Shown here: piece by piece, positions 1 through 64,000 of the stretch
How positions within the stretch are numbered: the first letter of the stretch is position 1
Layout of the letters: every line of letters starts with the position of its first letter
DNA from: Anaerolineae bacterium
GTDB lineage: Bacteria; Chloroflexota; Anaerolineae; Aggregatilineales; Aggregatilineaceae
Assembly: GCA_016926875.1 (NCBI GenBank)
Contig: JAFGNU010000040.1
Coordinates: 1-64,000 of the forward strand
Direction of reading: 5' to 3'
DNA length: 64,000 bases
Program-made: the position numbers and the translations under genes
Notes under the pieces: generated by a model
Seen by the model: only the letters and a program-made list of their open reading frames with translations
What the model was told of the DNA's origin: nothing
Databases searched by the model: none

Positions 1-1
1 A

Positions 2-1354
2 TCGGTGACGCCCGTAACTTCGCCATCAGCCCTCCCCCCGTCACCGACCACCGCGCCCACAGTGGCGCCTACACCTGTTCCCCCGCCAGGGGAAATTGTG
101 CACGTTGTGCAGCCGGGTGAGAACCTGTTCCGCATCGCCCTGCAATATAACCTGCTGGCGTCGATTGTGGCGGCGTACAACGGCATTCCGAACCCGAACG
201 TGATTTACGTGGGCCAGAAGATTCGTATTCCTCCCGGCGGCGTGGCGCCGGTACCAACCCCGGTACCAACCACTGCGCCCGAAGCGACAACCGCTCCGGC
301 GGCGACGCCGGTTCGGAACGAGGCGGCGAACGTCGGGTTTGCATACGGCATCCAGGTCCACCTGCCGAACCAGGCGATGGATCAGGTGATGTCAAAGGTC
401 AGCGCCCTGGGGATGAACTGGGTCGAGCAGCGAATTGACTGGGCGTTGTACGAGCCAAGCGCGGGTAATATCAACTGGGACCCGATTGACGACATGGTGA
501 ATGCCATGGATGGCGCCGGGCTGAATATCTTGCTGTCGGTGTCGTCCGCGCCGGGTTGGGCGCGCGATTCGGACCAGGAGAGCGGCCCGCCGACCGATTA
601 CCAGACATATGCCAACTTCATCGGCGAACTGGCTGCCCGGTACAAGGGGCAGGTGGACGCTTACGAGATATGGAGCGAGCAAAACCTGCGCCGCGAGTGG
701 AATACGACCAGGGGCATCAGTGCAGCCAGCTATGTCGAGATGCTGCGCCTGGCCTATGCCTCGATCAAGGCTGCCGACCCGGCGGCGATTGTGGTCACGG
801 GTGGCCTGGCTCCGACAGGGTTCAACGACGGTGTGAACGCCATCGATGACCGCGTGTATCTACGCCAGATGTATGAAGCGGGTGTCGCGGACTGGTCCGA
901 CGCAATCGGCGCGCACCCGAACGGCTGGGCCAATCCGCCGGACAGCACCTGCTGCCAAAACAACCGCCCGGCGGTGCCTGCTTGGGATGATCACCCCAGC
1001 TTCTTCTTCAAGGAAACGCTGCAAGATTACCGTGAGATCATGGTTCAGAACGGCGACAGCGGCACGTATATCTGGCCGACCGAGTTTGGCTGGGGATCAA
1101 ACGACGGGCTGAACATCCAACCGGTGCAAGACCTTGCTTTTGTGACGTATACAAGCCTGGACGAGCAAGCCCAGTACGTTGTGCGCGGCTACCAGCTTGG
1201 ACGCGAAATGGGATATATTGGGCCGATGTTCTTGTGGAACTTGAACTTCTGCTCGGTTGTTGGCGTGACCGGGGAGCAGTGCCTGTGGAGCCTGCTGGAC
1301 CCGGCAGATAACCCGCGCCCGGCTTACATGTCTGTGCAAGGGATTTCGAAGTAG
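2..1354 (+). CDS. LysM domain protein with C-terminal glycoside-hydrolase-like (cellulase/GH39-like TIM barrel) domain; 5' end probably outside the window
   Basis: ORF 5..1354 stays open to the window edge; LysM motif 'HVVQPGENLFRIALQYNLLASIVAAYNGIPNPNVIYVGQKIRIP', then TP-rich linker, then 'YEIWSEQNLRREW' and 'WPTEFGWGS' typical of GH-A clan folds. Confidence 0.75.
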   Translation, partial: SVTPVTSPSALPPSPTTAPTVAPTPVPPPGEIVHVVQPGENLFRIALQYNLLASIVAAYNGIPNPNVIYVGQKIRIPPGGVAPVPTPVPTTAPEATTAPAATPVRNEAANVGFAYGIQVHLPNQAMDQVMSKVSALGMNWVEQRIDWALYEPSAGNINWDPIDDMVNAMDGAGLNILLSVSSAPGWARDSDQESGPPTDYQTYANFIGELAARYKGQVDAYEIWSEQNLRREWNTTRGISAASYVEMLRLAYASIKAADPAAIVVTGGLAPTGFNDGVNAIDDRVYLRQMYEAGVADWSDAIGAHPNGWANPPDSTCCQNNRPAVPAWDDHPSFFFKETLQDYREIMVQNGDSGTYIWPTEFGWGSNDGLNIQPVQDLAFVTYTSLDEQAQYVVRGYQLGREMGYIGPMFLWNLNFCSVVGVTGEQCLWSLLDPADNPRPAYMSVQGISK

Positions 1355-1448
1355 CGGCCTGTTCTATCGACTGCCTGGCCAGCATGTCAGACAGTCATCA
1401 AACGGCTCAAACTATTGAACGCAAACTGCGAAAAGCTGTTTGCTTAGT

Positions 1449-1485
1449 CGCCTGGTTGAGATGATCGGCCAGGCGGCTTGTTTTT
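1449..1485 (+). terminator. intrinsic terminator after the LysM-GH gene
   Basis: CGCCTGG...CCAGGCG hairpin followed by TTGTTTTT. Confidence 0.6.
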
Positions 1486-4234
1486 AATCCGGGTAGCTTG
1501 GTTCCTGGGTTTCGAGGTCGCCCAACATATCATCCAGCGCTCCCTCAGCAGGCGGCAGCGTAGACGTTTGCGCGGGGGCGGACGTGATGACCGGGGTACG
1601 GGTGGGGCGCGGCGTGCGCGTAGCTGACGGGGTGGCGGTTGGCGTGTGGGAAGGACGCGGTGTGCGCGTATAGGTGCCGGTCGGCGTTGGCGTATTGGTC
1701 TGGGTCGGCGTCTGAGTATCCGTGGGCGTGGGTGTCCGGGTCGGTGTATTTGTTTCGGTTGGCGTAGCGGTGTGCGTCGGCGTGTCGGTCGGTGTGGGCG
1801 TCCGGGTCGGCGTTGGCGTATTGGTTGGCGTGGAAGTAGCGCTGGGCGTCTCGGTACTGGTGGGCGTTGGCGTCAGGCTGATCTGCGGCGTGCGTGTGGC
1901 GATGTGCGTTTCTTCCGGCGCAGCGACCGGTTCTGCTCCAGCCACGCGGAACGCCCGCACGGCAAGCTGCGAGGTGATGGGCAGCAGGGCAATGTTGAGC
2001 GTGCCGCTCGACTCGCCCCTGAGGGTAATGGTATCTTCACCGATGATGGCGCCGGTCAGCGTGTTCCAGAACGTGACGCGGTAGATGCCCGGCGGCATAC
2101 CGGGGATGTGCAGGCTGAAGTTCAGCGGGTCGAGTTCCTTGTTTTCAGCTACAAGCTGCCACGTGTAATCGCGGTGATGCACCCAGGCAACCGCTGCACC
2201 CTGGCGGCGGTCGGCGAGCGCCAGCGCGCGCATGGGCGACCGGTATTGTGCGATCTCGATGTAATCCAGCTCCAACCAATCTCTGCCCGGATTGTCGAGG
2301 ATGATCGTGTGCTCGCCCGCGCTGAGCGGCACCGTAACCAGGATGTCGTGGCTGCCGGGGCTGAAGTCCACGCGCGCGGCCTCTTTGCCGTCGATATTGA
2401 TAACCAGCACGGCGGGCGCGGTGGTTGATACGCTGGCAACGCCGATCTGAAGCTCGGTGTCGGTGGGCGGGGCGGCGATGAAGGTCTGCGGGAAGCTGCG
2501 CACGACGTTCGCCTGGCCGTACAGGTAGCTTGACATCTGCTCGATGGGTGGGACGACGCCGTCGGGCATCAGGCGGTAAATCGTATCTGCCGGGGATTCG
2601 CTCAGGAACTCGCGGTTAAAGCCGTCCACCCGCAGCCCGCCGTATACCGAGGGCGTCTCGGCTGTCAGCCCAACCGGGATCGGCTGGAGGTCTGGCGAGT
2701 TCCAGGGGATGCCCTGGCTGAACAGGGCCAGCGGGGTGTAGATGCCGTACAGGTCCAGGTTGTCCACGTAGGTATCCCACCACCAGGACATCGCGCCGCC
2801 TGCGGCCCCGGACAGCGCCGCAGCCCAGATTGTGTTGCGGATGTGAACGCCGGTTGGATCGTCGTCGGTGGGCGCGTACCACGGGTTGAGCGAAAACTCG
2901 GTGAGCAGCACCGGCTTATCAGTGTGCGCGGATACCTGGCTGAGCGCGTTCAATGCGGCAGTGACCTGATCCTCACCTTCTTCGACCGGGCGGCGTTGGT
3001 AAAAACGCACCTGCGCAAAATCCAGCGCGGCCAGCTCCCAGATCGCTGCTTCCGGCCCGCGCGCGCCTGCCGTAATCAGGTGTTTGGCCGGGTCGGTATC
3101 GCGCAGAAAGCCAGCCGCATCTGTTAGCCATGTCTCGGCGCGCTCTGGCGTATAGCCGATCATGCTGTCTACTTCGTCCACAATTTCCCAGGCGAAAATA
3201 GTCGGGCTGTATCCCCAGCGCGCTACAATGTAGCGCAGCCGTTGGTGGAGCAGCGCGCGGGCGTTAACGTCAAAGAATATGGCGGACGGACCGCCCAACG
3301 GGCCATTATTGGCAACGTTGTATGGGTTGTCGTTCCAATCAATATCCAACTCAGGGCGAGGGGCATCGCCCGGCGTTTCGACCGGCAGCCCGGCGTACTC
3401 GGTATATGCCTGATGCCAGACCAGCACAACCTGAAGGTAGATGCCGTACTGCCCGGCCAGTTGCAGGATGGTATCCATGCGCCATGCGGCCATCTGCGCG
3501 TCGTCGTAATCGCCTGGTGGGCCGGGCCAGTCCAGGCCGATAAACCAGGGCACGTCAATGAATATCCGTGCGTAGTTGGCGCCTGCTGCGCTGAGATCGG
3601 CCAACCAGCGCTCATAGGCGAAGATGCCGCCGCTTTCGTCCGACGACCACGCCAGGTTTTGCCCGACCGGGAAGTAGGGCGCGCCGCTGTCGAAGGCGAA
3701 ATAGCGCGGGTTCTCGCCTATGCGAATGTAGCCGGGATTGTCTGAGGGCGTGACCTCAAACGAGCCTTCCATAATCGTTCGCGTATCGGAGGCGGTGCGC
3801 GCCTCGACGGTATACGTCCAGTCCCCGGCCTGGGGTGGCGCAAAACGCGCGCGCCACTCCGGCGAACCGGCGGTTTCCAGCGCTTCGACATCACAGTCTC
3901 CGGTGCAGGTCTGGCGATAGGGACGCATGTAAAAGCCCGGCACGATGATCGCCTTGCCGCTCGGCGGATTGAAGATCACCGCGACGTCCATTTCGCCCGG
4001 ATCGTAGGGGTTGGCGTAGCGCCCCGGCACCTGGAAGCTCAACTCCAGCAGGGCGTACTGCTCGACGCGCTGCGGCTGGCTTTCGTCTGGCTTGGCGGTG
4101 ACTGTAGCGGCGGGTGATGGAACAGGGGTGCTCAATGCCTGTTGTCCGATGACAGGCACGACAACGGCCCCGGCGATCAACAGCGTGATCACCAGGAGGA
4201 AAGACCATCGGGTAGATTCCAGGCGCGGTGACAT
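1484..4234 (-). CDS. secreted DUF5060/cellulase-like glycoside hydrolase with long Thr/Pro-rich C-terminal tail
   Basis: 916 aa, N-terminal signal/TM, DUF5060-like N-domain, 'NPRYFAFDSGAPYFPVGQNLAW' and 'FAWEIVDEVD', C-terminal (TPT)n mucin-like tract. Confidence 0.7.
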   Translation of the reverse strand: MSPRLESTRWSFLLVITLLIAGAVVVPVIGQQALSTPVPSPAATVTAKPDESQPQRVEQYALLELSFQVPGRYANPYDPGEMDVAVIFNPPSGKAIIVPGFYMRPYRQTCTGDCDVEALETAGSPEWRARFAPPQAGDWTYTVEARTASDTRTIMEGSFEVTPSDNPGYIRIGENPRYFAFDSGAPYFPVGQNLAWSSDESGGIFAYERWLADLSAAGANYARIFIDVPWFIGLDWPGPPGDYDDAQMAAWRMDTILQLAGQYGIYLQVVLVWHQAYTEYAGLPVETPGDAPRPELDIDWNDNPYNVANNGPLGGPSAIFFDVNARALLHQRLRYIVARWGYSPTIFAWEIVDEVDSMIGYTPERAETWLTDAAGFLRDTDPAKHLITAGARGPEAAIWELAALDFAQVRFYQRRPVEEGEDQVTAALNALSQVSAHTDKPVLLTEFSLNPWYAPTDDDPTGVHIRNTIWAAALSGAAGGAMSWWWDTYVDNLDLYGIYTPLALFSQGIPWNSPDLQPIPVGLTAETPSVYGGLRVDGFNREFLSESPADTIYRLMPDGVVPPIEQMSSYLYGQANVVRSFPQTFIAAPPTDTELQIGVASVSTTAPAVLVINIDGKEAARVDFSPGSHDILVTVPLSAGEHTIILDNPGRDWLELDYIEIAQYRSPMRALALADRRQGAAVAWVHHRDYTWQLVAENKELDPLNFSLHIPGMPPGIYRVTFWNTLTGAIIGEDTITLRGESSGTLNIALLPITSQLAVRAFRVAGAEPVAAPEETHIATRTPQISLTPTPTSTETPSATSTPTNTPTPTRTPTPTDTPTHTATPTETNTPTRTPTPTDTQTPTQTNTPTPTGTYTRTPRPSHTPTATPSATRTPRPTRTPVITSAPAQTSTLPPAEGALDDMLGDLETQEPSYPD

Positions 4235-4273
4235 GTCGAAAGTTTAGTCTGAGTTAGCAAAGTAGCGCAAGTT

Positions 4274-4789
4274 TTACTCGCCCTGTTCAAAACGCATGAT
4301 CAACTGGTCGTTGGCGTCGTAGCTGGTATGGGCAAAAAACGGCGGTTCGCCGGGATCGCTGTCAAAGATCAGCGGGATCAACAACGGCAGGTCTTCGACC
4401 AGGGGCAGGGTGTGAACCCGGCAGCGCGGCACCCATTCGAGCACGCCTTCATCCGAGTCGAAAAAGGCACGCGAAGCCGCTTCGGCACGGAATACAAAGA
4501 CGATGATGCCGTTGTTTTGCCCGGCGTCAACGTGGATCGCGCCGCAAAAGCGTACATGCGACACGTCCAGGCCGGTTTCTTCCTGTATCTCGCGGATCGC
4601 GCCGGAAAGCGGGTCTTCATCGCGTTCAATATGCCCGCCGACACCGTTATAGCGACCCGGATAAACGCGCTTGTGCTGGCCGCGCTTGAGCAGCAGAATA
4701 TCGTCGCCGTACGTGATAAAGCACAGTGTGCGCGGGATAGCCAGCCAGCGCCCGGCGGTGGCATCTGCGCCCTGGTCTTTTGCACCCAT
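4274..4789 (-). CDS. NUDIX hydrolase (8-oxo-dGTP diphosphatase-like)
   Basis: Nudix box GGHIERDEDPLSGAIREIQEETGL. Confidence 0.85.
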   Translation of the reverse strand: MGAKDQGADATAGRWLAIPRTLCFITYGDDILLLKRGQHKRVYPGRYNGVGGHIERDEDPLSGAIREIQEETGLDVSHVRFCGAIHVDAGQNNGIIVFVFRAEAASRAFFDSDEGVLEWVPRCRVHTLPLVEDLPLLIPLIFDSDPGEPPFFAHTSYDANDQLIMRFEQGE

Positions 4790-4918
4790 CAGTTTTCTCC
4801 TTGCGGTACATACAGGCCGAATTATAGCATACGTTCACCCCCTCAATTCCGGGTTTGTGCGACGTGTAGCTCTGTTGTATGCTTTTAGTCGGCACCATTT
4901 GACAAGGAGAATAAAACA

Positions 4919-5566
4919 ATGGACGATCTGTATAGCCGTATCGTACATGACCGGGGATCGGTGCAAAACCTGTTTGCCAGGATACCCGGCTTTCGGGGTT
5001 ACATGGAGATGAGCGCACGGCGGCAGGCTGACCGGTTGATCCGTGAGTATGTTGCCGGGCAGTTGCAGCAGCAGCTTAACCGGATGCCTGTCGTTGAAAC
5101 AATGCTGCTGGATGCCGGCGGTCTGTCGTACATGAGCAAAACCCGGAGCGTCAAGACCAAGTTCCAAACGCTGGTGGATCGTGTCGCCACCGATATGCCC
5201 GGTTATTCAGGCTTTTTTGATGCGCTCAAGGTTGAAGATGATGATCTCGCAGTTGTGTATGCATTCGATGAGGCGATGCTGCGCTATGCGGACGAGTTCG
5301 GAAAGAAGCTGGACGCGCTGCAAAACGCCGCCATGATAAGCGCAGATGTTGATGAGGCCATCCGCGACCTGGACGCGCTGACGATAGAAGCCAGCCAGGC
5401 ATACAGCCTGCGCGAAGACGTGTTGAAAGGGATTGCCAGGGACGAACCGCCGGATATGCCGTTGGACACGCCGGAAAAATCGTTAACGACACTATTGGAT
5501 GAACCACCGGATATCAGCGAGGGACTCAGTGACGACGTGACCAGTGACGAAGAAGACATCGAATAG
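4919..5566 (+). CDS. hypothetical protein upstream of SPFH gene
   Basis: 215 aa ORF with RBS AAGGAGAATAAAACA before ATG; same leader style as the next gene. Confidence 0.75.
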   Translation: MDDLYSRIVHDRGSVQNLFARIPGFRGYMEMSARRQADRLIREYVAGQLQQQLNRMPVVETMLLDAGGLSYMSKTRSVKTKFQTLVDRVATDMPGYSGFFDALKVEDDDLAVVYAFDEAMLRYADEFGKKLDALQNAAMISADVDEAIRDLDALTIEASQAYSLREDVLKGIARDEPPDMPLDTPEKSLTTLLDEPPDISEGLSDDVTSDEEDIE

Positions 5567-5626
5567 GCATAGTGTGGAACGGCGTCGCTGCCGTTGTGAG
5601 TGGACATAGGGTAAGGAGAATAACCA

Positions 5627-6706
5627 ATGCCACGTATTATTGATGTTGTTGATCACGTTAACGTGATGGATGATGAGTTAGTCTACCGTGAACCCCAAAG
5701 GGGCGGCGGCGACTTCCGCATGGGGTCGCAGGTGATCGTGCAGGAAAGCCAGGCGGCAGTCTTTGTCCGGCAGGGGGAAGCGCTGGACGCACTGGGACCG
5801 GGAGCGCATACGCTCAGTACGGCCAACCTGCCAGTCCTATCGGGGTTATTAGGCTTTGTGACCAGCGGGCGCAACCCGTTCACGGTGGACCTGTATTTTG
5901 TGAATCTCAAGGACCTGCCGCAGGTGCCCTGGGGAACCAACCCTCCGATTGTGCTGGAAACGCCGGGCAAGGGTGTCGGCGTGGTGCTGTTGATCACGCA
6001 CGGTGTGATCGATATCGGTATCGACAACCCGAAGCTTTTTGTCAAGCAGTACGGTGTTGGCAAACCGATCCTGCGGCTGGGTGACATAAAAGACCGCATC
6101 CAGTCGATGCTGCTTGGTGAGGTGGCAACGCTGATTTCGTCGTCAGGCGCGGCGAGCATCATGGACGCCAACCGGTTGCTTACCGACCTGGAAGGCGCAG
6201 CGCTGGCGCGGCTGAACGATCAGTTCGCGCAGATCGGTATGCGGATCAAGGCGTTCGAAGCCAAGCCCTTCACGGCGAAAGATGTGTCTACCGAAGAACT
6301 GCGCAACTATGTTGACTTCGAAACGTGGGAGCGCATTCGCCGCCTGGAAGTGGCCGATACGGCGGCGGGCAATCCGGGCATGGGCGGCGGCCTGGCGAGC
6401 GCGGGCGTGGGCCTGGGCGTTGGACAGCAGATCGGTGCCACGATGAACCCCGAACAGGCAGCGCTCCAACAGCAGCAGCAAATGATGATGAACCAGATGA
6501 TGATGCAGATGATGCAGAATCAGCAAGGCGACCAGCAGGAGGAGCAGGCGCCAGCCGCGCCAGCCGTCCCGCAGACGCCGGACGAAATCCGCGTCTACCT
6601 GGATCAGCTTGATATGAAGCTGGCGTCGGGCGAGATTTCGGAAAGCGCGTATGAAAAGCTGTACGCCAAGTGGGAAGCACGCCTCAAAGAACTGGACGAG
6701 AAATAA
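5627..6706 (+). CDS. SPFH/band-7 domain protein with Met/Gln-rich segment and C-terminal short oligomerisation-like region
   Basis: 359 aa; RBS AAGGAG; 'FRMGSQVIVQESQAAVFVRQGEALDALGPGAHTLSTANLPVLSGLLG' typical of SPFH (virion-core-like) proteins. Confidence 0.8.
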   Translation: MPRIIDVVDHVNVMDDELVYREPQRGGGDFRMGSQVIVQESQAAVFVRQGEALDALGPGAHTLSTANLPVLSGLLGFVTSGRNPFTVDLYFVNLKDLPQVPWGTNPPIVLETPGKGVGVVLLITHGVIDIGIDNPKLFVKQYGVGKPILRLGDIKDRIQSMLLGEVATLISSSGAASIMDANRLLTDLEGAALARLNDQFAQIGMRIKAFEAKPFTAKDVSTEELRNYVDFETWERIRRLEVADTAAGNPGMGGGLASAGVGLGVGQQIGATMNPEQAALQQQQQMMMNQMMMQMMQNQQGDQQEEQAPAAPAVPQTPDEIRVYLDQLDMKLASGEISESAYEKLYAKWEARLKELDEK

Positions 6707-6731
6707 ACGATCCCTGATCAGGTCAAACAAG

Positions 6732-6757
6732 GCCCCGTTTGCAGCGCGGGGCTTTTT
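6732..6757 (+). terminator. intrinsic terminator after SPFH gene
   Basis: GCCCCG TTTGCAGCG CGGGGC TTTTT. Confidence 0.8.
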
Positions 6758-6769
6758 GTGTTGGGACGC

Positions 6770-8641
6770 TTACTCATCCAGCGGCCAGTGGATCGTCGTC
6801 AGCGTGAGACTGTCACCCAGGTCGGTCCCGCCGGACGTGGTGACGGGCAGGCGCGCGCCGGTCGCCGGATCATACAGCCCGACCTGGATCGTGTAGTCGC
6901 CGGGATCGAGTGGTATATCCGGGCTGGTCAGCAGGTGGTACGGATCGCGGATCAGGCTGCCGGGCTGCCATTCCAACGTGCTGGCGAAACCGTACAGCGG
7001 GCGGTGATCATCCTGGTCCCAGAGCGGACTGCCGGTCGCGGGGTGGGGCGCGCCGATCAGGTGGGCAAAGACGGTGTAATCAACGTCAGCCTGGGCCAGC
7101 GGTTCCCAGTAGAGCAGGATGGTGATCGCGCGGGTGGCGGCGTCTGGTCCCTGGATGGTACAGCCGCGCAGGCGGGCGATCTGGCCGATTGTGACCTGCG
7201 TTTGCACGCCGATTTCGTCCGGGGTAGGCTGCCAGCGGCGGTATTGGGCGATGGTGAAGCTCGAAAAGCCGTCGAAGCTAACGCGCTGCATGTGATCATC
7301 GAGAAAAGCTTCGGCATCCGGCGAGCGCCCGATCAGCCAGAGCGTTTGATAGCGCTGAACCTCCGGCGAAAGCTCGGCGGCGGCGTCCCCGCCATAGGTC
7401 AGGCTGCCCTCGGCGGCGCTGCCCTGGTAGTAGTAGTCAAAAGCCGGGTCGGCCAGCGTTTGTACGATCAGATCGCCGGGACGGGCGCGGCCTTCCAGGT
7501 ATGTTTTTAACGCGCGCCAGTCGGGCGACTTGGCGTTCTCGCCGCGATAGTAGTCAATCAGCGTTCCCGCGCCGAGCAGGGGTGTGATCAACAGCGCGAG
7601 CGGGATCAGGGCCAGGGCGCGGGGAGCACCCGCTCGCAGGGTCAGCGCAGGAGCCAGCGCGCGGGCCATCAACAGGAACAGCGCAGGTAGCACAGCGATC
7701 AGGTAGCGCGGACCAAACACGTTCATGCGCGTGGCGGCGACCAGCAGCAGCGCGGCGGGTACAACCATCCAGGCGATTAGCCAGCGCCGTGTGAATTTCT
7801 GCTCGCGTGCCTGCCCAATCAACAGGCCCAGCGCAACCAGCCCGCACCAGGCCAGCGGCGCGATGATATGCCAGGGCGCGTCCAGCTCATCACCGGTTAG
7901 CAGGATGGGCAAAAAGCGCGTGAGCAGTTGGGCGGGATCGGCCCCGCTCAGGGTGCCGGAGTAGCCGCTATGCGCCAGCCACCAGATTTGCACCAGCCAG
8001 GGGATCAGCAGCACGCCCAATACGCCCCACGCGATCAGCGCGCGGCGGCGCACGTCGGGCACGCGGCGCACCGCCAGCAGGTAGAGGACCTGCACGACAA
8101 CGATGAATCCTTCCAGAAAGAACGTGTAGGCGGCAGCCGCTTCGGCCAGGACGTACAGCGCCCAGTCACGCGGGCGGTTGCGGTTGGTGGCACGCAGAAA
8201 CAACCACATCGCCAGCGGGCTGATTCCCGCCCACAGCGCATAGTTGCGAACGTCCTGGGCGTGCCAGATCAGAAATGGATTGACCGCCCACAGCGCCGCT
8301 GCCAAACAGGCGATCCGGCGGTCGTAAAATAACCACCTGCTGAGCGCCGCCACCGCTGCCACGCCGACCAGGTTGCCGAGCAGGGGCAGGTAGCGCATGG
8401 CGAACTCGGAATCGCCCGCCGCGTGTTTCCACGCCCAGAAGCCAAAAAACGCCCCAAAAGGGTGCGGCTCCCAGTGCGCCAGGTCGGACACGACCTCAGG
8501 CGGCGAGTCCGCCCAATAGCGCACGGCAAAGGCTTCGTCACCGCGCAGGGGCACAGTGTCCAGGCGGTAAATTCGCAGCGCGAAGGCGAGTCCACACAGC
8601 AGCGCCAGCGTGACCGGCCAGTACAAGCGGGCGCGGTTCAT
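6770..8641 (-). CDS. GT39-type membrane glycosyltransferase (dolichyl-phosphate mannosyltransferase-like)
   Basis: Multi-TM protein, 'ALRIYRLDTVPLRGDEAFAVRYW' signature; internal Met chosen as start (MNRARLYW). Confidence 0.75.
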   Translation of the reverse strand: MNRARLYWPVTLALLCGLAFALRIYRLDTVPLRGDEAFAVRYWADSPPEVVSDLAHWEPHPFGAFFGFWAWKHAAGDSEFAMRYLPLLGNLVGVAAVAALSRWLFYDRRIACLAAALWAVNPFLIWHAQDVRNYALWAGISPLAMWLFLRATNRNRPRDWALYVLAEAAAAYTFFLEGFIVVVQVLYLLAVRRVPDVRRRALIAWGVLGVLLIPWLVQIWWLAHSGYSGTLSGADPAQLLTRFLPILLTGDELDAPWHIIAPLAWCGLVALGLLIGQAREQKFTRRWLIAWMVVPAALLLVAATRMNVFGPRYLIAVLPALFLLMARALAPALTLRAGAPRALALIPLALLITPLLGAGTLIDYYRGENAKSPDWRALKTYLEGRARPGDLIVQTLADPAFDYYYQGSAAEGSLTYGGDAAAELSPEVQRYQTLWLIGRSPDAEAFLDDHMQRVSFDGFSSFTIAQYRRWQPTPDEIGVQTQVTIGQIARLRGCTIQGPDAATRAITILLYWEPLAQADVDYTVFAHLIGAPHPATGSPLWDQDDHRPLYGFASTLEWQPGSLIRDPYHLLTSPDIPLDPGDYTIQVGLYDPATGARLPVTTSGGTDLGDSLTLTTIHWPLDE

Positions 8642-9747
8642 GCCTGGCTGTCGTCGGCCCCGGTATCCCCGCCCAGGGACAGCAGCCACGCCACGTCCTT
8701 TTTGCTCAGCCCGTACCAGTCTTTTTGCTTTTTGCGGGCGAACTTTCGCTCCAGGCGCGCGACGAACTTCTCCGGGTCACCGGTCGGGATGGTATGCAGC
8801 ACTTCAACCGGGAGCCGCGCGTCGGCCTGGGCTTCCGCCAGCGGTTCGTCTATCGATTCCCAGGCTGCGCCAATCTTGTAAAGCTGGCCGGACTGGAAAA
8901 TGTAGACAAGGCCGCCTTCGCCTGCGGCGGCTTCTTCTGATAGTTCAGCGGGTTCGGCTTCGACGGCGTCTGCTTCATCGTATTCGTACTCGTCTTCGTC
9001 ACCTGCATAGCTCATCGCTTCGAGTTCCTGGCGCGTGATCAGGCCGTACTTGCGGTCGATCTCGTCCATTTGCTCTACGGTCAATGTCTCGCGCCCTGCA
9101 TTCTGTTGATCGCGCAGGTAACCCTTGAGCGATGGTTTTTTCCTGGGGTCAGCGTAGAGCACCGGCAGCAGCGGGTCTTCGATCTCCACGCTGGCTTTGG
9201 GATTGATGAACACGACCAGCGGCTGCACCTCGATGTCGGAATTCGGGACGATTTTATTGACTAGGCCCTGCATTTCGCGGGTTTCGACGAGCGCATCACG
9301 GAACGGGTTGCCCAGCAAATCTTGACGCAGGTAGCCAAAGAGCAGGTGGGTGATGCCGCCGTCCCCGTACCACTTTTTTCCACTCACGCGGTACGACCGC
9401 TCCTGCCAGACGGTTGAGATGGTAAATATGCCTTCCGGGCCGATCAGGACGTGCTGTGCAGGCAGCAGGTAATGGAAGATCGTGTATTTGCTGCCAAAGC
9501 CTTTGAGAGCTTCGTTCAGGACATCCTCTGGACGCGGTTCGCGGATCCACAGGTTCGCCATGCGGACCGAGGCAATGGTCATCAGCAGCAAGATGGGCAG
9601 GATCATACAGCTAAACTGGCTGGATGAAGTCGGACTGGACCACGTATAAAAGAAGCCGAGACCCATCCCGCCCAGGCTGACGAAAAACAGGATGTGCGAA
9701 ATCTTGCGGTTTCGATTCACAAGCGCTTGATTGATAACAACGCGCAT
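8638..9747 (-). CDS. membrane protein with NERD-like domain and C-terminal T5orf172/GIY-YIG-like domain
   Basis: Start chosen at MRVVINQALVNRN (ATG at 9747) within the longer ORF; two TM helices; NERD-like 'QHVLIGPEGIFTISTVWQ'; C-term 'GLVYIFQSGQLYKIGAA...EKFVARLERKFARKKQKDWYGLSKKDVAWL'. Confidence 0.65.
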   Translation of the reverse strand: MRVVINQALVNRNRKISHILFFVSLGGMGLGFFYTWSSPTSSSQFSCMILPILLLMTIASVRMANLWIREPRPEDVLNEALKGFGSKYTIFHYLLPAQHVLIGPEGIFTISTVWQERSYRVSGKKWYGDGGITHLLFGYLRQDLLGNPFRDALVETREMQGLVNKIVPNSDIEVQPLVVFINPKASVEIEDPLLPVLYADPRKKPSLKGYLRDQQNAGRETLTVEQMDEIDRKYGLITRQELEAMSYAGDEDEYEYDEADAVEAEPAELSEEAAAGEGGLVYIFQSGQLYKIGAAWESIDEPLAEAQADARLPVEVLHTIPTGDPEKFVARLERKFARKKQKDWYGLSKKDVAWLLSLGGDTGADDSQA

Positions 9748-9988
9748 AGAGCCGGACCTTTCTGTGTGTTGGCTGTTGTACATTGGCTGGGGAAATACTA
9801 ACACATAATGACGAGAATATGTGAAAAAAGCTGCTCGGATTTCGCCGTCTCGGCTGGCAGCAGAGGAGCGGCGTGAAAGCGGAGGATAGACGCGGCTGGT
9901 TAAGTTGCCCGCTCCTGGTATAATTCGCTCCGCAACAGCGCCTGGACCGGATTCCCTTGTAACTCCCAGGCAAGACGGCGAAACAACT

Positions 9989-11395
9989 ATGCATAGCGTG
10001 AAACCATCCCAACAATGCCCCATCTGCGGGGCGGTGCACCCGCTCTCGGCCAGGGCGTGCTCGATCTGCGGGGCGGCACTGCCCGGCGAGCCAACGCCGG
10101 TTTCGCCCATGCCGCCGGTCAAAGGACGCGGGACGGGTGCGCGCCCGCTGTACGATCCGGCTGAAGGGGATGACGACCTGTATGCCGGTGATTTGTCCGG
10201 CAGCCTGTGGCGCCGCTTCCTGGTGATTGGCGTGATTGTAGGGATTGCGTTGGGTGTGGGGATCGGCCTGATCATCGGCCAGATCACGGGGAATGGCGAC
10301 GGCAGCGACAGCCGCGCCGAACTGCAAATAGGGACGCCGGGCGGCACGGCCAGCCCAGGAAGTCCTTCGACGGCTGCACAGCCTGCTTTTTCACCCACGC
10401 CGCAAGCGACCGCCTCGCCAACTATCGCGCTGGCAACAGTCACGCCCGCGCCGCCCACGCCGACCGATACACCCACGCCGGGACCGTGCATGCAAACGGC
10501 GCAGGAAGGCGATACGGTGTATGGTATGGCGATTCGCTGCGGGCACCAGGATATGTCGGTTGTGGATATGATCCTGGAAATGAACGGGATGGACAGCGCA
10601 GAACAGCTCCAGCTCGGCCAGACGCTAGAGATTCCCTGGCCAACGCCGACACCGGGCGGTGAGCCGCCGACCGAAGCCGCACCGGAAACCGGGAGTGACG
10701 GCGAAGGCGTCGAAACGTCGGCGCTTGATACCACGGTGATGATCAACGAGTTCGGCACGCCGGATGTGCTGGCGACGTACCAGTTGGCAGAGCCTACGCT
10801 GCGCCCCGGCCAGGCGTGGCATACGATCCAGGCAGGTGAAACAATTCTGAGCATAGCGGTCCAGTATGAAACGACGGTGGAAACGCTGTCGCAGATCAAC
10901 CCGGAAGTGCCATTTTTGCAGTGTGATTACGGCATGGCGAGCGGGGGGGCGAACTGCTCGGTGATGTTGTACGAAGGGCAGCGTTTGCGCGTGCCGGTGC
11001 CGCTGCCGACTGAGACGCCGACCCCGACGCCGGTTGGGACGCTCACGCCGACGCCGACCATCACGCCGACGTTTAATGCGCCGTACCTGACCCTGCCGGA
11101 AGACGGCGCGCACTTCAACGCGGACCAGATGGTCACGCTGCGCTGGGGCAGCACCGGGACGCTGGCCGAGAACGAGCGCTATATTGTGCGCGTGCGGGAC
11201 CTGGATACCGGCGAGGAGTATGTCGCTCCGGTTCAGGATACGATGTACGTGCTGCCGGGTGGGTGGCAGCCGGAAGACCGGGATCGCCACACGTTTGAAT
11301 GGACGATCTCCACCGGGATTGTGGACGACCAGTATAACATCTTGAATGAAGAACATTTCACCGACCCCCGGCGGTTTACCTGGGACAGTCGGTAG
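9989..11395 (+). CDS. zinc ribbon - TM - LysM repeat protein
   Basis: N-term CPICGAVHPLSARACSICGAAL, TM helix, TP-rich linkers, two LysM-like segments; ATG at 9989 in frame with ORF 9905..11395. Confidence 0.7.
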   Translation: MHSVKPSQQCPICGAVHPLSARACSICGAALPGEPTPVSPMPPVKGRGTGARPLYDPAEGDDDLYAGDLSGSLWRRFLVIGVIVGIALGVGIGLIIGQITGNGDGSDSRAELQIGTPGGTASPGSPSTAAQPAFSPTPQATASPTIALATVTPAPPTPTDTPTPGPCMQTAQEGDTVYGMAIRCGHQDMSVVDMILEMNGMDSAEQLQLGQTLEIPWPTPTPGGEPPTEAAPETGSDGEGVETSALDTTVMINEFGTPDVLATYQLAEPTLRPGQAWHTIQAGETILSIAVQYETTVETLSQINPEVPFLQCDYGMASGGANCSVMLYEGQRLRVPVPLPTETPTPTPVGTLTPTPTITPTFNAPYLTLPEDGAHFNADQMVTLRWGSTGTLAENERYIVRVRDLDTGEEYVAPVQDTMYVLPGGWQPEDRDRHTFEWTISTGIVDDQYNILNEEHFTDPRRFTWDSR

Positions 11396-11457
11396 TGAAC
11401 GCAGCGTTTGAGTTATTGGGGGGCGTGTACGGTCAAGGTAGCGAGAGGAAGTTGTGA

Positions 11458-12597
11458 ATGATACGCCGTGTGTGCTTGATTGTGCCGGTGATGTTGAGCC
11501 TGGTACTGCTGGGCGCGGCCTGTGGTGGCGAAACGGAAGACAAGCCGGATAAGCTGTCCCCGACGCCGCCGCCCGGCCCGGACAGTCTCAGCCCGACGGT
11601 TGTTCTGGCTGCTCCTACGCAAACGGCTGTTGGCCCAACGCTGACGCCGTCGCCTACCATCCCCCCGACGATCACACCAACCAACCCGCCACCGCCTGCC
11701 GCGCCGACCGATACGCCGCTGCCGACCGAGACACCAGGGCCGTATGAGCACGTGATCCAGGCGGGCGATACGTGTGTTAGCATCGCGTACCAGTACGGGC
11801 ATGTGCACCCGGATGTGGTTGGCGTGATCCGCACGCTGAACAACCTGCGTGACCCGTGTGTGCTGCCGGGGCCGGGCAGTTCGATCCTGGTGCCGCGCCC
11901 AACGGCCACCCCGACGGAAGTCGGCGCAGACCTGACGCAAACGGTGATAGCGACCAGCGCGCCGCCGATGATCGACCTGGGCACAGAGGAAACCTACGCC
12001 GTCCAGGTATACGCCGTGCAGGAGGGCGATACGCTGAGCAGCGTCGCTATCGACAACGACACGTCACTCAAGATGATCTGCGAGTTGAACCAGATTCCCG
12101 ACCAGAATCCCAACGGGATCGACTGCCGGGGCTGCACGTGGGAATCGGCGAACTGCTGCTGTCCAAACCCGCCGGTGCTGTCGGTGGGGCAGGAGCTGTT
12201 TGTGCCTGCGCCCACGCCGACACCCACCTACACACCTACTTTCAGCGGCAGCGAGACGCCAACCCCTACGCCCACGCACCGGGCGCCGCAGCCGGTGTAC
12301 CCGCCGGATGGCGCCAGCATCGCCGGGGCCGTGCGCCTGACATGGCTGACGGTTGGGCCGCTGGCAGACGATGAGTTTTACCTGGTGACGGTGCGCGAAG
12401 AAACAACCGGTGCAGCCTACAGCGCCGAAACACGCCAGTTGTCGCTGGATATACCGGATAACTACCTGCCGACCGACGGGCAGGCGCGTACGTTTATATG
12501 GCAGGTATCGGTTGTACGGGCGGGACAAGACGACCTGTTGTACCCGACCGGCGCGGTTGTGCCAGAACGCCGGTTCATCTGGCGCGGCTGGGAGTAG
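11458..12597 (+). CDS. LysM domain lipoprotein
   Basis: Lipobox LLGAACGG, TP-rich linker, LysM motifs 'HVIQAGDTCVSIAYQYG' and 'YAVQEGDTLSSVAIDND'. Confidence 0.75.
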   Translation: MIRRVCLIVPVMLSLVLLGAACGGETEDKPDKLSPTPPPGPDSLSPTVVLAAPTQTAVGPTLTPSPTIPPTITPTNPPPPAAPTDTPLPTETPGPYEHVIQAGDTCVSIAYQYGHVHPDVVGVIRTLNNLRDPCVLPGPGSSILVPRPTATPTEVGADLTQTVIATSAPPMIDLGTEETYAVQVYAVQEGDTLSSVAIDNDTSLKMICELNQIPDQNPNGIDCRGCTWESANCCCPNPPVLSVGQELFVPAPTPTPTYTPTFSGSETPTPTPTHRAPQPVYPPDGASIAGAVRLTWLTVGPLADDEFYLVTVREETTGAAYSAETRQLSLDIPDNYLPTDGQARTFIWQVSVVRAGQDDLLYPTGAVVPERRFIWRGWE

Positions 12598-12629
12598 GGG
12601 GAAGACATATTTCCTGCCAGACAAGACAA

Positions 12630-12659
12630 CGCCCCACCGGCAACCCGGCGGGGTGTTTT
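12630..12659 (+). terminator. intrinsic terminator
   Basis: CGCCCCACCGG CAAC CCGGCGGGGTG TTTT. Confidence 0.6.
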
Positions 12660-12689
12660 GATTCGATAGCGTGACGGGTGCGGATCGTG

Positions 12690-13043
12690 TTAGTCGCTTT
12701 TGGGAGTGGGCGTGACGCCGATCAGCGTGAAGTTGGAATCCTGGCCACGTTTGGGCACCATCACCGTGCCGCTTTTGTCTGCACAGTTCAGATCGCTGCC
12801 TGGACGACCGGCATACGTGACCTCGTAGCGATAGATGACCGCTGGCTCGATCTCCACCGTCAGCGTTCTACCCTCGCTGAGAGCCTGTTCTTCAACGGTG
12901 CCGGACTCGGTGTTGGTGATCTTGATCGTGGCGATGCCGCACTCGGTTTTGTTGGTGAACGTGAGCGTTGTCTCGTTGTCCTGGCACGCCGCCAGTAGCA
13001 GCGACACCACAAGTATGAGCAATAGGAACCAACGTCGCTTCAT
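12690..13043 (-). CDS. small lipoprotein
   Basis: 117 aa, signal peptide with lipobox LLLAACQD. Confidence 0.65.
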   Translation of the reverse strand: MKRRWFLLLILVVSLLLAACQDNETTLTFTNKTECGIATIKITNTESGTVEEQALSEGRTLTVEIEPAVIYRYEVTYAGRPGSDLNCADKSGTVMVPKRGQDSNFTLIGVTPTPKSD

Positions 13044-13155
13044 GATTCTCTCCTTACCTCGACCGCCGGATTATAGAGATGCCGCCAGTAAAAAACAAAC
13101 ACTGTTGTATGGTACACTCGGGATGTTATACGGTGACAAACAGGAGCATTGAAAC

Positions 13156-14112
13156 ATGGTCGATATGGTGCGCGCGGTCGTGTTTGATGGCATGTTGCAG
13201 GTGATCAGGCGCCCGCGCCCGGTCCCCGCCGCTGATGAAGCGCTGATCCGGCTGCGCGTGGGAGGAATCTGCAATACGGACCTGGAATTAATGCAGGGGT
13301 ACAAGGGTTTTTCGGGCACGCTGGGCCATGAATTTGTCGGGGAAGTGATCGAAGGGGCGGCGGCGTGGGCCGGTCGGCGGGTGGTAGGTGAGATCAACAT
13401 CACGTGTGGCGAATGTGACATGTGCTGCCGGGGGATGCCGACACACTGCCGCCAGCGGCGAACGTTGGGCCTGTGGGATTACGACGGCGCGTTTGCCGAC
13501 GTGTTTCGGCTGGTGATTCGGAACATGCTGCCGGTCCCAGAGTCGGTGCCCGACGAGGCAGCAGTATTCACCGAACCGCTGGCGGCGGCGTGCCAGATCG
13601 TGGAATCGGCACATATCCGCCCCGGCGACAAGGTGGTCCTGATTGGCGCTGGTAAGCTGGGGATGCTGGCCGCGCAGGTGATTCGATTGACAGGCGCGGA
13701 CCTGTCCGTGATCGTGCGGCGCGAGCGGCAGGCGACATTGCTGGCGGGTTGGGGTATCCGGGCTGTTGAACGGGCGGTGGTGCCGGACGGGCGAGCGGAC
13801 GTAGTGGTCGATTGTACCGGGAATGCCGAGGGGTTCGCCGCTGCGCTGGACCTGGTGCGACCACGCGGCGCGATTGTGCTCAAGAGCACGTATGCCGGGA
13901 TGCCGCAGGCGGACCTGACACGCATCGCTGTGAACGAGATTCACGTGATCGGCAGCCGGTGCGGGCCGTTTGGGGCGGCGCTGCGCCTGTTGGAACAGGA
14001 ACTCGTAGACGTCAAAGCGCTGATCGACGCGCGCTACACACTTGACGAAGCTGTACAGGCATTCGAACACGCCGCGCAGCCGGGCGTGCTCAAGGTCTTG
14101 TTGACGCCGTAG
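13156..14112 (+). CDS. zinc-dependent MDR-family alcohol dehydrogenase
   Basis: GHEFVGEVIEG, GGICNTDLELMQGYKGF, CGECDMCCRGMPTHC zinc motif, nucleotide-binding region 'VVLIGAGKLGMLAAQV'. Confidence 0.85.
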   Translation: MVDMVRAVVFDGMLQVIRRPRPVPAADEALIRLRVGGICNTDLELMQGYKGFSGTLGHEFVGEVIEGAAAWAGRRVVGEINITCGECDMCCRGMPTHCRQRRTLGLWDYDGAFADVFRLVIRNMLPVPESVPDEAAVFTEPLAAACQIVESAHIRPGDKVVLIGAGKLGMLAAQVIRLTGADLSVIVRRERQATLLAGWGIRAVERAVVPDGRADVVVDCTGNAEGFAAALDLVRPRGAIVLKSTYAGMPQADLTRIAVNEIHVIGSRCGPFGAALRLLEQELVDVKALIDARYTLDEAVQAFEHAAQPGVLKVLLTP

Positions 14113-14113
14113 T

Positions 14114-15406
14114 CTATTGGTCGTGACCTGACGGTATTAGCTCGGCGCTGCCGGGTGGTATTCCGGGCGTGGCGCGTTTTTCGGCCAACGGCAGGCCAAA
14201 GTAAAAGGTTGTGCCTTCGCCGTGCTCGCTTTCCAGGTCCATTTCGCAGCCGTGCGCCTCGACAATGCGGCGGGCAATCGATAACCCCAGGCCAGTGCCC
14301 GCTGTATCGTGGGCTGTGCTGGCGACGCGGAAGAATTTGTCAAAGACGTGCTGCTGATCTTCTTCGCTGATGCCGTACCCCGTATCACGCACGCTGACCA
14401 ACACGCGGCAGGGTGGGCCGGTTTCGTCGGCTGGCAGCACCCTGACCGTACAGGTGATCGTGCCATTATCGCGATTGTATTTGACCGCATTAGTCAGCAG
14501 GTTCAGGATGACCTGTTTCACTTTATCACGGTCGGCTTCGGTATCGACCTCTTCAGCTTGCAGGATGATCTGTATGTCGCGCTCGGCAGCCTGCGGCCTG
14601 ATCAGATCAATGCATTCTGCCACCAGCGCCCGCAGGGAGAAGCCTTTGGGTCTCAGCCGCGTGCGGCCCGATTCCAGGCGCGCAAGGTCCAGGAAGTCGG
14701 TGGTCATCTTGGTCAGACGCTCGGTTTCCTGCTGCATGGTGAGCATCACTTCGGTTCGCTGCTCGTCGGGGAAGGTCGGGCGCAGCAGCAGCGACGTGCT
14801 GGCCTTGAGCGCGGCCAGCGGCGTGCGCAGTTCGTGAACCATCTCGGCGATAAAGTCGCTTTGTTGGAATAACTGGGCGTTGTGGACGGCGATGGCCGCC
14901 TGGTTAGCGAGGGCGGTCAGCGTGTTGACGTCGTCTTCGGTCCAGTTTTTATCACCGAGCTTGTTGATCGCTTCCACGACGCCGATGACCCTGTTGTGAA
15001 TTTTCATCGGGACCGCCAGCAGGTTTCGCGTACTGAACAGGGTTGTTTTATCCACGCTGGCATACCAGCGCGGATCGTTGTGTACATCCTGTACCAGTGC
15101 GGGTTCGCTGTGACTGACAACCCAACCTGCCAGGCTGCCATCAATGGGAACGGGAATAGCGGCCATAGCGCTGCCGCTCATGTTGGATGCGGCCTCAAAG
15201 CGCAGCTCGCCGGACGCCGAGTCAAGCAGCAGGATCGAAGCTTCCTCGGTGTTGGTCAGTTCGGCGGCAGCGTTGGTGATGCGGTTCAGCAGCGCGCCCA
15301 GGTCCAGCGTTGAGTTCAACTGGCGGCTGAGTTCCATCAAGCGTTCGTACCGTGCCATCAACTGCCGGTAGCTGTCGATACTCACATAGCCCGGTGGCGC
15401 AGTCAT
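14114..15406 (-). CDS. GAF domain sensor histidine kinase
   Basis: GAF domain; H-box 'MVHELRTPLAALKAS'; N/G boxes 'NLLTNAVKYN', 'DTGYGIS', 'GTGLGLSIAR'. Confidence 0.9.
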   Translation of the reverse strand: MTAPPGYVSIDSYRQLMARYERLMELSRQLNSTLDLGALLNRITNAAAELTNTEEASILLLDSASGELRFEAASNMSGSAMAAIPVPIDGSLAGWVVSHSEPALVQDVHNDPRWYASVDKTTLFSTRNLLAVPMKIHNRVIGVVEAINKLGDKNWTEDDVNTLTALANQAAIAVHNAQLFQQSDFIAEMVHELRTPLAALKASTSLLLRPTFPDEQRTEVMLTMQQETERLTKMTTDFLDLARLESGRTRLRPKGFSLRALVAECIDLIRPQAAERDIQIILQAEEVDTEADRDKVKQVILNLLTNAVKYNRDNGTITCTVRVLPADETGPPCRVLVSVRDTGYGISEEDQQHVFDKFFRVASTAHDTAGTGLGLSIARRIVEAHGCEMDLESEHGEGTTFYFGLPLAEKRATPGIPPGSAELIPSGHDQ

Positions 15407-16164
15407 TGCATATTCTCCAATGCGGTGGCAAGCCGTGGTAGTATCTCGACGACGTCTGCGTGGAACACGACATCGGCAAGCCCATCTACAGGTGTTTCAG
15501 TCTTGTTCACAAGGATCAGCGAGGCGCCCATTCGCCGCGCGATGACCGGCAGTCCGGCTGCCGGGTAAACGGTGAGCGACGATCCGGCGAGCAGCATTAC
15601 ATCACACCGCTGTGTTTCGTGCCAGGCGTTCATCACCGCCTGCGCCGGGAGCTGCTCTCCGAACAGGATGACGTTGGGCTTAAGCGTGTGATCACACATA
15701 GGGCATCGAGGCAGCGTGCCGCCCTCTAAAAAACCCTGAATATACGGCTCGGCAGGATAGACTTGAAAGCAGTGAATACACGTCATTTCACGCAGGTGAC
15801 CGTGCACTTCGTAGACGGTCTGGGAACCGGCGCGCGTGTGCAGCATGTCGATATTTTGCGTGATGACGCTCTTGAGCTTGCCGCAGGTTTCCATCTGCGC
15901 CAGGGCGCGGTGGGCGTCGTTTGGGGCGGCGTCGAAAATGGTGTATGCCAGCGGACGGAGCCAGTTGTAGAAGGATTCGGGGCTGCGGCGGAAGACGCGC
16001 ATACTGGCAACTTCCATCGGATCGGCCATATCCCACAAACCGGTGTGGGCGCTGCGGAAATCTGGAACGCCGGACGGCGTGCTGATGCCTGCGCCGGTCA
16101 GGGCGACGACGTGCTGGGCGCGATGCAGCAAATCTATGGCGAGATTGAGCGCTTGTGTGTACAT
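15403..16164 (-). CDS. Sir2-family NAD-dependent protein deacylase
   Basis: VVALTGAGISTPSGVPDFRS, ITQNIDMLHTRAGS, 'CIHC...CPMC' zinc motif, 'LLAGSSLTVYPAAGLP'. Confidence 0.92.
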   Translation of the reverse strand: MYTQALNLAIDLLHRAQHVVALTGAGISTPSGVPDFRSAHTGLWDMADPMEVASMRVFRRSPESFYNWLRPLAYTIFDAAPNDAHRALAQMETCGKLKSVITQNIDMLHTRAGSQTVYEVHGHLREMTCIHCFQVYPAEPYIQGFLEGGTLPRCPMCDHTLKPNVILFGEQLPAQAVMNAWHETQRCDVMLLAGSSLTVYPAAGLPVIARRMGASLILVNKTETPVDGLADVVFHADVVEILPRLATALENMQ

Positions 16165-16304
16165 GGGCAGACTATACCCTATATCCTACACGTTTGCTGC
16201 TGCGGCATGTGGTATATATGACACGATTCCACAGCAAAAAAACCTGTAGAATCGTTGACTGGTTGAGATGATTGTTACAGCATAGGCGACCGGTGGTTAC
16301 ATGT

Positions 16305-17456
16305 TCACGCGTCTCGCGCCACTCCGCCTCGGACATGCACGATTTCTTCGGCCAGCTTTCTGAACTGGTTGGCGACGATAGAATTTGGCTGGTATAAGAT
16401 GATCGGGAAACCCGCTTCGGCAGCCTGGAAAACCAGGTCTGGAGCAGGTGAGATAATCGCGGTCATCTCATGGCTGAGGATTTGCTCTGCTTCCTGCCAG
16501 GGGATTTGCAGGCTCGACTGGGTGCGGTTGATCAGCACGATATTCACGCGAGATGATGACAACCCTGCCTGCCCGATCTCGCTAAGTATTTCGCGCGCCA
16601 GCGAGAGGGCGACACGGGTTGGCTCGACGGCCAGCGTAAGCTGATCCATCTCCGGGATCAGGCGGGCAGACAACCGGTTAAGCCCTGCGCCGAGATCAAG
16701 CAGCACATTGCGGCCAAGTGTTCGCAGGTGCCGGACGATCATCGCGGCGCTGTCGGGCGCGATATTGAGCAGCGATTCCTTGGGGCGAGACGAAGACAGC
16801 AGCAGGCGGATATTACTGCTGTGCGTCACCAGTTCGTTTTCGACAGCACGCGCGGTGATCTCACTGGTTGGGCGTGACAGCAAGTTCGCCATCCCGGTTG
16901 AGCGGGCAAAGCCCAGCGAGAGGCCGAGTGTGCTCTGTCCCAGCCTGAAGTCGGCCAGGATGGTAGATTCCTGCTGCGCTAACGCGGCTGCAATATTGGT
17001 TGCGAGAGTGGTGGTACCGGCGCCGCCTTTGGCTCCCAGGAAGCCTATCACCAGGGTCTGGTTGGTCGTAGGACGCCGTTGGGCGGCGCTGCGTGCCAAA
17101 ACGGCCTTGACACGAGAAGCCAGCTCGGCGGGATGGGTGGGCTTGGTCAGGTAGTCGTCGGCTCCGGCTTCGAACCCGGCAACCTTGTCATCGACCATCG
17201 TTTTAGCCGTGAACATGATGATCGGGATTCCCTGGGTACCGGCGTTCTGGCGCAGGCGGCGGCAGACCTCGTACCCGTCCATGTCCGGCATCATAATATC
17301 CAGGATGATCAGGTCAGGGCGTTCGGTGTTTGCTTTGCCGAGAGCTTGCTGCCCGTTATTTGCTACGATAATCTCGTATCCCTGGCGCTGCAGCATCAGC
17401 CCAATGAGTTTGAGACTGTCGAGATCGTCGTCAACGATCAGGATTCTTTCGGTCAT
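16305..17456 (-). CDS. response regulator receiver - ParA/MinD-like ATPase fusion (CpaE-like)
   Basis: Intact REC (VDDD, LDIMMPDMDG, FTAKT, LTKP) followed by 'GFLGAKGGAGTTTLATNIAAALA' deviant Walker A; start MTERILIV chosen. Confidence 0.85.
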   Translation of the reverse strand: MTERILIVDDDLDSLKLIGLMLQRQGYEIIVANNGQQALGKANTERPDLIILDIMMPDMDGYEVCRRLRQNAGTQGIPIIMFTAKTMVDDKVAGFEAGADDYLTKPTHPAELASRVKAVLARSAAQRRPTTNQTLVIGFLGAKGGAGTTTLATNIAAALAQQESTILADFRLGQSTLGLSLGFARSTGMANLLSRPTSEITARAVENELVTHSSNIRLLLSSSRPKESLLNIAPDSAAMIVRHLRTLGRNVLLDLGAGLNRLSARLIPEMDQLTLAVEPTRVALSLAREILSEIGQAGLSSSRVNIVLINRTQSSLQIPWQEAEQILSHEMTAIISPAPDLVFQAAEAGFPIILYQPNSIVANQFRKLAEEIVHVRGGVARDA

Positions 17457-17693
17457 GCAGTGCCACCATATAGCTTGTATAAGCGAACCATTGCAGTAGT
17501 ACTGATGCGAGTGTAGCACGGATAGATAAGCGATGCAAGACACGTAAAGGTTTGTCGTAATTGAATAGTGATTACATTGCTCGTGATCTGGGGTGGTGAT
17601 ATAATCCAGGATTGATTAAGGTGTAGGCCACATCGTTAACGTGGACAAGACATAGGCCGCCGGGATCACCGGTGTGGGGCAGGGTATTTTTGG

Positions 17694-19262
17694 ATGACTT
17701 TCGAGGAATTGCAGGCGCAGCTTAACCAGTACACAGAACAGCAGCAGTTGTTACTAAATGTTACGCACCAGATTGCCGGAAGCCTGGGATTGGACGAAAC
17801 GATCCCGCATATTTTGGGTGGTGTCCAGCGGGCGATCCAGGCGGACGGTGTGCGGCTGCTGCTAACCGAAGGGAACGCATCCAGGCAGGCCTATGCCATT
17901 GGCCCCCAGGCCGAAGCAATGGCGGAAGCTGACGCCCAGGTGCTTGATCTGGTGAGCGCGCACGGCGAGATCGAGATATCAAGCGACGATGTCCGGTCAA
18001 ACGCCTTGTTTTTACCTGCGCCACTGGTGTCCTTAATTGCTGTGCCGCTGGTGGCCCACCAGACACAGCACGGGCTGTTGTGGGCGGGCTTTAGCGCTCC
18101 TCATACATTTGGTGATGCCGAACGCGCCTTTTTGTCTATTCTGGCGGGACAAGCCGCGATTGCCATTGCCAATGCGCGGTCGTTCGAGTCGGCGCGCAGG
18201 CGGCGTGAATGGCTGGCGGCGGTGCTGGCAAGCACGCCCGACCCGGTGCTGGTCGTAGACCGTGAACTGTGCCTGCAATTGGTAAACCCGCCCGCACAGG
18301 CGTTGTTTGCAGCACCGGATGAGGATGTCATCGGCCAACCGCTTGACCAGGTTGTGCGCGTACCCGGACTGCTCGCCCTGTTCCGCGAGGGCGATCAACC
18401 GGAGGCGCCGCAGATGATGGAATACACCGCCGAAAACGGGCAGGCGTACTCGCCACGGGTTTCAACGGTCGAAACCGAAAGCGGCCAGATGGCGGGCTGG
18501 GTGCTGGTCCTGCGCGATATATCGCATTTCAAGCGCTTGAACGACAGCATGTCCAATTTTTTGAGCACAGTGTCGCATGACATGCGTTCCCCCCTGACAT
18601 TTATGAAGGGCTACCTGGACATGCTGGGCATGATCGGCACGCTCAACGATAAGCAGGTTGAGTTTGTAGACAAAATAGCGGTCGGCGTGGTCCAGATGTC
18701 TGACATGGTCGAGAAAGTCCTGGAAGCGGGCAAGCTTGATCCGGTGACGGGCAGCTATGAACTGCTGCGCGAACCGTGCGACGTGGTTGAGATCATCGAG
18801 AAGATGGTGATCGGACTGGTAGAGCCTGCCAATAAAAAACCGCTTGAATTCACCTGGACGATTGATCCGGATATTCCCATGCTGAATGTAGACCGCGCGA
18901 TGTTGTCGAGCGCGTTCACCAATCTGGCCGAAAACGCTATCAAGTATACGCCTGAAGGCGGCAGCGTACATGTGCATGTTGGGATCAGCTCGGATGAGCT
19001 ACTATTCCAGGTGACGGATAACGGGTACGGAATCAGCCGGGAAAACCAGGACAAGCTGTTCAAGCGCAACGTGCGGATTCACCGCAAGGAATGGAAGCGG
19101 GTGAAAGGTAGCGGGTTGGGCTTGTTTATCGTCAAGAACGTAGCGCAGCGCCACGGCGGTGATGCCTGGGTTGACAGCGTGGAAGGCGAAGGTAGCACGT
19201 TTTATCTCTCGATCCCATTGGAAGGGCCAAACCTGGTCGGCGGCGGAGCCAGGGGGACGTAA
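17694..19262 (+). CDS. GAF-PAS sensor histidine kinase
   Basis: H-box 'STVSHDMRSPLTFMKGYLDM', 'NLAENAIKYTPEGG', 'GSGLGLFIVKNV'. Confidence 0.9.
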   Translation: MTFEELQAQLNQYTEQQQLLLNVTHQIAGSLGLDETIPHILGGVQRAIQADGVRLLLTEGNASRQAYAIGPQAEAMAEADAQVLDLVSAHGEIEISSDDVRSNALFLPAPLVSLIAVPLVAHQTQHGLLWAGFSAPHTFGDAERAFLSILAGQAAIAIANARSFESARRRREWLAAVLASTPDPVLVVDRELCLQLVNPPAQALFAAPDEDVIGQPLDQVVRVPGLLALFREGDQPEAPQMMEYTAENGQAYSPRVSTVETESGQMAGWVLVLRDISHFKRLNDSMSNFLSTVSHDMRSPLTFMKGYLDMLGMIGTLNDKQVEFVDKIAVGVVQMSDMVEKVLEAGKLDPVTGSYELLREPCDVVEIIEKMVIGLVEPANKKPLEFTWTIDPDIPMLNVDRAMLSSAFTNLAENAIKYTPEGGSVHVHVGISSDELLFQVTDNGYGISRENQDKLFKRNVRIHRKEWKRVKGSGLGLFIVKNVAQRHGGDAWVDSVEGEGSTFYLSIPLEGPNLVGGGARGT

Positions 19263-19299
19263 TCTCGTCCCTGCCCGGTCTTAATTACTGTGTGCAGCG

Positions 19300-19325
19300 C
19301 CCCGGCCAGTCCGGGGTTTGTTTTA
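19300..19325 (+). terminator. intrinsic terminator
   Basis: CCCCGG CCAGT CCGGGG TTTGTTTT. Confidence 0.65.
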
Positions 19326-19356
19326 GGCCAGCGTATCAGTGTGATAGGAAAACGGT

Positions 19357-21183
19357 ATGCCGATTCGTGTGCTTTCTGACGTGGTGGCGGCCCAGATTGC
19401 AGCCGGTGAAGTGGTCGAACGCCCGGCATCGGTCGTCAAGGAACTGGTTGAAAACGCGCTGGACGCGGGCGCGATGGCTGTTACCATCGAGGTCGAAGGC
19501 GGTGGTAAGCGGCTGGTACGTGTGAGCGATGACGGGTACGGTATCCCGTCAGACGAAGCGGCGCTGGCGTTTGCCCGGCACTCGACCAGCAAGCTGCGCA
19601 CCGTCGAAGATTTGAATCACATTGAAACACTGGGCTTTCGCGGAGAGGCGCTGACGAGCATTGCCGCCGTCAGCCGCACAACACTGATCACGCGCCACCG
19701 CGATGAAACCGCCGGGGCAGCGGTGCTGGTCGAAGGGGGCGACGTGCGCGAGGTGCGCCCGGCAGGCGCACCGGCAGGCACGGTGGTAACAGTCGAAAAC
19801 CTGTTCTATAACACGCCCGCGCGGCTCAAGTTTTTGAAGTCCGAGAGCACTGAACGGCGGCATATCACGCAGTTGGTGACGCGCTACGCGATGGCCTACC
19901 CGGACGTGCGTTTCCGGTTGGTGCAGGAAGGGCGCGACCAGTTTCACAGCACGGGGTCCGGCGACCTGGCCGATGTGCTGGTTGAGGCGTTTGGACTGGA
20001 TGCGTTCAAAGAAATGCTTGAAGTTTGCCCCCAGCCTGCGCCACGTTCGGACCTGCCGCCGATTGAGGTCTACGGTTTCTCGTCCACGCCGAGCCTGAAC
20101 CGCTCCAATCGCAGTCACATTATCCTGTTTGTCAACGGGCGCTCGATTGTTGATCAAAGCCTGACGTATGCGGTTGTGCAGGCGTACCATACCCTGCTGC
20201 CGACCGGGCGCTACCCGCTGGCCGTGTTGATGATCATGCTGCCGCCCGAAGAAGTGGATGTGAATGTGCACCCGACCAAAGCCGAGGTGCGCTTCCGCGT
20301 GCCGGACGCGGTATTTGCAGCCGTGCAGCGCGCGGTGCGGCGGGCGGTGATCGACCAGTCGCCGGTGCCGCCGATGCAGGGCGATCCATACGCTGCGGAC
20401 GGCGCGGGATGGGGCGCCCGGCGTGACGAGGCGGGCGGGATTCCGACACGCCCACTGGTGCCCGGCGAACAGCAGCTCCGGTTGGAGCTGGAAGCGTTCA
20501 GCCCTGGACGCTATTCGCAGCAGCGCCCAGATGTGACACAGCTTCCGCCAGCCGCCGGTGATACCGACATCCCGGTAGGACCGGGCAAACCGGCTCGCCC
20601 GCGCACTCTGCCGATCCTGCGTGTAGTGGGGCAGGTGGGCGCGATGTATATTGTGGCGGAAGGCCCGGCAGGGGTGTACCTGATTGACCAGCACGCCGCG
20701 CATGAGCGGATTATGTACGAGCAGTTCATGGCGCAGCAGGCAGCGATGGAACCGGTCGCACAGCGCACGCTGGATGCAGCCACGATTGAATTACCGGCAG
20801 CGGCGGCGCGATTGGTCGAGGAAGCGCTGGATGTGCTGGCCGGGCTGGGGTTTGAGTTGGAGCCGTTTGGCGGGAATACGTTCCGCGTGCGGGCGATCCC
20901 GGCGCTGCTGGCCGACCGCCAGCCGGACGAGGTGCTGTACACTATGCTGGAAGACCTGGAAAGCGGCGCGGAACCGGGCGCGGCTACGCTGGAGGACAGG
21001 CTGACACGTCGCGTATGCAAGGCGGCGGCGGTCAAGGCCGGGCAGACGTTGAGCTATGAAGAAATGGACGGGCTGATCCGGCAGTTGGAGCGGTGCGAAT
21101 ATCCGCGCACATGCCCGCATGGCCGCCCAACCATGCTGCATATCAGCGGGGACGAACTGGCAAAGCAGTTTGGCCGGGAGTGA
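19357..21183 (+). CDS. mutL: DNA mismatch repair protein MutL (endonuclease-type)
   Basis: IAAGEVVERPASVVKELVENALDAGA, GFRGEAL, C-terminal DQHAAHERIMYE and CPHGRP motifs. Confidence 0.97.
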   Translation: MPIRVLSDVVAAQIAAGEVVERPASVVKELVENALDAGAMAVTIEVEGGGKRLVRVSDDGYGIPSDEAALAFARHSTSKLRTVEDLNHIETLGFRGEALTSIAAVSRTTLITRHRDETAGAAVLVEGGDVREVRPAGAPAGTVVTVENLFYNTPARLKFLKSESTERRHITQLVTRYAMAYPDVRFRLVQEGRDQFHSTGSGDLADVLVEAFGLDAFKEMLEVCPQPAPRSDLPPIEVYGFSSTPSLNRSNRSHIILFVNGRSIVDQSLTYAVVQAYHTLLPTGRYPLAVLMIMLPPEEVDVNVHPTKAEVRFRVPDAVFAAVQRAVRRAVIDQSPVPPMQGDPYAADGAGWGARRDEAGGIPTRPLVPGEQQLRLELEAFSPGRYSQQRPDVTQLPPAAGDTDIPVGPGKPARPRTLPILRVVGQVGAMYIVAEGPAGVYLIDQHAAHERIMYEQFMAQQAAMEPVAQRTLDAATIELPAAAARLVEEALDVLAGLGFELEPFGGNTFRVRAIPALLADRQPDEVLYTMLEDLESGAEPGAATLEDRLTRRVCKAAAVKAGQTLSYEEMDGLIRQLERCEYPRTCPHGRPTMLHISGDELAKQFGRE

Positions 21184-21224
21184 AATAACTCGCCGGGCAA
21201 ACAGTGTGTGAAGGAGTGACTCCC

Positions 21225-21725
21225 ATGAAACAGGCCAAAGCCGAACTGCCCTATGATGAGTCCTATTTGGGGCAACTGCGCCAGCTTGTTGGCCAGCGAA
21301 AACTGATCGCGGTTACCGTGCGGGCCGTGATCAGGGATGACCAGGGGCGTGTGCTGCTGATCCGGCGGCGTGATAATGACCGTTGGGCGATGCCCGCCGG
21401 CAGCATGGAGCTTGACGAATCGATTGAAGAGACGCTGCGGCGCGAGGTACGGGAAGAAACGGGTCTGACCGTCACGGCTGCAACGCTGATCGCGGTTTAC
21501 TCGCATCCGCGTTATAGCGCGATAACCACCTACGGCGATCCCTACCAGTTTATTTCCTTTGTCTTTCGGGTGGATGGTTGGGCGGGTGAGCTAGTCACCA
21601 ACACCGACGAAACCATTGACGCGCGTTTCTTCGCGCCGGATGACCTGCCGGACAATATGCCCGACCTGTACCGGGAAACGCTGACCGACGCGGCGCAGTA
21701 TAACGGGACGCTTTTCCTCAAGTGA
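21225..21725 (+). CDS. NUDIX hydrolase
   Basis: Nudix box GSMELDESIEETLRREVREETGL; RBS GAAGGAG upstream of MKQAKAEL. Confidence 0.85.
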   Translation: MKQAKAELPYDESYLGQLRQLVGQRKLIAVTVRAVIRDDQGRVLLIRRRDNDRWAMPAGSMELDESIEETLRREVREETGLTVTAATLIAVYSHPRYSAITTYGDPYQFISFVFRVDGWAGELVTNTDETIDARFFAPDDLPDNMPDLYRETLTDAAQYNGTLFLK

Positions 21726-21751
21726 GCCTCGCTGTTGGCGCTCGAAACCAT

Positions 21752-21784
21752 AAAGGGCAGCTCCGGCGTGGAACTGCCCTTTTT
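21752..21784 (+). terminator. intrinsic terminator
   Basis: AAAGGGCAG CTCCGGCGTGGAA CTGCCCTTTTT. Confidence 0.75.
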
Positions 21785-21810
21785 GACTGATGGTGATGAA
21801 CGCGCGCCGA

Positions 21811-22848
21811 TCAGGAGATCGCGGCCATTTCTTCCTTGCGTTTGCGCTTGGCTTCGCGGTTCACAAACGGGATTTCGCCTTTTTCCCACGAAACCAGCAG
21901 CGGTACGGCGTTGAAGATGGACGAGTACGTACCGCTCATCAGGCCGATCAGCAAGATGCCGATGAACTGGCGGATGGTTTCGCCGCCGAACAGCAGAATG
22001 GCGATCATGATGAAGATCGCGTTCAACTGGGTCGCCAGCGAGCGGTGGATAGTTTCCAGCACGCTGCGGTTGACGACGATGTCGTATGTTTCGCCGCGAT
22101 ACTTTGGGATGTTTTCACGGATGCGGTCAAAAACCACAATCGAGTCCTGGACCGAGAAGCCAACCACGGTCAAGATCGCGGTCAGGAACAGGGCATCGGC
22201 TTCCCAGTCGAAGAAGATGCCCAGGATGGACATGATGCCCATCGTGATGAAAATATCGTGAAACATTGCAGCGATAGCGCACGCACCGTAGCGGAAGGCA
22301 TGCGGCACGCGGCGGAACGCCCAGACGATAAAGGACAACACGATCACGGCTACGGCCAGCGTAGCCAGGACTGCCGCGCGGGTAACTTCCTTGCCGACGG
22401 TAGCCGATACACTGCTGGACGTGATGGCGTCTTCGCGGTTCGGGTCTTCTTCAATGGATTTGGGCGACCAGAACTCGCCCAGTTCTTGCTGTAGAAAGAC
22501 CTTCAAGTTGGACAGCCGGTTTTCCCCGATGTCTTCCAGACGAATCTGCCAGCGGCTCCCGGCAGGTTCTATGCCTTCTGCTGCGTCGATCTCGTCGGTT
22601 GAGATCGGGTCCAGGCGCTGGACAACGTAGTCATCCAGTCCAAAATCGGTCAGGGTGTTGCGGATTTCCTGCTCGCCAATATTGTTGACAAACGACACTT
22701 CCATCAGCGTGCCGCCGGTGAAGTCGATGCTCAACCGGACCGGTGAACCGTACTCGATTGTCGAGTAGATCATGGCGATGATACCTGGAATGATCACCGC
22801 CGCCGAGAAAAGGAAGAAAAACTTACGGCGTTGTGCAAATTGAAACAT
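21811..22848 (-). CDS. secF: protein translocase subunit SecF
   Basis: 'SIDFTGGTLMEVSF', 'GFSVQDSIVVFDRIREN', six-TM SecF pattern. Confidence 0.95.
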   Translation of the reverse strand: MFQFAQRRKFFFLFSAAVIIPGIIAMIYSTIEYGSPVRLSIDFTGGTLMEVSFVNNIGEQEIRNTLTDFGLDDYVVQRLDPISTDEIDAAEGIEPAGSRWQIRLEDIGENRLSNLKVFLQQELGEFWSPKSIEEDPNREDAITSSSVSATVGKEVTRAAVLATLAVAVIVLSFIVWAFRRVPHAFRYGACAIAAMFHDIFITMGIMSILGIFFDWEADALFLTAILTVVGFSVQDSIVVFDRIRENIPKYRGETYDIVVNRSVLETIHRSLATQLNAIFIMIAILLFGGETIRQFIGILLIGLMSGTYSSIFNAVPLLVSWEKGEIPFVNREAKRKRKEEMAAIS

Positions 22849-22872
22849 AGTGACTGTCTCCCTTACGTATGC

Positions 22873-24366
22873 CTAAACGCCGAGCAGCCGGTGGTGGGTC
22901 CGCAACTGGTCACCGAATATCAGCACCACGCTATGCAGGAACGTGCGCGTGGCGATGACGGCGGTGAACAGGTTGATGACCAGACCCATACCCAGCGTGA
23001 TGGCGAAGCCGCGAACGGCGCTGGCGCCGAATGCGCTGCCGAAGAAGTACAAAATAAAGCAAATGATGATCGTCGAGATGTTCGAGTCACGGATGGACGT
23101 CCAGGCGCGGTTGAATCCGGCCTCGATGGCACGGTCCATTGTGCGCCCGGCGCGCAGTTCTTCTTTCATGCGCTCGAAGATCAGGATGTTGCCGTCAACG
23201 GCTGTGCCGATGGAGATCAAGAAGCCGATGATGGCTGGCAGGCTGAGCGTGACCGGGATGAACTTGAACAGCGCAAAGTTGATCACGGCGAACAACAGCA
23301 GCGCAAGGTCGGCAGCGATGCCCGGCACGCGGTAGTAGATCAGCATGAACAGCAGCACGGTGATCACGCCGATGATGCCTGCACGGATCGAGCGGTCCAC
23401 CGAAATCTGACCCAGGGTAGGGCCGATGGTGTCGAACGCGATGATGTCCAGCGGGATAGGCAGGGCACCGTATTTAAGCTGGGCGGCCAGGATTTCGGCT
23501 TGTTCTTTGGTGAACCCGCCGGTAATGACGCCGCCGTCCATCGTGCCCGCGGCGGCGCTGCTGGATAGGCCCGATTGGATGGTCGGATACGAGATCAGGC
23601 GCCCGTCCAGCACGATTGCCATCGGGCGGTTGGCGTTATTGGCGACATAATCAACAAACGGCTCGCTCAGCTCGTTATCCTTGATGACGAAGTTAACCGT
23701 CCAATCTGTGCCAAGCTGGCTGCGCGGCGCAGCAGCGGCATCTTCCAGTCCGGCGCCGGTCATGATGGTTTCATAGGGCGTGCCATCCGACTGGAGCAGC
23801 GCGGGTTCGGGGTCTGGATTATCTGGGTCTTCGCTGGCGCAGGTATATTCATCATAAGCTGGTGGGGTTTCATCTTCGGCCAGTCTGGCTTCGGCGCGGG
23901 CAACCTGTTCAGTCGTCAGGACGCAGGCGCCTTCGGGAATCTGGCCAGAGGCAATCGCCGAAAAATCGACAAACTCCAGCAGGCCGGTAGTTTTGATCGC
24001 ATCAAACGCGACCGACTGGCGGCGCACACCTGGCAGTTCGACGATGATCCGTCCGCCTTCCTGTTTCTGGACGACGGCTTCGGTCACGCCGAGGCCGTTT
24101 ACACGTCGTTCGACGTTTTTGGCCGCCTGATCCATTGTCGCGTCGTCGTATTTGGTGCCCGGCGCGGCGGCGAGCAATACGCGCGATCCGCCTTGCAGGT
24201 CCAAACCCTGTATAACCTTAACATCGCGGTCCATCTCAAAAGCGCCGTCGTAGCGCCCATCGTTGTTCCAATCCCAGTGAACACCGGGATTATCTGGAAG
24301 GCTCATCCAGATGGATATGGCGGCAACCGCGAGAATGACCACAAGCCAGAGGCGGTACCTTCTCAT
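22873..24366 (-). CDS. secD: protein translocase subunit SecD
   Basis: 'GLDLQGGSRVLL', 'GTAVDGNILIFERMKEELRAG'; adjacent to secF. Confidence 0.95.
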   Translation of the reverse strand: MRRYRLWLVVILAVAAISIWMSLPDNPGVHWDWNNDGRYDGAFEMDRDVKVIQGLDLQGGSRVLLAAAPGTKYDDATMDQAAKNVERRVNGLGVTEAVVQKQEGGRIIVELPGVRRQSVAFDAIKTTGLLEFVDFSAIASGQIPEGACVLTTEQVARAEARLAEDETPPAYDEYTCASEDPDNPDPEPALLQSDGTPYETIMTGAGLEDAAAAPRSQLGTDWTVNFVIKDNELSEPFVDYVANNANRPMAIVLDGRLISYPTIQSGLSSSAAAGTMDGGVITGGFTKEQAEILAAQLKYGALPIPLDIIAFDTIGPTLGQISVDRSIRAGIIGVITVLLFMLIYYRVPGIAADLALLLFAVINFALFKFIPVTLSLPAIIGFLISIGTAVDGNILIFERMKEELRAGRTMDRAIEAGFNRAWTSIRDSNISTIIICFILYFFGSAFGASAVRGFAITLGMGLVINLFTAVIATRTFLHSVVLIFGDQLRTHHRLLGV

Positions 24367-24600
24367 TCTTCGTTCCTCTCAGTGGCAGTCACTTACAAGC
24401 ATCAAAGCAGTTATTGTCTGATGAGTTCAAAAACCAGTCCGAGGGCGGGCTGGTTGAAAACTGTGCCATGATAACGCGTAGAGGGGTGAAATGGCAAGTG
24501 TCTGATGGCCTGAAATACCGTTTGAGGCTTGCAACCAGCCGGGCCGATGCAAACCTCACACGGATGAACATGCGGTGAGCGCCTCATAATCGACCAGGAC

Positions 24601-25194
24601 TCAGGCGGGCGAGTCGTTTTCGCCTGCCAGCCCCAGCTCCGGCGCAATGGCTTTCATCGCATCCAACACCAGCGGGATGTGCTCGGTCCACAGGTCTACG
24701 CCGAGCGCTTGGGCGGCGTGCTCGATTTCTTCGCGGTGGACCGCTGCCGCAAAGCTGCGGTCTTTCCACTTGTTGCGCACCGACTTGATCTTGGTGATGT
24801 CGCGGATGTCGCGCGAGGGGCGGACGAGCGCAACCGCTGTCAAAAAGCCGGTCAGTTCATCGACCGCGACGAGCGATTTTTCCATCAGGCTTGTGGGCTG
24901 AATACCGGTGCGCTCGGCGGCATGGGCGGCAACAGCGCGCACAATATCCTCATCCACGCCTTTTTCACGCAGCACTTGCAGCCCGGTGAACGGGTGCCCG
25001 TCCGGGGCGGTCATATCCGGGTGCTTTTCGTAATCAAAGTCGTGTACCAGGCCGACGATGCCCCATTTTTCCTCGTCTTCGCCAAAGCGGCGAGCATACG
25101 CCCGCATGGCGGCTTCGACGGCCAACATATGCCTGATCAGGCTTGATGATTCGGTCCACTCGGTCACAAGCTGCCAGGCTTCCTCACGATTCAT
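24601..25194 (-). CDS. HD domain hydrolase
   Basis: 'IRHMLAVEAAMRAYARRFGEDEEKWGIVGLVHDFDYEKHPD' HD motif. Confidence 0.85.
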   Translation of the reverse strand: MNREEAWQLVTEWTESSSLIRHMLAVEAAMRAYARRFGEDEEKWGIVGLVHDFDYEKHPDMTAPDGHPFTGLQVLREKGVDEDIVRAVAAHAAERTGIQPTSLMEKSLVAVDELTGFLTAVALVRPSRDIRDITKIKSVRNKWKDRSFAAAVHREEIEHAAQALGVDLWTEHIPLVLDAMKAIAPELGLAGENDSPA

Positions 25195-25634
25195 GCGTCC
25201 TGTCCTTCCGTTTCGATGATCTCATGTGAATAATGGATAGTGGCGGTGTGGCGCAGGGTAGCCGCCGCGCCGCAGTACTTGTCACTCGATAGCTCGATTG
25301 CCCGCTCGACGGCTGCCGGGGACACGTTGTGTCCACTGACGATAAAATGCACCGTGATGTCTGTGAACACTTTTGGGTGATCATCGGCGCGCGTGCCGTT
25401 AACCTGGACTTCCAACCCGGTTACGGCCTGCTTTTTCTTGCGCAGAATGCTGATCACGTCCATGCCGGTGCAGCCGCCCAGCGCGGTGAGCATCAATTCC
25501 ATCGGGCTGACGCCGCCATCGTGCCCGCCGACGGATTTTTTGGCATCGAGGGAAATAGTGTACCCGTTGCTGCTGTGCCCGGTGAATAACATGTCGTCGC
25601 GCAAAACGACGGTAGAGCTTTTTGTTTCTGCCAT
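25191..25634 (-). CDS. OsmC family protein
   Basis: 'GGVSPMELMLTALGGCTGMDVISIL', 'SSDKYCGAAATL'; overlaps HD gene start by 4 nt. Confidence 0.88.
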   Translation of the reverse strand: MAETKSSTVVLRDDMLFTGHSSNGYTISLDAKKSVGGHDGGVSPMELMLTALGGCTGMDVISILRKKKQAVTGLEVQVNGTRADDHPKVFTDITVHFIVSGHNVSPAAVERAIELSSDKYCGAAATLRHTATIHYSHEIIETEGQDA

Positions 25635-25903
25635 CACATTGTTCCTCAGTTCTACCCTTATGCCGTGTCCATTATAGCGGGTTTGATACATTCTACCCGC
25701 TCGTTGTTCGTTGGTAAGATGCAGGCGCAGGCCAGACGGTTGTAGAGCCGGACTGATTCACAGGCAAAAAACGCAACCGGGCGCGGCGTGCTGCATCCAA
25801 GTAAGTAACGGACAATATGCACTTTTGGGCAGAACGCCGGGTTGCGCTATGATACAAGGCGTGTGAAGACACCGGTCAAACCAGGTTAGCCCAAAGAGTG
25901 CTT

Positions 25904-26506
25904 ATGGACACATCAGATGAAGCTGTTCTGGTAGCCCGCCTGCAAGCGGGGGATCAGGCAGCGTATGCCCAACTGGTCGAGGAACACGCCGGTCGAATTT
26001 ACCGGCTGGCACTGCGGATGATGGGCAACGAAGCCGACGCCGAAGACGTGCTGCAAGAAACGTTCCTGAGCGCGTTCAAATCCATCGATACCTTTCAGGC
26101 GCGGTCAAGCCTGAGCACGTGGCTGTACCGGATCGCGTCAAACGTGGCCCTGATGCGGCTGCGGCGTAACGAACCGGTCCAGGTATCGGTTGATGAACCG
26201 CTGGAACGCGACGACGGCGAACTGATTCCACGGCAGTTTTTTGATTTTTGCTGCCTGCCAGAAGAAGAATTGGTCCGGGACGAGGTGCGGCAAGAAATGA
26301 AGCGCGCGGTTGAGGAGCTGCCGCCCAGTCTGCGTAGTGTATTTGTACTGCGCGATATTGAGGAGCTGTCAACCAGCGAAACCGCCGACGCGCTCGACCT
26401 GTCGATCTCGGCGGTCAAAAGCCGCTTGATGCGCGCACGCCTGAAACTGCGCGAGCGGTTGAGTCTCTATTTTTCACACGGGTCGATCAGCACAGAAACG
26501 AGGTAG
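25904..26506 (+). CDS. ECF RNA polymerase sigma factor
   Basis: Sigma70 region 2 'YRLALRMMGNEADAEDVLQETFLSAFKSI', region 4 'VFVLRDIEELSTSETADALDLSISAVKSRLMRAR'. Confidence 0.92.
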   Translation: MDTSDEAVLVARLQAGDQAAYAQLVEEHAGRIYRLALRMMGNEADAEDVLQETFLSAFKSIDTFQARSSLSTWLYRIASNVALMRLRRNEPVQVSVDEPLERDDGELIPRQFFDFCCLPEEELVRDEVRQEMKRAVEELPPSLRSVFVLRDIEELSTSETADALDLSISAVKSRLMRARLKLRERLSLYFSHGSISTETR

Positions 26507-26821
26507 GTGATGGGCGCTACGGGGCATTCTCATGATCATGACCAGCATGACTGCCGCCGTTATCTCGACGGCCTGTCGGATTACGTAGACGGCACATTGG
26601 GCGAGGAACTGTGCCGGGAGCTAGAAGCGCACATGGCCGAGTGTGAAAACTGCCGGGTGGTGGTTAACACGCTCACCAAGACGATCACCCTGTACCACCA
26701 GCTTCCATCCCCCGTAATGCCGGACACGGTGAAAGAACGCCTGTATACGGTACTGGACCTCAAGCCGTTTTATCACCCGGCAGCTTCGGATGCGCAGGCC
26801 GACACCGACCAGCCGGGGTAG
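26507..26821 (+). CDS. putative anti-sigma factor with zf-HC2-like zinc finger
   Basis: 'LSDYVDGTLGEELCRELEAHMAECENCRVVV' immediately after sigma gene. Confidence 0.85.
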   Translation: MMGATGHSHDHDQHDCRRYLDGLSDYVDGTLGEELCRELEAHMAECENCRVVVNTLTKTITLYHQLPSPVMPDTVKERLYTVLDLKPFYHPAASDAQADTDQPG

Positions 26822-26941
26822 GGGGGGGATGCGCCGGTTGTGTTCGGTTTGTGTTGATTCTGCCTGCAACCTTTGACAGGCCGCTGCATCTAAGCGAACA
26901 GCGCAGGCTGAACAGGCTAAATACCGAGTGTGTGAGGGAAT

Positions 26942-27211
26942 ATGGCAAAACGAGCCGACCAAAACGGCAAAAAGAAGAAAAAGCGCGTGATCGTTTTTTC
27001 CACGCCAACCTGCCCGCACTGCACGACCGCCAAGCGCTATCTACGCCAGCGGGGCGTGCGGTTCCGTGACGTGGACGTGAGCAGGGATGCTGCCGCCGCG
27101 CGTGACATGGTGCGCCGCAGCGGCCAGCAGGGCGTCCCGGTGATCGACATCGGCGGGCGGATCGTAGTGGGCTTCAACCGGGTGGAAGTAGACCGGCTGC
27201 TTGACCTGTGA
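26942..27211 (+). CDS. glutaredoxin-family protein
   Basis: 'VIVFSTPTCPHCTTAKRYLRQRGVRFRDVDVS...GQQGVPVIDIGGRIVVGFN' CPHC active site. Confidence 0.88.
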   Translation: MAKRADQNGKKKKKRVIVFSTPTCPHCTTAKRYLRQRGVRFRDVDVSRDAAAARDMVRRSGQQGVPVIDIGGRIVVGFNRVEVDRLLDL

Positions 27212-27223
27212 CCCTGGACTATT

Positions 27224-27259
27224 AAGCAGGCGGTCCGAAACCAGACCGCCTATCTGCTT
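27224..27259. terminator. hairpin/bidirectional terminator candidate
   Basis: AAGCAGGCGGTC CGAAACCA GACCGCCTATCTGCTT. Confidence 0.5.
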
Positions 27260-27329
27260 ATCTGAAACGGGTTAATTACTTTTCATTCCGCACCTGCGGC
27301 ACCGCTTGAGGGTATCAGTTTTCGATGTT

Positions 27330-28184
27330 TTACGCTGATGGCATAGTGAAACATACGCGAAAACCTAGACTGTCGTATGCGGCATCTGGAAAATCCATGT
27401 TTCGCATAGCCACCCGCGCATCTTCATCATCCATGCGCCAGGTTCCTCCCCGCACAACCCGAGCGCCTTTAGCACCAAAATTTTTGATTTCATTCGCTGC
27501 GAGATGCTTATACGGATTGGTCCATGCTGAAAGACACCATTCTACCACGTTGCCAGCCATGTCCAGCACCCCATAGGGCGATGCGCCAGCAGGGAAACTG
27601 CCCACCGGGGTTGTTTGCTTGCGGTATTTTCCGCCTGTAAGTCTGCTTTCATCAATATTGGCGTATCCAACTTGATATTCATTACCCCACGGATAAATGC
27701 GTCCGTCGGTGCCGCGCGCTGCTTTTTCCCATTCGGCCTCGATGGGCAGGTGTACCGGCCAATCTTGCACGTTATCAAGTGCATACTCGCCTTTTAACCG
27801 ATGTGACAACCATCGGCAAAAAGCCATGGCTTGATACCAATTGACGTGTTCTCGGGGATGGTTGGGGATTTTCCATTCCTGTTCGAAAGGCTGCCTAAAT
27901 TCTTGCCCTAACCCCTGCCACCAGCGATCATCGCCAATTCCATCTTCCGCATCAATGAAAACCTGGAACTGCGAGTAGGTAATCGGGTATTTAGCGATGG
28001 CGAAAGCGGGCAAAGTTACTTTGTGTAAATTCGGCTCTGTATCCCTGGCCCGCTTATCTTTTTGACGTTCAGAACCCATCAAGAATGGCCCGGCAGGTAC
28101 TTCGCACCACTCAAAAGGTTCACCAATAATGTTACACACATAAATAGCAGACTCTTCCAAGCGTGATGGTTTCTTTTTCAGCAT
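27330..28184 (-). CDS. SUMF1/formylglycine-generating-enzyme-like protein
   Basis: 'FLMGSERQKDKRARDTEPNLHKVTLPAFAIAKYPITYSQFQVFI', 'RVVRGGTWRMDDEDARVAMRN', 'LGFRVCF'. Confidence 0.88.
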   Translation of the reverse strand: MLKKKPSRLEESAIYVCNIIGEPFEWCEVPAGPFLMGSERQKDKRARDTEPNLHKVTLPAFAIAKYPITYSQFQVFIDAEDGIGDDRWWQGLGQEFRQPFEQEWKIPNHPREHVNWYQAMAFCRWLSHRLKGEYALDNVQDWPVHLPIEAEWEKAARGTDGRIYPWGNEYQVGYANIDESRLTGGKYRKQTTPVGSFPAGASPYGVLDMAGNVVEWCLSAWTNPYKHLAANEIKNFGAKGARVVRGGTWRMDDEDARVAMRNMDFPDAAYDSLGFRVCFTMPSA

Positions 28185-28267
28185 GATACATTCCTCCCTC
28201 AACTAAGTGCGCTGCTTTGCGCAAGCAGCGTTGTTGCTCGACCGAAAGCCATTCAAATGGTAGATGG

Positions 28268-28696
28268 CTAGGGGACAATCATCGGCAGGTCGGCCTGCTG
28301 CCAGGCGATGACTCCCCCCCTGATCTGGTAGACGTGCTGATAGCCCAGGGAGATCAGATCGATGGCAGCTTCCTGGCTGCGATTGCCGTTTCTACAGATC
28401 ACATAGATATCGGCTTCTTTGGGGAGTTCATTGGGAGCGCGGCGCTTGATATCGCCCAGCGAAATCAGGGTTGAGCCATACGGGTAGCCGGTGTTCCATT
28501 CGTCCGGCTCGCGCACGTCCAACAGGATGGCATTATCACTGCTGCTAATGCGCTCGTAGGCGGTTTTGGGATTGAGCGTTTTGTAGGTGGCGGCCTTGTT
28601 GTTGCTTTTGGCGTCGTCGGTGCTGCCGCAGGCGACAGCCGTCAAGGCAAGTAACGTGACCAGGATCAGGATAAAAAACAGGTTGCGCTTTGCCAT
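28268..28696 (-). CDS. rhodanese-like domain lipoprotein
   Basis: Lipobox TAVACGS; 'ILLDVREPDEW', 'YVICRNGNRSQEAA'. Confidence 0.88.
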   Translation of the reverse strand: MAKRNLFFILILVTLLALTAVACGSTDDAKSNNKAATYKTLNPKTAYERISSSDNAILLDVREPDEWNTGYPYGSTLISLGDIKRRAPNELPKEADIYVICRNGNRSQEAAIDLISLGYQHVYQIRGGVIAWQQADLPMIVP

Positions 28697-28732
28697 ATGG
28701 TTCCCTCGTTGGAGATATGAATACCAGGCTTA

Positions 28733-29704
28733 TTAAAGCTCGGAATCGGGAGCGTACCGGGACACGATCTGCCCGTCACAGTGCTCGCCAGCGGGTATCA
28801 CGGCCCGGTTGAGCACAACACTGTTACGCACCACCGCTCCCTGGCCGACAGCAGCGCCCGACTCCAGGTATACATGCGGGCCAATGTGGGCGCCCTGGCC
28901 AACGCTGACGTTGGGGTCGATACGGACGGGCGGGATGATATACACAGAGCCGGGAATCTCGCTCAAGATGTGGGTATCACGGCCCTGTTCCAGGAAATGC
29001 CGGTTGATAGCCAGCAGGTCCGATCCGCCGGTGAGATGCAGCCGCCAGTCGGTTTGGACGGCGCCGACCCGCCCGCCGTCATGCAAGTACGCCTGGATGC
29101 CGCTGACAATCTCGCGTTCCCCGCGTGGAGAGACTTCTACCTGGGGCAAATAGTCGAGAAAGCGCCGGGAAAAGGCGTAGAGCATGATGCCCGCCCACGA
29201 GCCGCGCGGGGCTGCCGGTTTTTCCTCGATGGCGATGACGTGATCGCCGTTCAGGATGACATCCGACGATTTACGAATTACATCTGGAGTAGCCGGGAGC
29301 AGGCTGAGAACCACATCCTGATCGGGATTGCTGTTGGCCTGGGCCAGCAGGGCTTTGACATGTTCGGGGGATGTCAGATTGTCGACGGATGACAGCAAAA
29401 ACGGCCCGTCGATATATGGGGCGGCCAGCAGCAGGGCGTCAACGGTGCCGGTGGGAATAGACTGAAGTGCAAACCGGACTTCGGTGTCCGGGTGCCACGA
29501 ACCGCTCAGGTACGATGCAACCGCGCCCTCGTTCTCGCCTACGACTACTATAAACTGCCGGATGCCCGCCTCGCGCATGTGGTCCATGACACGGGCGACA
29601 ATCGGTTTGCCGAGGATAGGGAGCATAGATTTGGGACGGTCTTTGGTGAGTACGCCGAGCCGCGAACCGTGCCCGGCTGCCAGAATCACCGCTTGTTGGA
29701 TCAC
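28733..29704 (-). CDS. sugar-1-phosphate nucleotidyltransferase with left-handed beta-helix tail
   Basis: 'AVILAAGHGSRLGVLTKDRPKSMLPILGKPI', hexapeptide-like 'VSVGQGAHIGPHVYLESGAAVGQGAVV'. Confidence 0.85.
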   Translation of the reverse strand: MIQQAVILAAGHGSRLGVLTKDRPKSMLPILGKPIVARVMDHMREAGIRQFIVVVGENEGAVASYLSGSWHPDTEVRFALQSIPTGTVDALLLAAPYIDGPFLLSSVDNLTSPEHVKALLAQANSNPDQDVVLSLLPATPDVIRKSSDVILNGDHVIAIEEKPAAPRGSWAGIMLYAFSRRFLDYLPQVEVSPRGEREIVSGIQAYLHDGGRVGAVQTDWRLHLTGGSDLLAINRHFLEQGRDTHILSEIPGSVYIIPPVRIDPNVSVGQGAHIGPHVYLESGAAVGQGAVVRNSVVLNRAVIPAGEHCDGQIVSRYAPDSEL

Positions 29705-29913
29705 GATGCCGGGTATCCTTTCCGGTGAAAGCCAGCATCGTGGCTGGCTATGTGCAACCCTGTCACAGGGTATCAGGCTGGATTATGACAGGGGGATTAT
29801 ATCACGATCCGGGCATTGGGGTAGAGTGGGCCTTTTGGCCCATAGCACCAAAGCGTCAGGTTCTGCTATACTGGAAAGCGGAAAGGTGAAAGGAGTTACC
29901 GAGCAGGTAAGAG

Positions 29914-30150
29914 GTGCATATGACTATGTCGTCGACAACCGAGCGTGTGATCGCTTACCATATCGCGCGGTTAAGGGACAAAAACCCACAGGTGCGCATT
30001 GAATCGATCCAGGAATTACTCCTGCTGGAAGCGACAGAAGCGTTCGATGCGCTGGAAGAATTGTTTCGGAACGATCCGGATAACGGGGTCCGCAAAGCAG
30101 CCCAGCACGCCGGGCGCGTGTTGTATCTAAAAATAAACCGGCGTCAGTGA
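29914..30150 (+). CDS. small HEAT-repeat-like protein
   Basis: 78 aa 'ARLRDKNPQVRIESIQELLLLEATEAFDALEELFRNDPDNGVRKAAQHAG'. Confidence 0.6.
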   Translation: MHMTMSSTTERVIAYHIARLRDKNPQVRIESIQELLLLEATEAFDALEELFRNDPDNGVRKAAQHAGRVLYLKINRRQ

Positions 30151-30201
30151 CGCCGGGCGCATAAATCCATATCCACCCCTGCGCAGCAGGGACAAATGTC
30201 T

Positions 30202-30244
30202 TCAGGGGTTCCGCTGAACCCATTGATTTCGGCGGAACCCCTGA
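30202..30244. repeat. 13-bp perfect inverted repeat between convergent genes (likely bidirectional terminator)
   Basis: TCAGGGGTTCCGC-17 nt-GCGGAACCCCTGA. Confidence 0.6.
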
Positions 30245-30256
30245 GGCCTTACGGTG

Positions 30257-31324
30257 CTAGTCTTGCTGGTCTTCGACCGCGCTCCAGGCCAGGTCCTCGA
30301 ATTGCCCAACGTACTCCGCAGTCAGGAAATCGGCGTAGTCTTCATGCCCCTGAAGATAGTAGCCGAAGAAGGCAGTGGTGAAGTGATTGTAGATGGCCTG
30401 GACGTTCTTATCCTCACCTGGCTGCAAGTGATCCACTCCAATGAGCGAGAGCAAATAGTTGTCCGTGGCTCCCAGATGCTCATGTATAAAGACGGCATCA
30501 CGTTCATAATCACACAACGTATCTGCCGTATTGCCGATCAACAGTGTAGGCACAGTGGCGGTGGCTAACCCCCGCGTGCCATACAGTGATGCATAACACG
30601 GCGCAATGGGCACAACTGCGCGAATGCGTTCGTCGGCAGTGGGCGGCCAGAGTTCCCCGGCAGTTACTGGTCCATATTGCTCACGGTACGCGATGATATC
30701 GTCCCAGTAATGGCAAGTCCAATCATCGAGCTCTTCTTCAGCACACATAGCGACGTGATACACCGGATCGACCCTGGTGCCGTTGACCATCAACGCTGTC
30801 GTGCCCCCGGACGAGTACCCTGTGACGCCGACCATGTTCGTATCCATCATGCCGGTCAGACTCCCCTCGTCCAACGTGGAAAACTGGCCCAGCATATACA
30901 GAATATCCAACGGACGGTGGATTAGATTGGGCCAGGGAGGGTTATCGTTGTGATCGGCAGACACGACCACAAACCCATACGATGCCAGATGCGGACCGGC
31001 ACCCAGGGTGTTACTAGCATTTCCTCCCATATAGTGCGAGTATAGAATCAATGGATACGGTGCGCCGCTTTTGTCCGGTGTTGCATCATACTCAGGCATC
31101 AAATACGAGGATCGTCCAGCGTCGGCGGGATACCAGATCATGACATACAACTCGCGTCCCTGCTGGTCTTCGTCCACAAACTCCATGGTGAGCACCCCAA
31201 CCCCATACGGACCCTGGGCAGCCAGCGGCAGGGATTCAGGTTCTTGAGCCAGAGCCGGGTTTGCCAGGCCAGCCAGCATCACAACAGGGACCAACACAAT
31301 ACCGAGCATACGTAACCGTCTCAT
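30257..31324 (-). CDS. secreted alpha/beta hydrolase (dienelactone hydrolase/PAF-acetylhydrolase-like)
   Basis: Signal peptide MRRLRMLGIVLVPVVMLAGLANPALAQ; nucleophile elbow 'GVTGYSSGGTTAL'. Confidence 0.8.
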   Translation of the reverse strand: MRRLRMLGIVLVPVVMLAGLANPALAQEPESLPLAAQGPYGVGVLTMEFVDEDQQGRELYVMIWYPADAGRSSYLMPEYDATPDKSGAPYPLILYSHYMGGNASNTLGAGPHLASYGFVVVSADHNDNPPWPNLIHRPLDILYMLGQFSTLDEGSLTGMMDTNMVGVTGYSSGGTTALMVNGTRVDPVYHVAMCAEEELDDWTCHYWDDIIAYREQYGPVTAGELWPPTADERIRAVVPIAPCYASLYGTRGLATATVPTLLIGNTADTLCDYERDAVFIHEHLGATDNYLLSLIGVDHLQPGEDKNVQAIYNHFTTAFFGYYLQGHEDYADFLTAEYVGQFEDLAWSAVEDQQD

Positions 31325-31562
31325 CGTTAAGCCCTCTTCGCTATAAGTATCAGTTGATAATCCCATTATATAGCAACTTGCAGGGCGTCAGGCTTACAGA
31401 TAGATTACGTGCGGTCCGAGGATGCCGTGTAGGCTAAAGGCAGCCGTGTTGTGAATCCACCCCAGCCGGTTTCTGGCATTTCCCTTGTTTGCTTGATCGC
31501 CGTTATACTTTCATGCGTGTAAAACGTGTTATGAGCGCACGGTCGCGCAGGGGGAAAAAACG

Positions 31563-32975
31563 ATGTTAGACAAAGCGAATCAGCCGCAGGACCAGGAGAA
31601 GCCGCAAGTCTTCGCTGTGAACAAGAACCTCGGTGACAAATGGACATTCAACCGGCGAGACTTCATCACGGCAGCCACGGCGGCGATGGCTGCGGGGGCG
31701 CTGGCCGGGTGTAGTGGGGAGAAATCGGAATCGGAGTACGCCTCGTACAAGACACCCGCCGCGCCTTATGTGCCCACACCTGCGAGCGTTGAAGGCTACT
31801 GCCAGCAGCAAATATCAGCGCATCTTGGCCCAGTTAGGACTCTGGCTGTCTCACCGGACGGGACCATCCTAGTATCAGGCAGCGATGACAAGACCATCAA
31901 GCTGTGGTCACTGCCGGGAGGGGAGCTGCTGCACACGTTGGAAGGCCATGCTGATGGTGTCACTTCAGTGGCGATCAGCCCGGATGGCACGCTGGTGGCA
32001 TCGGGGAGTGAGGATGATACGATCAAGCTGTGGTCGCTGCCGGAGAGGGAACTGCTTCACACGTTGGCAGGCCACCCTGATGATGTCACCTCCGTAGCAA
32101 TCAGCCCGGATGGGACGCTGCTGGCGTCGGGCAGCAGAGACGCCACGATCAGGCTGTGGTCGCTGCCGGAGGGCGAACTGCTCCATACGCTGGAAAGCCG
32201 TGTAGGTTCCACCTCAGTGTCGATCAGCCCGGATGGGGCGCTGTTGGCGTCGGGAAGTCTGCTCGACACGATCGAGCTGTGGTCGCTGCCGGAGGGGGAG
32301 CTGCTGCACACGTTGGAAGGCCATACTGATTTTGTCTACTCAGTGTCGATCAGCCCGGATGGGGCGCTGCTGGCGTCAGGAGGTTGGGATGACACGATCG
32401 AGCTGTGGTCATTGCCGGAGGGGGAGCTGCTCCACACGTTGGAAGGCCATACTGATTCTGTCCACTCAGTGGTATTCAGCGCGGACGGAGCGCTGCTGGC
32501 GTCGGGAAGTTGGGATACCACGATCAGGCTGTGGACGCTGCCGGAGGGCGAACTGCTCCACACGTTGAAAGGCCATCGTGTTTATGTCGCCTCAGTGGCG
32601 ATCAGTCCAGACGGGACGCTGCTGGCGTCGGGGGGCCTGGATAATGCGATCAGGCTGTGGTCGCTGCCGGAGGGGGAACTGATATCCTGCCTGCTGGATC
32701 CGGAGACGCCGCTGCCTGATGACATTCTGGATATTGAACTGGAAACGGGTACCAGAGTAACCCTGCCCTGCGGGGCGCCGATTCCGAAGGGCGCGACGTG
32801 TATCTGCAACTGTGTGGCGGCTCATGTTTATGGCCCAACCTGCGGCTGCGTAGGACACCGCAGCGAAGCGACCTGTTCCTGTGATAAAGTATGTACGTGC
32901 GACACAGTTTCGACTTGCAGTTGTGATTCCAAAAGCAGCGGCGGCAGCGGCGGCCACTACTGGCACCCGAACTGA
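31563..32975 (+). CDS. Tat-type lipoprotein WD40 seven-blade propeller with Cys-rich C-terminal tail (paralogue A)
   Basis: 'NRRDFITAATAAMAAGALAGC' Tat/lipobox; seven ~42-aa WD40 repeats 'HxDxVTSVAISPDGTLLASGSxDxTIKLWSLPEGELLHTLEG'; tail 'CICNCVAAHVYGPTCGCVGHRSEATCSCDKVCTCDTVSTCSC...GGHYWHPN'. Confidence 0.9.
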   Translation: MLDKANQPQDQEKPQVFAVNKNLGDKWTFNRRDFITAATAAMAAGALAGCSGEKSESEYASYKTPAAPYVPTPASVEGYCQQQISAHLGPVRTLAVSPDGTILVSGSDDKTIKLWSLPGGELLHTLEGHADGVTSVAISPDGTLVASGSEDDTIKLWSLPERELLHTLAGHPDDVTSVAISPDGTLLASGSRDATIRLWSLPEGELLHTLESRVGSTSVSISPDGALLASGSLLDTIELWSLPEGELLHTLEGHTDFVYSVSISPDGALLASGGWDDTIELWSLPEGELLHTLEGHTDSVHSVVFSADGALLASGSWDTTIRLWTLPEGELLHTLKGHRVYVASVAISPDGTLLASGGLDNAIRLWSLPEGELISCLLDPETPLPDDILDIELETGTRVTLPCGAPIPKGATCICNCVAAHVYGPTCGCVGHRSEATCSCDKVCTCDTVSTCSCDSKSSGGSGGHYWHPN

Positions 32976-33023
32976 TCCGGATGGCCGTGCAAACTGGCTT
33001 CTTTATCCCGCCCTTGATAGCGG

Positions 33024-33053
33024 AAGCGGGTATCTCCCCGGTGATGCCCGCTT
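33024..33053. terminator. hairpin after WD40 copy A (duplicate of the one at 34681)
   Basis: AAGCGGGTATC TCCCCG GTGATGCCCGCTT. Confidence 0.5.
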
Positions 33054-33209
33054 GTTGTTCCAGGCGTTCCTCAACCGCCTGGCGGCTGGCGCGTTTTTCG
33101 AGCCGGTCCAGCCGGTTTCTGGCATTTCCCCTGTCCTTCTGATCTCGGTTATACTTTCATGCGTGTAAAACGTGTTATGAGCGCACGGTCACGCAGGGGA
33201 GGAAAAACG

Positions 33210-34634
33210 ATGTCAGACGAAGTGAATAAGCCGCAGGACCAGGAGGAACCGCAGGTCTTTGCCGTGAGCAAGAGCCTCGGTGACAAATGGACATTCAACC
33301 GGCGAGACTTCATCACGGCAGCCACGGCGGCGATGGCTGCGGGGGCACTGGCTGGGTGTGGGAATGGGGAGGAATCGGAGTATGAGACGCGCAGGACGCC
33401 CGCCGCGACGTATGTGCCAACACCGGCGAGCGTTGAAGACTACTGCCGGCAAATATCAGCGCATCTTGGCCCAGTTGAGACTCTGGCGGTATCACCAGAC
33501 GGGACCATGCTGGTATCAGGCGGCGGCGACAAGACGATCAAACTGTGGTCGCTGCCGGAGGGGGAGCTGCTCCACACGTTGGAAGGCCATGCTGCTGATG
33601 TCACCTCAGTGGCGATCAGCCCGGATGGCACGCTGCTGGCGTCGGGGAGTTGGGATGACACAATCAAGCTGTGGTCACTGCCGGAGGGGGATCTGCTCCA
33701 CACGGTGGAAGGCCATGCTGATGGGGTCACCTCCGTGGCGATCAGCCCGAACGGCACGCTGCTGGCGTCGGGGAGTCAGGATGACACAATCAAGCTGTGG
33801 TCACTGCCGGAGGGGGAGCTGCTCCGCACGTTGACAGATCATACTTATTATATTATGTCTTATGTCACCTCAGTAGCGATCAGCCCGGATGGCACGCTGC
33901 TGGCATCGGGCAGCAATGATAAGACGATCAAGCTGTGGTCACTGCCGGAGGGAGAACTGCTCCACACGTTGGAGGGTCATACCGGCGCTGTCACTTCAGT
34001 GGCGATCAGCCCGGATGGCACGCTGCTGGCGTCGGGGAGTGAGGATGGCACGATCAAGCTGTGGTCACTGCCGGAGGGCGAACTGCTCCGGACATTGGAA
34101 GGTTGCGGTTATGTCAACTCAGTGGCGATCAGCCCGGACGGGACGCTGCTGGCGACAGGGAGTTGGGATTGCACGATCAAGCTGTGGTCACTGCCGGGGG
34201 GGGAGCTGCTCCACACATTGGAAGGCTGCGGTGCTGTCAACTCAGTGGCGATCAGCCCGGACGGGACGCTGCTGGCGTCGGGGGGCCTGGATAATGCGAT
34301 CAGGCTGTGGTCGCTGCCGGACGGCAAGATGGTGTCTTGCCTGCTAGACCCGGAGATGCTGCCTGATGCTATCCTGGATATTGAACTGGAAACGGGCGCC
34401 AGGACAGCCCTGCCCTGTGGTTCGCCGATTCCAAAAGGGGCGACCTGTATCTGTAACTGTGTGGCTTCTCGTGTCTACGGCCCAACCTGCGGCTGCGTAG
34501 GACACCGCAGCGAAGCGACCTGTTCCTGCGACAGGGTGTGTACGTGCGATACAGTCTGCTCGTGCGTGGGGGATTGCAGTTGTGATTCCAAAGGCAGCGG
34601 CGGCAGCGGCGGCCACTACTGGCACCCGAATTGA
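33210..34634 (+). CDS. Tat-type lipoprotein WD40 seven-blade propeller with Cys-rich C-terminal tail (paralogue B)
   Basis: Start MSDEVNKPQDQEEPQVFAVSKSLGDKWTFNRRDFITAATAAMAAGALAGC; seven WD40 blades; same Cys-rich tail ending GGHYWHPN. Confidence 0.9.
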   Translation: MSDEVNKPQDQEEPQVFAVSKSLGDKWTFNRRDFITAATAAMAAGALAGCGNGEESEYETRRTPAATYVPTPASVEDYCRQISAHLGPVETLAVSPDGTMLVSGGGDKTIKLWSLPEGELLHTLEGHAADVTSVAISPDGTLLASGSWDDTIKLWSLPEGDLLHTVEGHADGVTSVAISPNGTLLASGSQDDTIKLWSLPEGELLRTLTDHTYYIMSYVTSVAISPDGTLLASGSNDKTIKLWSLPEGELLHTLEGHTGAVTSVAISPDGTLLASGSEDGTIKLWSLPEGELLRTLEGCGYVNSVAISPDGTLLATGSWDCTIKLWSLPGGELLHTLEGCGAVNSVAISPDGTLLASGGLDNAIRLWSLPDGKMVSCLLDPEMLPDAILDIELETGARTALPCGSPIPKGATCICNCVASRVYGPTCGCVGHRSEATCSCDRVCTCDTVCSCVGDCSCDSKGSGGSGGHYWHPN

Positions 34635-34680
34635 TTCAGGTGATCGTGCTGGCTGGCGTCTATCCCACCTCTGATAGCGG

Positions 34681-34716
34681 AAGCGGGCATCTCCCCGGTG
34701 ATGCCCGCTTGTTGTT
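34681..34716. terminator. bidirectional hairpin between WD40 copy B and valS
   Basis: AAGCGGGCATC TCCCCGGT GATGCCCGCTT with T-rich 3' flank. Confidence 0.55.
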
Positions 34717-34721
34717 CTGGC

Positions 34722-37355
34722 TTAGCTGCCCAGGCTGGACAGGCGTTCCTCGACCGCCTGGCGGCTGGCCGTCAGCGATTCAAGCTTGTCGCGCTCACGC
34801 TGCACGACGTCGGGCTTGGCTTTGCTGACAAAGCTCTCGTTTTGCAGCAGGCCGTTGGTGCGCGCGATCTGCTGAGCGAGATTGCCAAGCTCGCGCGCCA
34901 GGCGCTCGCGTTCGGCATCCAGATCGACCAGATCGGCCAGCGGCAGGTAAACCGTCACATCATCGGCGACGATGGCAGCCGCTTTGCCGGGGACCTCTCC
35001 GGCAGCGTCCAGCAGGGTGATCTGCTTGATGTTGCACAGCCGTGCGAACAGGTCGCGGTGCGCGTTGATCAGGTCGCGGTGCGCGCCGGGATCAACCAGC
35101 GCGCCGATCCTGTGCGCCGGTTCGACCTTGTATTCGGCGCGGGCGTTGCGAATGCCGCGCACCAGATCGATCAGGATGCTGAACTCCGCTTCGGCGTCGG
35201 CGTGCTCGTAGGCCGGGTTGGCGGTTGGCCACTCGGCAGTGATCAGCGGGCCTTCGCCGGTGGGCAGATAGCGCCAGATTTCCTCGGTGATGAACGGGAT
35301 ATACGGGTGCAGCAGGCGCAGGCACGCATCCAGCACGGCCAGCAGCACGTCCAGCGTGCGCTCACGGGCAGCGGGATCGCCCCCGTAGAGCGCGTTTTTG
35401 CTGATCTCGACATACCAGTCTGCAAATTCGTTCCACAGGAACTCAAGCACCTGGCGGCCCGCCTCACCGTACTGGTACGTATCAAACAGGTGTTGGGCGT
35501 TGGCGATCAGCCCGTGCAGACGGCTGAGAATCCAGCGATCCGGCAGCGTCAGCGCGGCGCGATCCGGTTCTTTGGGAGTGTAGCCGTCCAGGTTGGACCA
35601 CACGAAGCGCGACATCTGCCACAGCTTGTTGCCAAAATTGCGGCTGTACTCGATGCGGCTTTCGGCCAGGTTCATGTCATTGCCGGGCGAGCTGCCGGTC
35701 AGCAGGGTAAAGCGCAGCGCGTCGGCGCCGTACTGCTCCACGATCTCGACCGGGTCGATCACGTTGCCGTATGATTTGCTCATTTTGGTGCCGTGCTCGT
35801 CTCTGACCAGCCCGTGCAGATAGACGGTGTGAAACGGGATGTCATCCGTGAACCACAGGCCCATCATGATCATACGCGCCACCCAGAAAAACAGGATGTC
35901 GTAGCCGGTTTCCATCATGCTGGTTGGATAGTAGCGTTCCAGGTCCGGGGTTTGCTCCGGCCAGCCAAGCGTGCTGAACGGCCACAACGCGCTGCTGAAC
36001 CACGTATCGAGCACGTCCGGGTCCTGGGTGATCGCCGCGCTGCCGCAGTGGGCGCATGTGGCTGGGTCTTCGCGGGTGACGGTCGTCTTGCCGCAGTCCG
36101 CGCAGTGCCAGGCCGGGATGCGATGGCCCCACCAGAGCTGGCGGCTGATGCACCAGTCCTGGATGTTCTCCAGCCAGTTGTAATACACCTTTTCGAAGCG
36201 CTCCGGCACGATACGAATCCGCCCATCACGCACGGCGGCGATTGCCTTGTCGGCCAGCGGGCGCATCGTCACAAACCACTGCGTGCTGACCAGCGGCTCC
36301 ACGATCTCGCCGCCCCGCTGCGAACGCGGCACGACATGCGCGTGTGGCTCAACACGGATGGTCATACCTGCTTTTTCCATCTCGGCCCACAGCGCTTTAC
36401 GCGCCTCAAAGCGGTCCATGCCTGCGTAGGGGCCGGCGTTCTCGTTGAGCGTGGCATCTTGGTTCAGGATGTTGACCAGATCAAGATTGTGGCGCATTCC
36501 GATCTCATAGTCGTTGGGATCGTGACCCGGCGTGATCTTCAGCGCGCCTGTCCCAAACTCGCGATCCACGTATTCGTCCGCGATGACCGGGATGCGGCGG
36601 TTCAGCATCGGCACCAGGCAGTACTGGCCGATCACGTTCTGGTAGCGCTCGTCGTCCGGGTGCACGGCCACCGCCGTATCGCCCAGGATGGTTTCGGGGC
36701 GAGTGGTCGCTACCGGGATGCCGCCGCCGTTTTCCAGCGGGTAGTTGAAGTAATACAGGTGTCCCTGTTCTTCACCGCGCTCCACTTCCAGGTCGCTGAC
36801 AGCGGTTTGCAGGCCGGGCGACCAGTTGATCAGGCGCGGGCCGCGATAGATCAACCCTTGTTCCCACAGAGTCACAAAGGCTTCGCGCACAGCGCGGGAC
36901 AGCCCGTTATCCAGCGTAAAACGCTCGCGGTCCCAGTCGCAGCTTGCGCCCAGGTAGCGAAGCTGATCGACGATGCGCCCGCCGTATTTGCGCTTCCAGT
37001 CCCAGGTGCGGCGCAGGAACTCTTCGCGCCCAACTTCTTCCCGGCTGGTGCCCTCGTCGCGCAGCATACGCTCGACCTGAAGCTGGGTCGCGATCCCGGC
37101 GTGATCGGTGCCGGGCACCCACAGCGACGCCTTGCCGCGCATGCGCTCGTAGCGGATCATCAGGTCTTCCAGGCTGACGAACATCGCGTGCCCGTTGTGC
37201 AGCGCGCCGGTGACGTTGGGCGGGGGGATGCTGATCACGTATGGCTCGGCGTCGGGATGTATCTCCGGCTTGAACCAGCCGTTATCTTCCCACCACTTGT
37301 ACAAACGCGGTTCGGCCTCGTTGAAGTCGAAGGTTTTGGGCATTTCAGTTGTCAT
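34722..37355 (-). CDS. valS: valyl-tRNA synthetase
   Basis: 877 aa; 'PPPNVTGALHNGHAMF' (HIGH-type), 'KMSKSYGNVIDP' (KMSKS), C-terminal coiled coil. Confidence 0.97.
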   Translation of the reverse strand: MTTEMPKTFDFNEAEPRLYKWWEDNGWFKPEIHPDAEPYVISIPPPNVTGALHNGHAMFVSLEDLMIRYERMRGKASLWVPGTDHAGIATQLQVERMLRDEGTSREEVGREEFLRRTWDWKRKYGGRIVDQLRYLGASCDWDRERFTLDNGLSRAVREAFVTLWEQGLIYRGPRLINWSPGLQTAVSDLEVERGEEQGHLYYFNYPLENGGGIPVATTRPETILGDTAVAVHPDDERYQNVIGQYCLVPMLNRRIPVIADEYVDREFGTGALKITPGHDPNDYEIGMRHNLDLVNILNQDATLNENAGPYAGMDRFEARKALWAEMEKAGMTIRVEPHAHVVPRSQRGGEIVEPLVSTQWFVTMRPLADKAIAAVRDGRIRIVPERFEKVYYNWLENIQDWCISRQLWWGHRIPAWHCADCGKTTVTREDPATCAHCGSAAITQDPDVLDTWFSSALWPFSTLGWPEQTPDLERYYPTSMMETGYDILFFWVARMIMMGLWFTDDIPFHTVYLHGLVRDEHGTKMSKSYGNVIDPVEIVEQYGADALRFTLLTGSSPGNDMNLAESRIEYSRNFGNKLWQMSRFVWSNLDGYTPKEPDRAALTLPDRWILSRLHGLIANAQHLFDTYQYGEAGRQVLEFLWNEFADWYVEISKNALYGGDPAARERTLDVLLAVLDACLRLLHPYIPFITEEIWRYLPTGEGPLITAEWPTANPAYEHADAEAEFSILIDLVRGIRNARAEYKVEPAHRIGALVDPGAHRDLINAHRDLFARLCNIKQITLLDAAGEVPGKAAAIVADDVTVYLPLADLVDLDAERERLARELGNLAQQIARTNGLLQNESFVSKAKPDVVQRERDKLESLTASRQAVEERLSSLGS

Positions 37356-37506
37356 GGTTTCCTCGTTGTGGTACAGACATTACCGTTCAAAGGCGAGTGG
37401 TACGGGTGATTCAACTGTCTTGCTCGTTCGATCCGGTGTGCACGCGTTGACCGCTCAACGCCAGCGACAAGTGACACGCAGCACCACCTCCTTTCCAGGC
37501 TCCTGG

Positions 37507-38277
37507 CTACTGCGCGGGCTTGGTAGCCGTCATGATTAGTTCCCAGCGATCGCGCTCGGCGCGGATGTTTTCGAGTCCCACTTCCAGCATGACCACCTCG
37601 ACCTCGTCGGCAGTCAGCGCGCGGAAGACGACCGGGTGCTTGGTGACGCGGTAGGTCTGGCCGCTGCCACGCACGATAAACCGGTTGAACGTGACGGTGA
37701 TCGGCGGGCCGTCGTCCCAGTCCCAAATGTCAAACGTGATGACCTGCTCACCCGGTAGATCGTGAACCTGTCCCGGTAAAAAGCGGGGCCGGTCTTCGAT
37801 CAGCGGCTCAAAGTCGCGCATACCGATCAACAACATGCCGCCCGGTCGCAGCAGTTCGGAAAAAATCAACAGCGTTTCTTCGATCTGGTCGTCGCGCAGC
37901 AGGTGCGGGATCGAGCTGCCTTTTGTGATCACGGCGTCGAACGGCCCCTGGACGCAGTTGTGCAGGTTCTGAAAATCGGACTGCACGAACGTGATCCGGT
38001 CAAGCACACCATGTTCGGCGGCATGCTGCCTGGCACGCGCCAGCAGTCCTCCACTTGGATCGGCGGCAGTGACCGTATAGCCCAGGCGGGCGAGGGCGAT
38101 AGACTGGGTGCCCGGCCCGCAAGACGCATCCAATATGGTTTTGATCCCGTGCTCGCGAAAGTAACGCCGCAGGTTTAACCCTTCGCGTTCTAATTCGGCG
38201 TCCCAGTCGCGATACCACAGGTGATAATCCTCTGCGATCGCGTTGTAGAATGCGGACGTATCGTTGTAGTTTTTCAT
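37507..38277 (-). CDS. SAM-dependent class I methyltransferase
   Basis: 'TILDASCGPGTQSIALARLGYTVTAADPS', lies between the T-box and valS. Confidence 0.85.
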   Translation of the reverse strand: MKNYNDTSAFYNAIAEDYHLWYRDWDAELEREGLNLRRYFREHGIKTILDASCGPGTQSIALARLGYTVTAADPSGGLLARARQHAAEHGVLDRITFVQSDFQNLHNCVQGPFDAVITKGSSIPHLLRDDQIEETLLIFSELLRPGGMLLIGMRDFEPLIEDRPRFLPGQVHDLPGEQVITFDIWDWDDGPPITVTFNRFIVRGSGQTYRVTKHPVVFRALTADEVEVVMLEVGLENIRAERDRWELIMTATKPAQ

Positions 38278-38292
38278 GTTGATCGCCATAAA

Positions 38293-38548
38293 CAAAAACG
38301 CCCTTTCGTCATATCAAGGACGAAAGGGCGAGCTTCCGCGGTACCACCTTGCTTCCCGACAGCACAGAGCACAACACGCTATCGGACGCTTGTATACGCG
38401 CTAACGGGCGTACCCGGACACGCTTAGCGGTTTACCGTTCAGCGTGACAACTCAGGAGCGACCTTCCGCGGTGGACAAATGTGCAGGCTTACAGCCGGTG
38501 ACCCGCACTCTCTGGCAGCGCCGGACCGCGTACTCCTCTCCGTCGCAG
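38293..38548 (-). ncRNA. T-box leader with Val (GUC) specifier
   Basis: T-box sequence GCAAGGTGGTACCGCGG (minus strand, 38336..38352); Stem I GGAG-AGGAGTA-CGCGG / CCGCG-GAAGGTCG-CTCC with AGTA motif and GTC at 38460..38462; terminator GCCCTTTCGTC/GACGAAAGGGC + T run at 38293..38329. Confidence 0.92.
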
Positions 38549-38617
38549 TGTTTGCAATGTGTTATTGAGGCCAGTATAGCACGCGGGATCAAACGGCGTC
38601 AACGGTGAATCACGTTC

Positions 38618-38848
38618 TCAGTCGATCCAGCGCGCAACTTTGGAGTCGGTGCCAACAACTTCTTGCAGCTCAAAAATCCGGTCGATTGCAGCGTCCATCT
38701 CGGCAAGATCGTTCCCCTCAACAATGGCGATAGCATCGGGTGTGCCAAACAACGCATCAGCTTTCACGACGCCGGGAAACTGGCGAATAGTCTGAACAAC
38801 TTTGCGGGGATGCGTGGTGGTGATAAAGATATAGGCCCAGACTTTCAT
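38618..38848 (-). CDS. Lrp/AsnC ligand-binding (RAM) domain protein
   Basis: 77 aa 'AYIFITTTHPRKVVQTIRQFPGVVKADALFGTPDAIAIVEGNDLAEMDAAIDRIFELQEVVGTDSKV'. Confidence 0.8.
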   Translation of the reverse strand: MKVWAYIFITTTHPRKVVQTIRQFPGVVKADALFGTPDAIAIVEGNDLAEMDAAIDRIFELQEVVGTDSKVARWID

Positions 38849-39084
38849 GATCTGAACTCCTGTATGGTAAAAAGCTGGCAAATGTGTTGTAGCCAAGCGA
38901 GCAGCGTTTAGCAGTTAGCGATCAGCGATTTGCACAACAAATGGGTGGGGATTGTGTTTTTTGCCAGACGGTAAGAACGAGAAATCTCTACTGCATGATC
39001 TGAGTAGAACATGCATTCTAGAATAATATATCAAAAGCCGCTGTCACCGTCAATGCGCACGGTGGTCGTCAAACGGTGTATCTG

Positions 39085-39906
39085 CTAGGCGGGCACACGC
39101 CCGCTGGTAAGAAGCGCCAGCCGCACGCAGAAATAGTCTTCCTGCCGGAGCAGGTAGTCTGGCGATTGTGGATCAATCAGCCTGAGCACTTCATGCCATT
39201 CTCCCTGGGCGATACCTGCGGCCTGCGCCGTTTCGGGTGGGACATCGCGCACTGCATCGGGAACCAGGTCGTAACGCCAGGCGTTTTCACCAAACGGGGC
39301 ATTGAACAGTGCCGTATGCGCCGAGGTTGTGACATGTGTCAGCCCTGCCCAGCGCAGCCAGGCAGCCGCATTGTCCGGGTGACAGGCGGGATCGTAGCGT
39401 GACCCTGCAAAGAGCACGCGCCGGAGCACTGCTTCCAGGTGTGGGCGACCAGGGAACACCAGACTTCGGAAGGGGTGCAAGAAAAAAACCATCACCGTTC
39501 CGCCGGGTTTAACCACCCGCACCAGTTCTTTGACCTGGATGGCGGGCGTAGAGAAGACCTGTGGGTGAAGCACATCTGCCGCCCATGCCCAATCAAACGT
39601 ATCAGCGGAAAACGGCAGCGGCTCCTCTAAATCGGCGGTCTGAAGCCTGATACGGTCGCGCATGTTGTGCAGTGCGGCCTGCTTGGCGGCGATGGTGAGC
39701 AGGTCGTCACAAATGTCAATGCCGGTGATGTGGCCTGTGCAGCCGGTGGCTTTGTCTAGCAGACCGAACAAACCGCCCGCTCCACAGCCGACATCTAATC
39801 CGTGTGAGCCAGATGGCAGATCAACCGTCGCTAACGCAGCCTGATAAAGCGGCATCATGTAGTGATTGTATTCTAACAGGGCTTCACCGTAGTCAGAATC
39901 GGTCAT
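39085..39906 (-). CDS. SAM-dependent class I methyltransferase
   Basis: 'GLDVGCGAGGLFGLLDKATGCTGHITGIDICDDLL'. Confidence 0.85.
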   Translation of the reverse strand: MTDSDYGEALLEYNHYMMPLYQAALATVDLPSGSHGLDVGCGAGGLFGLLDKATGCTGHITGIDICDDLLTIAAKQAALHNMRDRIRLQTADLEEPLPFSADTFDWAWAADVLHPQVFSTPAIQVKELVRVVKPGGTVMVFFLHPFRSLVFPGRPHLEAVLRRVLFAGSRYDPACHPDNAAAWLRWAGLTHVTTSAHTALFNAPFGENAWRYDLVPDAVRDVPPETAQAAGIAQGEWHEVLRLIDPQSPDYLLRQEDYFCVRLALLTSGRVPA

Positions 39907-39931
39907 GTTGTTTCCTATCTGGGCGTGACAC

Positions 39932-40699
39932 TCAGTGGGCGAGACAGCTTTTTACCCAGTCGAGCGACAGCGCACCCGCTAGGGCGATAGAAGTGGACTG
40001 AATCGATTTACCTGCGAATGTTATGCTAAAAAAGCGCCAGACGGGCATATGGCTGGTACCGGCCATGATCCCGGCCAGATCAAACAACGGGTTGGGGACG
40101 ATGCTCAAGGTAAGGATGGTCAGCGTGCCGTTGCGATCCATCCATCGCTTGACACGGCGTACCGGCGCGGTTGTTTGCAGGGCAGCCAGCCCGCTGTAAC
40201 CGGTCATGTAGCCCGTAAACTCGCCCAGCGTGGCGCCCAACGCGCCACAGATGCCAACCAACCCTGGATGCAGCGAACTGCCCAATGCGAAGACAAAGAT
40301 TAAGCCGGGCGCCGGGAGAATCAGGGTCGCGTTGCTAAGCAGCATGGCAAGGAACGCCCCGGCGTATCCAAGCGTGGCGAAATCCTGCATTTTGTCACGG
40401 CTCAGGGTGATGGTTACTGTGAGTCCCAGGATCACCAGCATGGTCAGCAGGCGCAAGACACAGGCTAGGCGGGGGGCGGCTTGAAGCGCCTCAGCCGGGG
40501 CACTAACGGCTGCCTGCCTGGCGATCTGCCCACTAAGGCTGCCGGGGTTGCCAGGGGCGTGTGATATTGATGATGGGGATGATGAAGCAGCGGCAGCAGC
40601 AGGAGAATCAGGGGTGCCGGCTTGTGGTGGCGGTGTGTCGTTCGGCACCGGCCAACATGCTGCGAATACGCGCTGCAACCATCTCGATAGCCACCTCAT
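39932..40699 (-). CDS. VTT/DedA-type (YqaA-like) membrane protein; true start uncertain
   Basis: 'GICGALGATLGEFTGYMTGYSG' with several TM helices; annotated Met overlaps udk 3' end by 92 bp so a later start is likely. Confidence 0.7.
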   Translation of the reverse strand: MRWLSRWLQRVFAACWPVPNDTPPPQAGTPDSPAAAAASSSPSSISHAPGNPGSLSGQIARQAAVSAPAEALQAAPRLACVLRLLTMLVILGLTVTITLSRDKMQDFATLGYAGAFLAMLLSNATLILPAPGLIFVFALGSSLHPGLVGICGALGATLGEFTGYMTGYSGLAALQTTAPVRRVKRWMDRNGTLTILTLSIVPNPLFDLAGIMAGTSHMPVWRFFSITFAGKSIQSTSIALAGALSLDWVKSCLAH

Positions 40700-41282
40700 T
40701 TTTGCCGCCTTCCGGTATGATCACATCAGCATAGCGTTTGCTGGGTTCCACAAACTCCAGGTGCATGGGGCGTACACTGTTAAGGTACTGATCGATGACC
40801 GATTCGACCGAACGCCCGCGTTCGGTGATATCTCGCTTTAGCCGCCGGATAAAGCGAATATCTGGATCGGCATCCACGTAGATGCGCATATCAAACCGCC
40901 TGCGCAGGTCTGGGTCTGCAAATATGAGAATACCTTCGACCAGGATGATCGGCTGGGGTGCGATAAGCTGAATCCGGTCGGTACGGCAGTGGCTTGTGAA
41001 GTCGTAGATCGGGACGGCGACCGGCTGCCACTGTTTGAGCAGTTCAATATGCTGGACCAACAAATCGGTGTCCAGCGAGTCGGGATGATCAAAGTTGACC
41101 GTGTCCCGCTGTGAACGCGGGGCATCCCGCAGATCGTGATAATAGGCATCGTGCGCCAGATAGGCGATGTGCTCGGTACCAACGCGCTCCAGGATCGCAG
41201 TGGCGACGGTTGTTTTGCCGGAACCAGAACCGCCTGCGACTCCGATCGTGACCGGGGTGGGGTGGTCAGACGTGCCCGTCAT
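40608..41282 (-). CDS. udk: uridine kinase
   Basis: 'IGVAGGSGSGKTTVA', 'AYLAHDAYYHDL', 'VNFDHPDSLDTDLLVQHIELL'. Confidence 0.92.
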   Translation of the reverse strand: MTGTSDHPTPVTIGVAGGSGSGKTTVATAILERVGTEHIAYLAHDAYYHDLRDAPRSQRDTVNFDHPDSLDTDLLVQHIELLKQWQPVAVPIYDFTSHCRTDRIQLIAPQPIILVEGILIFADPDLRRRFDMRIYVDADPDIRFIRRLKRDITERGRSVESVIDQYLNSVRPMHLEFVEPSKRYADVIIPEGGKNEVAIEMVAARIRSMLAGAERHTATTSRHP

Positions 41283-41357
41283 GGTGCGTCTCCTACGAGC
41301 TAACGCGGCTTAAAATAAGTGCCCGCAGTGTAAAAACCGGGGCACAGTATTGACTGA

Positions 41358-41429
41358 GCCACCCAAGGGAATTGAACCCTTAACCTAACGCTTACGAAGC
41401 GTTTGCTCTGCCGATTGAGCTAGGGTGGC
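41358..41429 (-). tRNA. tRNA-Thr (anticodon CGT)
   Basis: GCCACCCTAGCTCAATCGGCAGAGCAAACGCTTCGTAAGCGTTAGGTTAAGGGTTCAATTCCCTTGGGTGGC; full cloverleaf, anticodon loop TTCGTAA. Confidence 0.95.
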
Positions 41430-41495
41430 ATCCTGCCCCGCATTATAGCAACACGCCGGTGGCGTGACAAGTGTGAGTTTGGCGCTTATGTGCGT

Positions 41496-42713
41496 TCATT
41501 GGTCTGCTTCAAACGCGGCCAATGTTTGTCCGGCTACCACTGCTGGATCATTCCCGTTAAGCGCTACCGCCTGAACGGCCTGGTCGAGCGCGGGTTGTAG
41601 CTGTGTGGCGAACACGGTATGCAGCGGCGCAGTCACTCCCCACGAGAGGGCGTGCCCCCATGCTTGACGCAGCGCGGTGTCGTCTAGCGCGGTGACGTTC
41701 ACCGGGGCGTGGTGGGTGTGCTCGAACCAGTAGCGCTGTGTGTCGGGTGAAATCAGAAAGATGAGGAATGATGCGGCGGATTCCAGTCCCTCGGTGGTGC
41801 TGTTGATATTCAGCATCGCCAGCCGGGGCGAGAGAAGCGCGCGCCAGGGATTGGGTGGCAGGTCAGGCAGGCGCCCGATCCCCAGGTTGTCACCCAGCGC
41901 AGATCGGAGCGCGGGCAAATCTTCTGAGGAGGCGATCAGCAACCCGGCGTCACCCTGCAAAAACGCCGCCTGGTCCGTCGAAAACACAACGCCCGGACTC
42001 GCTGCCAACGCTTGTACGTCGCTCAAGTAGTCTTGCAGGGTGGGCAAGGCGATGAGCAGCCGTCCGCTGCTGTTGATTAGCTGCCGGTCGTGTATAAAAT
42101 AGAGCGCGGACGTGGCAAAAAACGTCGGCGGGATCACCATCCCGGCGGATTCCGCCTCGGTGAGCAGGTCTTCGTACGCTTCGGGCGGGGTCGAAACCAG
42201 ATCACGATTGGTGTAGAGCACGGCGAACTCGGCGCTGTAGGCCACGCCGTAAGGGATGCCATCGAAAGATGCCGCGTAGGCGATGGGTTCGGTAACGTAC
42301 TCGGTTATCTGGTCGAAACTGTCCGGGCCGATCAACTGGAGCAGTCCCTCTGATGCCAGATCGTGCAGCCACTCCGACGGCCCGAACAACACATCCGGCC
42401 CGGCCCCGGCGATGACAGCCGCCCGGTATTCGGCCTGAAGCACCGATTCTTCGAAGAACTTAAGCTGGACGTCGGTGTCTGGGTGTGCTGCTTCATATTT
42501 CAGGCGGATATGTTCCAGGGCTTCGCGTTCTGCGCCGCTAAAGGGGTGCCAGACAAATAACGGTTGGGGTGTGGCGGCAGGCGGCGGCGCTTGATCGACG
42601 GAGGCGACAGGGCTGGGCTGCGGCGGCTCGTCACTGGTTTCGGCACAGGCGGACAGAATCACAACCACGCTAAGCAGACAGATCAAAACCCGCATCAGGT
42701 TCAGGCGTCGCAT
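41496..42713 (-). CDS. ABC transporter extracellular solute-binding lipoprotein (sugar type)
   Basis: Lipobox VILSACAE; 'VWHPFSGAEREALEHIRLKYEAAHPDTDVQLKFF'. Confidence 0.82.
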   Translation of the reverse strand: MRRLNLMRVLICLLSVVVILSACAETSDEPPQPSPVASVDQAPPPAATPQPLFVWHPFSGAEREALEHIRLKYEAAHPDTDVQLKFFEESVLQAEYRAAVIAGAGPDVLFGPSEWLHDLASEGLLQLIGPDSFDQITEYVTEPIAYAASFDGIPYGVAYSAEFAVLYTNRDLVSTPPEAYEDLLTEAESAGMVIPPTFFATSALYFIHDRQLINSSGRLLIALPTLQDYLSDVQALAASPGVVFSTDQAAFLQGDAGLLIASSEDLPALRSALGDNLGIGRLPDLPPNPWRALLSPRLAMLNINSTTEGLESAASFLIFLISPDTQRYWFEHTHHAPVNVTALDDTALRQAWGHALSWGVTAPLHTVFATQLQPALDQAVQAVALNGNDPAVVAGQTLAAFEADQ

Positions 42714-42856
42714 GGGTTTCTCCAGCGGTAGGGATGAACGACTGTGCCTATTCTAGCACGTTTTTTATGTACGTTGGTGGGGGATGTGGTAGGCGTTCAG
42801 TATAATTGGTTTGCGCAGTACAAGGACTGGGTTGGCGTCATGAGGGGAGCGGCGAG

Positions 42857-43882
42857 GTGAAGGTTAGGCTGTATACGGGTGACAACCTGTTTGTAGAATT
42901 GTGCGAAGAATGGGGCGATCTGCTGGCAGATAGCGCTGCCGATTGTGTGTTCATGACCTGTGCGTGGCAGTCTGCCTGGTGGAAAGCATACCAGCCGGGG
43001 CAGGTTTGGGCACCGGTTGTGCATGGCGACGATGGGCGGCTGCATGGTATCGCACCGTGGTTTCGGGCCGTCGAGGATGATGGAACGCGGACTATATACC
43101 CGGTCGGGTGCGTGGACGTGACGGATTACCTGGACATGATCGCGCGGCGCGGGCACGAAGACGCGGTTTTTGCAGCACTGGCGGACTTCCTGGCCGAACA
43201 CGCAGACGAGTTCGACAACATGCGGTTGTGCAATATCCCGCAGGACTCGCCAGGGCTGGCGCTGCTGCCCGGCCTGCTTGCAGACCGGGGCTTCTCAGTA
43301 TCCGTTGACATAGAGGACGTGTGCCCGGTGGTAACACTGCCGGAGCGCTGGGAAGATTATGTCGCCGGGCTGGATAAAAAGCGCCGCCACGAACTGCGCC
43401 GCAAACTACGCCGGGCGCAGGGAGCCGGTTCGGCTGTGGATTGGTACATTGTCGGGCCGGACCACAACCTGGAGGACGAGCTTGATCGCTTCCTGCGCCT
43501 GATGGCTGCCAGCAGCGAAGAAAAAGCGCTGTTTTTGCAGCACCCGGTTAATGAAGCATTCTTCCGCGCGGTTGTGCCGCAGGCGGCGGAGCAGGGCTGG
43601 CTGCAACTGGCATTCCTGACGGTGAACGGCGAGGCGGCGGCGTCATATCTGAATTTCACATACGGTGACCGGGTGATGGTCTACAACTCCGGGCACGACC
43701 CGGCGCAGCACGGGCGCTTGAGTCCGGGCATCGTCTTGGTGGCCCGGCTGATCGAGCACGCCATCGCGCAGCGGCGGGCGGTATTCGACTTCCTGCGTGG
43801 CGACGAGCCGTACAAGTACGACCTGGGCGGGCAGGATACCCATGTGTACCGGCTGACCGTCCAGGCCGGGGCAGGGAGGTAG
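42857..43882 (+). CDS. GNAT/FemAB-like (CelD/BcsL-type) acetyltransferase
   Basis: 'LDKKRRHELRRKLRRAQ', 'FDFLRGDEPYKYDLG'; GTG start at 42857 preferred over upstream TTG. Confidence 0.75.
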   Translation: MKVRLYTGDNLFVELCEEWGDLLADSAADCVFMTCAWQSAWWKAYQPGQVWAPVVHGDDGRLHGIAPWFRAVEDDGTRTIYPVGCVDVTDYLDMIARRGHEDAVFAALADFLAEHADEFDNMRLCNIPQDSPGLALLPGLLADRGFSVSVDIEDVCPVVTLPERWEDYVAGLDKKRRHELRRKLRRAQGAGSAVDWYIVGPDHNLEDELDRFLRLMAASSEEKALFLQHPVNEAFFRAVVPQAAEQGWLQLAFLTVNGEAAASYLNFTYGDRVMVYNSGHDPAQHGRLSPGIVLVARLIEHAIAQRRAVFDFLRGDEPYKYDLGGQDTHVYRLTVQAGAGR

Positions 43883-43886
43883 CGCG

Positions 43887-45158
43887 ATGTCCATTCGGCG
43901 CGTGGCAATGTTGAGCGTGCATACCTGTCCGCTGGCGACACTGGGCGGCAAAAAAACGGGCGGGATGAACGTCTATGTGCGCGACGTGGGGCGCGAACTG
44001 GGGCGGCGCGGGATCGAAGTGGACGTGTTCACGCGCAGCGAAAACCCGGCTGTCTCCCATGTGACGGCATTGGGCGACAAGGCGCGGGTGGTGCATGTGC
44101 CCGCTGGTCCGGAATCACACGTCGGCCCTGCCGAGATTTACCCGTACCTGCCGCAGTTTGTGGACGGCGTGCGCCGGTTTGCGGCGGAAAGCGGCCTGCA
44201 TTATGACGTGATCTTCAGCCATTACTGGTTAAGCGGCTGGACAGCCCACGAACTGCGGGCGCGGTGGGGTGCGCCGGTGGTGCAGATGTTCCATACGTTG
44301 GGCCGCATGAAAAACCGCATCGCGCAGCAGGTGCACGACCGCGAAGGGGATATCCGCATTTTCACCGAAACGGATATCATGTCCTGGGCGGACCGGCTGG
44401 TTGCGGCCACTCCGGCAGAGCGCGCGCAGATGTTGTGGCTGTACCGCGCCGACCGCCGCAAGATCGATATTGTGCCGCCGGGCGTAGACCTGGAACGCTT
44501 CCGGCCTTTGCCGCCGGATGATGCCAAGGGTCATATCGGCGTGCCCGGGCATCACCGGATGCTGTTGTTTGTCGGGCGGATCGAGCCGCTCAAAGGCGTG
44601 GATACGCTGCTGCGGGCGGTCGCCATCCTGCGCGATCAAAATCCGACACTGCTTGAAGACCTGTGTGTCTGTGTGATCGGTGGTGATCCAGAGGACGAAC
44701 CGCCGGATGCCGAGATGGTGCGGCTGCAAAGCCTGCGCGAAGAGTTAAACCTGCGTGACCGGGTGACATTCCTGGGAGCACGCGACCAGGATATGCTGCA
44801 CTATTACTACAGCGCGGCTGAGATGTTGATCATGCCGTCCGATTATGAAAGCTTCGGCATGGTGGCGTTAGAGGCGATGGCGTGCGGTACGCCCGTGATC
44901 GCGTCCGAGGTGGGCGGGCTGGCGTTCCTGGTGCAGGACGGCGAAACCGGCTTTCATGTCCCTAACCAGGAACCGGAAGCGCTGGCCGACCGGATTCGTA
45001 TCATTCTGAGCGAGCCTGGCAAGCGTGCGCAGATGGGCGCCGCCGCCCACCAACTGGCACAGGAGTACGGCTGGCCTCAGATCGTGGACCGGCTGCTGGA
45101 TGTGTTTGAACGTGCAAAGCGGAAAAATGCAGGCATCACGGCTGTGATGATCGAGTGA
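43887..45158 (+). CDS. glycosyltransferase family 1 (GT4/MshA-like)
   Basis: 'GGKKTGGMNVYVRDVGRELGRRGIEVDVFTR', 'PPGVDLERFRPL', 'MPSDYESFGMVALEAMACGTPVIASEVGGLAFLV'. Confidence 0.9.
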   Translation: MSIRRVAMLSVHTCPLATLGGKKTGGMNVYVRDVGRELGRRGIEVDVFTRSENPAVSHVTALGDKARVVHVPAGPESHVGPAEIYPYLPQFVDGVRRFAAESGLHYDVIFSHYWLSGWTAHELRARWGAPVVQMFHTLGRMKNRIAQQVHDREGDIRIFTETDIMSWADRLVAATPAERAQMLWLYRADRRKIDIVPPGVDLERFRPLPPDDAKGHIGVPGHHRMLLFVGRIEPLKGVDTLLRAVAILRDQNPTLLEDLCVCVIGGDPEDEPPDAEMVRLQSLREELNLRDRVTFLGARDQDMLHYYYSAAEMLIMPSDYESFGMVALEAMACGTPVIASEVGGLAFLVQDGETGFHVPNQEPEALADRIRIILSEPGKRAQMGAAAHQLAQEYGWPQIVDRLLDVFERAKRKNAGITAVMIE

Positions 45159-45189
45159 TACCTGATCACATCTCGCGTGAGGGACCCGG

Positions 45190-45507
45190 TCAGCCGCCGT
45201 AAGAATCCACCGTGTTGATCGCTTCCGCCGAAATATACGGCGCTTTGTCTTCGAGCGCCAGCGCTTCATCCTCGCTGATCGTGGTTTGTCCCCGGTGATA
45301 TAGCACGCTGTTAAACGTGTCGAACTGGTAGCGCCGGTTCACCCAGCCGTAGCGTGGATGGTAAAACACCACGTCAAATTGCAGCAGGTCCTTCTCATCG
45401 ATAAACACCTCATCTACCAGCCAGACCGGCGCGTATTGTTCCAGGTGCGGGCGGGCTTTCTCGTCCCGGCGCTGGCGCATGATCTTTCGCTTTTGTCTCG
45501 TGTTCAT
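45190..45507 (-). CDS. conserved hypothetical protein
   Basis: Start MNTRQKRKIMRQRRDEK chosen; ~105 aa. Confidence 0.6.
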   Translation of the reverse strand: MNTRQKRKIMRQRRDEKARPHLEQYAPVWLVDEVFIDEKDLLQFDVVFYHPRYGWVNRRYQFDTFNSVLYHRGQTTISEDEALALEDKAPYISAEAINTVDSYGG

Positions 45508-45687
45508 CGAATCCTCGCTGCTATGTCCCGGCTTACACGATACGGTTGGTGCCTGATGAGATTGTATTGCATCATGCCTGATTCGGGTAATACGGTAGCG
45601 TAGAAGCTGCCCGGCTGATTCTGGCATGTTGCACTATAATGCGGGTACGTGTCCGAGGGTGAACGTTAGCGTTGGTCAGGATGAGGC

Positions 45688-47598
45688 ATGGTGTCACAGT
45701 TCAAGATCGGGGAGTATCGGGCGATTTCATTGTGGGGCGCGCGGGGTACGCGCCAACTACTGCGGTTGAAGCACCCCGGTATGGGGGTAGATGATCGCAC
45801 GTATGACATGGCGTATACCGAGGAGGGAGCCGAGCGCGTGCGGGCGATGGGGTTTAACTGCGTGTACCTGATGTGCAGTTGGGGCTTCCCGCCTGAAACG
45901 GAAGAAATGGACTGGGAGGTCTTCCGGCGTGCCGTGCGCCTGTATCACGAGGCAGGTATCCAGGTGGTTGGTGGGGTGCAGGTATCAAGCTGCATGGCGC
46001 AGGGCCCCTACCGTGAGAAAGACTGGTACGCGCTTGATCCGTGGGGCAGGCGGATTCCCTGCTACCGGGAATGCTACTATACGTGCTGGAACAGCCCGGA
46101 CTGGCTGGAAGACGTCAAGAAGCGCATTTGCGTAGTCATCGAGGCTAAAGCAGACGGCGTGTTTTTTGGCGAGCCGTGGATGGGCGGCGTGCCGTTGGAC
46201 GTGGGGCGCGGGCTGCTGGGCGTAGCAGGCTGTCATGATGCGCGCTGCCGGGCGGCATATGCCGAGGAAACAGGCGGTTTGGCGCTTCCGGCGGGTATAC
46301 ATCCTCGTGGGCGCCGCGTGCAGGCGTATTTGCAGTGGCGCGCCAGTCTGATAGCACGCCGCTTGCAGGAGTGGGCCAGCTATGCGCAGGAATTGAATCC
46401 CGCGATTGTGATCACGGTCGAGGGCTGCGAACCGGACTGCCGCAACCCGTTTGTACAGGTTGGGCACGAACTGGCAGAACCGGCGGATACCTACGAGCCG
46501 CGATTGCTGGCGTGCGACCTGCCGCGCGCCGAGTCGGCAGGGTATCTTGTCCAGAATGCAGCGGCGCTGGACGGCGCGTTGTCGGGGCCGGATGGCGCGG
46601 CAGCGCTGAGCCATGTCGGTCCCCGGCAGGCAGATACCGGCACGTTTTGGTCGGGGCATCACTTCCAGGTGGCGATGGCCGAAGCCTGCGCGCTGGAGGT
46701 GCCTCCCGTGATCGATGGCAATGGGTTTGTCTACCGGCGCAGCTTGACGCTACTGATCCATAAACAATACAAGCGGCAGCAAGAAGCTATCGGCCAGATG
46801 AACGCCTGGCTGGAACAGCATGCCGGGTGGCTAAACAACCGCACGAATGCCAGCCCGCTGGCTGTGTTGTATCCACAGGAGGCGCTGCGAACGGACTGGA
46901 ACGCCGTTGCTCCTGTGTTTTGGGGCGCGTGCCAGACGATCATCGCGCACGGGCTGCCGTTTCGTGTCGTGGGGCAGGGGAGTTGGGACGATGTCACAAC
47001 ACTAGTCGTGCCGCCCGGCCAGGTATCGTGGCTGGATCAGCGACTGGAACGCTTTGTAGAACAGGGTGGACGCGTGATCGCATTGCAGCGGGCACGTACC
47101 GGCATGAGTGGCCGCCCGTTGTGGACAGGTTATCGCCCGCCCAGGCCATCATGGCTGCACTGGCCGTTGGTGCGCCGGATTTCAAACCGGCTGGGGGCGA
47201 AAATATGGCGTCTGCGTCATGCCGGGCGGCTGATACGCTTTTGGGCGAACCGGCTGCGCAGGCCGGATCGCGCGCCTGTTAACAAGTTGTTCGCGCTGCC
47301 ACCGGACGAGTTACAGCGCGAACTGCTGGAGGCGGTGGAGACAGGCTCGTTCCCACGCGTAACGGGCGGTGTTCTGTTTAGCCTGTGGCGCGAACCCGAC
47401 GGCGTTGAGCAGTGGCATCTGGTCAACTACCAGGACAAGGCCGTGCGGGCCACGCTGCACGCGCCGGAATTTGTCAGCGGATGGGTCTATGCACCGGGCG
47501 AAGAAGAAGCCGTCAAGGTGTTTGGCAATGATGTAATCGTCACGGTCGACGCGTACAAGGTGCTGCGCCTGCGGCATCAGATGGGGAGCCAAGAGTGA
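45688..47598 (+). CDS. hypothetical TIM-barrel/glycoside-hydrolase-like protein
   Basis: 636 aa; 'GAERVRAMGFNCVYLMCSWGFPPETEEMDWEVFRRAVRLYHEAGIQVVGGVQVS' and 'ADGVFFGEPWMGG' resemble GH catalytic barrel; later flavodoxin-like segment. Confidence 0.65.
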   Translation: MVSQFKIGEYRAISLWGARGTRQLLRLKHPGMGVDDRTYDMAYTEEGAERVRAMGFNCVYLMCSWGFPPETEEMDWEVFRRAVRLYHEAGIQVVGGVQVSSCMAQGPYREKDWYALDPWGRRIPCYRECYYTCWNSPDWLEDVKKRICVVIEAKADGVFFGEPWMGGVPLDVGRGLLGVAGCHDARCRAAYAEETGGLALPAGIHPRGRRVQAYLQWRASLIARRLQEWASYAQELNPAIVITVEGCEPDCRNPFVQVGHELAEPADTYEPRLLACDLPRAESAGYLVQNAAALDGALSGPDGAAALSHVGPRQADTGTFWSGHHFQVAMAEACALEVPPVIDGNGFVYRRSLTLLIHKQYKRQQEAIGQMNAWLEQHAGWLNNRTNASPLAVLYPQEALRTDWNAVAPVFWGACQTIIAHGLPFRVVGQGSWDDVTTLVVPPGQVSWLDQRLERFVEQGGRVIALQRARTGMSGRPLWTGYRPPRPSWLHWPLVRRISNRLGAKIWRLRHAGRLIRFWANRLRRPDRAPVNKLFALPPDELQRELLEAVETGSFPRVTGGVLFSLWREPDGVEQWHLVNYQDKAVRATLHAPEFVSGWVYAPGEEEAVKVFGNDVIVTVDAYKVLRLRHQMGSQE

Positions 47599-47651
47599 TT
47601 TTGTGCTCTATAGCCATATGGATTGCCGCTGCTTCGTAGCATAATTGCAGC

Positions 47652-47701
47652 CGTTGGCAGGTAGCCTGACACGAGGGTCAGGCCCGGAAAACCGACCAAC
47701 G
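47652..47701 (+). ncRNA. candidate structured element in the purH 5' leader
   Basis: P1 CGTTGG/CCAACG (47652-57/47696-701), P2 CCTGAC/GTCAGG (47665-70/47677-82), P3 CGG-AAAA-CCG (47685-94): three-way-junction-capable. Confidence 0.4.
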
Positions 47702-47741
47702 CATTTATATTTTGAATTAACAGACGAAAGCAGAGGGCAAC

Positions 47742-49289
47742 ATGCCACGCGCCATTTTGAGCGTCTATGATAAAAGCGGGCTGGAAGAATTCGCGCAGGG
47801 TCTGGTTGAACTGGGCTGGGACCTGGTCGCCAGCGGCGGGACCGCCCGCGTGCTGGAAGCGGCGGAGTTACAGGTTACGCCGGTTGAACGGCTGACGCAG
47901 TTTCCAGAGATGCTGGGCGGGCGTGTAAAAACGCTGCACCCGGCCATCCACGCGGCGATCCTGGCGCGTGATGTCGAATCGGACCTGGAGATGCTGCACG
48001 AGCACAGTTTTGCGCCGATTGATATGGTCGTGTGCAATCTGTACCCGTTCCAGGCGACGGTGGCGCAGCCGGACGTGACGCTCGCAGAGGCGATAGAGCA
48101 GATCGACATCGGCGGGGTGACGCTGCTGCGCGCGGCGGCGAAAAATGTTGACCGTGTGACGGCGCTGGTCGACCCGGCAGATTACCCGGCTGTGCTGGCG
48201 CTGCTGCGTGGGGCAGGGCGTGTAGATGATGCCATGCGGCGGCGGCTGGCGATCAAAGCGTTCAGGATGACGCGCGATTACGATACGGCTATTCACGCCT
48301 ACCTGTCACGTGAGCTTAGGCCGGATGATACGCAGCCGCAAGAAGGCACACCCGCCGTGTTGTCATTAGGCTTAACGCGTATCCGGACGCTGCGCTATGG
48401 GGAGAACCCGCACCAGGCCGCCGGGTTATATGCAGCCAGCGCAGATAGCAGCCCGCTGGGCGGTGAGCAGTTGGGGGGCAAGGCGCTGTCGTATAACAAC
48501 CTGCTGGACCTGGACTCGGCCTGGCGTGCAGTCGAGGGATTTGATGAGCAGGCGGCGGTCGTGATCGTCAAGCACCTGACGCCGACCGGGATTGCAATTG
48601 GCACCAGCATTGCAGAGGCATTCCCGCTGGCGCTGGCATCCGACCCGGTGTCGGCTTTTGGCGGGGTGATTGCTGTAAATCGAACAGTGGACGAGGCGTT
48701 TGTCAAAGCGCTGGATACGTTGTTTGTCGAAGCAATCGCGGCCCCAGATTTTTCGCCAGCCGCCCAGGAAATGTTAGCGGAAAAGCGAAAAAACAGCCGC
48801 CTGCTCAAAATAGCGCCAGGCCAGCCGGACTCGATGCTGGAAGTGCGCAGCATCCGGCATGGCTTCCTGGTCCAAACGGTGGATATGGGCGATCCGGGGG
48901 GTACAAACTGGCGCGTGGTATCCGAGCGGTACCCGTCGGCGGATGAACTCAAGGCCATGCGCTTTGCCTGGAAAGCTGTGCAGTACGTCAGGAGCAACGC
49001 GATTGTGCTGGCCGTGCCCAATGCAACGGTAGGAATTGGTGGAGGGCTACCCAGCCGGGTGGACGCGGCGCGGCTGGCGGTTACCAAGGCGGGCGAACGC
49101 GCACAGGGAGCGGCTATGGCGTCCGATGCGTTTTTCCCATTTCCTGATGCGCTGGAAGTGGCGGCGCAGGCTGGTGTAACATGCGTGGTGCAGCCGGGCG
49201 GCTCGATCCGCGATCAGAAAGTGATCGATGCCGCAAACGCGGCTGATCTGTCCATGATTTTTACCGGGGTGCGTCATTTCAGGCATTAG
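47742..49289 (+). CDS. purH: bifunctional AICAR transformylase/IMP cyclohydrolase
   Basis: 'AILSVYDKSGLEEFAQGLVELGWDLVASGGTARVLE', 'GGRVKTLHPAIHAAIL', 'LRYGENPHQAAGLY', 'KHLTPTGIAIG'. Confidence 0.97.
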   Translation: MPRAILSVYDKSGLEEFAQGLVELGWDLVASGGTARVLEAAELQVTPVERLTQFPEMLGGRVKTLHPAIHAAILARDVESDLEMLHEHSFAPIDMVVCNLYPFQATVAQPDVTLAEAIEQIDIGGVTLLRAAAKNVDRVTALVDPADYPAVLALLRGAGRVDDAMRRRLAIKAFRMTRDYDTAIHAYLSRELRPDDTQPQEGTPAVLSLGLTRIRTLRYGENPHQAAGLYAASADSSPLGGEQLGGKALSYNNLLDLDSAWRAVEGFDEQAAVVIVKHLTPTGIAIGTSIAEAFPLALASDPVSAFGGVIAVNRTVDEAFVKALDTLFVEAIAAPDFSPAAQEMLAEKRKNSRLLKIAPGQPDSMLEVRSIRHGFLVQTVDMGDPGGTNWRVVSERYPSADELKAMRFAWKAVQYVRSNAIVLAVPNATVGIGGGLPSRVDAARLAVTKAGERAQGAAMASDAFFPFPDALEVAAQAGVTCVVQPGGSIRDQKVIDAANAADLSMIFTGVRHFRH

Positions 49290-49322
49290 CCTGTTGGCCC
49301 AAAGTGGGCGATCTGTGGTACG

Positions 49323-49370
49323 CTAAGGGCGCAGATCAGGCTTGATCTGGTGGAGAATTGTTGCCCTTAG
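49323..49370. other. two-tier hairpin downstream of purH
   Basis: CTAAGGGC...GCCCTTAG (8 bp) enclosing CAGATCA-GGCT-TGATCTG (7 bp); no strong T run. Confidence 0.45.
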
Positions 49371-49643
49371 TACGCGAAATACTTTGTAAAGGCACTTGTT
49401 GCCCCACTGCTGTTTTTTGTGTAGTATATTATGCACCATTTTTCCGGGGGCAATAACCCGTAACCGGGTGGACTTCCGTCAGTGAGCCTAGATCAGCGCT
49501 GGTGGCCTTGTTTTAGTAGAAATGCGCTCCGGGCCAAATCGCTATTGTTTGTAGCAAGACTGACAGGGGCAGGCTGCCTTTGAAATAAGTGCCACCCAAG
49601 TATTTAGTTTAGCCTAACATTTTTTCTACCTAGGAGGGAGTCC

Positions 49644-50747
49644 GTGGCGAGCGTAACCTATCGTAACGTTACGAAGCGTTGGGGAGATTTTGCTGCTGTA
49701 AGTAATCTCAGCATTGAAATCCCTGACGGCGAGTTCTTGGTGTTTGTTGGGCCTTCGGGGTGTGGCAAGTCCACCAGCCTGCGTATGCTGGCCGGCCTGG
49801 AAGAAATCACCGAAGGCGAAATCTTGATCGGGGACCGCGTGGTGAATAACGTGGCACCGAAAGACCGCGACATCGCAATGGTGTTCCAGAGCTACGCTTT
49901 GTACCCGCACATGACGGTGTATGATAACATGGCGTTTGGTCTGCGGCTGCGCCGCACCCCCAAGCAGGTGATCGACGAGCGCGTGCGCGAAGTCGCCGCC
50001 AGCCTGGGTATTGAGATGTTGTTGGATCGCCGTCCCCGCCAGTTGTCGGGTGGTCAGCGGCAGCGCGTTGCGGTGGGCCGGGCGATTGTGCGCGAACCGG
50101 CAGTGTTCTTGCTGGACGAGCCACTTTCGAACCTGGACGCCAAACTGCGTGTTGAGGCGCGCGCGTTCATCAGCAAGCTGCACCAACGTCTTGGGACTAC
50201 GTTCATCTACGTGACCCACGACCAGACCGAGGCCATGACGATGGGCCAGCGTATCGCGGTGCTGCGCGCGGGCGAGTTGATGCAGATCGACACGCCGAGC
50301 AACCTGTATGAACACCCCGCCAACATTTTTGTAGCCGGTTTCATCGGCAGCCCGGCGATGAATTTCTTCGATAACGTCCTGTTGACCGAAGAAGACGGCA
50401 GGATGATTGTGGCCGCCGATCCGTATAGCCTGGAAGTTCCCGAAGAACGCTATGAACTGTATCGCCCGTACCTGGGCAAGCGCGTCGTCTTTGGCATTCG
50501 CCCTGAGGACGTCCACCATCCCGATTATCCGCCGGCGGGCATCATCCCTGCGATGGGAGAGGCCAATGTGGACGTGGTCGAGTTGATGGGCAACGAAAAG
50601 ATCGTGTACCTGGAATCCGAAGGCAAGACTATCTTGTCGCGTATGGATCCCCGGTCTGACGTTCGGGTGGGACACCGCACCGGCGCAGTGTTTAACATGG
50701 CGAACATGCACCTGTTTGATCCGGACACTGAGCTGGCGCTGCAATAG
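49644..50747 (+). CDS. ABC transporter ATP-binding protein (UgpC/MsmX type)
   Basis: 'GPSGCGKSTSLRMLAGLEEITEGEILI', 'LSGGQRQRVAVGRAIVREPAVFLLDEPLSNLDAKLRVEAR', TOBE-like C-terminus; RBS AGGAGGGAG. Confidence 0.93.
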   Translation: MASVTYRNVTKRWGDFAAVSNLSIEIPDGEFLVFVGPSGCGKSTSLRMLAGLEEITEGEILIGDRVVNNVAPKDRDIAMVFQSYALYPHMTVYDNMAFGLRLRRTPKQVIDERVREVAASLGIEMLLDRRPRQLSGGQRQRVAVGRAIVREPAVFLLDEPLSNLDAKLRVEARAFISKLHQRLGTTFIYVTHDQTEAMTMGQRIAVLRAGELMQIDTPSNLYEHPANIFVAGFIGSPAMNFFDNVLLTEEDGRMIVAADPYSLEVPEERYELYRPYLGKRVVFGIRPEDVHHPDYPPAGIIPAMGEANVDVVELMGNEKIVYLESEGKTILSRMDPRSDVRVGHRTGAVFNMANMHLFDPDTELALQ

Positions 50748-50785
50748 GGTGATCTGCAGGATCAATTGATCTTTCTGAGTGTATG

Positions 50786-50819
50786 AGCCGCCTAGCATTT
50801 TTGCAGGCGGCTGTTTTTG
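50786..50819 (+). terminator. intrinsic terminator
   Basis: AGCCGCCT AGCATTTTTGC AGGCGGCT GTTTTT. Confidence 0.75.
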
Positions 50820-50847
50820 TTGTTTACTAGGAAAACAGCGTTTTCTT

Positions 50848-53769
50848 ATGTTACAAATGAGTAAACATCACCTGGCATTCGACTCGGTGCAACTGGAACA
50901 CGACCTGGCGTATGCGCTGCGCGGCGACGTGCGCTTTGACCAAGTGACGCGCCTGCTGTACAGCACGGACGCCAGTAATTACCAGATCGAGCCAGTAGGA
51001 GTAGTGCTGCCTGCCAACGCGGACGACGTGGCGGCTGTCCATGCTATCGCAGCGCAGCACGGCGTGCCGCTGCTGCCACGGGGTGGGGGGACAAGCCTGG
51101 CCGGGCAGACGGTGGGCCAGGCTGTGATCATGGACCTGTCACACCACATGCGTGCTGTGATCGAGGTAGATGCCGAGGCGCAGACGGTTTGTGTACAGCC
51201 GGGAGTGGTGCTGAAGCATCTGAACCAGCAGGTTGCGCCGCTGGGGTTGATGGTTGGCCCGGACCCGGCCAGCGCCGACCGGGCGACGGTTGGCGGGTGC
51301 CTGGGAAACAATGCCACCGGTATGCACAGCATCCTGTACGGCATGTTTGATGATCATGTGCAGGCCGTTGAGGCCGTGTTGGCAGATGGGACGCGCGCCG
51401 CTTTTGGTCATGATGGGCCGGACAGTCCAACCCGGCAGAGGTTGCAGGCACGCATCCGGCAGATACTGCTGGACAACGCGGACGACATCCGCGAGCGATA
51501 CCCAAAAACCTGGCGAACCGCTGCGGGCTACCCGCTGAACAAGCTGGACCCGGCAGCGCTGAACCTGGCGCAGTTGTTTGTTGGCGCAGAGGGCACGCTG
51601 GGCACGGTGGTTGAGGCCAGGTTGGGACTGGTGCGGCGGCCCAGGATGGTACGGCAGGTGCTGCTGCATTACGATGATGTGCGGGCGTCATTGGAAGCCG
51701 TCCCGGCGATTCTGGAAGTTGAGCCGTCAGCAGTGGAGTTGATGGACAAAACACTGCTGGACCGGACCAGGAGGCACGCCGAATACTCGCGATACCTGAC
51801 ATTTGTGCGGGGTGACCCGGTTGTTATCCTGGTAGTGGAATTTTATGGCGAGAGCGAGGCCGAGCTATCCGCCAAAGTGGAACGGTTGAAAACGCGCATT
51901 GCGGGGACGGGATATACCGGCGAGACGGTGATTGCCAGCACGGCGCGCGACATGTCGAACGTAATGACGGTGCGCAAAGCCGGGTTGGGGTTGTTAATGA
52001 GCGAGCGCAGCGAGCACAAGCCGGTATCGTTTATCGAGGACGCGGCGGTGCCCGTCGAGCACCTGCCGGATTTCGTCGAGCGCGTACAGGCCGCTGTGCA
52101 CGAGTACGGTGCCGACATGGCCATATATGGACACGCCAGCGCCGGGTGTTTGCATATCCGGCCTGCGCTCAACCTGAAGACAATCACCGGCTTGCAGCAG
52201 TATCGCGCTATTGCCGAAGCGGTAACCGGCATATTGTTGGGTTATGGCGGGACGACCAGCGGCGAGCATGGCGAAGGGCTGGCACGCGGCGAATTCAGCG
52301 AGCGGCTGTTCGGCCCCAGGCTGACCGAGGCATTCCGGCAGGTGAAAGCAGCGTTTGATCCGCACGGGTTGATGAATCCGGGCAAGGTGGTAAACGTCGG
52401 GCCGATGGATGACCCGGCTATTATGCGCTATGGGCCGGACTACGCGACGCCATATACCCTGACCGCTACGCGGCTGGACTGGTCGGCGGACGGCGGTTTT
52501 GCGGGCGCGGTCGAGGTATGCAACGGGGCAGGCGTATGCCGCAAAGAGGGCACAGGCACGATGTGCCCCAGCTACCAGGCGACGCGCAGCGAGCAGGATT
52601 CCACGCGCGGGCGGGCGAATACGCTGCGGCTGGCGATGTCCGGGGTGCTGGGCAAGCTCGGATTGTCTGAAAAGCGCGTGTACGCGGTGCTGGACCTGTG
52701 CCTGTCGTGCAAGGGATGTAAGGCAGAGTGCCCATCAGCGGTGGACATGGCGCGGTTGAAGGCTGAATTCACTGCCGCGTATTATGATGCGCACGGCGTA
52801 CCGCTGCGCGCGCGGGTCTTCGGGCATATCCACCGTATGAACCAACTGGGCAGCCTGGCGCCGGGGTTGGCAAACTGGGCGCTCAGCTCGCGGATCGGAA
52901 AATGGTTTTTGGGCAGGCTGGGCGTAGCCACTCAACGCCAGATGCCGCTGCTGGCGCGCCAGCGGTTCAGCGTATGGTACCGGTACACCTATGATAAGCC
53001 CGCAGCGAATGGTGGGCGCAAAGCGCCGATCCTGATCTCGGATACATATACTGAGTATAATTATCCCCACCTGGGACGGGCGGCTTTGCGGGTGGCGGAA
53101 GCTGCCGGGTATACGATTGAGGTGTGGGGGCCGCGTGAGCTTGACTGCTGCGGGCGCCCGTTGATTTCAAAGGGGTTGCTGGACGGGGCGCGCAAGCTGG
53201 CGATCCGCAATGTGAAACGGATGGCTCCGGCTGTGCGGCGCGGTGAGCGATTCATGTTGATCGAGCCAAGCTGCGCGGCGGCGTTCCGCGACGAATACCC
53301 GGACCTGGTGACGCCTGATTTGAAAGATGATGCGTATGCGGTAGCGGGCGCGGTGATCACCGTCGAGGAATGGCTGGCCGAACTGGCGGAGCAGGGCGCT
53401 CTTGACGGGTTGGCATTTGATCCCGCACCGCGCCAGGTGCTGCTGCACGGGCACTGCTACCAGCGGGCGCTGTGGGGCACCGGGGCCGCGCAGCGCGTAT
53501 TAGCACTGATCCCGCAGTGTGATGTGACCGAGCTGGACGACGGGTGCTGCGGCGTGGCGGGCGCGTTTGGCTACGAAGCAGAGCATTACGTGCTCTCGAT
53601 GCAGATCGGAGAGCAGCGGCTGCTGCCCGCCGTGCGTGAAAATCCGGATGCAATTGTAGTGGCAAGCGGCGTATCATGCCGCGAGCAAGTGATGCATGGG
53701 ACCGGGCGGCAGGCGCTTCACCCGGTAGAGCTGCTGTCTGCTGTGCTGCGATATGACGATGGGGCATGA
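50848..53769 (+). CDS. FAD-binding oxidase fused to Fe-S/CCG domain subunit (GlcD-GlcF-like / D-lactate dehydrogenase-like)
   Basis: 'LLPRGGGTSLAGQTVGQAVIMDLS', 'GGCLGNNATGMHS', 'GAGVCRKEGTGTMCPSYQATR', 'CLSCKGCKAECPSAVD', 'ELDDGCCGVAGAFGYE'. Confidence 0.9.
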   Translation: MLQMSKHHLAFDSVQLEHDLAYALRGDVRFDQVTRLLYSTDASNYQIEPVGVVLPANADDVAAVHAIAAQHGVPLLPRGGGTSLAGQTVGQAVIMDLSHHMRAVIEVDAEAQTVCVQPGVVLKHLNQQVAPLGLMVGPDPASADRATVGGCLGNNATGMHSILYGMFDDHVQAVEAVLADGTRAAFGHDGPDSPTRQRLQARIRQILLDNADDIRERYPKTWRTAAGYPLNKLDPAALNLAQLFVGAEGTLGTVVEARLGLVRRPRMVRQVLLHYDDVRASLEAVPAILEVEPSAVELMDKTLLDRTRRHAEYSRYLTFVRGDPVVILVVEFYGESEAELSAKVERLKTRIAGTGYTGETVIASTARDMSNVMTVRKAGLGLLMSERSEHKPVSFIEDAAVPVEHLPDFVERVQAAVHEYGADMAIYGHASAGCLHIRPALNLKTITGLQQYRAIAEAVTGILLGYGGTTSGEHGEGLARGEFSERLFGPRLTEAFRQVKAAFDPHGLMNPGKVVNVGPMDDPAIMRYGPDYATPYTLTATRLDWSADGGFAGAVEVCNGAGVCRKEGTGTMCPSYQATRSEQDSTRGRANTLRLAMSGVLGKLGLSEKRVYAVLDLCLSCKGCKAECPSAVDMARLKAEFTAAYYDAHGVPLRARVFGHIHRMNQLGSLAPGLANWALSSRIGKWFLGRLGVATQRQMPLLARQRFSVWYRYTYDKPAANGGRKAPILISDTYTEYNYPHLGRAALRVAEAAGYTIEVWGPRELDCCGRPLISKGLLDGARKLAIRNVKRMAPAVRRGERFMLIEPSCAAAFRDEYPDLVTPDLKDDAYAVAGAVITVEEWLAELAEQGALDGLAFDPAPRQVLLHGHCYQRALWGTGAAQRVLALIPQCDVTELDDGCCGVAGAFGYEAEHYVLSMQIGEQRLLPAVRENPDAIVVASGVSCREQVMHGTGRQALHPVELLSAVLRYDDGA

Positions 53770-55793
53770 GCGTTTTTGTCACGCGTTGGCTGAATAGTGT
53801 CTCCTGGCAGAAACTCCGTACCTCGCCCTGGGTTGTTTTGCTGGGCGTGGGATTTCTTTCGCTGGGGCAGTGGCGCTGGCTGGCGCAGCCGGAAGCGCTG
53901 CGTCCCGGTGTGATCCCTGCGCTGGCCGGTGTGGCGCTGCTGGTCCTGGCGCTGCGCCCGGCAGAGGTTGGGCAGCAGCCGGAACCGTTGACCGATCCGG
54001 CTGCCAGTTTGCGGTATATCTGGCAGTGGCGGGTGCTGATCGCCCTGGCCGGGATTGGGTTGAGTGTCTACACGGGCTGCCGGGCTGCTGCCGGGGTCTA
54101 TACCGCCTGGGACCTGCTGCTGGTATGGTCGATCAGCATCTGGCTGACGATTTACGGGCTGGTGCCGCACGAGACGGCGGTGAAGTGGTGGGGCGCGCTG
54201 TGGCGCAGTTCGCGCGACGAACGGCGAACATGGCTGGTTGTCGCGTTGATTTTTGTGGTCGGGCTGGTGGTGCGCACGGCGTGGCTGGAAACGTCGCCCT
54301 ACATCCAGGCGGGTGACGAAGCCTCGTTTGCGATCCAGGCGGTCGCCATCAAAAACGATCTACACTGGCGGATCAACCCGTTTGAATACGGCGTGTGGCA
54401 TCACCCGTATCTCTATCATATCCTGATCGCCATCTCGATAGAGCTTTTTGGGCAAACTATCGCGGCGGCGCGGCTGGCGTCGGCGATACTGGGCGCGCTG
54501 ACCGTCCCGGCAGTCTACCTGATGGGACGGCGGTTGTTTGACCGGCGGGTTGGGCTGGTGGCAGCGATCTTTATGGCGGCGTACCCGCTGCATGTGCAAT
54601 TCAGCCGCACCGGGATCAACCAGGTAGGCGATCCGCTGTTTACCGCGCTGACGTTTGCCTTCCTGACGCGGGCGCTGCGCGATAACGATCACATGGAAGC
54701 GGCGCTGGCCGGGCTGGCGCTGGGACTGTCGCAGTACTTCTACTCGGCGGCGCGGATTGTGCCCTTTTTGATGCTGGTATACGTGGGCTTGTATGCGCTG
54801 CGTGATTGGCGCGTGCTGCGCAGGCGGGCGGGCGTCCTGCTGGTGATGGCGTGCGTGGCGTGGGTGGTGACATTCCCGAACACATACGCGGTGCTTGAGG
54901 ACGGGGCGCGGTCGATCAGTCCCCGGCTGGCCCAGGTGAGCATCTGGGAGACCGGCGATGTGAGCGCCGCCGCGAGTAGAGGCCACCAGTTGGAATACTG
55001 GGGCCGCCAGATACAGCGCTCGTTTATGGCCTATGTGCAGACCCACGACGAAAGCGATTTTTACGGTCGCTATAACCCGGTGTTGGGCTGGTGTGCGGGC
55101 GTGCCGTTTATCATCGGGCTGATGATTGCGCTGCGGCGGTGGCGCGATCCGCGGTTTAGCATCCTGGTGATCTGGGTGGTGGCGACGGCGATCCTGGGCG
55201 GCGTGCTGCTGATCGATCCGCCGCACTACTCGCGCTATATCAGCGTGACACCGGGACTGGCGGTGCTGGTCGCGCTGGGCGTGATCATGCTGGGTGAAAC
55301 ACTCGGCAGGGCAGCCGTTGGGCTGCGTGGATTGCTGCCGGGCGCGGCGGCATATTTAACATGGCTGCCGGTGGCCCTGGTAGTAGTGCTGGCGCTGGAA
55401 GAGCAGAGCATGTACATTGTTGACTACCTGCCCCAAAAACTGGTCTATGGCGAGCCAACCGTGCAGTTGAACGAAGTGGCGGACCTGCTGGGTACGTTTG
55501 GCGGGCGGTATGAAGTCTGGTATTTGTCGTCACCGGACCTGGACATGGGGCAAACCAACCTGCTGCCGTACCAGTCGCCGGATAATGCCGGACGCGAGTA
55601 TATGGGGGATGTTGACCTGCTGCGCGAAACACTGACAACACACGGGGCACATGCTTTTCTAATCGCGCCGGATCGCTTCGAAGATGTGATCGAGGCGCTG
55701 TTGTCTGAAGCGCCTGATGGCACGCTCCGGGAATACACCAACCCGCGCACGGGTGCGCCGCTGGTGTATGTATATTTTGTCGATATTCCATGA
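53766..55793 (+). CDS. GT39-like multi-TM glycosyltransferase
   Basis: 'AGDEASFAIQAVAIKNDLHWRINPFEYGVWHHPYLYHILIAISIELFGQTIAAARLASAILGALTVPAVYLMGRRLF'. Confidence 0.85.
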   Translation: MSVFVTRWLNSVSWQKLRTSPWVVLLGVGFLSLGQWRWLAQPEALRPGVIPALAGVALLVLALRPAEVGQQPEPLTDPAASLRYIWQWRVLIALAGIGLSVYTGCRAAAGVYTAWDLLLVWSISIWLTIYGLVPHETAVKWWGALWRSSRDERRTWLVVALIFVVGLVVRTAWLETSPYIQAGDEASFAIQAVAIKNDLHWRINPFEYGVWHHPYLYHILIAISIELFGQTIAAARLASAILGALTVPAVYLMGRRLFDRRVGLVAAIFMAAYPLHVQFSRTGINQVGDPLFTALTFAFLTRALRDNDHMEAALAGLALGLSQYFYSAARIVPFLMLVYVGLYALRDWRVLRRRAGVLLVMACVAWVVTFPNTYAVLEDGARSISPRLAQVSIWETGDVSAAASRGHQLEYWGRQIQRSFMAYVQTHDESDFYGRYNPVLGWCAGVPFIIGLMIALRRWRDPRFSILVIWVVATAILGGVLLIDPPHYSRYISVTPGLAVLVALGVIMLGETLGRAAVGLRGLLPGAAAYLTWLPVALVVVLALEEQSMYIVDYLPQKLVYGEPTVQLNEVADLLGTFGGRYEVWYLSSPDLDMGQTNLLPYQSPDNAGREYMGDVDLLRETLTTHGAHAFLIAPDRFEDVIEALLSEAPDGTLREYTNPRTGAPLVYVYFVDIP

Positions 55794-55822
55794 TGCCAGT
55801 GGATTATAATGAAGGTGGCAGA

Positions 55823-56239
55823 ATGATTAAAACAGATTCAATCGAGATCAGCACACAGGGTAATGCGCAGGTTCTAGATATCACACAACCGGTCGCCCTG
55901 GCTGTTGCCGACAGCGAAGTCGAGAGCGGCATTGTGACCGTCTTCTGTCCCAGCGCAACCAGCGGTGTGACGACTATCGAGTATGAAAACGGTGCGGTTC
56001 GCGACTTCCAGCGGCTATTTGACGAGATTGTCGCGCCAAATCGCGAATACCTGCATAATTTACGGTGGGGCGATGGTAACGGACACAGCCACGTTCGCGC
56101 GGCATTGTTGGGGCCATCCCTGACGATCCCGTTTGTGAAAAAACGGCTCACGCTGGGCACCTGGCAGCAGATTGTCTATGTGGATTTTGATAACCGCTCA
56201 CGGCGCCGGAGTCTAGTTGTTCAGATTATGGGAGAATAG
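55823..56239 (+). CDS. YjbQ/UPF0047 family protein
   Basis: 'SGIVTVFCPSATSGVTTIEYENGAVRDFQRLF', 'WGDGNGHSHVRAALLGPSLTIPF', 'GTWQQIVYVDFDNRSRRRSLVVQIMGE'. Confidence 0.93.
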   Translation: MIKTDSIEISTQGNAQVLDITQPVALAVADSEVESGIVTVFCPSATSGVTTIEYENGAVRDFQRLFDEIVAPNREYLHNLRWGDGNGHSHVRAALLGPSLTIPFVKKRLTLGTWQQIVYVDFDNRSRRRSLVVQIMGE

Positions 56240-56335
56240 AGACAGGCAATGCTTTGCCAATCGGTGGAAAACCGGCTTGCTCATCGCGACCAACTGCCAT
56301 CAGCGTTGGGAACGGGTTCTTTGGAGTAGATTTGA

Positions 56336-59143
56336 ATGTCTGGGTCTGACAGATTAATAGAGTCATTGATCGAAGCTGCCAGCAAGCTGCTGAAAAAACA
56401 CAAGCCGGAGGTATCGCTTGGTTACATTGTGGATGCCGTGGGCGAGTTGATCGGATGCGCCGATGTAGGCATCTGGCAGTTGGACAACGCCACACAAGAG
56501 CTTGAACTGAGCGCCAGCAGCGGCGGCTGGGTGTCACAGGAACGGCTGCCTGTTGGGCACGGTTTGGTTGGGGCGGTCATTTCCAGCCAAAAGCCGGTGG
56601 CCGTGACTGATGTCCAAAAAGGTTTTGGCGATAACCTGCCAGCACAGGGAAATTACCAGGCTGCGGTCGGGTTTCCGCTGATGTGGCAGGGTGAGTTGTA
56701 CGGCGTACTGGTAGCCATGGACAACCGGGCGGGGCATACCTTTGCCGGGCGGGACATTCAATTGATCGCATTGTTCGCGCAGCAGGCATCCGCCGTGCTT
56801 GCCACCGACCGGCTGGTAGCTCAAGTGGGCAGGCTTCAGCGCTCGTTGGTGGATGAGCAGGAGCGGCTGCTGCATATCCAGGTGGCTATCCGGCAGATGC
56901 TTGACCAGCCGGATATGCGCGCCAACCTGGCCGAAGTGACCGAGGCTGTACAGGCATTGGGCTGGCGGCGCGTAGTCCTGGTGCTGTATTCCAGGGATAT
57001 GACGGTCGAGCGGTTTTTTTCTGCTGGTTTATCGCCGCAGGAGGATCAGGCTCTACGACAGGGGCCAGTTGTTCCGCCGGAGGTGTGGCAGCGGTTCGTT
57101 GACGGGGAGCTGGAAGCATACCGCCTGAACGGCCTGTATTATGTGCCGCAGAGCAGTGCCAGCACCACATGGCATCCGGGCGGCCTGCTGTTTGCGCCGC
57201 TGCAATTGGGTCGTGGGCGCGTGGTTGGTGTGATTCGAGTAGATGACCCGGTGGATGTATCCCTTCCGACCGCCGAGTCGCTTCGCCCGCTGGATATTCT
57301 GGCAAGCCAGGCGGCATACGTAGTCGAGAACGCGCTCTTGCTGGAAGAAGCGTCTCGTTCTGCCGAAGCACTGGCGGAGCAGGTTGATGAATTGTCGATG
57401 ATCCACCGGGCGGACCGTGAGCTCAGCGCGCACCTGAACATGGACCGCGTGATGACGCTGACCATGGACTGGGCGCTGCGGCGTACCGGGGCTGATACAG
57501 GGTTGCTGGCATTGGTAACGCCGGATGGGCGTGGTCTGGTGCCGTTTATCACGATGGGCTACCTGGACCGGAAAATCCTGGACTGCACCGAGCAAAATCC
57601 CTGGCCGCTGGATGTCGGAATCATGGGTCTCGCCGTACGCACAGGCGAGATACAGCTTATAGATAATGTGAGTATAGAAGATGGCGGCGCAGAGATCATG
57701 CCTGGGGCACGCTCTAAGGTTGCGGTCCCGCTATCTATGCGCGGCGAGGTGTTGGGTGTGATCACGCTGGCTTCGAGCGAAAAGGGGGCATTCGACCGGC
57801 AAAACGCGAGCTTCCTGGAGCGGTTGGCACGCCGCGCTGCCGTGGCGCTGGACAACGCCCGGTTGTTTCGACAGTCTGAGCAACTGGCCGACGACATGGC
57901 GGTGCTGTATTCGGCCAGCCGGGCCATTACATCCACGCTGGAACGGGACGAGGTGTTACAGCGGATCGCCCAGTCGATGGCGGTGGCGCTTGAATGCTCA
58001 AGCGCCGTGATCTTCGGCTACAGGGAGGAGACACGCGAGGCGCAAGTGCTGGCGGCTTATAAAGTGGGCACCATCCGCGATGCTCATGAAAGCCTGCCTG
58101 AAGTCAAATCAGCAATCATGCTAGATGACTATCCCTCTGTGCGCGAGGCGGTGCAGCACCACCATTCACTTGCTTTGCGTGTGGTCGATCCGGATATAAG
58201 CGAGCCAGCGCGTATTTTTATGCTTGAGCGAGATATTCACGCGGCGATGCTGACACCGCTGGTTGCCCAGGAGGAATTAATTGGCATGGCGATGGCGATT
58301 GAGGGGCGGCGCGACCGCGTGTTTACGACGGAAGAGATGTTTAAAGCCGAAACGTTAGCCAGCCAGGCATCGGTCGCACTGCGCCAGTCGTTGTTGTACA
58401 GCGAAGTGCTTGACCTTGAAAAAGTCAAATCTGAGATGATCCGGATGGCTTCACACGACTTGCGCAACCCATTGAATAACATTATGGGATATGTCGAACT
58501 GCTCGCGATGAGTATGGATCAGTTTGGTATAACACCCGATCAAAACGAATATATCGCCAGCCTGCGGCGCAGCGCCAAAACGATGCAATCGTTAATTGAT
58601 GACCTGCTGACGCTGGAACGGGTGGAAAGCGAACGCGAGAGTGAATGGCAGGTGTTTGACCTGGGCGGGTTGGTGTACGAGGTAGTGGAGGCAGAGCGTT
58701 CGAGCGCCACGCTCAAACGTCAAGAGTTGGTCTTGGAACGCCCATCGGAGCCGTCGCCGGTATTCGGCAGCACCACCCAATTACGGCAGGCGGTGGCGAA
58801 CCTTGTCGGCAACGCGATCAAATATACACCCGACGAAGGCCGTGTCGAGGTAACGTTCACCCGCCAGAACGAGCGGTTGAGCCTGGTAGTTAAGGATAAC
58901 GGCTACGGGATTTCGGAAGAACGGCGAAAACGGATTTTCGAGCGCTTCTACCGCGCACACGAACCCGGCACGGATCATATCCCCGGCACCGGCCTGGGGC
59001 TGAGCCTGGTCAAGACCGTGATCGAACGACATGGTGGCGAAGTGTGGTTCGAAAGTGAAACGGGAAAGGGCAGTACGTTCACGTTCTGGGTGCCCGCTGC
59101 GAGTGATGAACCGAGAGCGTATGGCGATCAGCCCGGCGATTAG
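56336..59143 (+). CDS. multi-GAF sensor histidine kinase
   Basis: 935 aa; multiple GAF domains; 'MASHDLRNPLNNIMGYVELL', 'NLVGNAIKYTPDEG', 'GTGLGLSLVKTVIERHGG'. Confidence 0.9.
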   Translation: MSGSDRLIESLIEAASKLLKKHKPEVSLGYIVDAVGELIGCADVGIWQLDNATQELELSASSGGWVSQERLPVGHGLVGAVISSQKPVAVTDVQKGFGDNLPAQGNYQAAVGFPLMWQGELYGVLVAMDNRAGHTFAGRDIQLIALFAQQASAVLATDRLVAQVGRLQRSLVDEQERLLHIQVAIRQMLDQPDMRANLAEVTEAVQALGWRRVVLVLYSRDMTVERFFSAGLSPQEDQALRQGPVVPPEVWQRFVDGELEAYRLNGLYYVPQSSASTTWHPGGLLFAPLQLGRGRVVGVIRVDDPVDVSLPTAESLRPLDILASQAAYVVENALLLEEASRSAEALAEQVDELSMIHRADRELSAHLNMDRVMTLTMDWALRRTGADTGLLALVTPDGRGLVPFITMGYLDRKILDCTEQNPWPLDVGIMGLAVRTGEIQLIDNVSIEDGGAEIMPGARSKVAVPLSMRGEVLGVITLASSEKGAFDRQNASFLERLARRAAVALDNARLFRQSEQLADDMAVLYSASRAITSTLERDEVLQRIAQSMAVALECSSAVIFGYREETREAQVLAAYKVGTIRDAHESLPEVKSAIMLDDYPSVREAVQHHHSLALRVVDPDISEPARIFMLERDIHAAMLTPLVAQEELIGMAMAIEGRRDRVFTTEEMFKAETLASQASVALRQSLLYSEVLDLEKVKSEMIRMASHDLRNPLNNIMGYVELLAMSMDQFGITPDQNEYIASLRRSAKTMQSLIDDLLTLERVESERESEWQVFDLGGLVYEVVEAERSSATLKRQELVLERPSEPSPVFGSTTQLRQAVANLVGNAIKYTPDEGRVEVTFTRQNERLSLVVKDNGYGISEERRKRIFERFYRAHEPGTDHIPGTGLGLSLVKTVIERHGGEVWFESETGKGSTFTFWVPAASDEPRAYGDQPGD

Positions 59144-60099
59144 CCATCGCGATTACTCTCAACGGCGGCGCCTGTTGGGTTGGGGCGGGCGGAATGGGTC
59201 TGGCAGGGAATGCCGAGCGCTTGGTAGACCTGGGCAAAAGCTTTTAGCACAGCCTCGGCGGTGCGGGACGAACAACACAGCGCGCATATCGTCGGTCCGG
59301 CCCCGCTGATAATGGTCGCCAGCGCGCCGCAGTCATGGGCCGCGATTTTGCATTCACCCAGGCCGGGGATCAGCGCCGCCCGTGCTGGTGTGATCACGGC
59401 GTCCTGCTGCATGGCCTGGGCGAACAGCGGTAGATCGTTGGTATACAAGGCGTGGATCAACATGGCTACCGCGCCGGTGTGCGCTACCAGTGTACGCAGT
59501 GGGACGGATTCGGGCAGCACGGCCCTGGCCTGGGCGGTTGGGACGGCTACATCGGGTGTGACAAGCGCCAAGTGCATGTTATCTGGTATGGGGAGGCGAT
59601 GGATTCCGCTGGCGTCGCGCGCTGTAACCAGTACGATACCGCCAAACAGCGCAGGTGCAACGTTGTCGGCATGGCGACCGCTGACGGCGGCTTCGGCTTC
59701 GACGCAGGCGGGGAGCAGGGCGCCGGGTGCGAGCGGTGCGCCGTACAGTTCGTTGACGGCAACGGCAGCGGCGACGGCGCTGGCTGCACTGCTGCCCAGC
59801 CCGCTGGCGAGCGGTAATCCCTTGACGAGCCGCAGGCGGACGCCGGTAGAAACGCCAAGCGCGCGCAGCGTCTCGCGGGCAGCGATGCCAGCCGTATTGC
59901 GATCCGGATCGGTGGATAACCGGCCCTCGTCCCCGGTAATGCTTAGCAGTTCGACGCCGGGAGCCGGTGAAAACTCGGCGGTCACCCGGTCACCGGGAGA
60001 GTCCAGCGCCATGCCCAGTATGTCAAAGCCCACGCCCAGGTTGGCAACGGTGGCAGGCGCATAGACACAAACTGGCGCCGGTTGGGCGGCGTGTAACAT
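59140..60099 (-). CDS. thrB: homoserine kinase
   Basis: 'VYAPATVANLGVGFDILGMALD', 'GLPLASGLGSSAASAVAAAVAVNEL' GHMP motif. Confidence 0.93.
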   Translation of the reverse strand: MLHAAQPAPVCVYAPATVANLGVGFDILGMALDSPGDRVTAEFSPAPGVELLSITGDEGRLSTDPDRNTAGIAARETLRALGVSTGVRLRLVKGLPLASGLGSSAASAVAAAVAVNELYGAPLAPGALLPACVEAEAAVSGRHADNVAPALFGGIVLVTARDASGIHRLPIPDNMHLALVTPDVAVPTAQARAVLPESVPLRTLVAHTGAVAMLIHALYTNDLPLFAQAMQQDAVITPARAALIPGLGECKIAAHDCGALATIISGAGPTICALCCSSRTAEAVLKAFAQVYQALGIPCQTHSARPNPTGAAVESNRDG

Positions 60100-60281
60100 G
60101 ATTGTAGTCCTCTTGCCGCACGTATTCTGAACGAAGGCATTAGTATACCATACAATAGACGGCGGATGGCATAGCACTTGTTGTTAATGTTATTCATCAT
60201 GCGGCTGGAGAGTGTATTCCAGGATCGGTGCCCGGCGGAACTGGTACGTGCAAGTAGGTTAAGCTATAGTTGGAGTCGCGT

Positions 60282-60650
60282 ATGACGGATGCTGAGCTGG
60301 TGATCATGATCATGAGCGGCCCAGACGACGGGCGAGAGATTCACCTGAGCCAGCAGCACGGCGACGGGTATGTGAGCGTGGATGGCACCTGGTCGCTCGT
60401 GTTTGGACGGCGTGAAGAATGTGATGTGTCTATCCCGTTTGATACCCAGGTATCCCGGCAACACGCCATGCTGCGCCTGATGCCAGATGGCGAGCTGTGG
60501 CTGGTGGATGCGGGAAGCCTGAATGGAACCTTTATCGACAAACGACGCGTGGAAAAGCCAACGCTGCTGGAACGCGGCGAATTGTTCCGGGTGGGCCGCA
60601 CATGGCTGCGTGTTCAACTTGATCCGGATGAATTTATGACGGACGAATGA
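60282..60650 (+). CDS. FHA domain protein
   Basis: 'LVFGRREECDVSIPFDTQVSRQHAMLRLMPDGELWLVDAGSLNGTFIDKRRV'. Confidence 0.93.
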   Translation: MTDAELVIMIMSGPDDGREIHLSQQHGDGYVSVDGTWSLVFGRREECDVSIPFDTQVSRQHAMLRLMPDGELWLVDAGSLNGTFIDKRRVEKPTLLERGELFRVGRTWLRVQLDPDEFMTDE

Positions 60651-62578
60651 CGGTGGAAACAATCGGATTGCAGGATATTCAAACCCTGGCGCGGCAGGAA
60701 ACCGCCAAGCTGCATCACTTCTATATCGGGGTTGAGCATTTGTTTATTGCCCTGACGCAGCTCAAAGGCGGGTTGACGGTGGCCGTGCTGGAGTATCACG
60801 GGCTGTCACCCCGGTTCATTCGCTACAGCATCCGCGAGAGCGTGGGGCGGTACGAAGACCGTCGCTATTGGCCGGGCTTTCCTGAAACGCCGCGTGCTGT
60901 GAAGGTGCTGAACATGGCGCAGCATTACGCCGGGACTCAATCGCCATCCGAACGCGATCTGCTGTTGGCGATCCTGGATGAGAGCGACAGTGTCGTAAGC
61001 CGTGTGCTGCATGAGATGGGCGTCAATGCCGCAGAACTGCGCCGTACCGCAGCCAACTGGGCCGAACCCCTGCGCCCCCAACCGCCCGAAGTGCCGATTC
61101 ACGGCGATGTGGTGCTGGACGACGAGCAGCAGCGCGTGTTGCAGTTGATGTTCCGGGACTACGCGGAAGTGCACGTTGTACGCGAGTTCGCCGGTGGGTA
61201 CAGTGGGGCGCGCGTGCTGCTGGCGCGGCCTGTGCGTGTAGATGGGCACAAAGACGCGCCGGTAGTCGTGAAGCTGGCAGACCGCTACTCGGTGCTGTAC
61301 GAGCGGCGGCGCTATGATTTACACGTCAAGGGCACGCTGCCGACGACAACCGCGCGTCTGGTGGATGCGCCGGTCGTGCCGGACGAGTCAGCAGTCGGCG
61401 GGTTGAAGTATACGTTCGTCGGGCGGCTGGACGATACCGACCCGGTGAATCTGCGCGAATTTGCATCACGCGCTGATCCGCAAAAGCTGAGCGATTTGAT
61501 TCGCGGGCTGTTTGAGATGTTTGGTCCGGCATGGTGGTTGCAGCGAAAACCGTACCGCTTTGGCATATGGCGCGAGTACGAGCATGTGCTGCCCCCGGCG
61601 CTGGTCATCGAAGCGCTGCTGGATGGGACAGAGGCCACCGTGTCACACAGACTCCAGCCGCTGGGGGTGTGGAGCCGGACCAGCCGCGTGATGCCGGGCG
61701 AAGTCGTGGTGCTGGATGGGTTCGCCGTCCAGAAAGTAAACACCGAGCATGATGTGCTGCACCTGGCAGCGGGCGCACAGCCGGAAGCGATCAACCGGGC
61801 GAGCAAAGTCGAGGTGCGCGGCCTGGGCGTCAGCGAGAAGACGTATTTCCGGGGCGAAACGGTTGGGCGCCTGGTGGGACGCGTCGTGCGTACGCGCGAT
61901 GATCTGCTGATGCGCGCCGTTCAAGACCTGGAGCCAAATTTCGACCTGCGGCTGCAACAGATTCCGTCAGAGCATGATACAGTTGGCGATCTGCCGAATC
62001 CGTTGTTCAGGATTACCGAACTGCTCGACCGGCAGGCAAGCGGCTACCTGTCCACCATTCACGGCGATCTGCATCTGGGCAATATCCTGGTGGGACCGCG
62101 CGGCGATGCGTGGCTGATCGACTTTGGGTGGACGCGAGAAGGGCACACACTGTTTGACTGGGCGCTGTTGGAGGCGAGCCTGCTGTTTGAAGTGGTGGCG
62201 CATCTTGCCCCACCAGGCTGGGAAGGCGTGTGGGGTACGGTGGCGCTGCTGGATTCAATCAACCGGGGCGAAGACCGGGTGCTTCGTGAGCGGCACCAGG
62301 TCGCGCGTATGCTGACCATCATCCCGACGATCCGCGACGTCGTCCGCGAGTGCCTGGGGGTGCCGGAGCGCTGGGACGAGTACTATATTGCGCTGGCGCT
62401 GCTGTCCTTGCGCCTGATGAGTTGGCAGTCCGAAGGGGTCGATGCGCGGCGGTTAGCATTTTTGGTGTCGGCGCTGTCGATTGCGGCGGCCCAGTCACCC
62501 CCGCAGACCGGCGGCGACAAGCCCTGGACAGATGTCACAACCGATCTGGATCAAACCGAACTGCGCGTTGATGACTGA
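60647..62578 (+). CDS. Clp N-terminal (Clp_N/R) domain fused to aminoglycoside-phosphotransferase-like (TCAD9-like) kinase domain
   Basis: N-term 'LARQETAKLHHFYIGVEHLFIALTQLKGGLTVAVLEYHG...SERDLLLAILDESDSVVSRVLHEMGVN'; C-term 'EFAGGYSGARVLLARPV...VVVKLAD', 'IHGDLHLGNILVGPRGDAWLIDFGWT'; ATGA overlap with FHA stop. Confidence 0.8.
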   Translation: MTVETIGLQDIQTLARQETAKLHHFYIGVEHLFIALTQLKGGLTVAVLEYHGLSPRFIRYSIRESVGRYEDRRYWPGFPETPRAVKVLNMAQHYAGTQSPSERDLLLAILDESDSVVSRVLHEMGVNAAELRRTAANWAEPLRPQPPEVPIHGDVVLDDEQQRVLQLMFRDYAEVHVVREFAGGYSGARVLLARPVRVDGHKDAPVVVKLADRYSVLYERRRYDLHVKGTLPTTTARLVDAPVVPDESAVGGLKYTFVGRLDDTDPVNLREFASRADPQKLSDLIRGLFEMFGPAWWLQRKPYRFGIWREYEHVLPPALVIEALLDGTEATVSHRLQPLGVWSRTSRVMPGEVVVLDGFAVQKVNTEHDVLHLAAGAQPEAINRASKVEVRGLGVSEKTYFRGETVGRLVGRVVRTRDDLLMRAVQDLEPNFDLRLQQIPSEHDTVGDLPNPLFRITELLDRQASGYLSTIHGDLHLGNILVGPRGDAWLIDFGWTREGHTLFDWALLEASLLFEVVAHLAPPGWEGVWGTVALLDSINRGEDRVLRERHQVARMLTIIPTIRDVVRECLGVPERWDEYYIALALLSLRLMSWQSEGVDARRLAFLVSALSIAAAQSPPQTGGDKPWTDVTTDLDQTELRVDD

Positions 62579-62595
62579 ACACGCCGGTAAGGTGA

Positions 62596-63159
62596 TCACG
62601 ATTCGCAGTCGAATGGCTCGGTGAGCACGTCTCCCGCTGTGCTGATGTCCACCAACCAGCAGGGGGTATCGGGCGTGTAATTCCCATTTGGCAGCTCAAG
62701 TGTGATCTCGACGTCCTCAAAGGCGGGATCGGTGTTGGCGAAGAAGTAGCGCGCGCTGCCGCCGGTTTGTTCGATGGTCAGCGCATATTCGCGGTCAAAC
62801 CGGTCTGAATCCAGCGCATGCCCCAGAACGGTTGCGCGGCGGTACGATTCGACCAGTTCTAGGCTGGCGGGGCCAACCAGGACGACCCGGCCATTGTTGA
62901 AAAACGTGACGGTGAGCGTGCTGCCGGGTAAAGCGGACAGGCTGTTGCCCGGTTTGAGCAGGTGTTCGCGCTGGTTGGCGTCCAGCGTGACAGCAGGTTC
63001 TTGCTCATGCGCGTAGTATTCGACCACGCCTGTAACGTTTTTAATCGTCCCTGTTTGCTCAACGTCGAACGGGACCAGCAGCGAGGCAATCAGCGCCAGC
63101 CCGGTTAAGATCAGAATGGCGATCAGGCTCAAAAAGATGTTGCGACTGGTGCGATCCAT
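62596..63159 (-). CDS. membrane-anchored FecR-like protein
   Basis: Start MDRTSRNIFLSLIAILILTGLALIASLL; 'LLKPGNSLSALPGSTLTVTFFNNGRVVLVGPASLELV'. Confidence 0.65.
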   Translation of the reverse strand: MDRTSRNIFLSLIAILILTGLALIASLLVPFDVEQTGTIKNVTGVVEYYAHEQEPAVTLDANQREHLLKPGNSLSALPGSTLTVTFFNNGRVVLVGPASLELVESYRRATVLGHALDSDRFDREYALTIEQTGGSARYFFANTDPAFEDVEITLELPNGNYTPDTPCWLVDISTAGDVLTEPFDCES

Positions 63160-63268
63160 GCGCTGCCCTCCGCGTGTGGTGGCTTTTGGCTCATAATAAA
63201 TCAACTTGGCCGGAAAAGAAAAGCGGAGCATGGGTAGCTCCGCCGTTTTTGCTGTGATGTGATGCCGC

Positions 63269-64000
63269 CTAACGCCGTGCCCAGCCTGGCAGGTCAGACC
63301 GGTATTTTCCGCTGCTGTAGACATACACCCAGGCATTCTGGTAGGGTTCAGGACTGGTCCATTCGAACAGCCACCACGCATCCATGATCGCTAGGTTGAC
63401 GCAGCCGTGACTCTGGCGGTAGCCGAAACGGTCGTGCCAGTAGGTGCCGTGCAAGGAGATTTCACCGTCGAAATACATGACGTAGGGCACTTCTTCGATG
63501 AAATAGAAATCGATGCCTCCTTCGGCGCCGCTCATGCGGATGGCTTCGTGACGCTCATAGATCTGGAACAGGCCTTCTTGCGTGCTCCACTGCGGCAAGC
63601 CGGATGAAATCAGCGTGGCAAATACCATTTTGTCACCTTCGTAGGCGACCGCCGTCTGTTCGTAGAGATCAACTGCGACCCAGTGATCATCAGGACCGAT
63701 CTCTGCCGGACGCTGCATGGGTTGGACTTTAGCAACCCGAATCTGCTGAATCCACTGGTTCGGGCCGACGAGATACCATTCCCAGCCGTCCACGTATTCG
63801 ACGCCGTAAATGTTCATGAGGGTGTAGCGGTCGATCATCGCGGCGCTTTTGTCCTGCGGGCCGCCGGGGTAGCGGCTGGGGTAAGCTTCGGCCAGCATCC
63901 AGGCAAAGGGGCGTTTGGGCTGTGAGTTGATCTCAACGCCGGAAAACTCGGAAACATCCGCCCATGTGATATGATCTTCAGTGACCCACTGGCCGTAGTT
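63269..64000 (-). CDS. L,D-transpeptidase (YkuD) protein, 5' end outside the window
   Basis: 'ISLHGTYWHDRFGYRQSHGCVNLAIMDAWWLFEW' catalytic HGxxW...SHGCVNL; frame open upstream of annotated Met to the window end (NYGQWVTEDHITWADVSEFSGVEINSQPKRPFAW). Confidence 0.9.
   Translation of the reverse strand, partial: NYGQWVTEDHITWADVSEFSGVEINSQPKRPFAWMLAEAYPSRYPGGPQDKSAAMIDRYTLMNIYGVEYVDGWEWYLVGPNQWIQQIRVAKVQPMQRPAEIGPDDHWVAVDLYEQTAVAYEGDKMVFATLISSGLPQWSTQEGLFQIYERHEAIRMSGAEGGIDFYFIEEVPYVMYFDGEISLHGTYWHDRFGYRQSHGCVNLAIMDAWWLFEWTSPEPYQNAWVYVYSSGKYRSDLPGWARR

Follow-up and report, generated by a model that had tools for sequence, protein, structure and literature searches.

Phosphoarginine is the one phosphorylation mark that the ClpC protease is known to recognize. 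The marks are made by McsB and read by the ClpC N-domain, in which residues E32 and E106 have roles in the phosphoarginine pockets (PMC12583610). A threonine phosphorylation pathway that combines a kinase (PpkA), an FHA protein (Fha), and a Clp_N-bearing ATPase (ClpV) is known from the T6SS, where phosphorylation by PpkA is read by Fha (PMC3953482). Mycobacterial ClpC2, which protects mycobacteria from cyclomarin (PMC10030653), has a ClpC-type N-domain without an unfoldase. The kinase domain TCAD9 (PF19974) takes its name from NTP-dependent ternary conflict systems and has been linked to vWA-MoxR-VMAP (PMC10910872).

The locus described here pairs a gene for a small FHA protein (P0001) with a gene for a fusion of Clp_N to TCAD9 (P0002). 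The kinase domain of P0002 clearly belongs to the same family as that of the TCAD9 conflict systems; however, the host copy differs from these in being fused to Clp_N, FHA-paired, vertically inherited, and nearly always single-copy. Phosphoarginine proteolysis by ClpC-McsB is similar in that a phosphorylation mark is tied to a ClpC N-domain, and the glutamate equivalent to E32 is invariant in the fusion. In contrast to ClpC-McsB, the host kinase is APH-like and not a guanido kinase, the protein contains no unfoldase, the FHA protein is the proposed reader, and only one of the two pocket glutamates is retained, E106 not being conserved. The T6SS pathway has the same combination of Clp_N, kinase, and FHA and resembles above all a ClpC-Ser/Thr kinase-FHA operon of the host order (see below). 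However, PpkA is a Hanks-type kinase, and no secretion context was seen at the host locus; P0001 matched TagH with 29 bits, against a cut-off of 120 bits. ClpC2 likewise differs from the fusion, as it has no kinase domain and no FHA partner reported in the literature searched. Clp_N is also shared with the ClpC, ClpA, and ClpB unfoldases, whose AAA+ modules are absent from the fusion. No description of a Clp_N-kinase fusion or of a ClpC-FHA-kinase operon was found in the literature searched.

Organization of the FHA-fusion locus

The pair lies on the forward strand of the window (the whole 64,000-nucleotide stretch of DNA that was analyzed), which belongs to a 3.75-Mb assembly. The upstream gene (positions 60282 to 60650; ATG at 60282, stop at 60650) encodes P0001, a protein of 122 amino acids (aa) with an FHA domain (Pfam FHA, E = 1.1e-16) in which the phosphothreonine-binding residues G42, R43, S58, R59, H61, S79, and N81 are present. 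These residues of the GR, SRxH, and SxNG motifs (G, R, S, R, H, S, and N) are identical in 38 of 38 FHA proteins encoded upstream of fusion genes, while the glycine following SxN is kept in 37 and replaced by lysine in one. The stop of the FHA gene overlaps the start of the fusion gene in an ATGA (60647 to 60650, forward strand), an overlap that an earlier note, made from the sequence alone, had placed correctly to the base.

Of 51 fusion loci, 39 have an FHA gene upstream of the fusion gene and in the same orientation, and the spacing between the two falls between -10 and +30 bases in 34 of these 39. The exact ATGA overlap (gap of -4) occurs in only 3 of the paired loci, with spacings of +3 to +9 being commoner. 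It is the tight codirectional adjacency of the two genes that is conserved, and not the exact 4-base overlap. No FHA gene was found upstream in the other 12 loci, which include four host-family genomes. Miscalled open reading frames were considered as the cause and rejected, since three-frame translation of the upstream DNA revealed no FHA domain either. The absence of an FHA gene next to the fusion in these loci implies that the FHA protein is dispensable or replaceable there.

The neighbors scanned in the window with Pfam comprise a histidine kinase, a GHMP kinase, and an L,D-transpeptidase. The histidine kinase (935 aa, with approximately four GAF domains; 56336 to 59143) lies just upstream of the pair, and a homologue occupies the same place in several genomes of the host family.

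Domains and conserved residues of the fusion protein

The second gene (60647 to 62578, forward strand; ATG at 60647 inside the ATGA, stop at 62578) encodes P0002, a 643-aa protein. Residues 1 to 140 (60647 to 61066, forward strand) form a Clp_N region of two repeats, identified by Pfam (E = 2.6e-11; 43.9 bits against a cut-off of 20.7, in two stretches) and by alignment to PDB entries 2y1r/5hbn. The best PDB sequence matches of P0002 are likewise ClpC N-domains, with E values of approximately 3e-10 for the single sequence and 2e-20 for a profile. No AAA family was matched in Pfam. Residues 174 to 591 (61166 to 62419, forward strand) form the APH-like TCAD9 kinase domain (PF19974, E = 2.2e-37; 129.7 bits against a curated cut-off of 40), with a match that covers profile positions 2 to 428 of 429, and a genome search gave the same span. 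A Pfam APH match (E = 7.2e-08) was also obtained, and profile comparison with PDB gave weak APH and protein kinase matches at the catalytic loop. The domain architecture read in the earlier note, namely, a ClpA/B/C-type N-domain without an AAA+ module combined with an APH- or protein kinase-like domain, and a C-terminal half of the protein that resembles TCAD9, is borne out by family profiles.

The residues on which kinase activity would depend are intact. The predicted ATP-binding lysine K209 (61271 to 61273, forward strand; role assigned by homology to the kinase fold), E219, the residues H472, D474, and N479 of the catalytic loop HGDLHLGN (62060 to 62083, forward strand), and D492 of the metal-binding motif LIDFG (62114 to 62128, forward strand) are invariant in 49 of 49 full-length relatives, while the glycine of the latter motif varies (A, G, or E). 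Within Clp_N, the residues G28, E30, H31, and R83 are invariant in the same 49 proteins. In the alignment to 2y1r/5hbn, E30 corresponds to E32 of Bacillus subtilis ClpC in phosphoarginine pocket 1. The residue aligned with E106 in pocket 2 is R103, and this position is an arginine in 41 of the 49 relatives. An AlphaFold model of the fusion, built from a shallow 3-sequence alignment, had a mean pLDDT of 39, too low for use. Judging by their conserved residues, both the FHA protein and the fusion look functional.

Distribution and inheritance

Among 151 sampled genomes of the host order, 88 encode the full-length fusion, nearly always in one copy per genome; within the host family, 13 of 18 genomes have it. 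Together with the frequency of the upstream FHA gene, this makes the association of the two genes more than chance. No further full-length fusion was found outside the host order in the wider class and phylum samples, with the cross-phylum distribution sampled by one peptide-pattern scan. Five genomes of the host family, which form genus g12, have kept the ClpC N-domain and lack the fusion, and in family f6 the fusion is present without the operon-type ClpC described below.

In families f1, f2, and f8, the fusion locus lies near thrB, which encodes homoserine kinase, and the groupings in the Clp_N tree and among the FHA proteins match the families. Synteny and trees indicate that the FHA-fusion pair is an old, vertically inherited pair of one order. 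In contrast to the patchy vWA-MoxR-VMAP ternary system, the pattern is order-wide, syntenic, near-single-copy, and family following, which argues for an inherited cellular module and not a mobile conflict cassette. No VMAP, MoxR, vWA, or EAD partner was recognized among the recurring neighbor clusters, as read from sequence, of the 51 loci. Likewise, no relatives of the pair were found among the viral contigs and plasmids searched, and PADLOC returned only weak local matches (E of 0.015 and above). We do not regard the flanking genes for threonine, leucine, and methionine biosynthesis as partners, since most of them lie on the opposite strand and they vary from family to family.

Outside the host order, TCAD9 has a patchy distribution within the class and is found together with EAD7, with Hanks-type kinases, or without any other recognized domain. 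At two loci (L148, positions 6604 to 11094, and L149, positions 6986 to 9742), TCAD9 is fused behind a Hanks-type Ser/Thr kinase, giving two kinase-type domains in tandem within one protein.

A paralogous ClpC-kinase-FHA operon

The closest FHA and the closest Clp_N paralogues in the host genome (G000) share one operon, located on another contig (C94; L187, positions 4259 to 11270). This operon encodes a ClpC-like ATPase (807 aa) containing a Clp_N domain and two AAA+ modules, a Ser/Thr kinase (1,346 aa) with a Pkinase domain and many TPRs, and an FHA protein (120 aa). The operon FHA protein, which is 50% identical, is the only other FHA match in the host genome at an E value of ≤1e-9, and the operon ClpC (46%) is the only other Clp_N match to P0002 at an E value of ≤1e-8. 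The operon holds the same three functions as the fusion pair but differs from it in that a complete ClpC ATPase and a kinase of the Hanks type stand in place of the Clp_N-TCAD9 fusion. ClpP is present in the host genome.

The operon is spread across families of the host order, and 21 of the 28 loci examined have the ClpC, kinase, and FHA genes directly one after another; in the others, the FHA or kinase gene is missing or the stretch ends within the locus. In the Clp_N tree, a branch with support of 98/93 sets the fusion group, the operon ClpCs, and the Clp_N of genome G584 (see below) apart from other ClpC and ClpB N-domains. In the FHA tree, the operon FHA proteins form one group, placed among the fusion-linked FHA proteins. 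Of the genomes tested, 18 of 20 that carry the fusion also have the operon Clp_N, as do 4 of 18 that lack the fusion (Fisher P = 4e-5, or P = 0.001 when the five g12 genomes are added, both uncorrected for shared descent).

A third arrangement was found in the distant genome G584, which belongs to another class of the same phylum. There, an FHA-winged-helix regulator, a Clp_N protein (180 aa), an FHA protein, a Ser/Thr kinase, proteins of unknown function, and an Hsp70 (830 aa) are encoded in a row (L147, positions 5114 to 12725), with Clp_N as a separate, standalone gene. Of 119 genomes sampled in this class, only G584 showed this Clp_N. The recurrence of the same three functions in three arrangements (fusion pair, operon, and G584) speaks for joint action of Clp_N, FHA, and kinase.

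Possible function and alternative explanations

The earlier note had suggested either a phospho-signaling or proteostasis module or a conflict module. The outcomes that it named as refuting its reading (no Clp_N homology, or a kinase domain devoid of catalytic residues and no conserved FHA pairing) were not observed. The former reading gains further support from the finding that the nearest Clp_N and FHA paralogues share a ClpC-kinase-FHA operon, while the conflict half of the suggestion found no support for the host copy. We consider the chances about even that the two genes form one vertically inherited phospho-signaling module that acts on ClpC-type protein quality control. In such a module, Clp_N would dock the kinase on clients or adaptors, or on another surface, also used by the ClpC-type unfoldases of the host, and the APH-fold TCAD9 domain, with its intact catalytic residues, would phosphorylate the docked protein or itself. 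The small FHA protein may then bind the resulting phosphothreonine and gate the outcome, which could be either delivery to ClpC or withholding from it. The fusion pair would run parallel to the ClpC-Ser/Thr kinase-TPR-FHA operon of the same bacteria. Precedents for such a scheme are the phosphoarginine marks of McsB that ClpC reads (PMC12583610) and the PpkA-Fha pathway of the T6SS (PMC3953482). Against this reading stand the FHA-less loci, the breaks in the co-occurrence of ClpC and fusion in g12 and f6, and the replacement of E106.

APH-fold kinases are mostly small-molecule kinases. P0002 could accordingly be an antibiotic, amino acid, or sugar phosphotransferase, with Clp_N controlling only its stability or location. 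The Pfam APH match is in keeping with this, as is the presence of homoserine kinase and, in f2, also of threonine, leucine, and sulfur amino acid genes (named from sequence) in the flanks. However, the strand and family differences of these flanking genes, already noted, do not favor it, and the conserved FHA pairing and the paralogous operon point to protein signaling, so that we regard a small-molecule kinase as unlikely. A small-molecule reading was suggested by Kaur et al. for the APH domains that they observed (PMC7159879). Another explanation is that Clp_N, lacking an unfoldase and retaining the invariant pocket 1 glutamate, mainly soaks up N-domain ligands such as phosphoarginine proteins or toxic peptides, the kinase activity being secondary. 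Mycobacterial ClpC2 provides a parallel for such a decoy (PMC10030653), as does the standalone Clp_N in G584. However, the invariant kinase residues and the conserved FHA protein would then need another explanation, and E106 has been lost, which makes a decoy quite improbable. No McsB-type arginine kinase (PF00217, NF002194) was matched in the host family, and the control genomes gave none either.

A conflict effector, in which TCAD9 would act as in the NTP-dependent ternary systems and be triggered on infection, is what the origin of the domain name would suggest, and the patchy TCAD9 proteins elsewhere in the class indeed have the effector-associated domain EAD7 or a Ser/Thr kinase as fusion partner. 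It is this difference in distribution and fusion partners that leaves the conflict reading unsupported for the host copy, which has no EAD domain and is single, syntenic, and vertically inherited, with no convincing PADLOC match and no viral or plasmid relative in the searched sets. Moreover, the neighbors scanned in the window (a histidine kinase, a GHMP kinase, and an L,D-transpeptidase) speak against a conflict effector. Of the rival explanations, this one fits the host copy least, and its probability appears to be small. The pair does not look like a defense weapon but like a so far undescribed switch through which phosphorylation would act on protein quality control.

A ClpC-type N-domain, a kinase, and a phosphothreonine reader come together at two loci in the host order; the operon includes the unfoldase, and in the fusion a kinase takes the unfoldase's place. 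If this link is functional, phospho-controlled proteolysis would extend to Ser/Thr marks, and a kinase domain of conflict systems would have been turned into a standing cellular regulator. A more far-reaching scheme, which we advance only tentatively and consider rather doubtful, is Ser/Thr phosphorylation-directed Clp proteolysis, in which kinases (the TCAD9 domain of the fusion and the kinase of the ClpC operon) would tag proteins, FHA proteins would recognize the phosphothreonine, and ClpC would degrade or spare the targets. If true, such a branch, the phosphothreonine equivalent of the McsB-phosphoarginine-ClpC pathway, would be fixed across much of one bacterial order.

Other genes with Clp_N repeats

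Two further genes with Clp_N-type repeats were observed. In genome G007, an open-ended reading frame of at least 302 aa (L056, positions 5847 to 6752) has Clp_N-like repeats, and no AAA+ module was seen up to the end of the contig. In the host genome, a gene on contig C93 (L057, positions 1411 to 2790) appears, on reading its sequence, to join Clp_N repeats to a site-2-protease-type membrane metalloprotease with an HEFAH motif, and it adjoins apparent SUF-like sulfur assembly genes.
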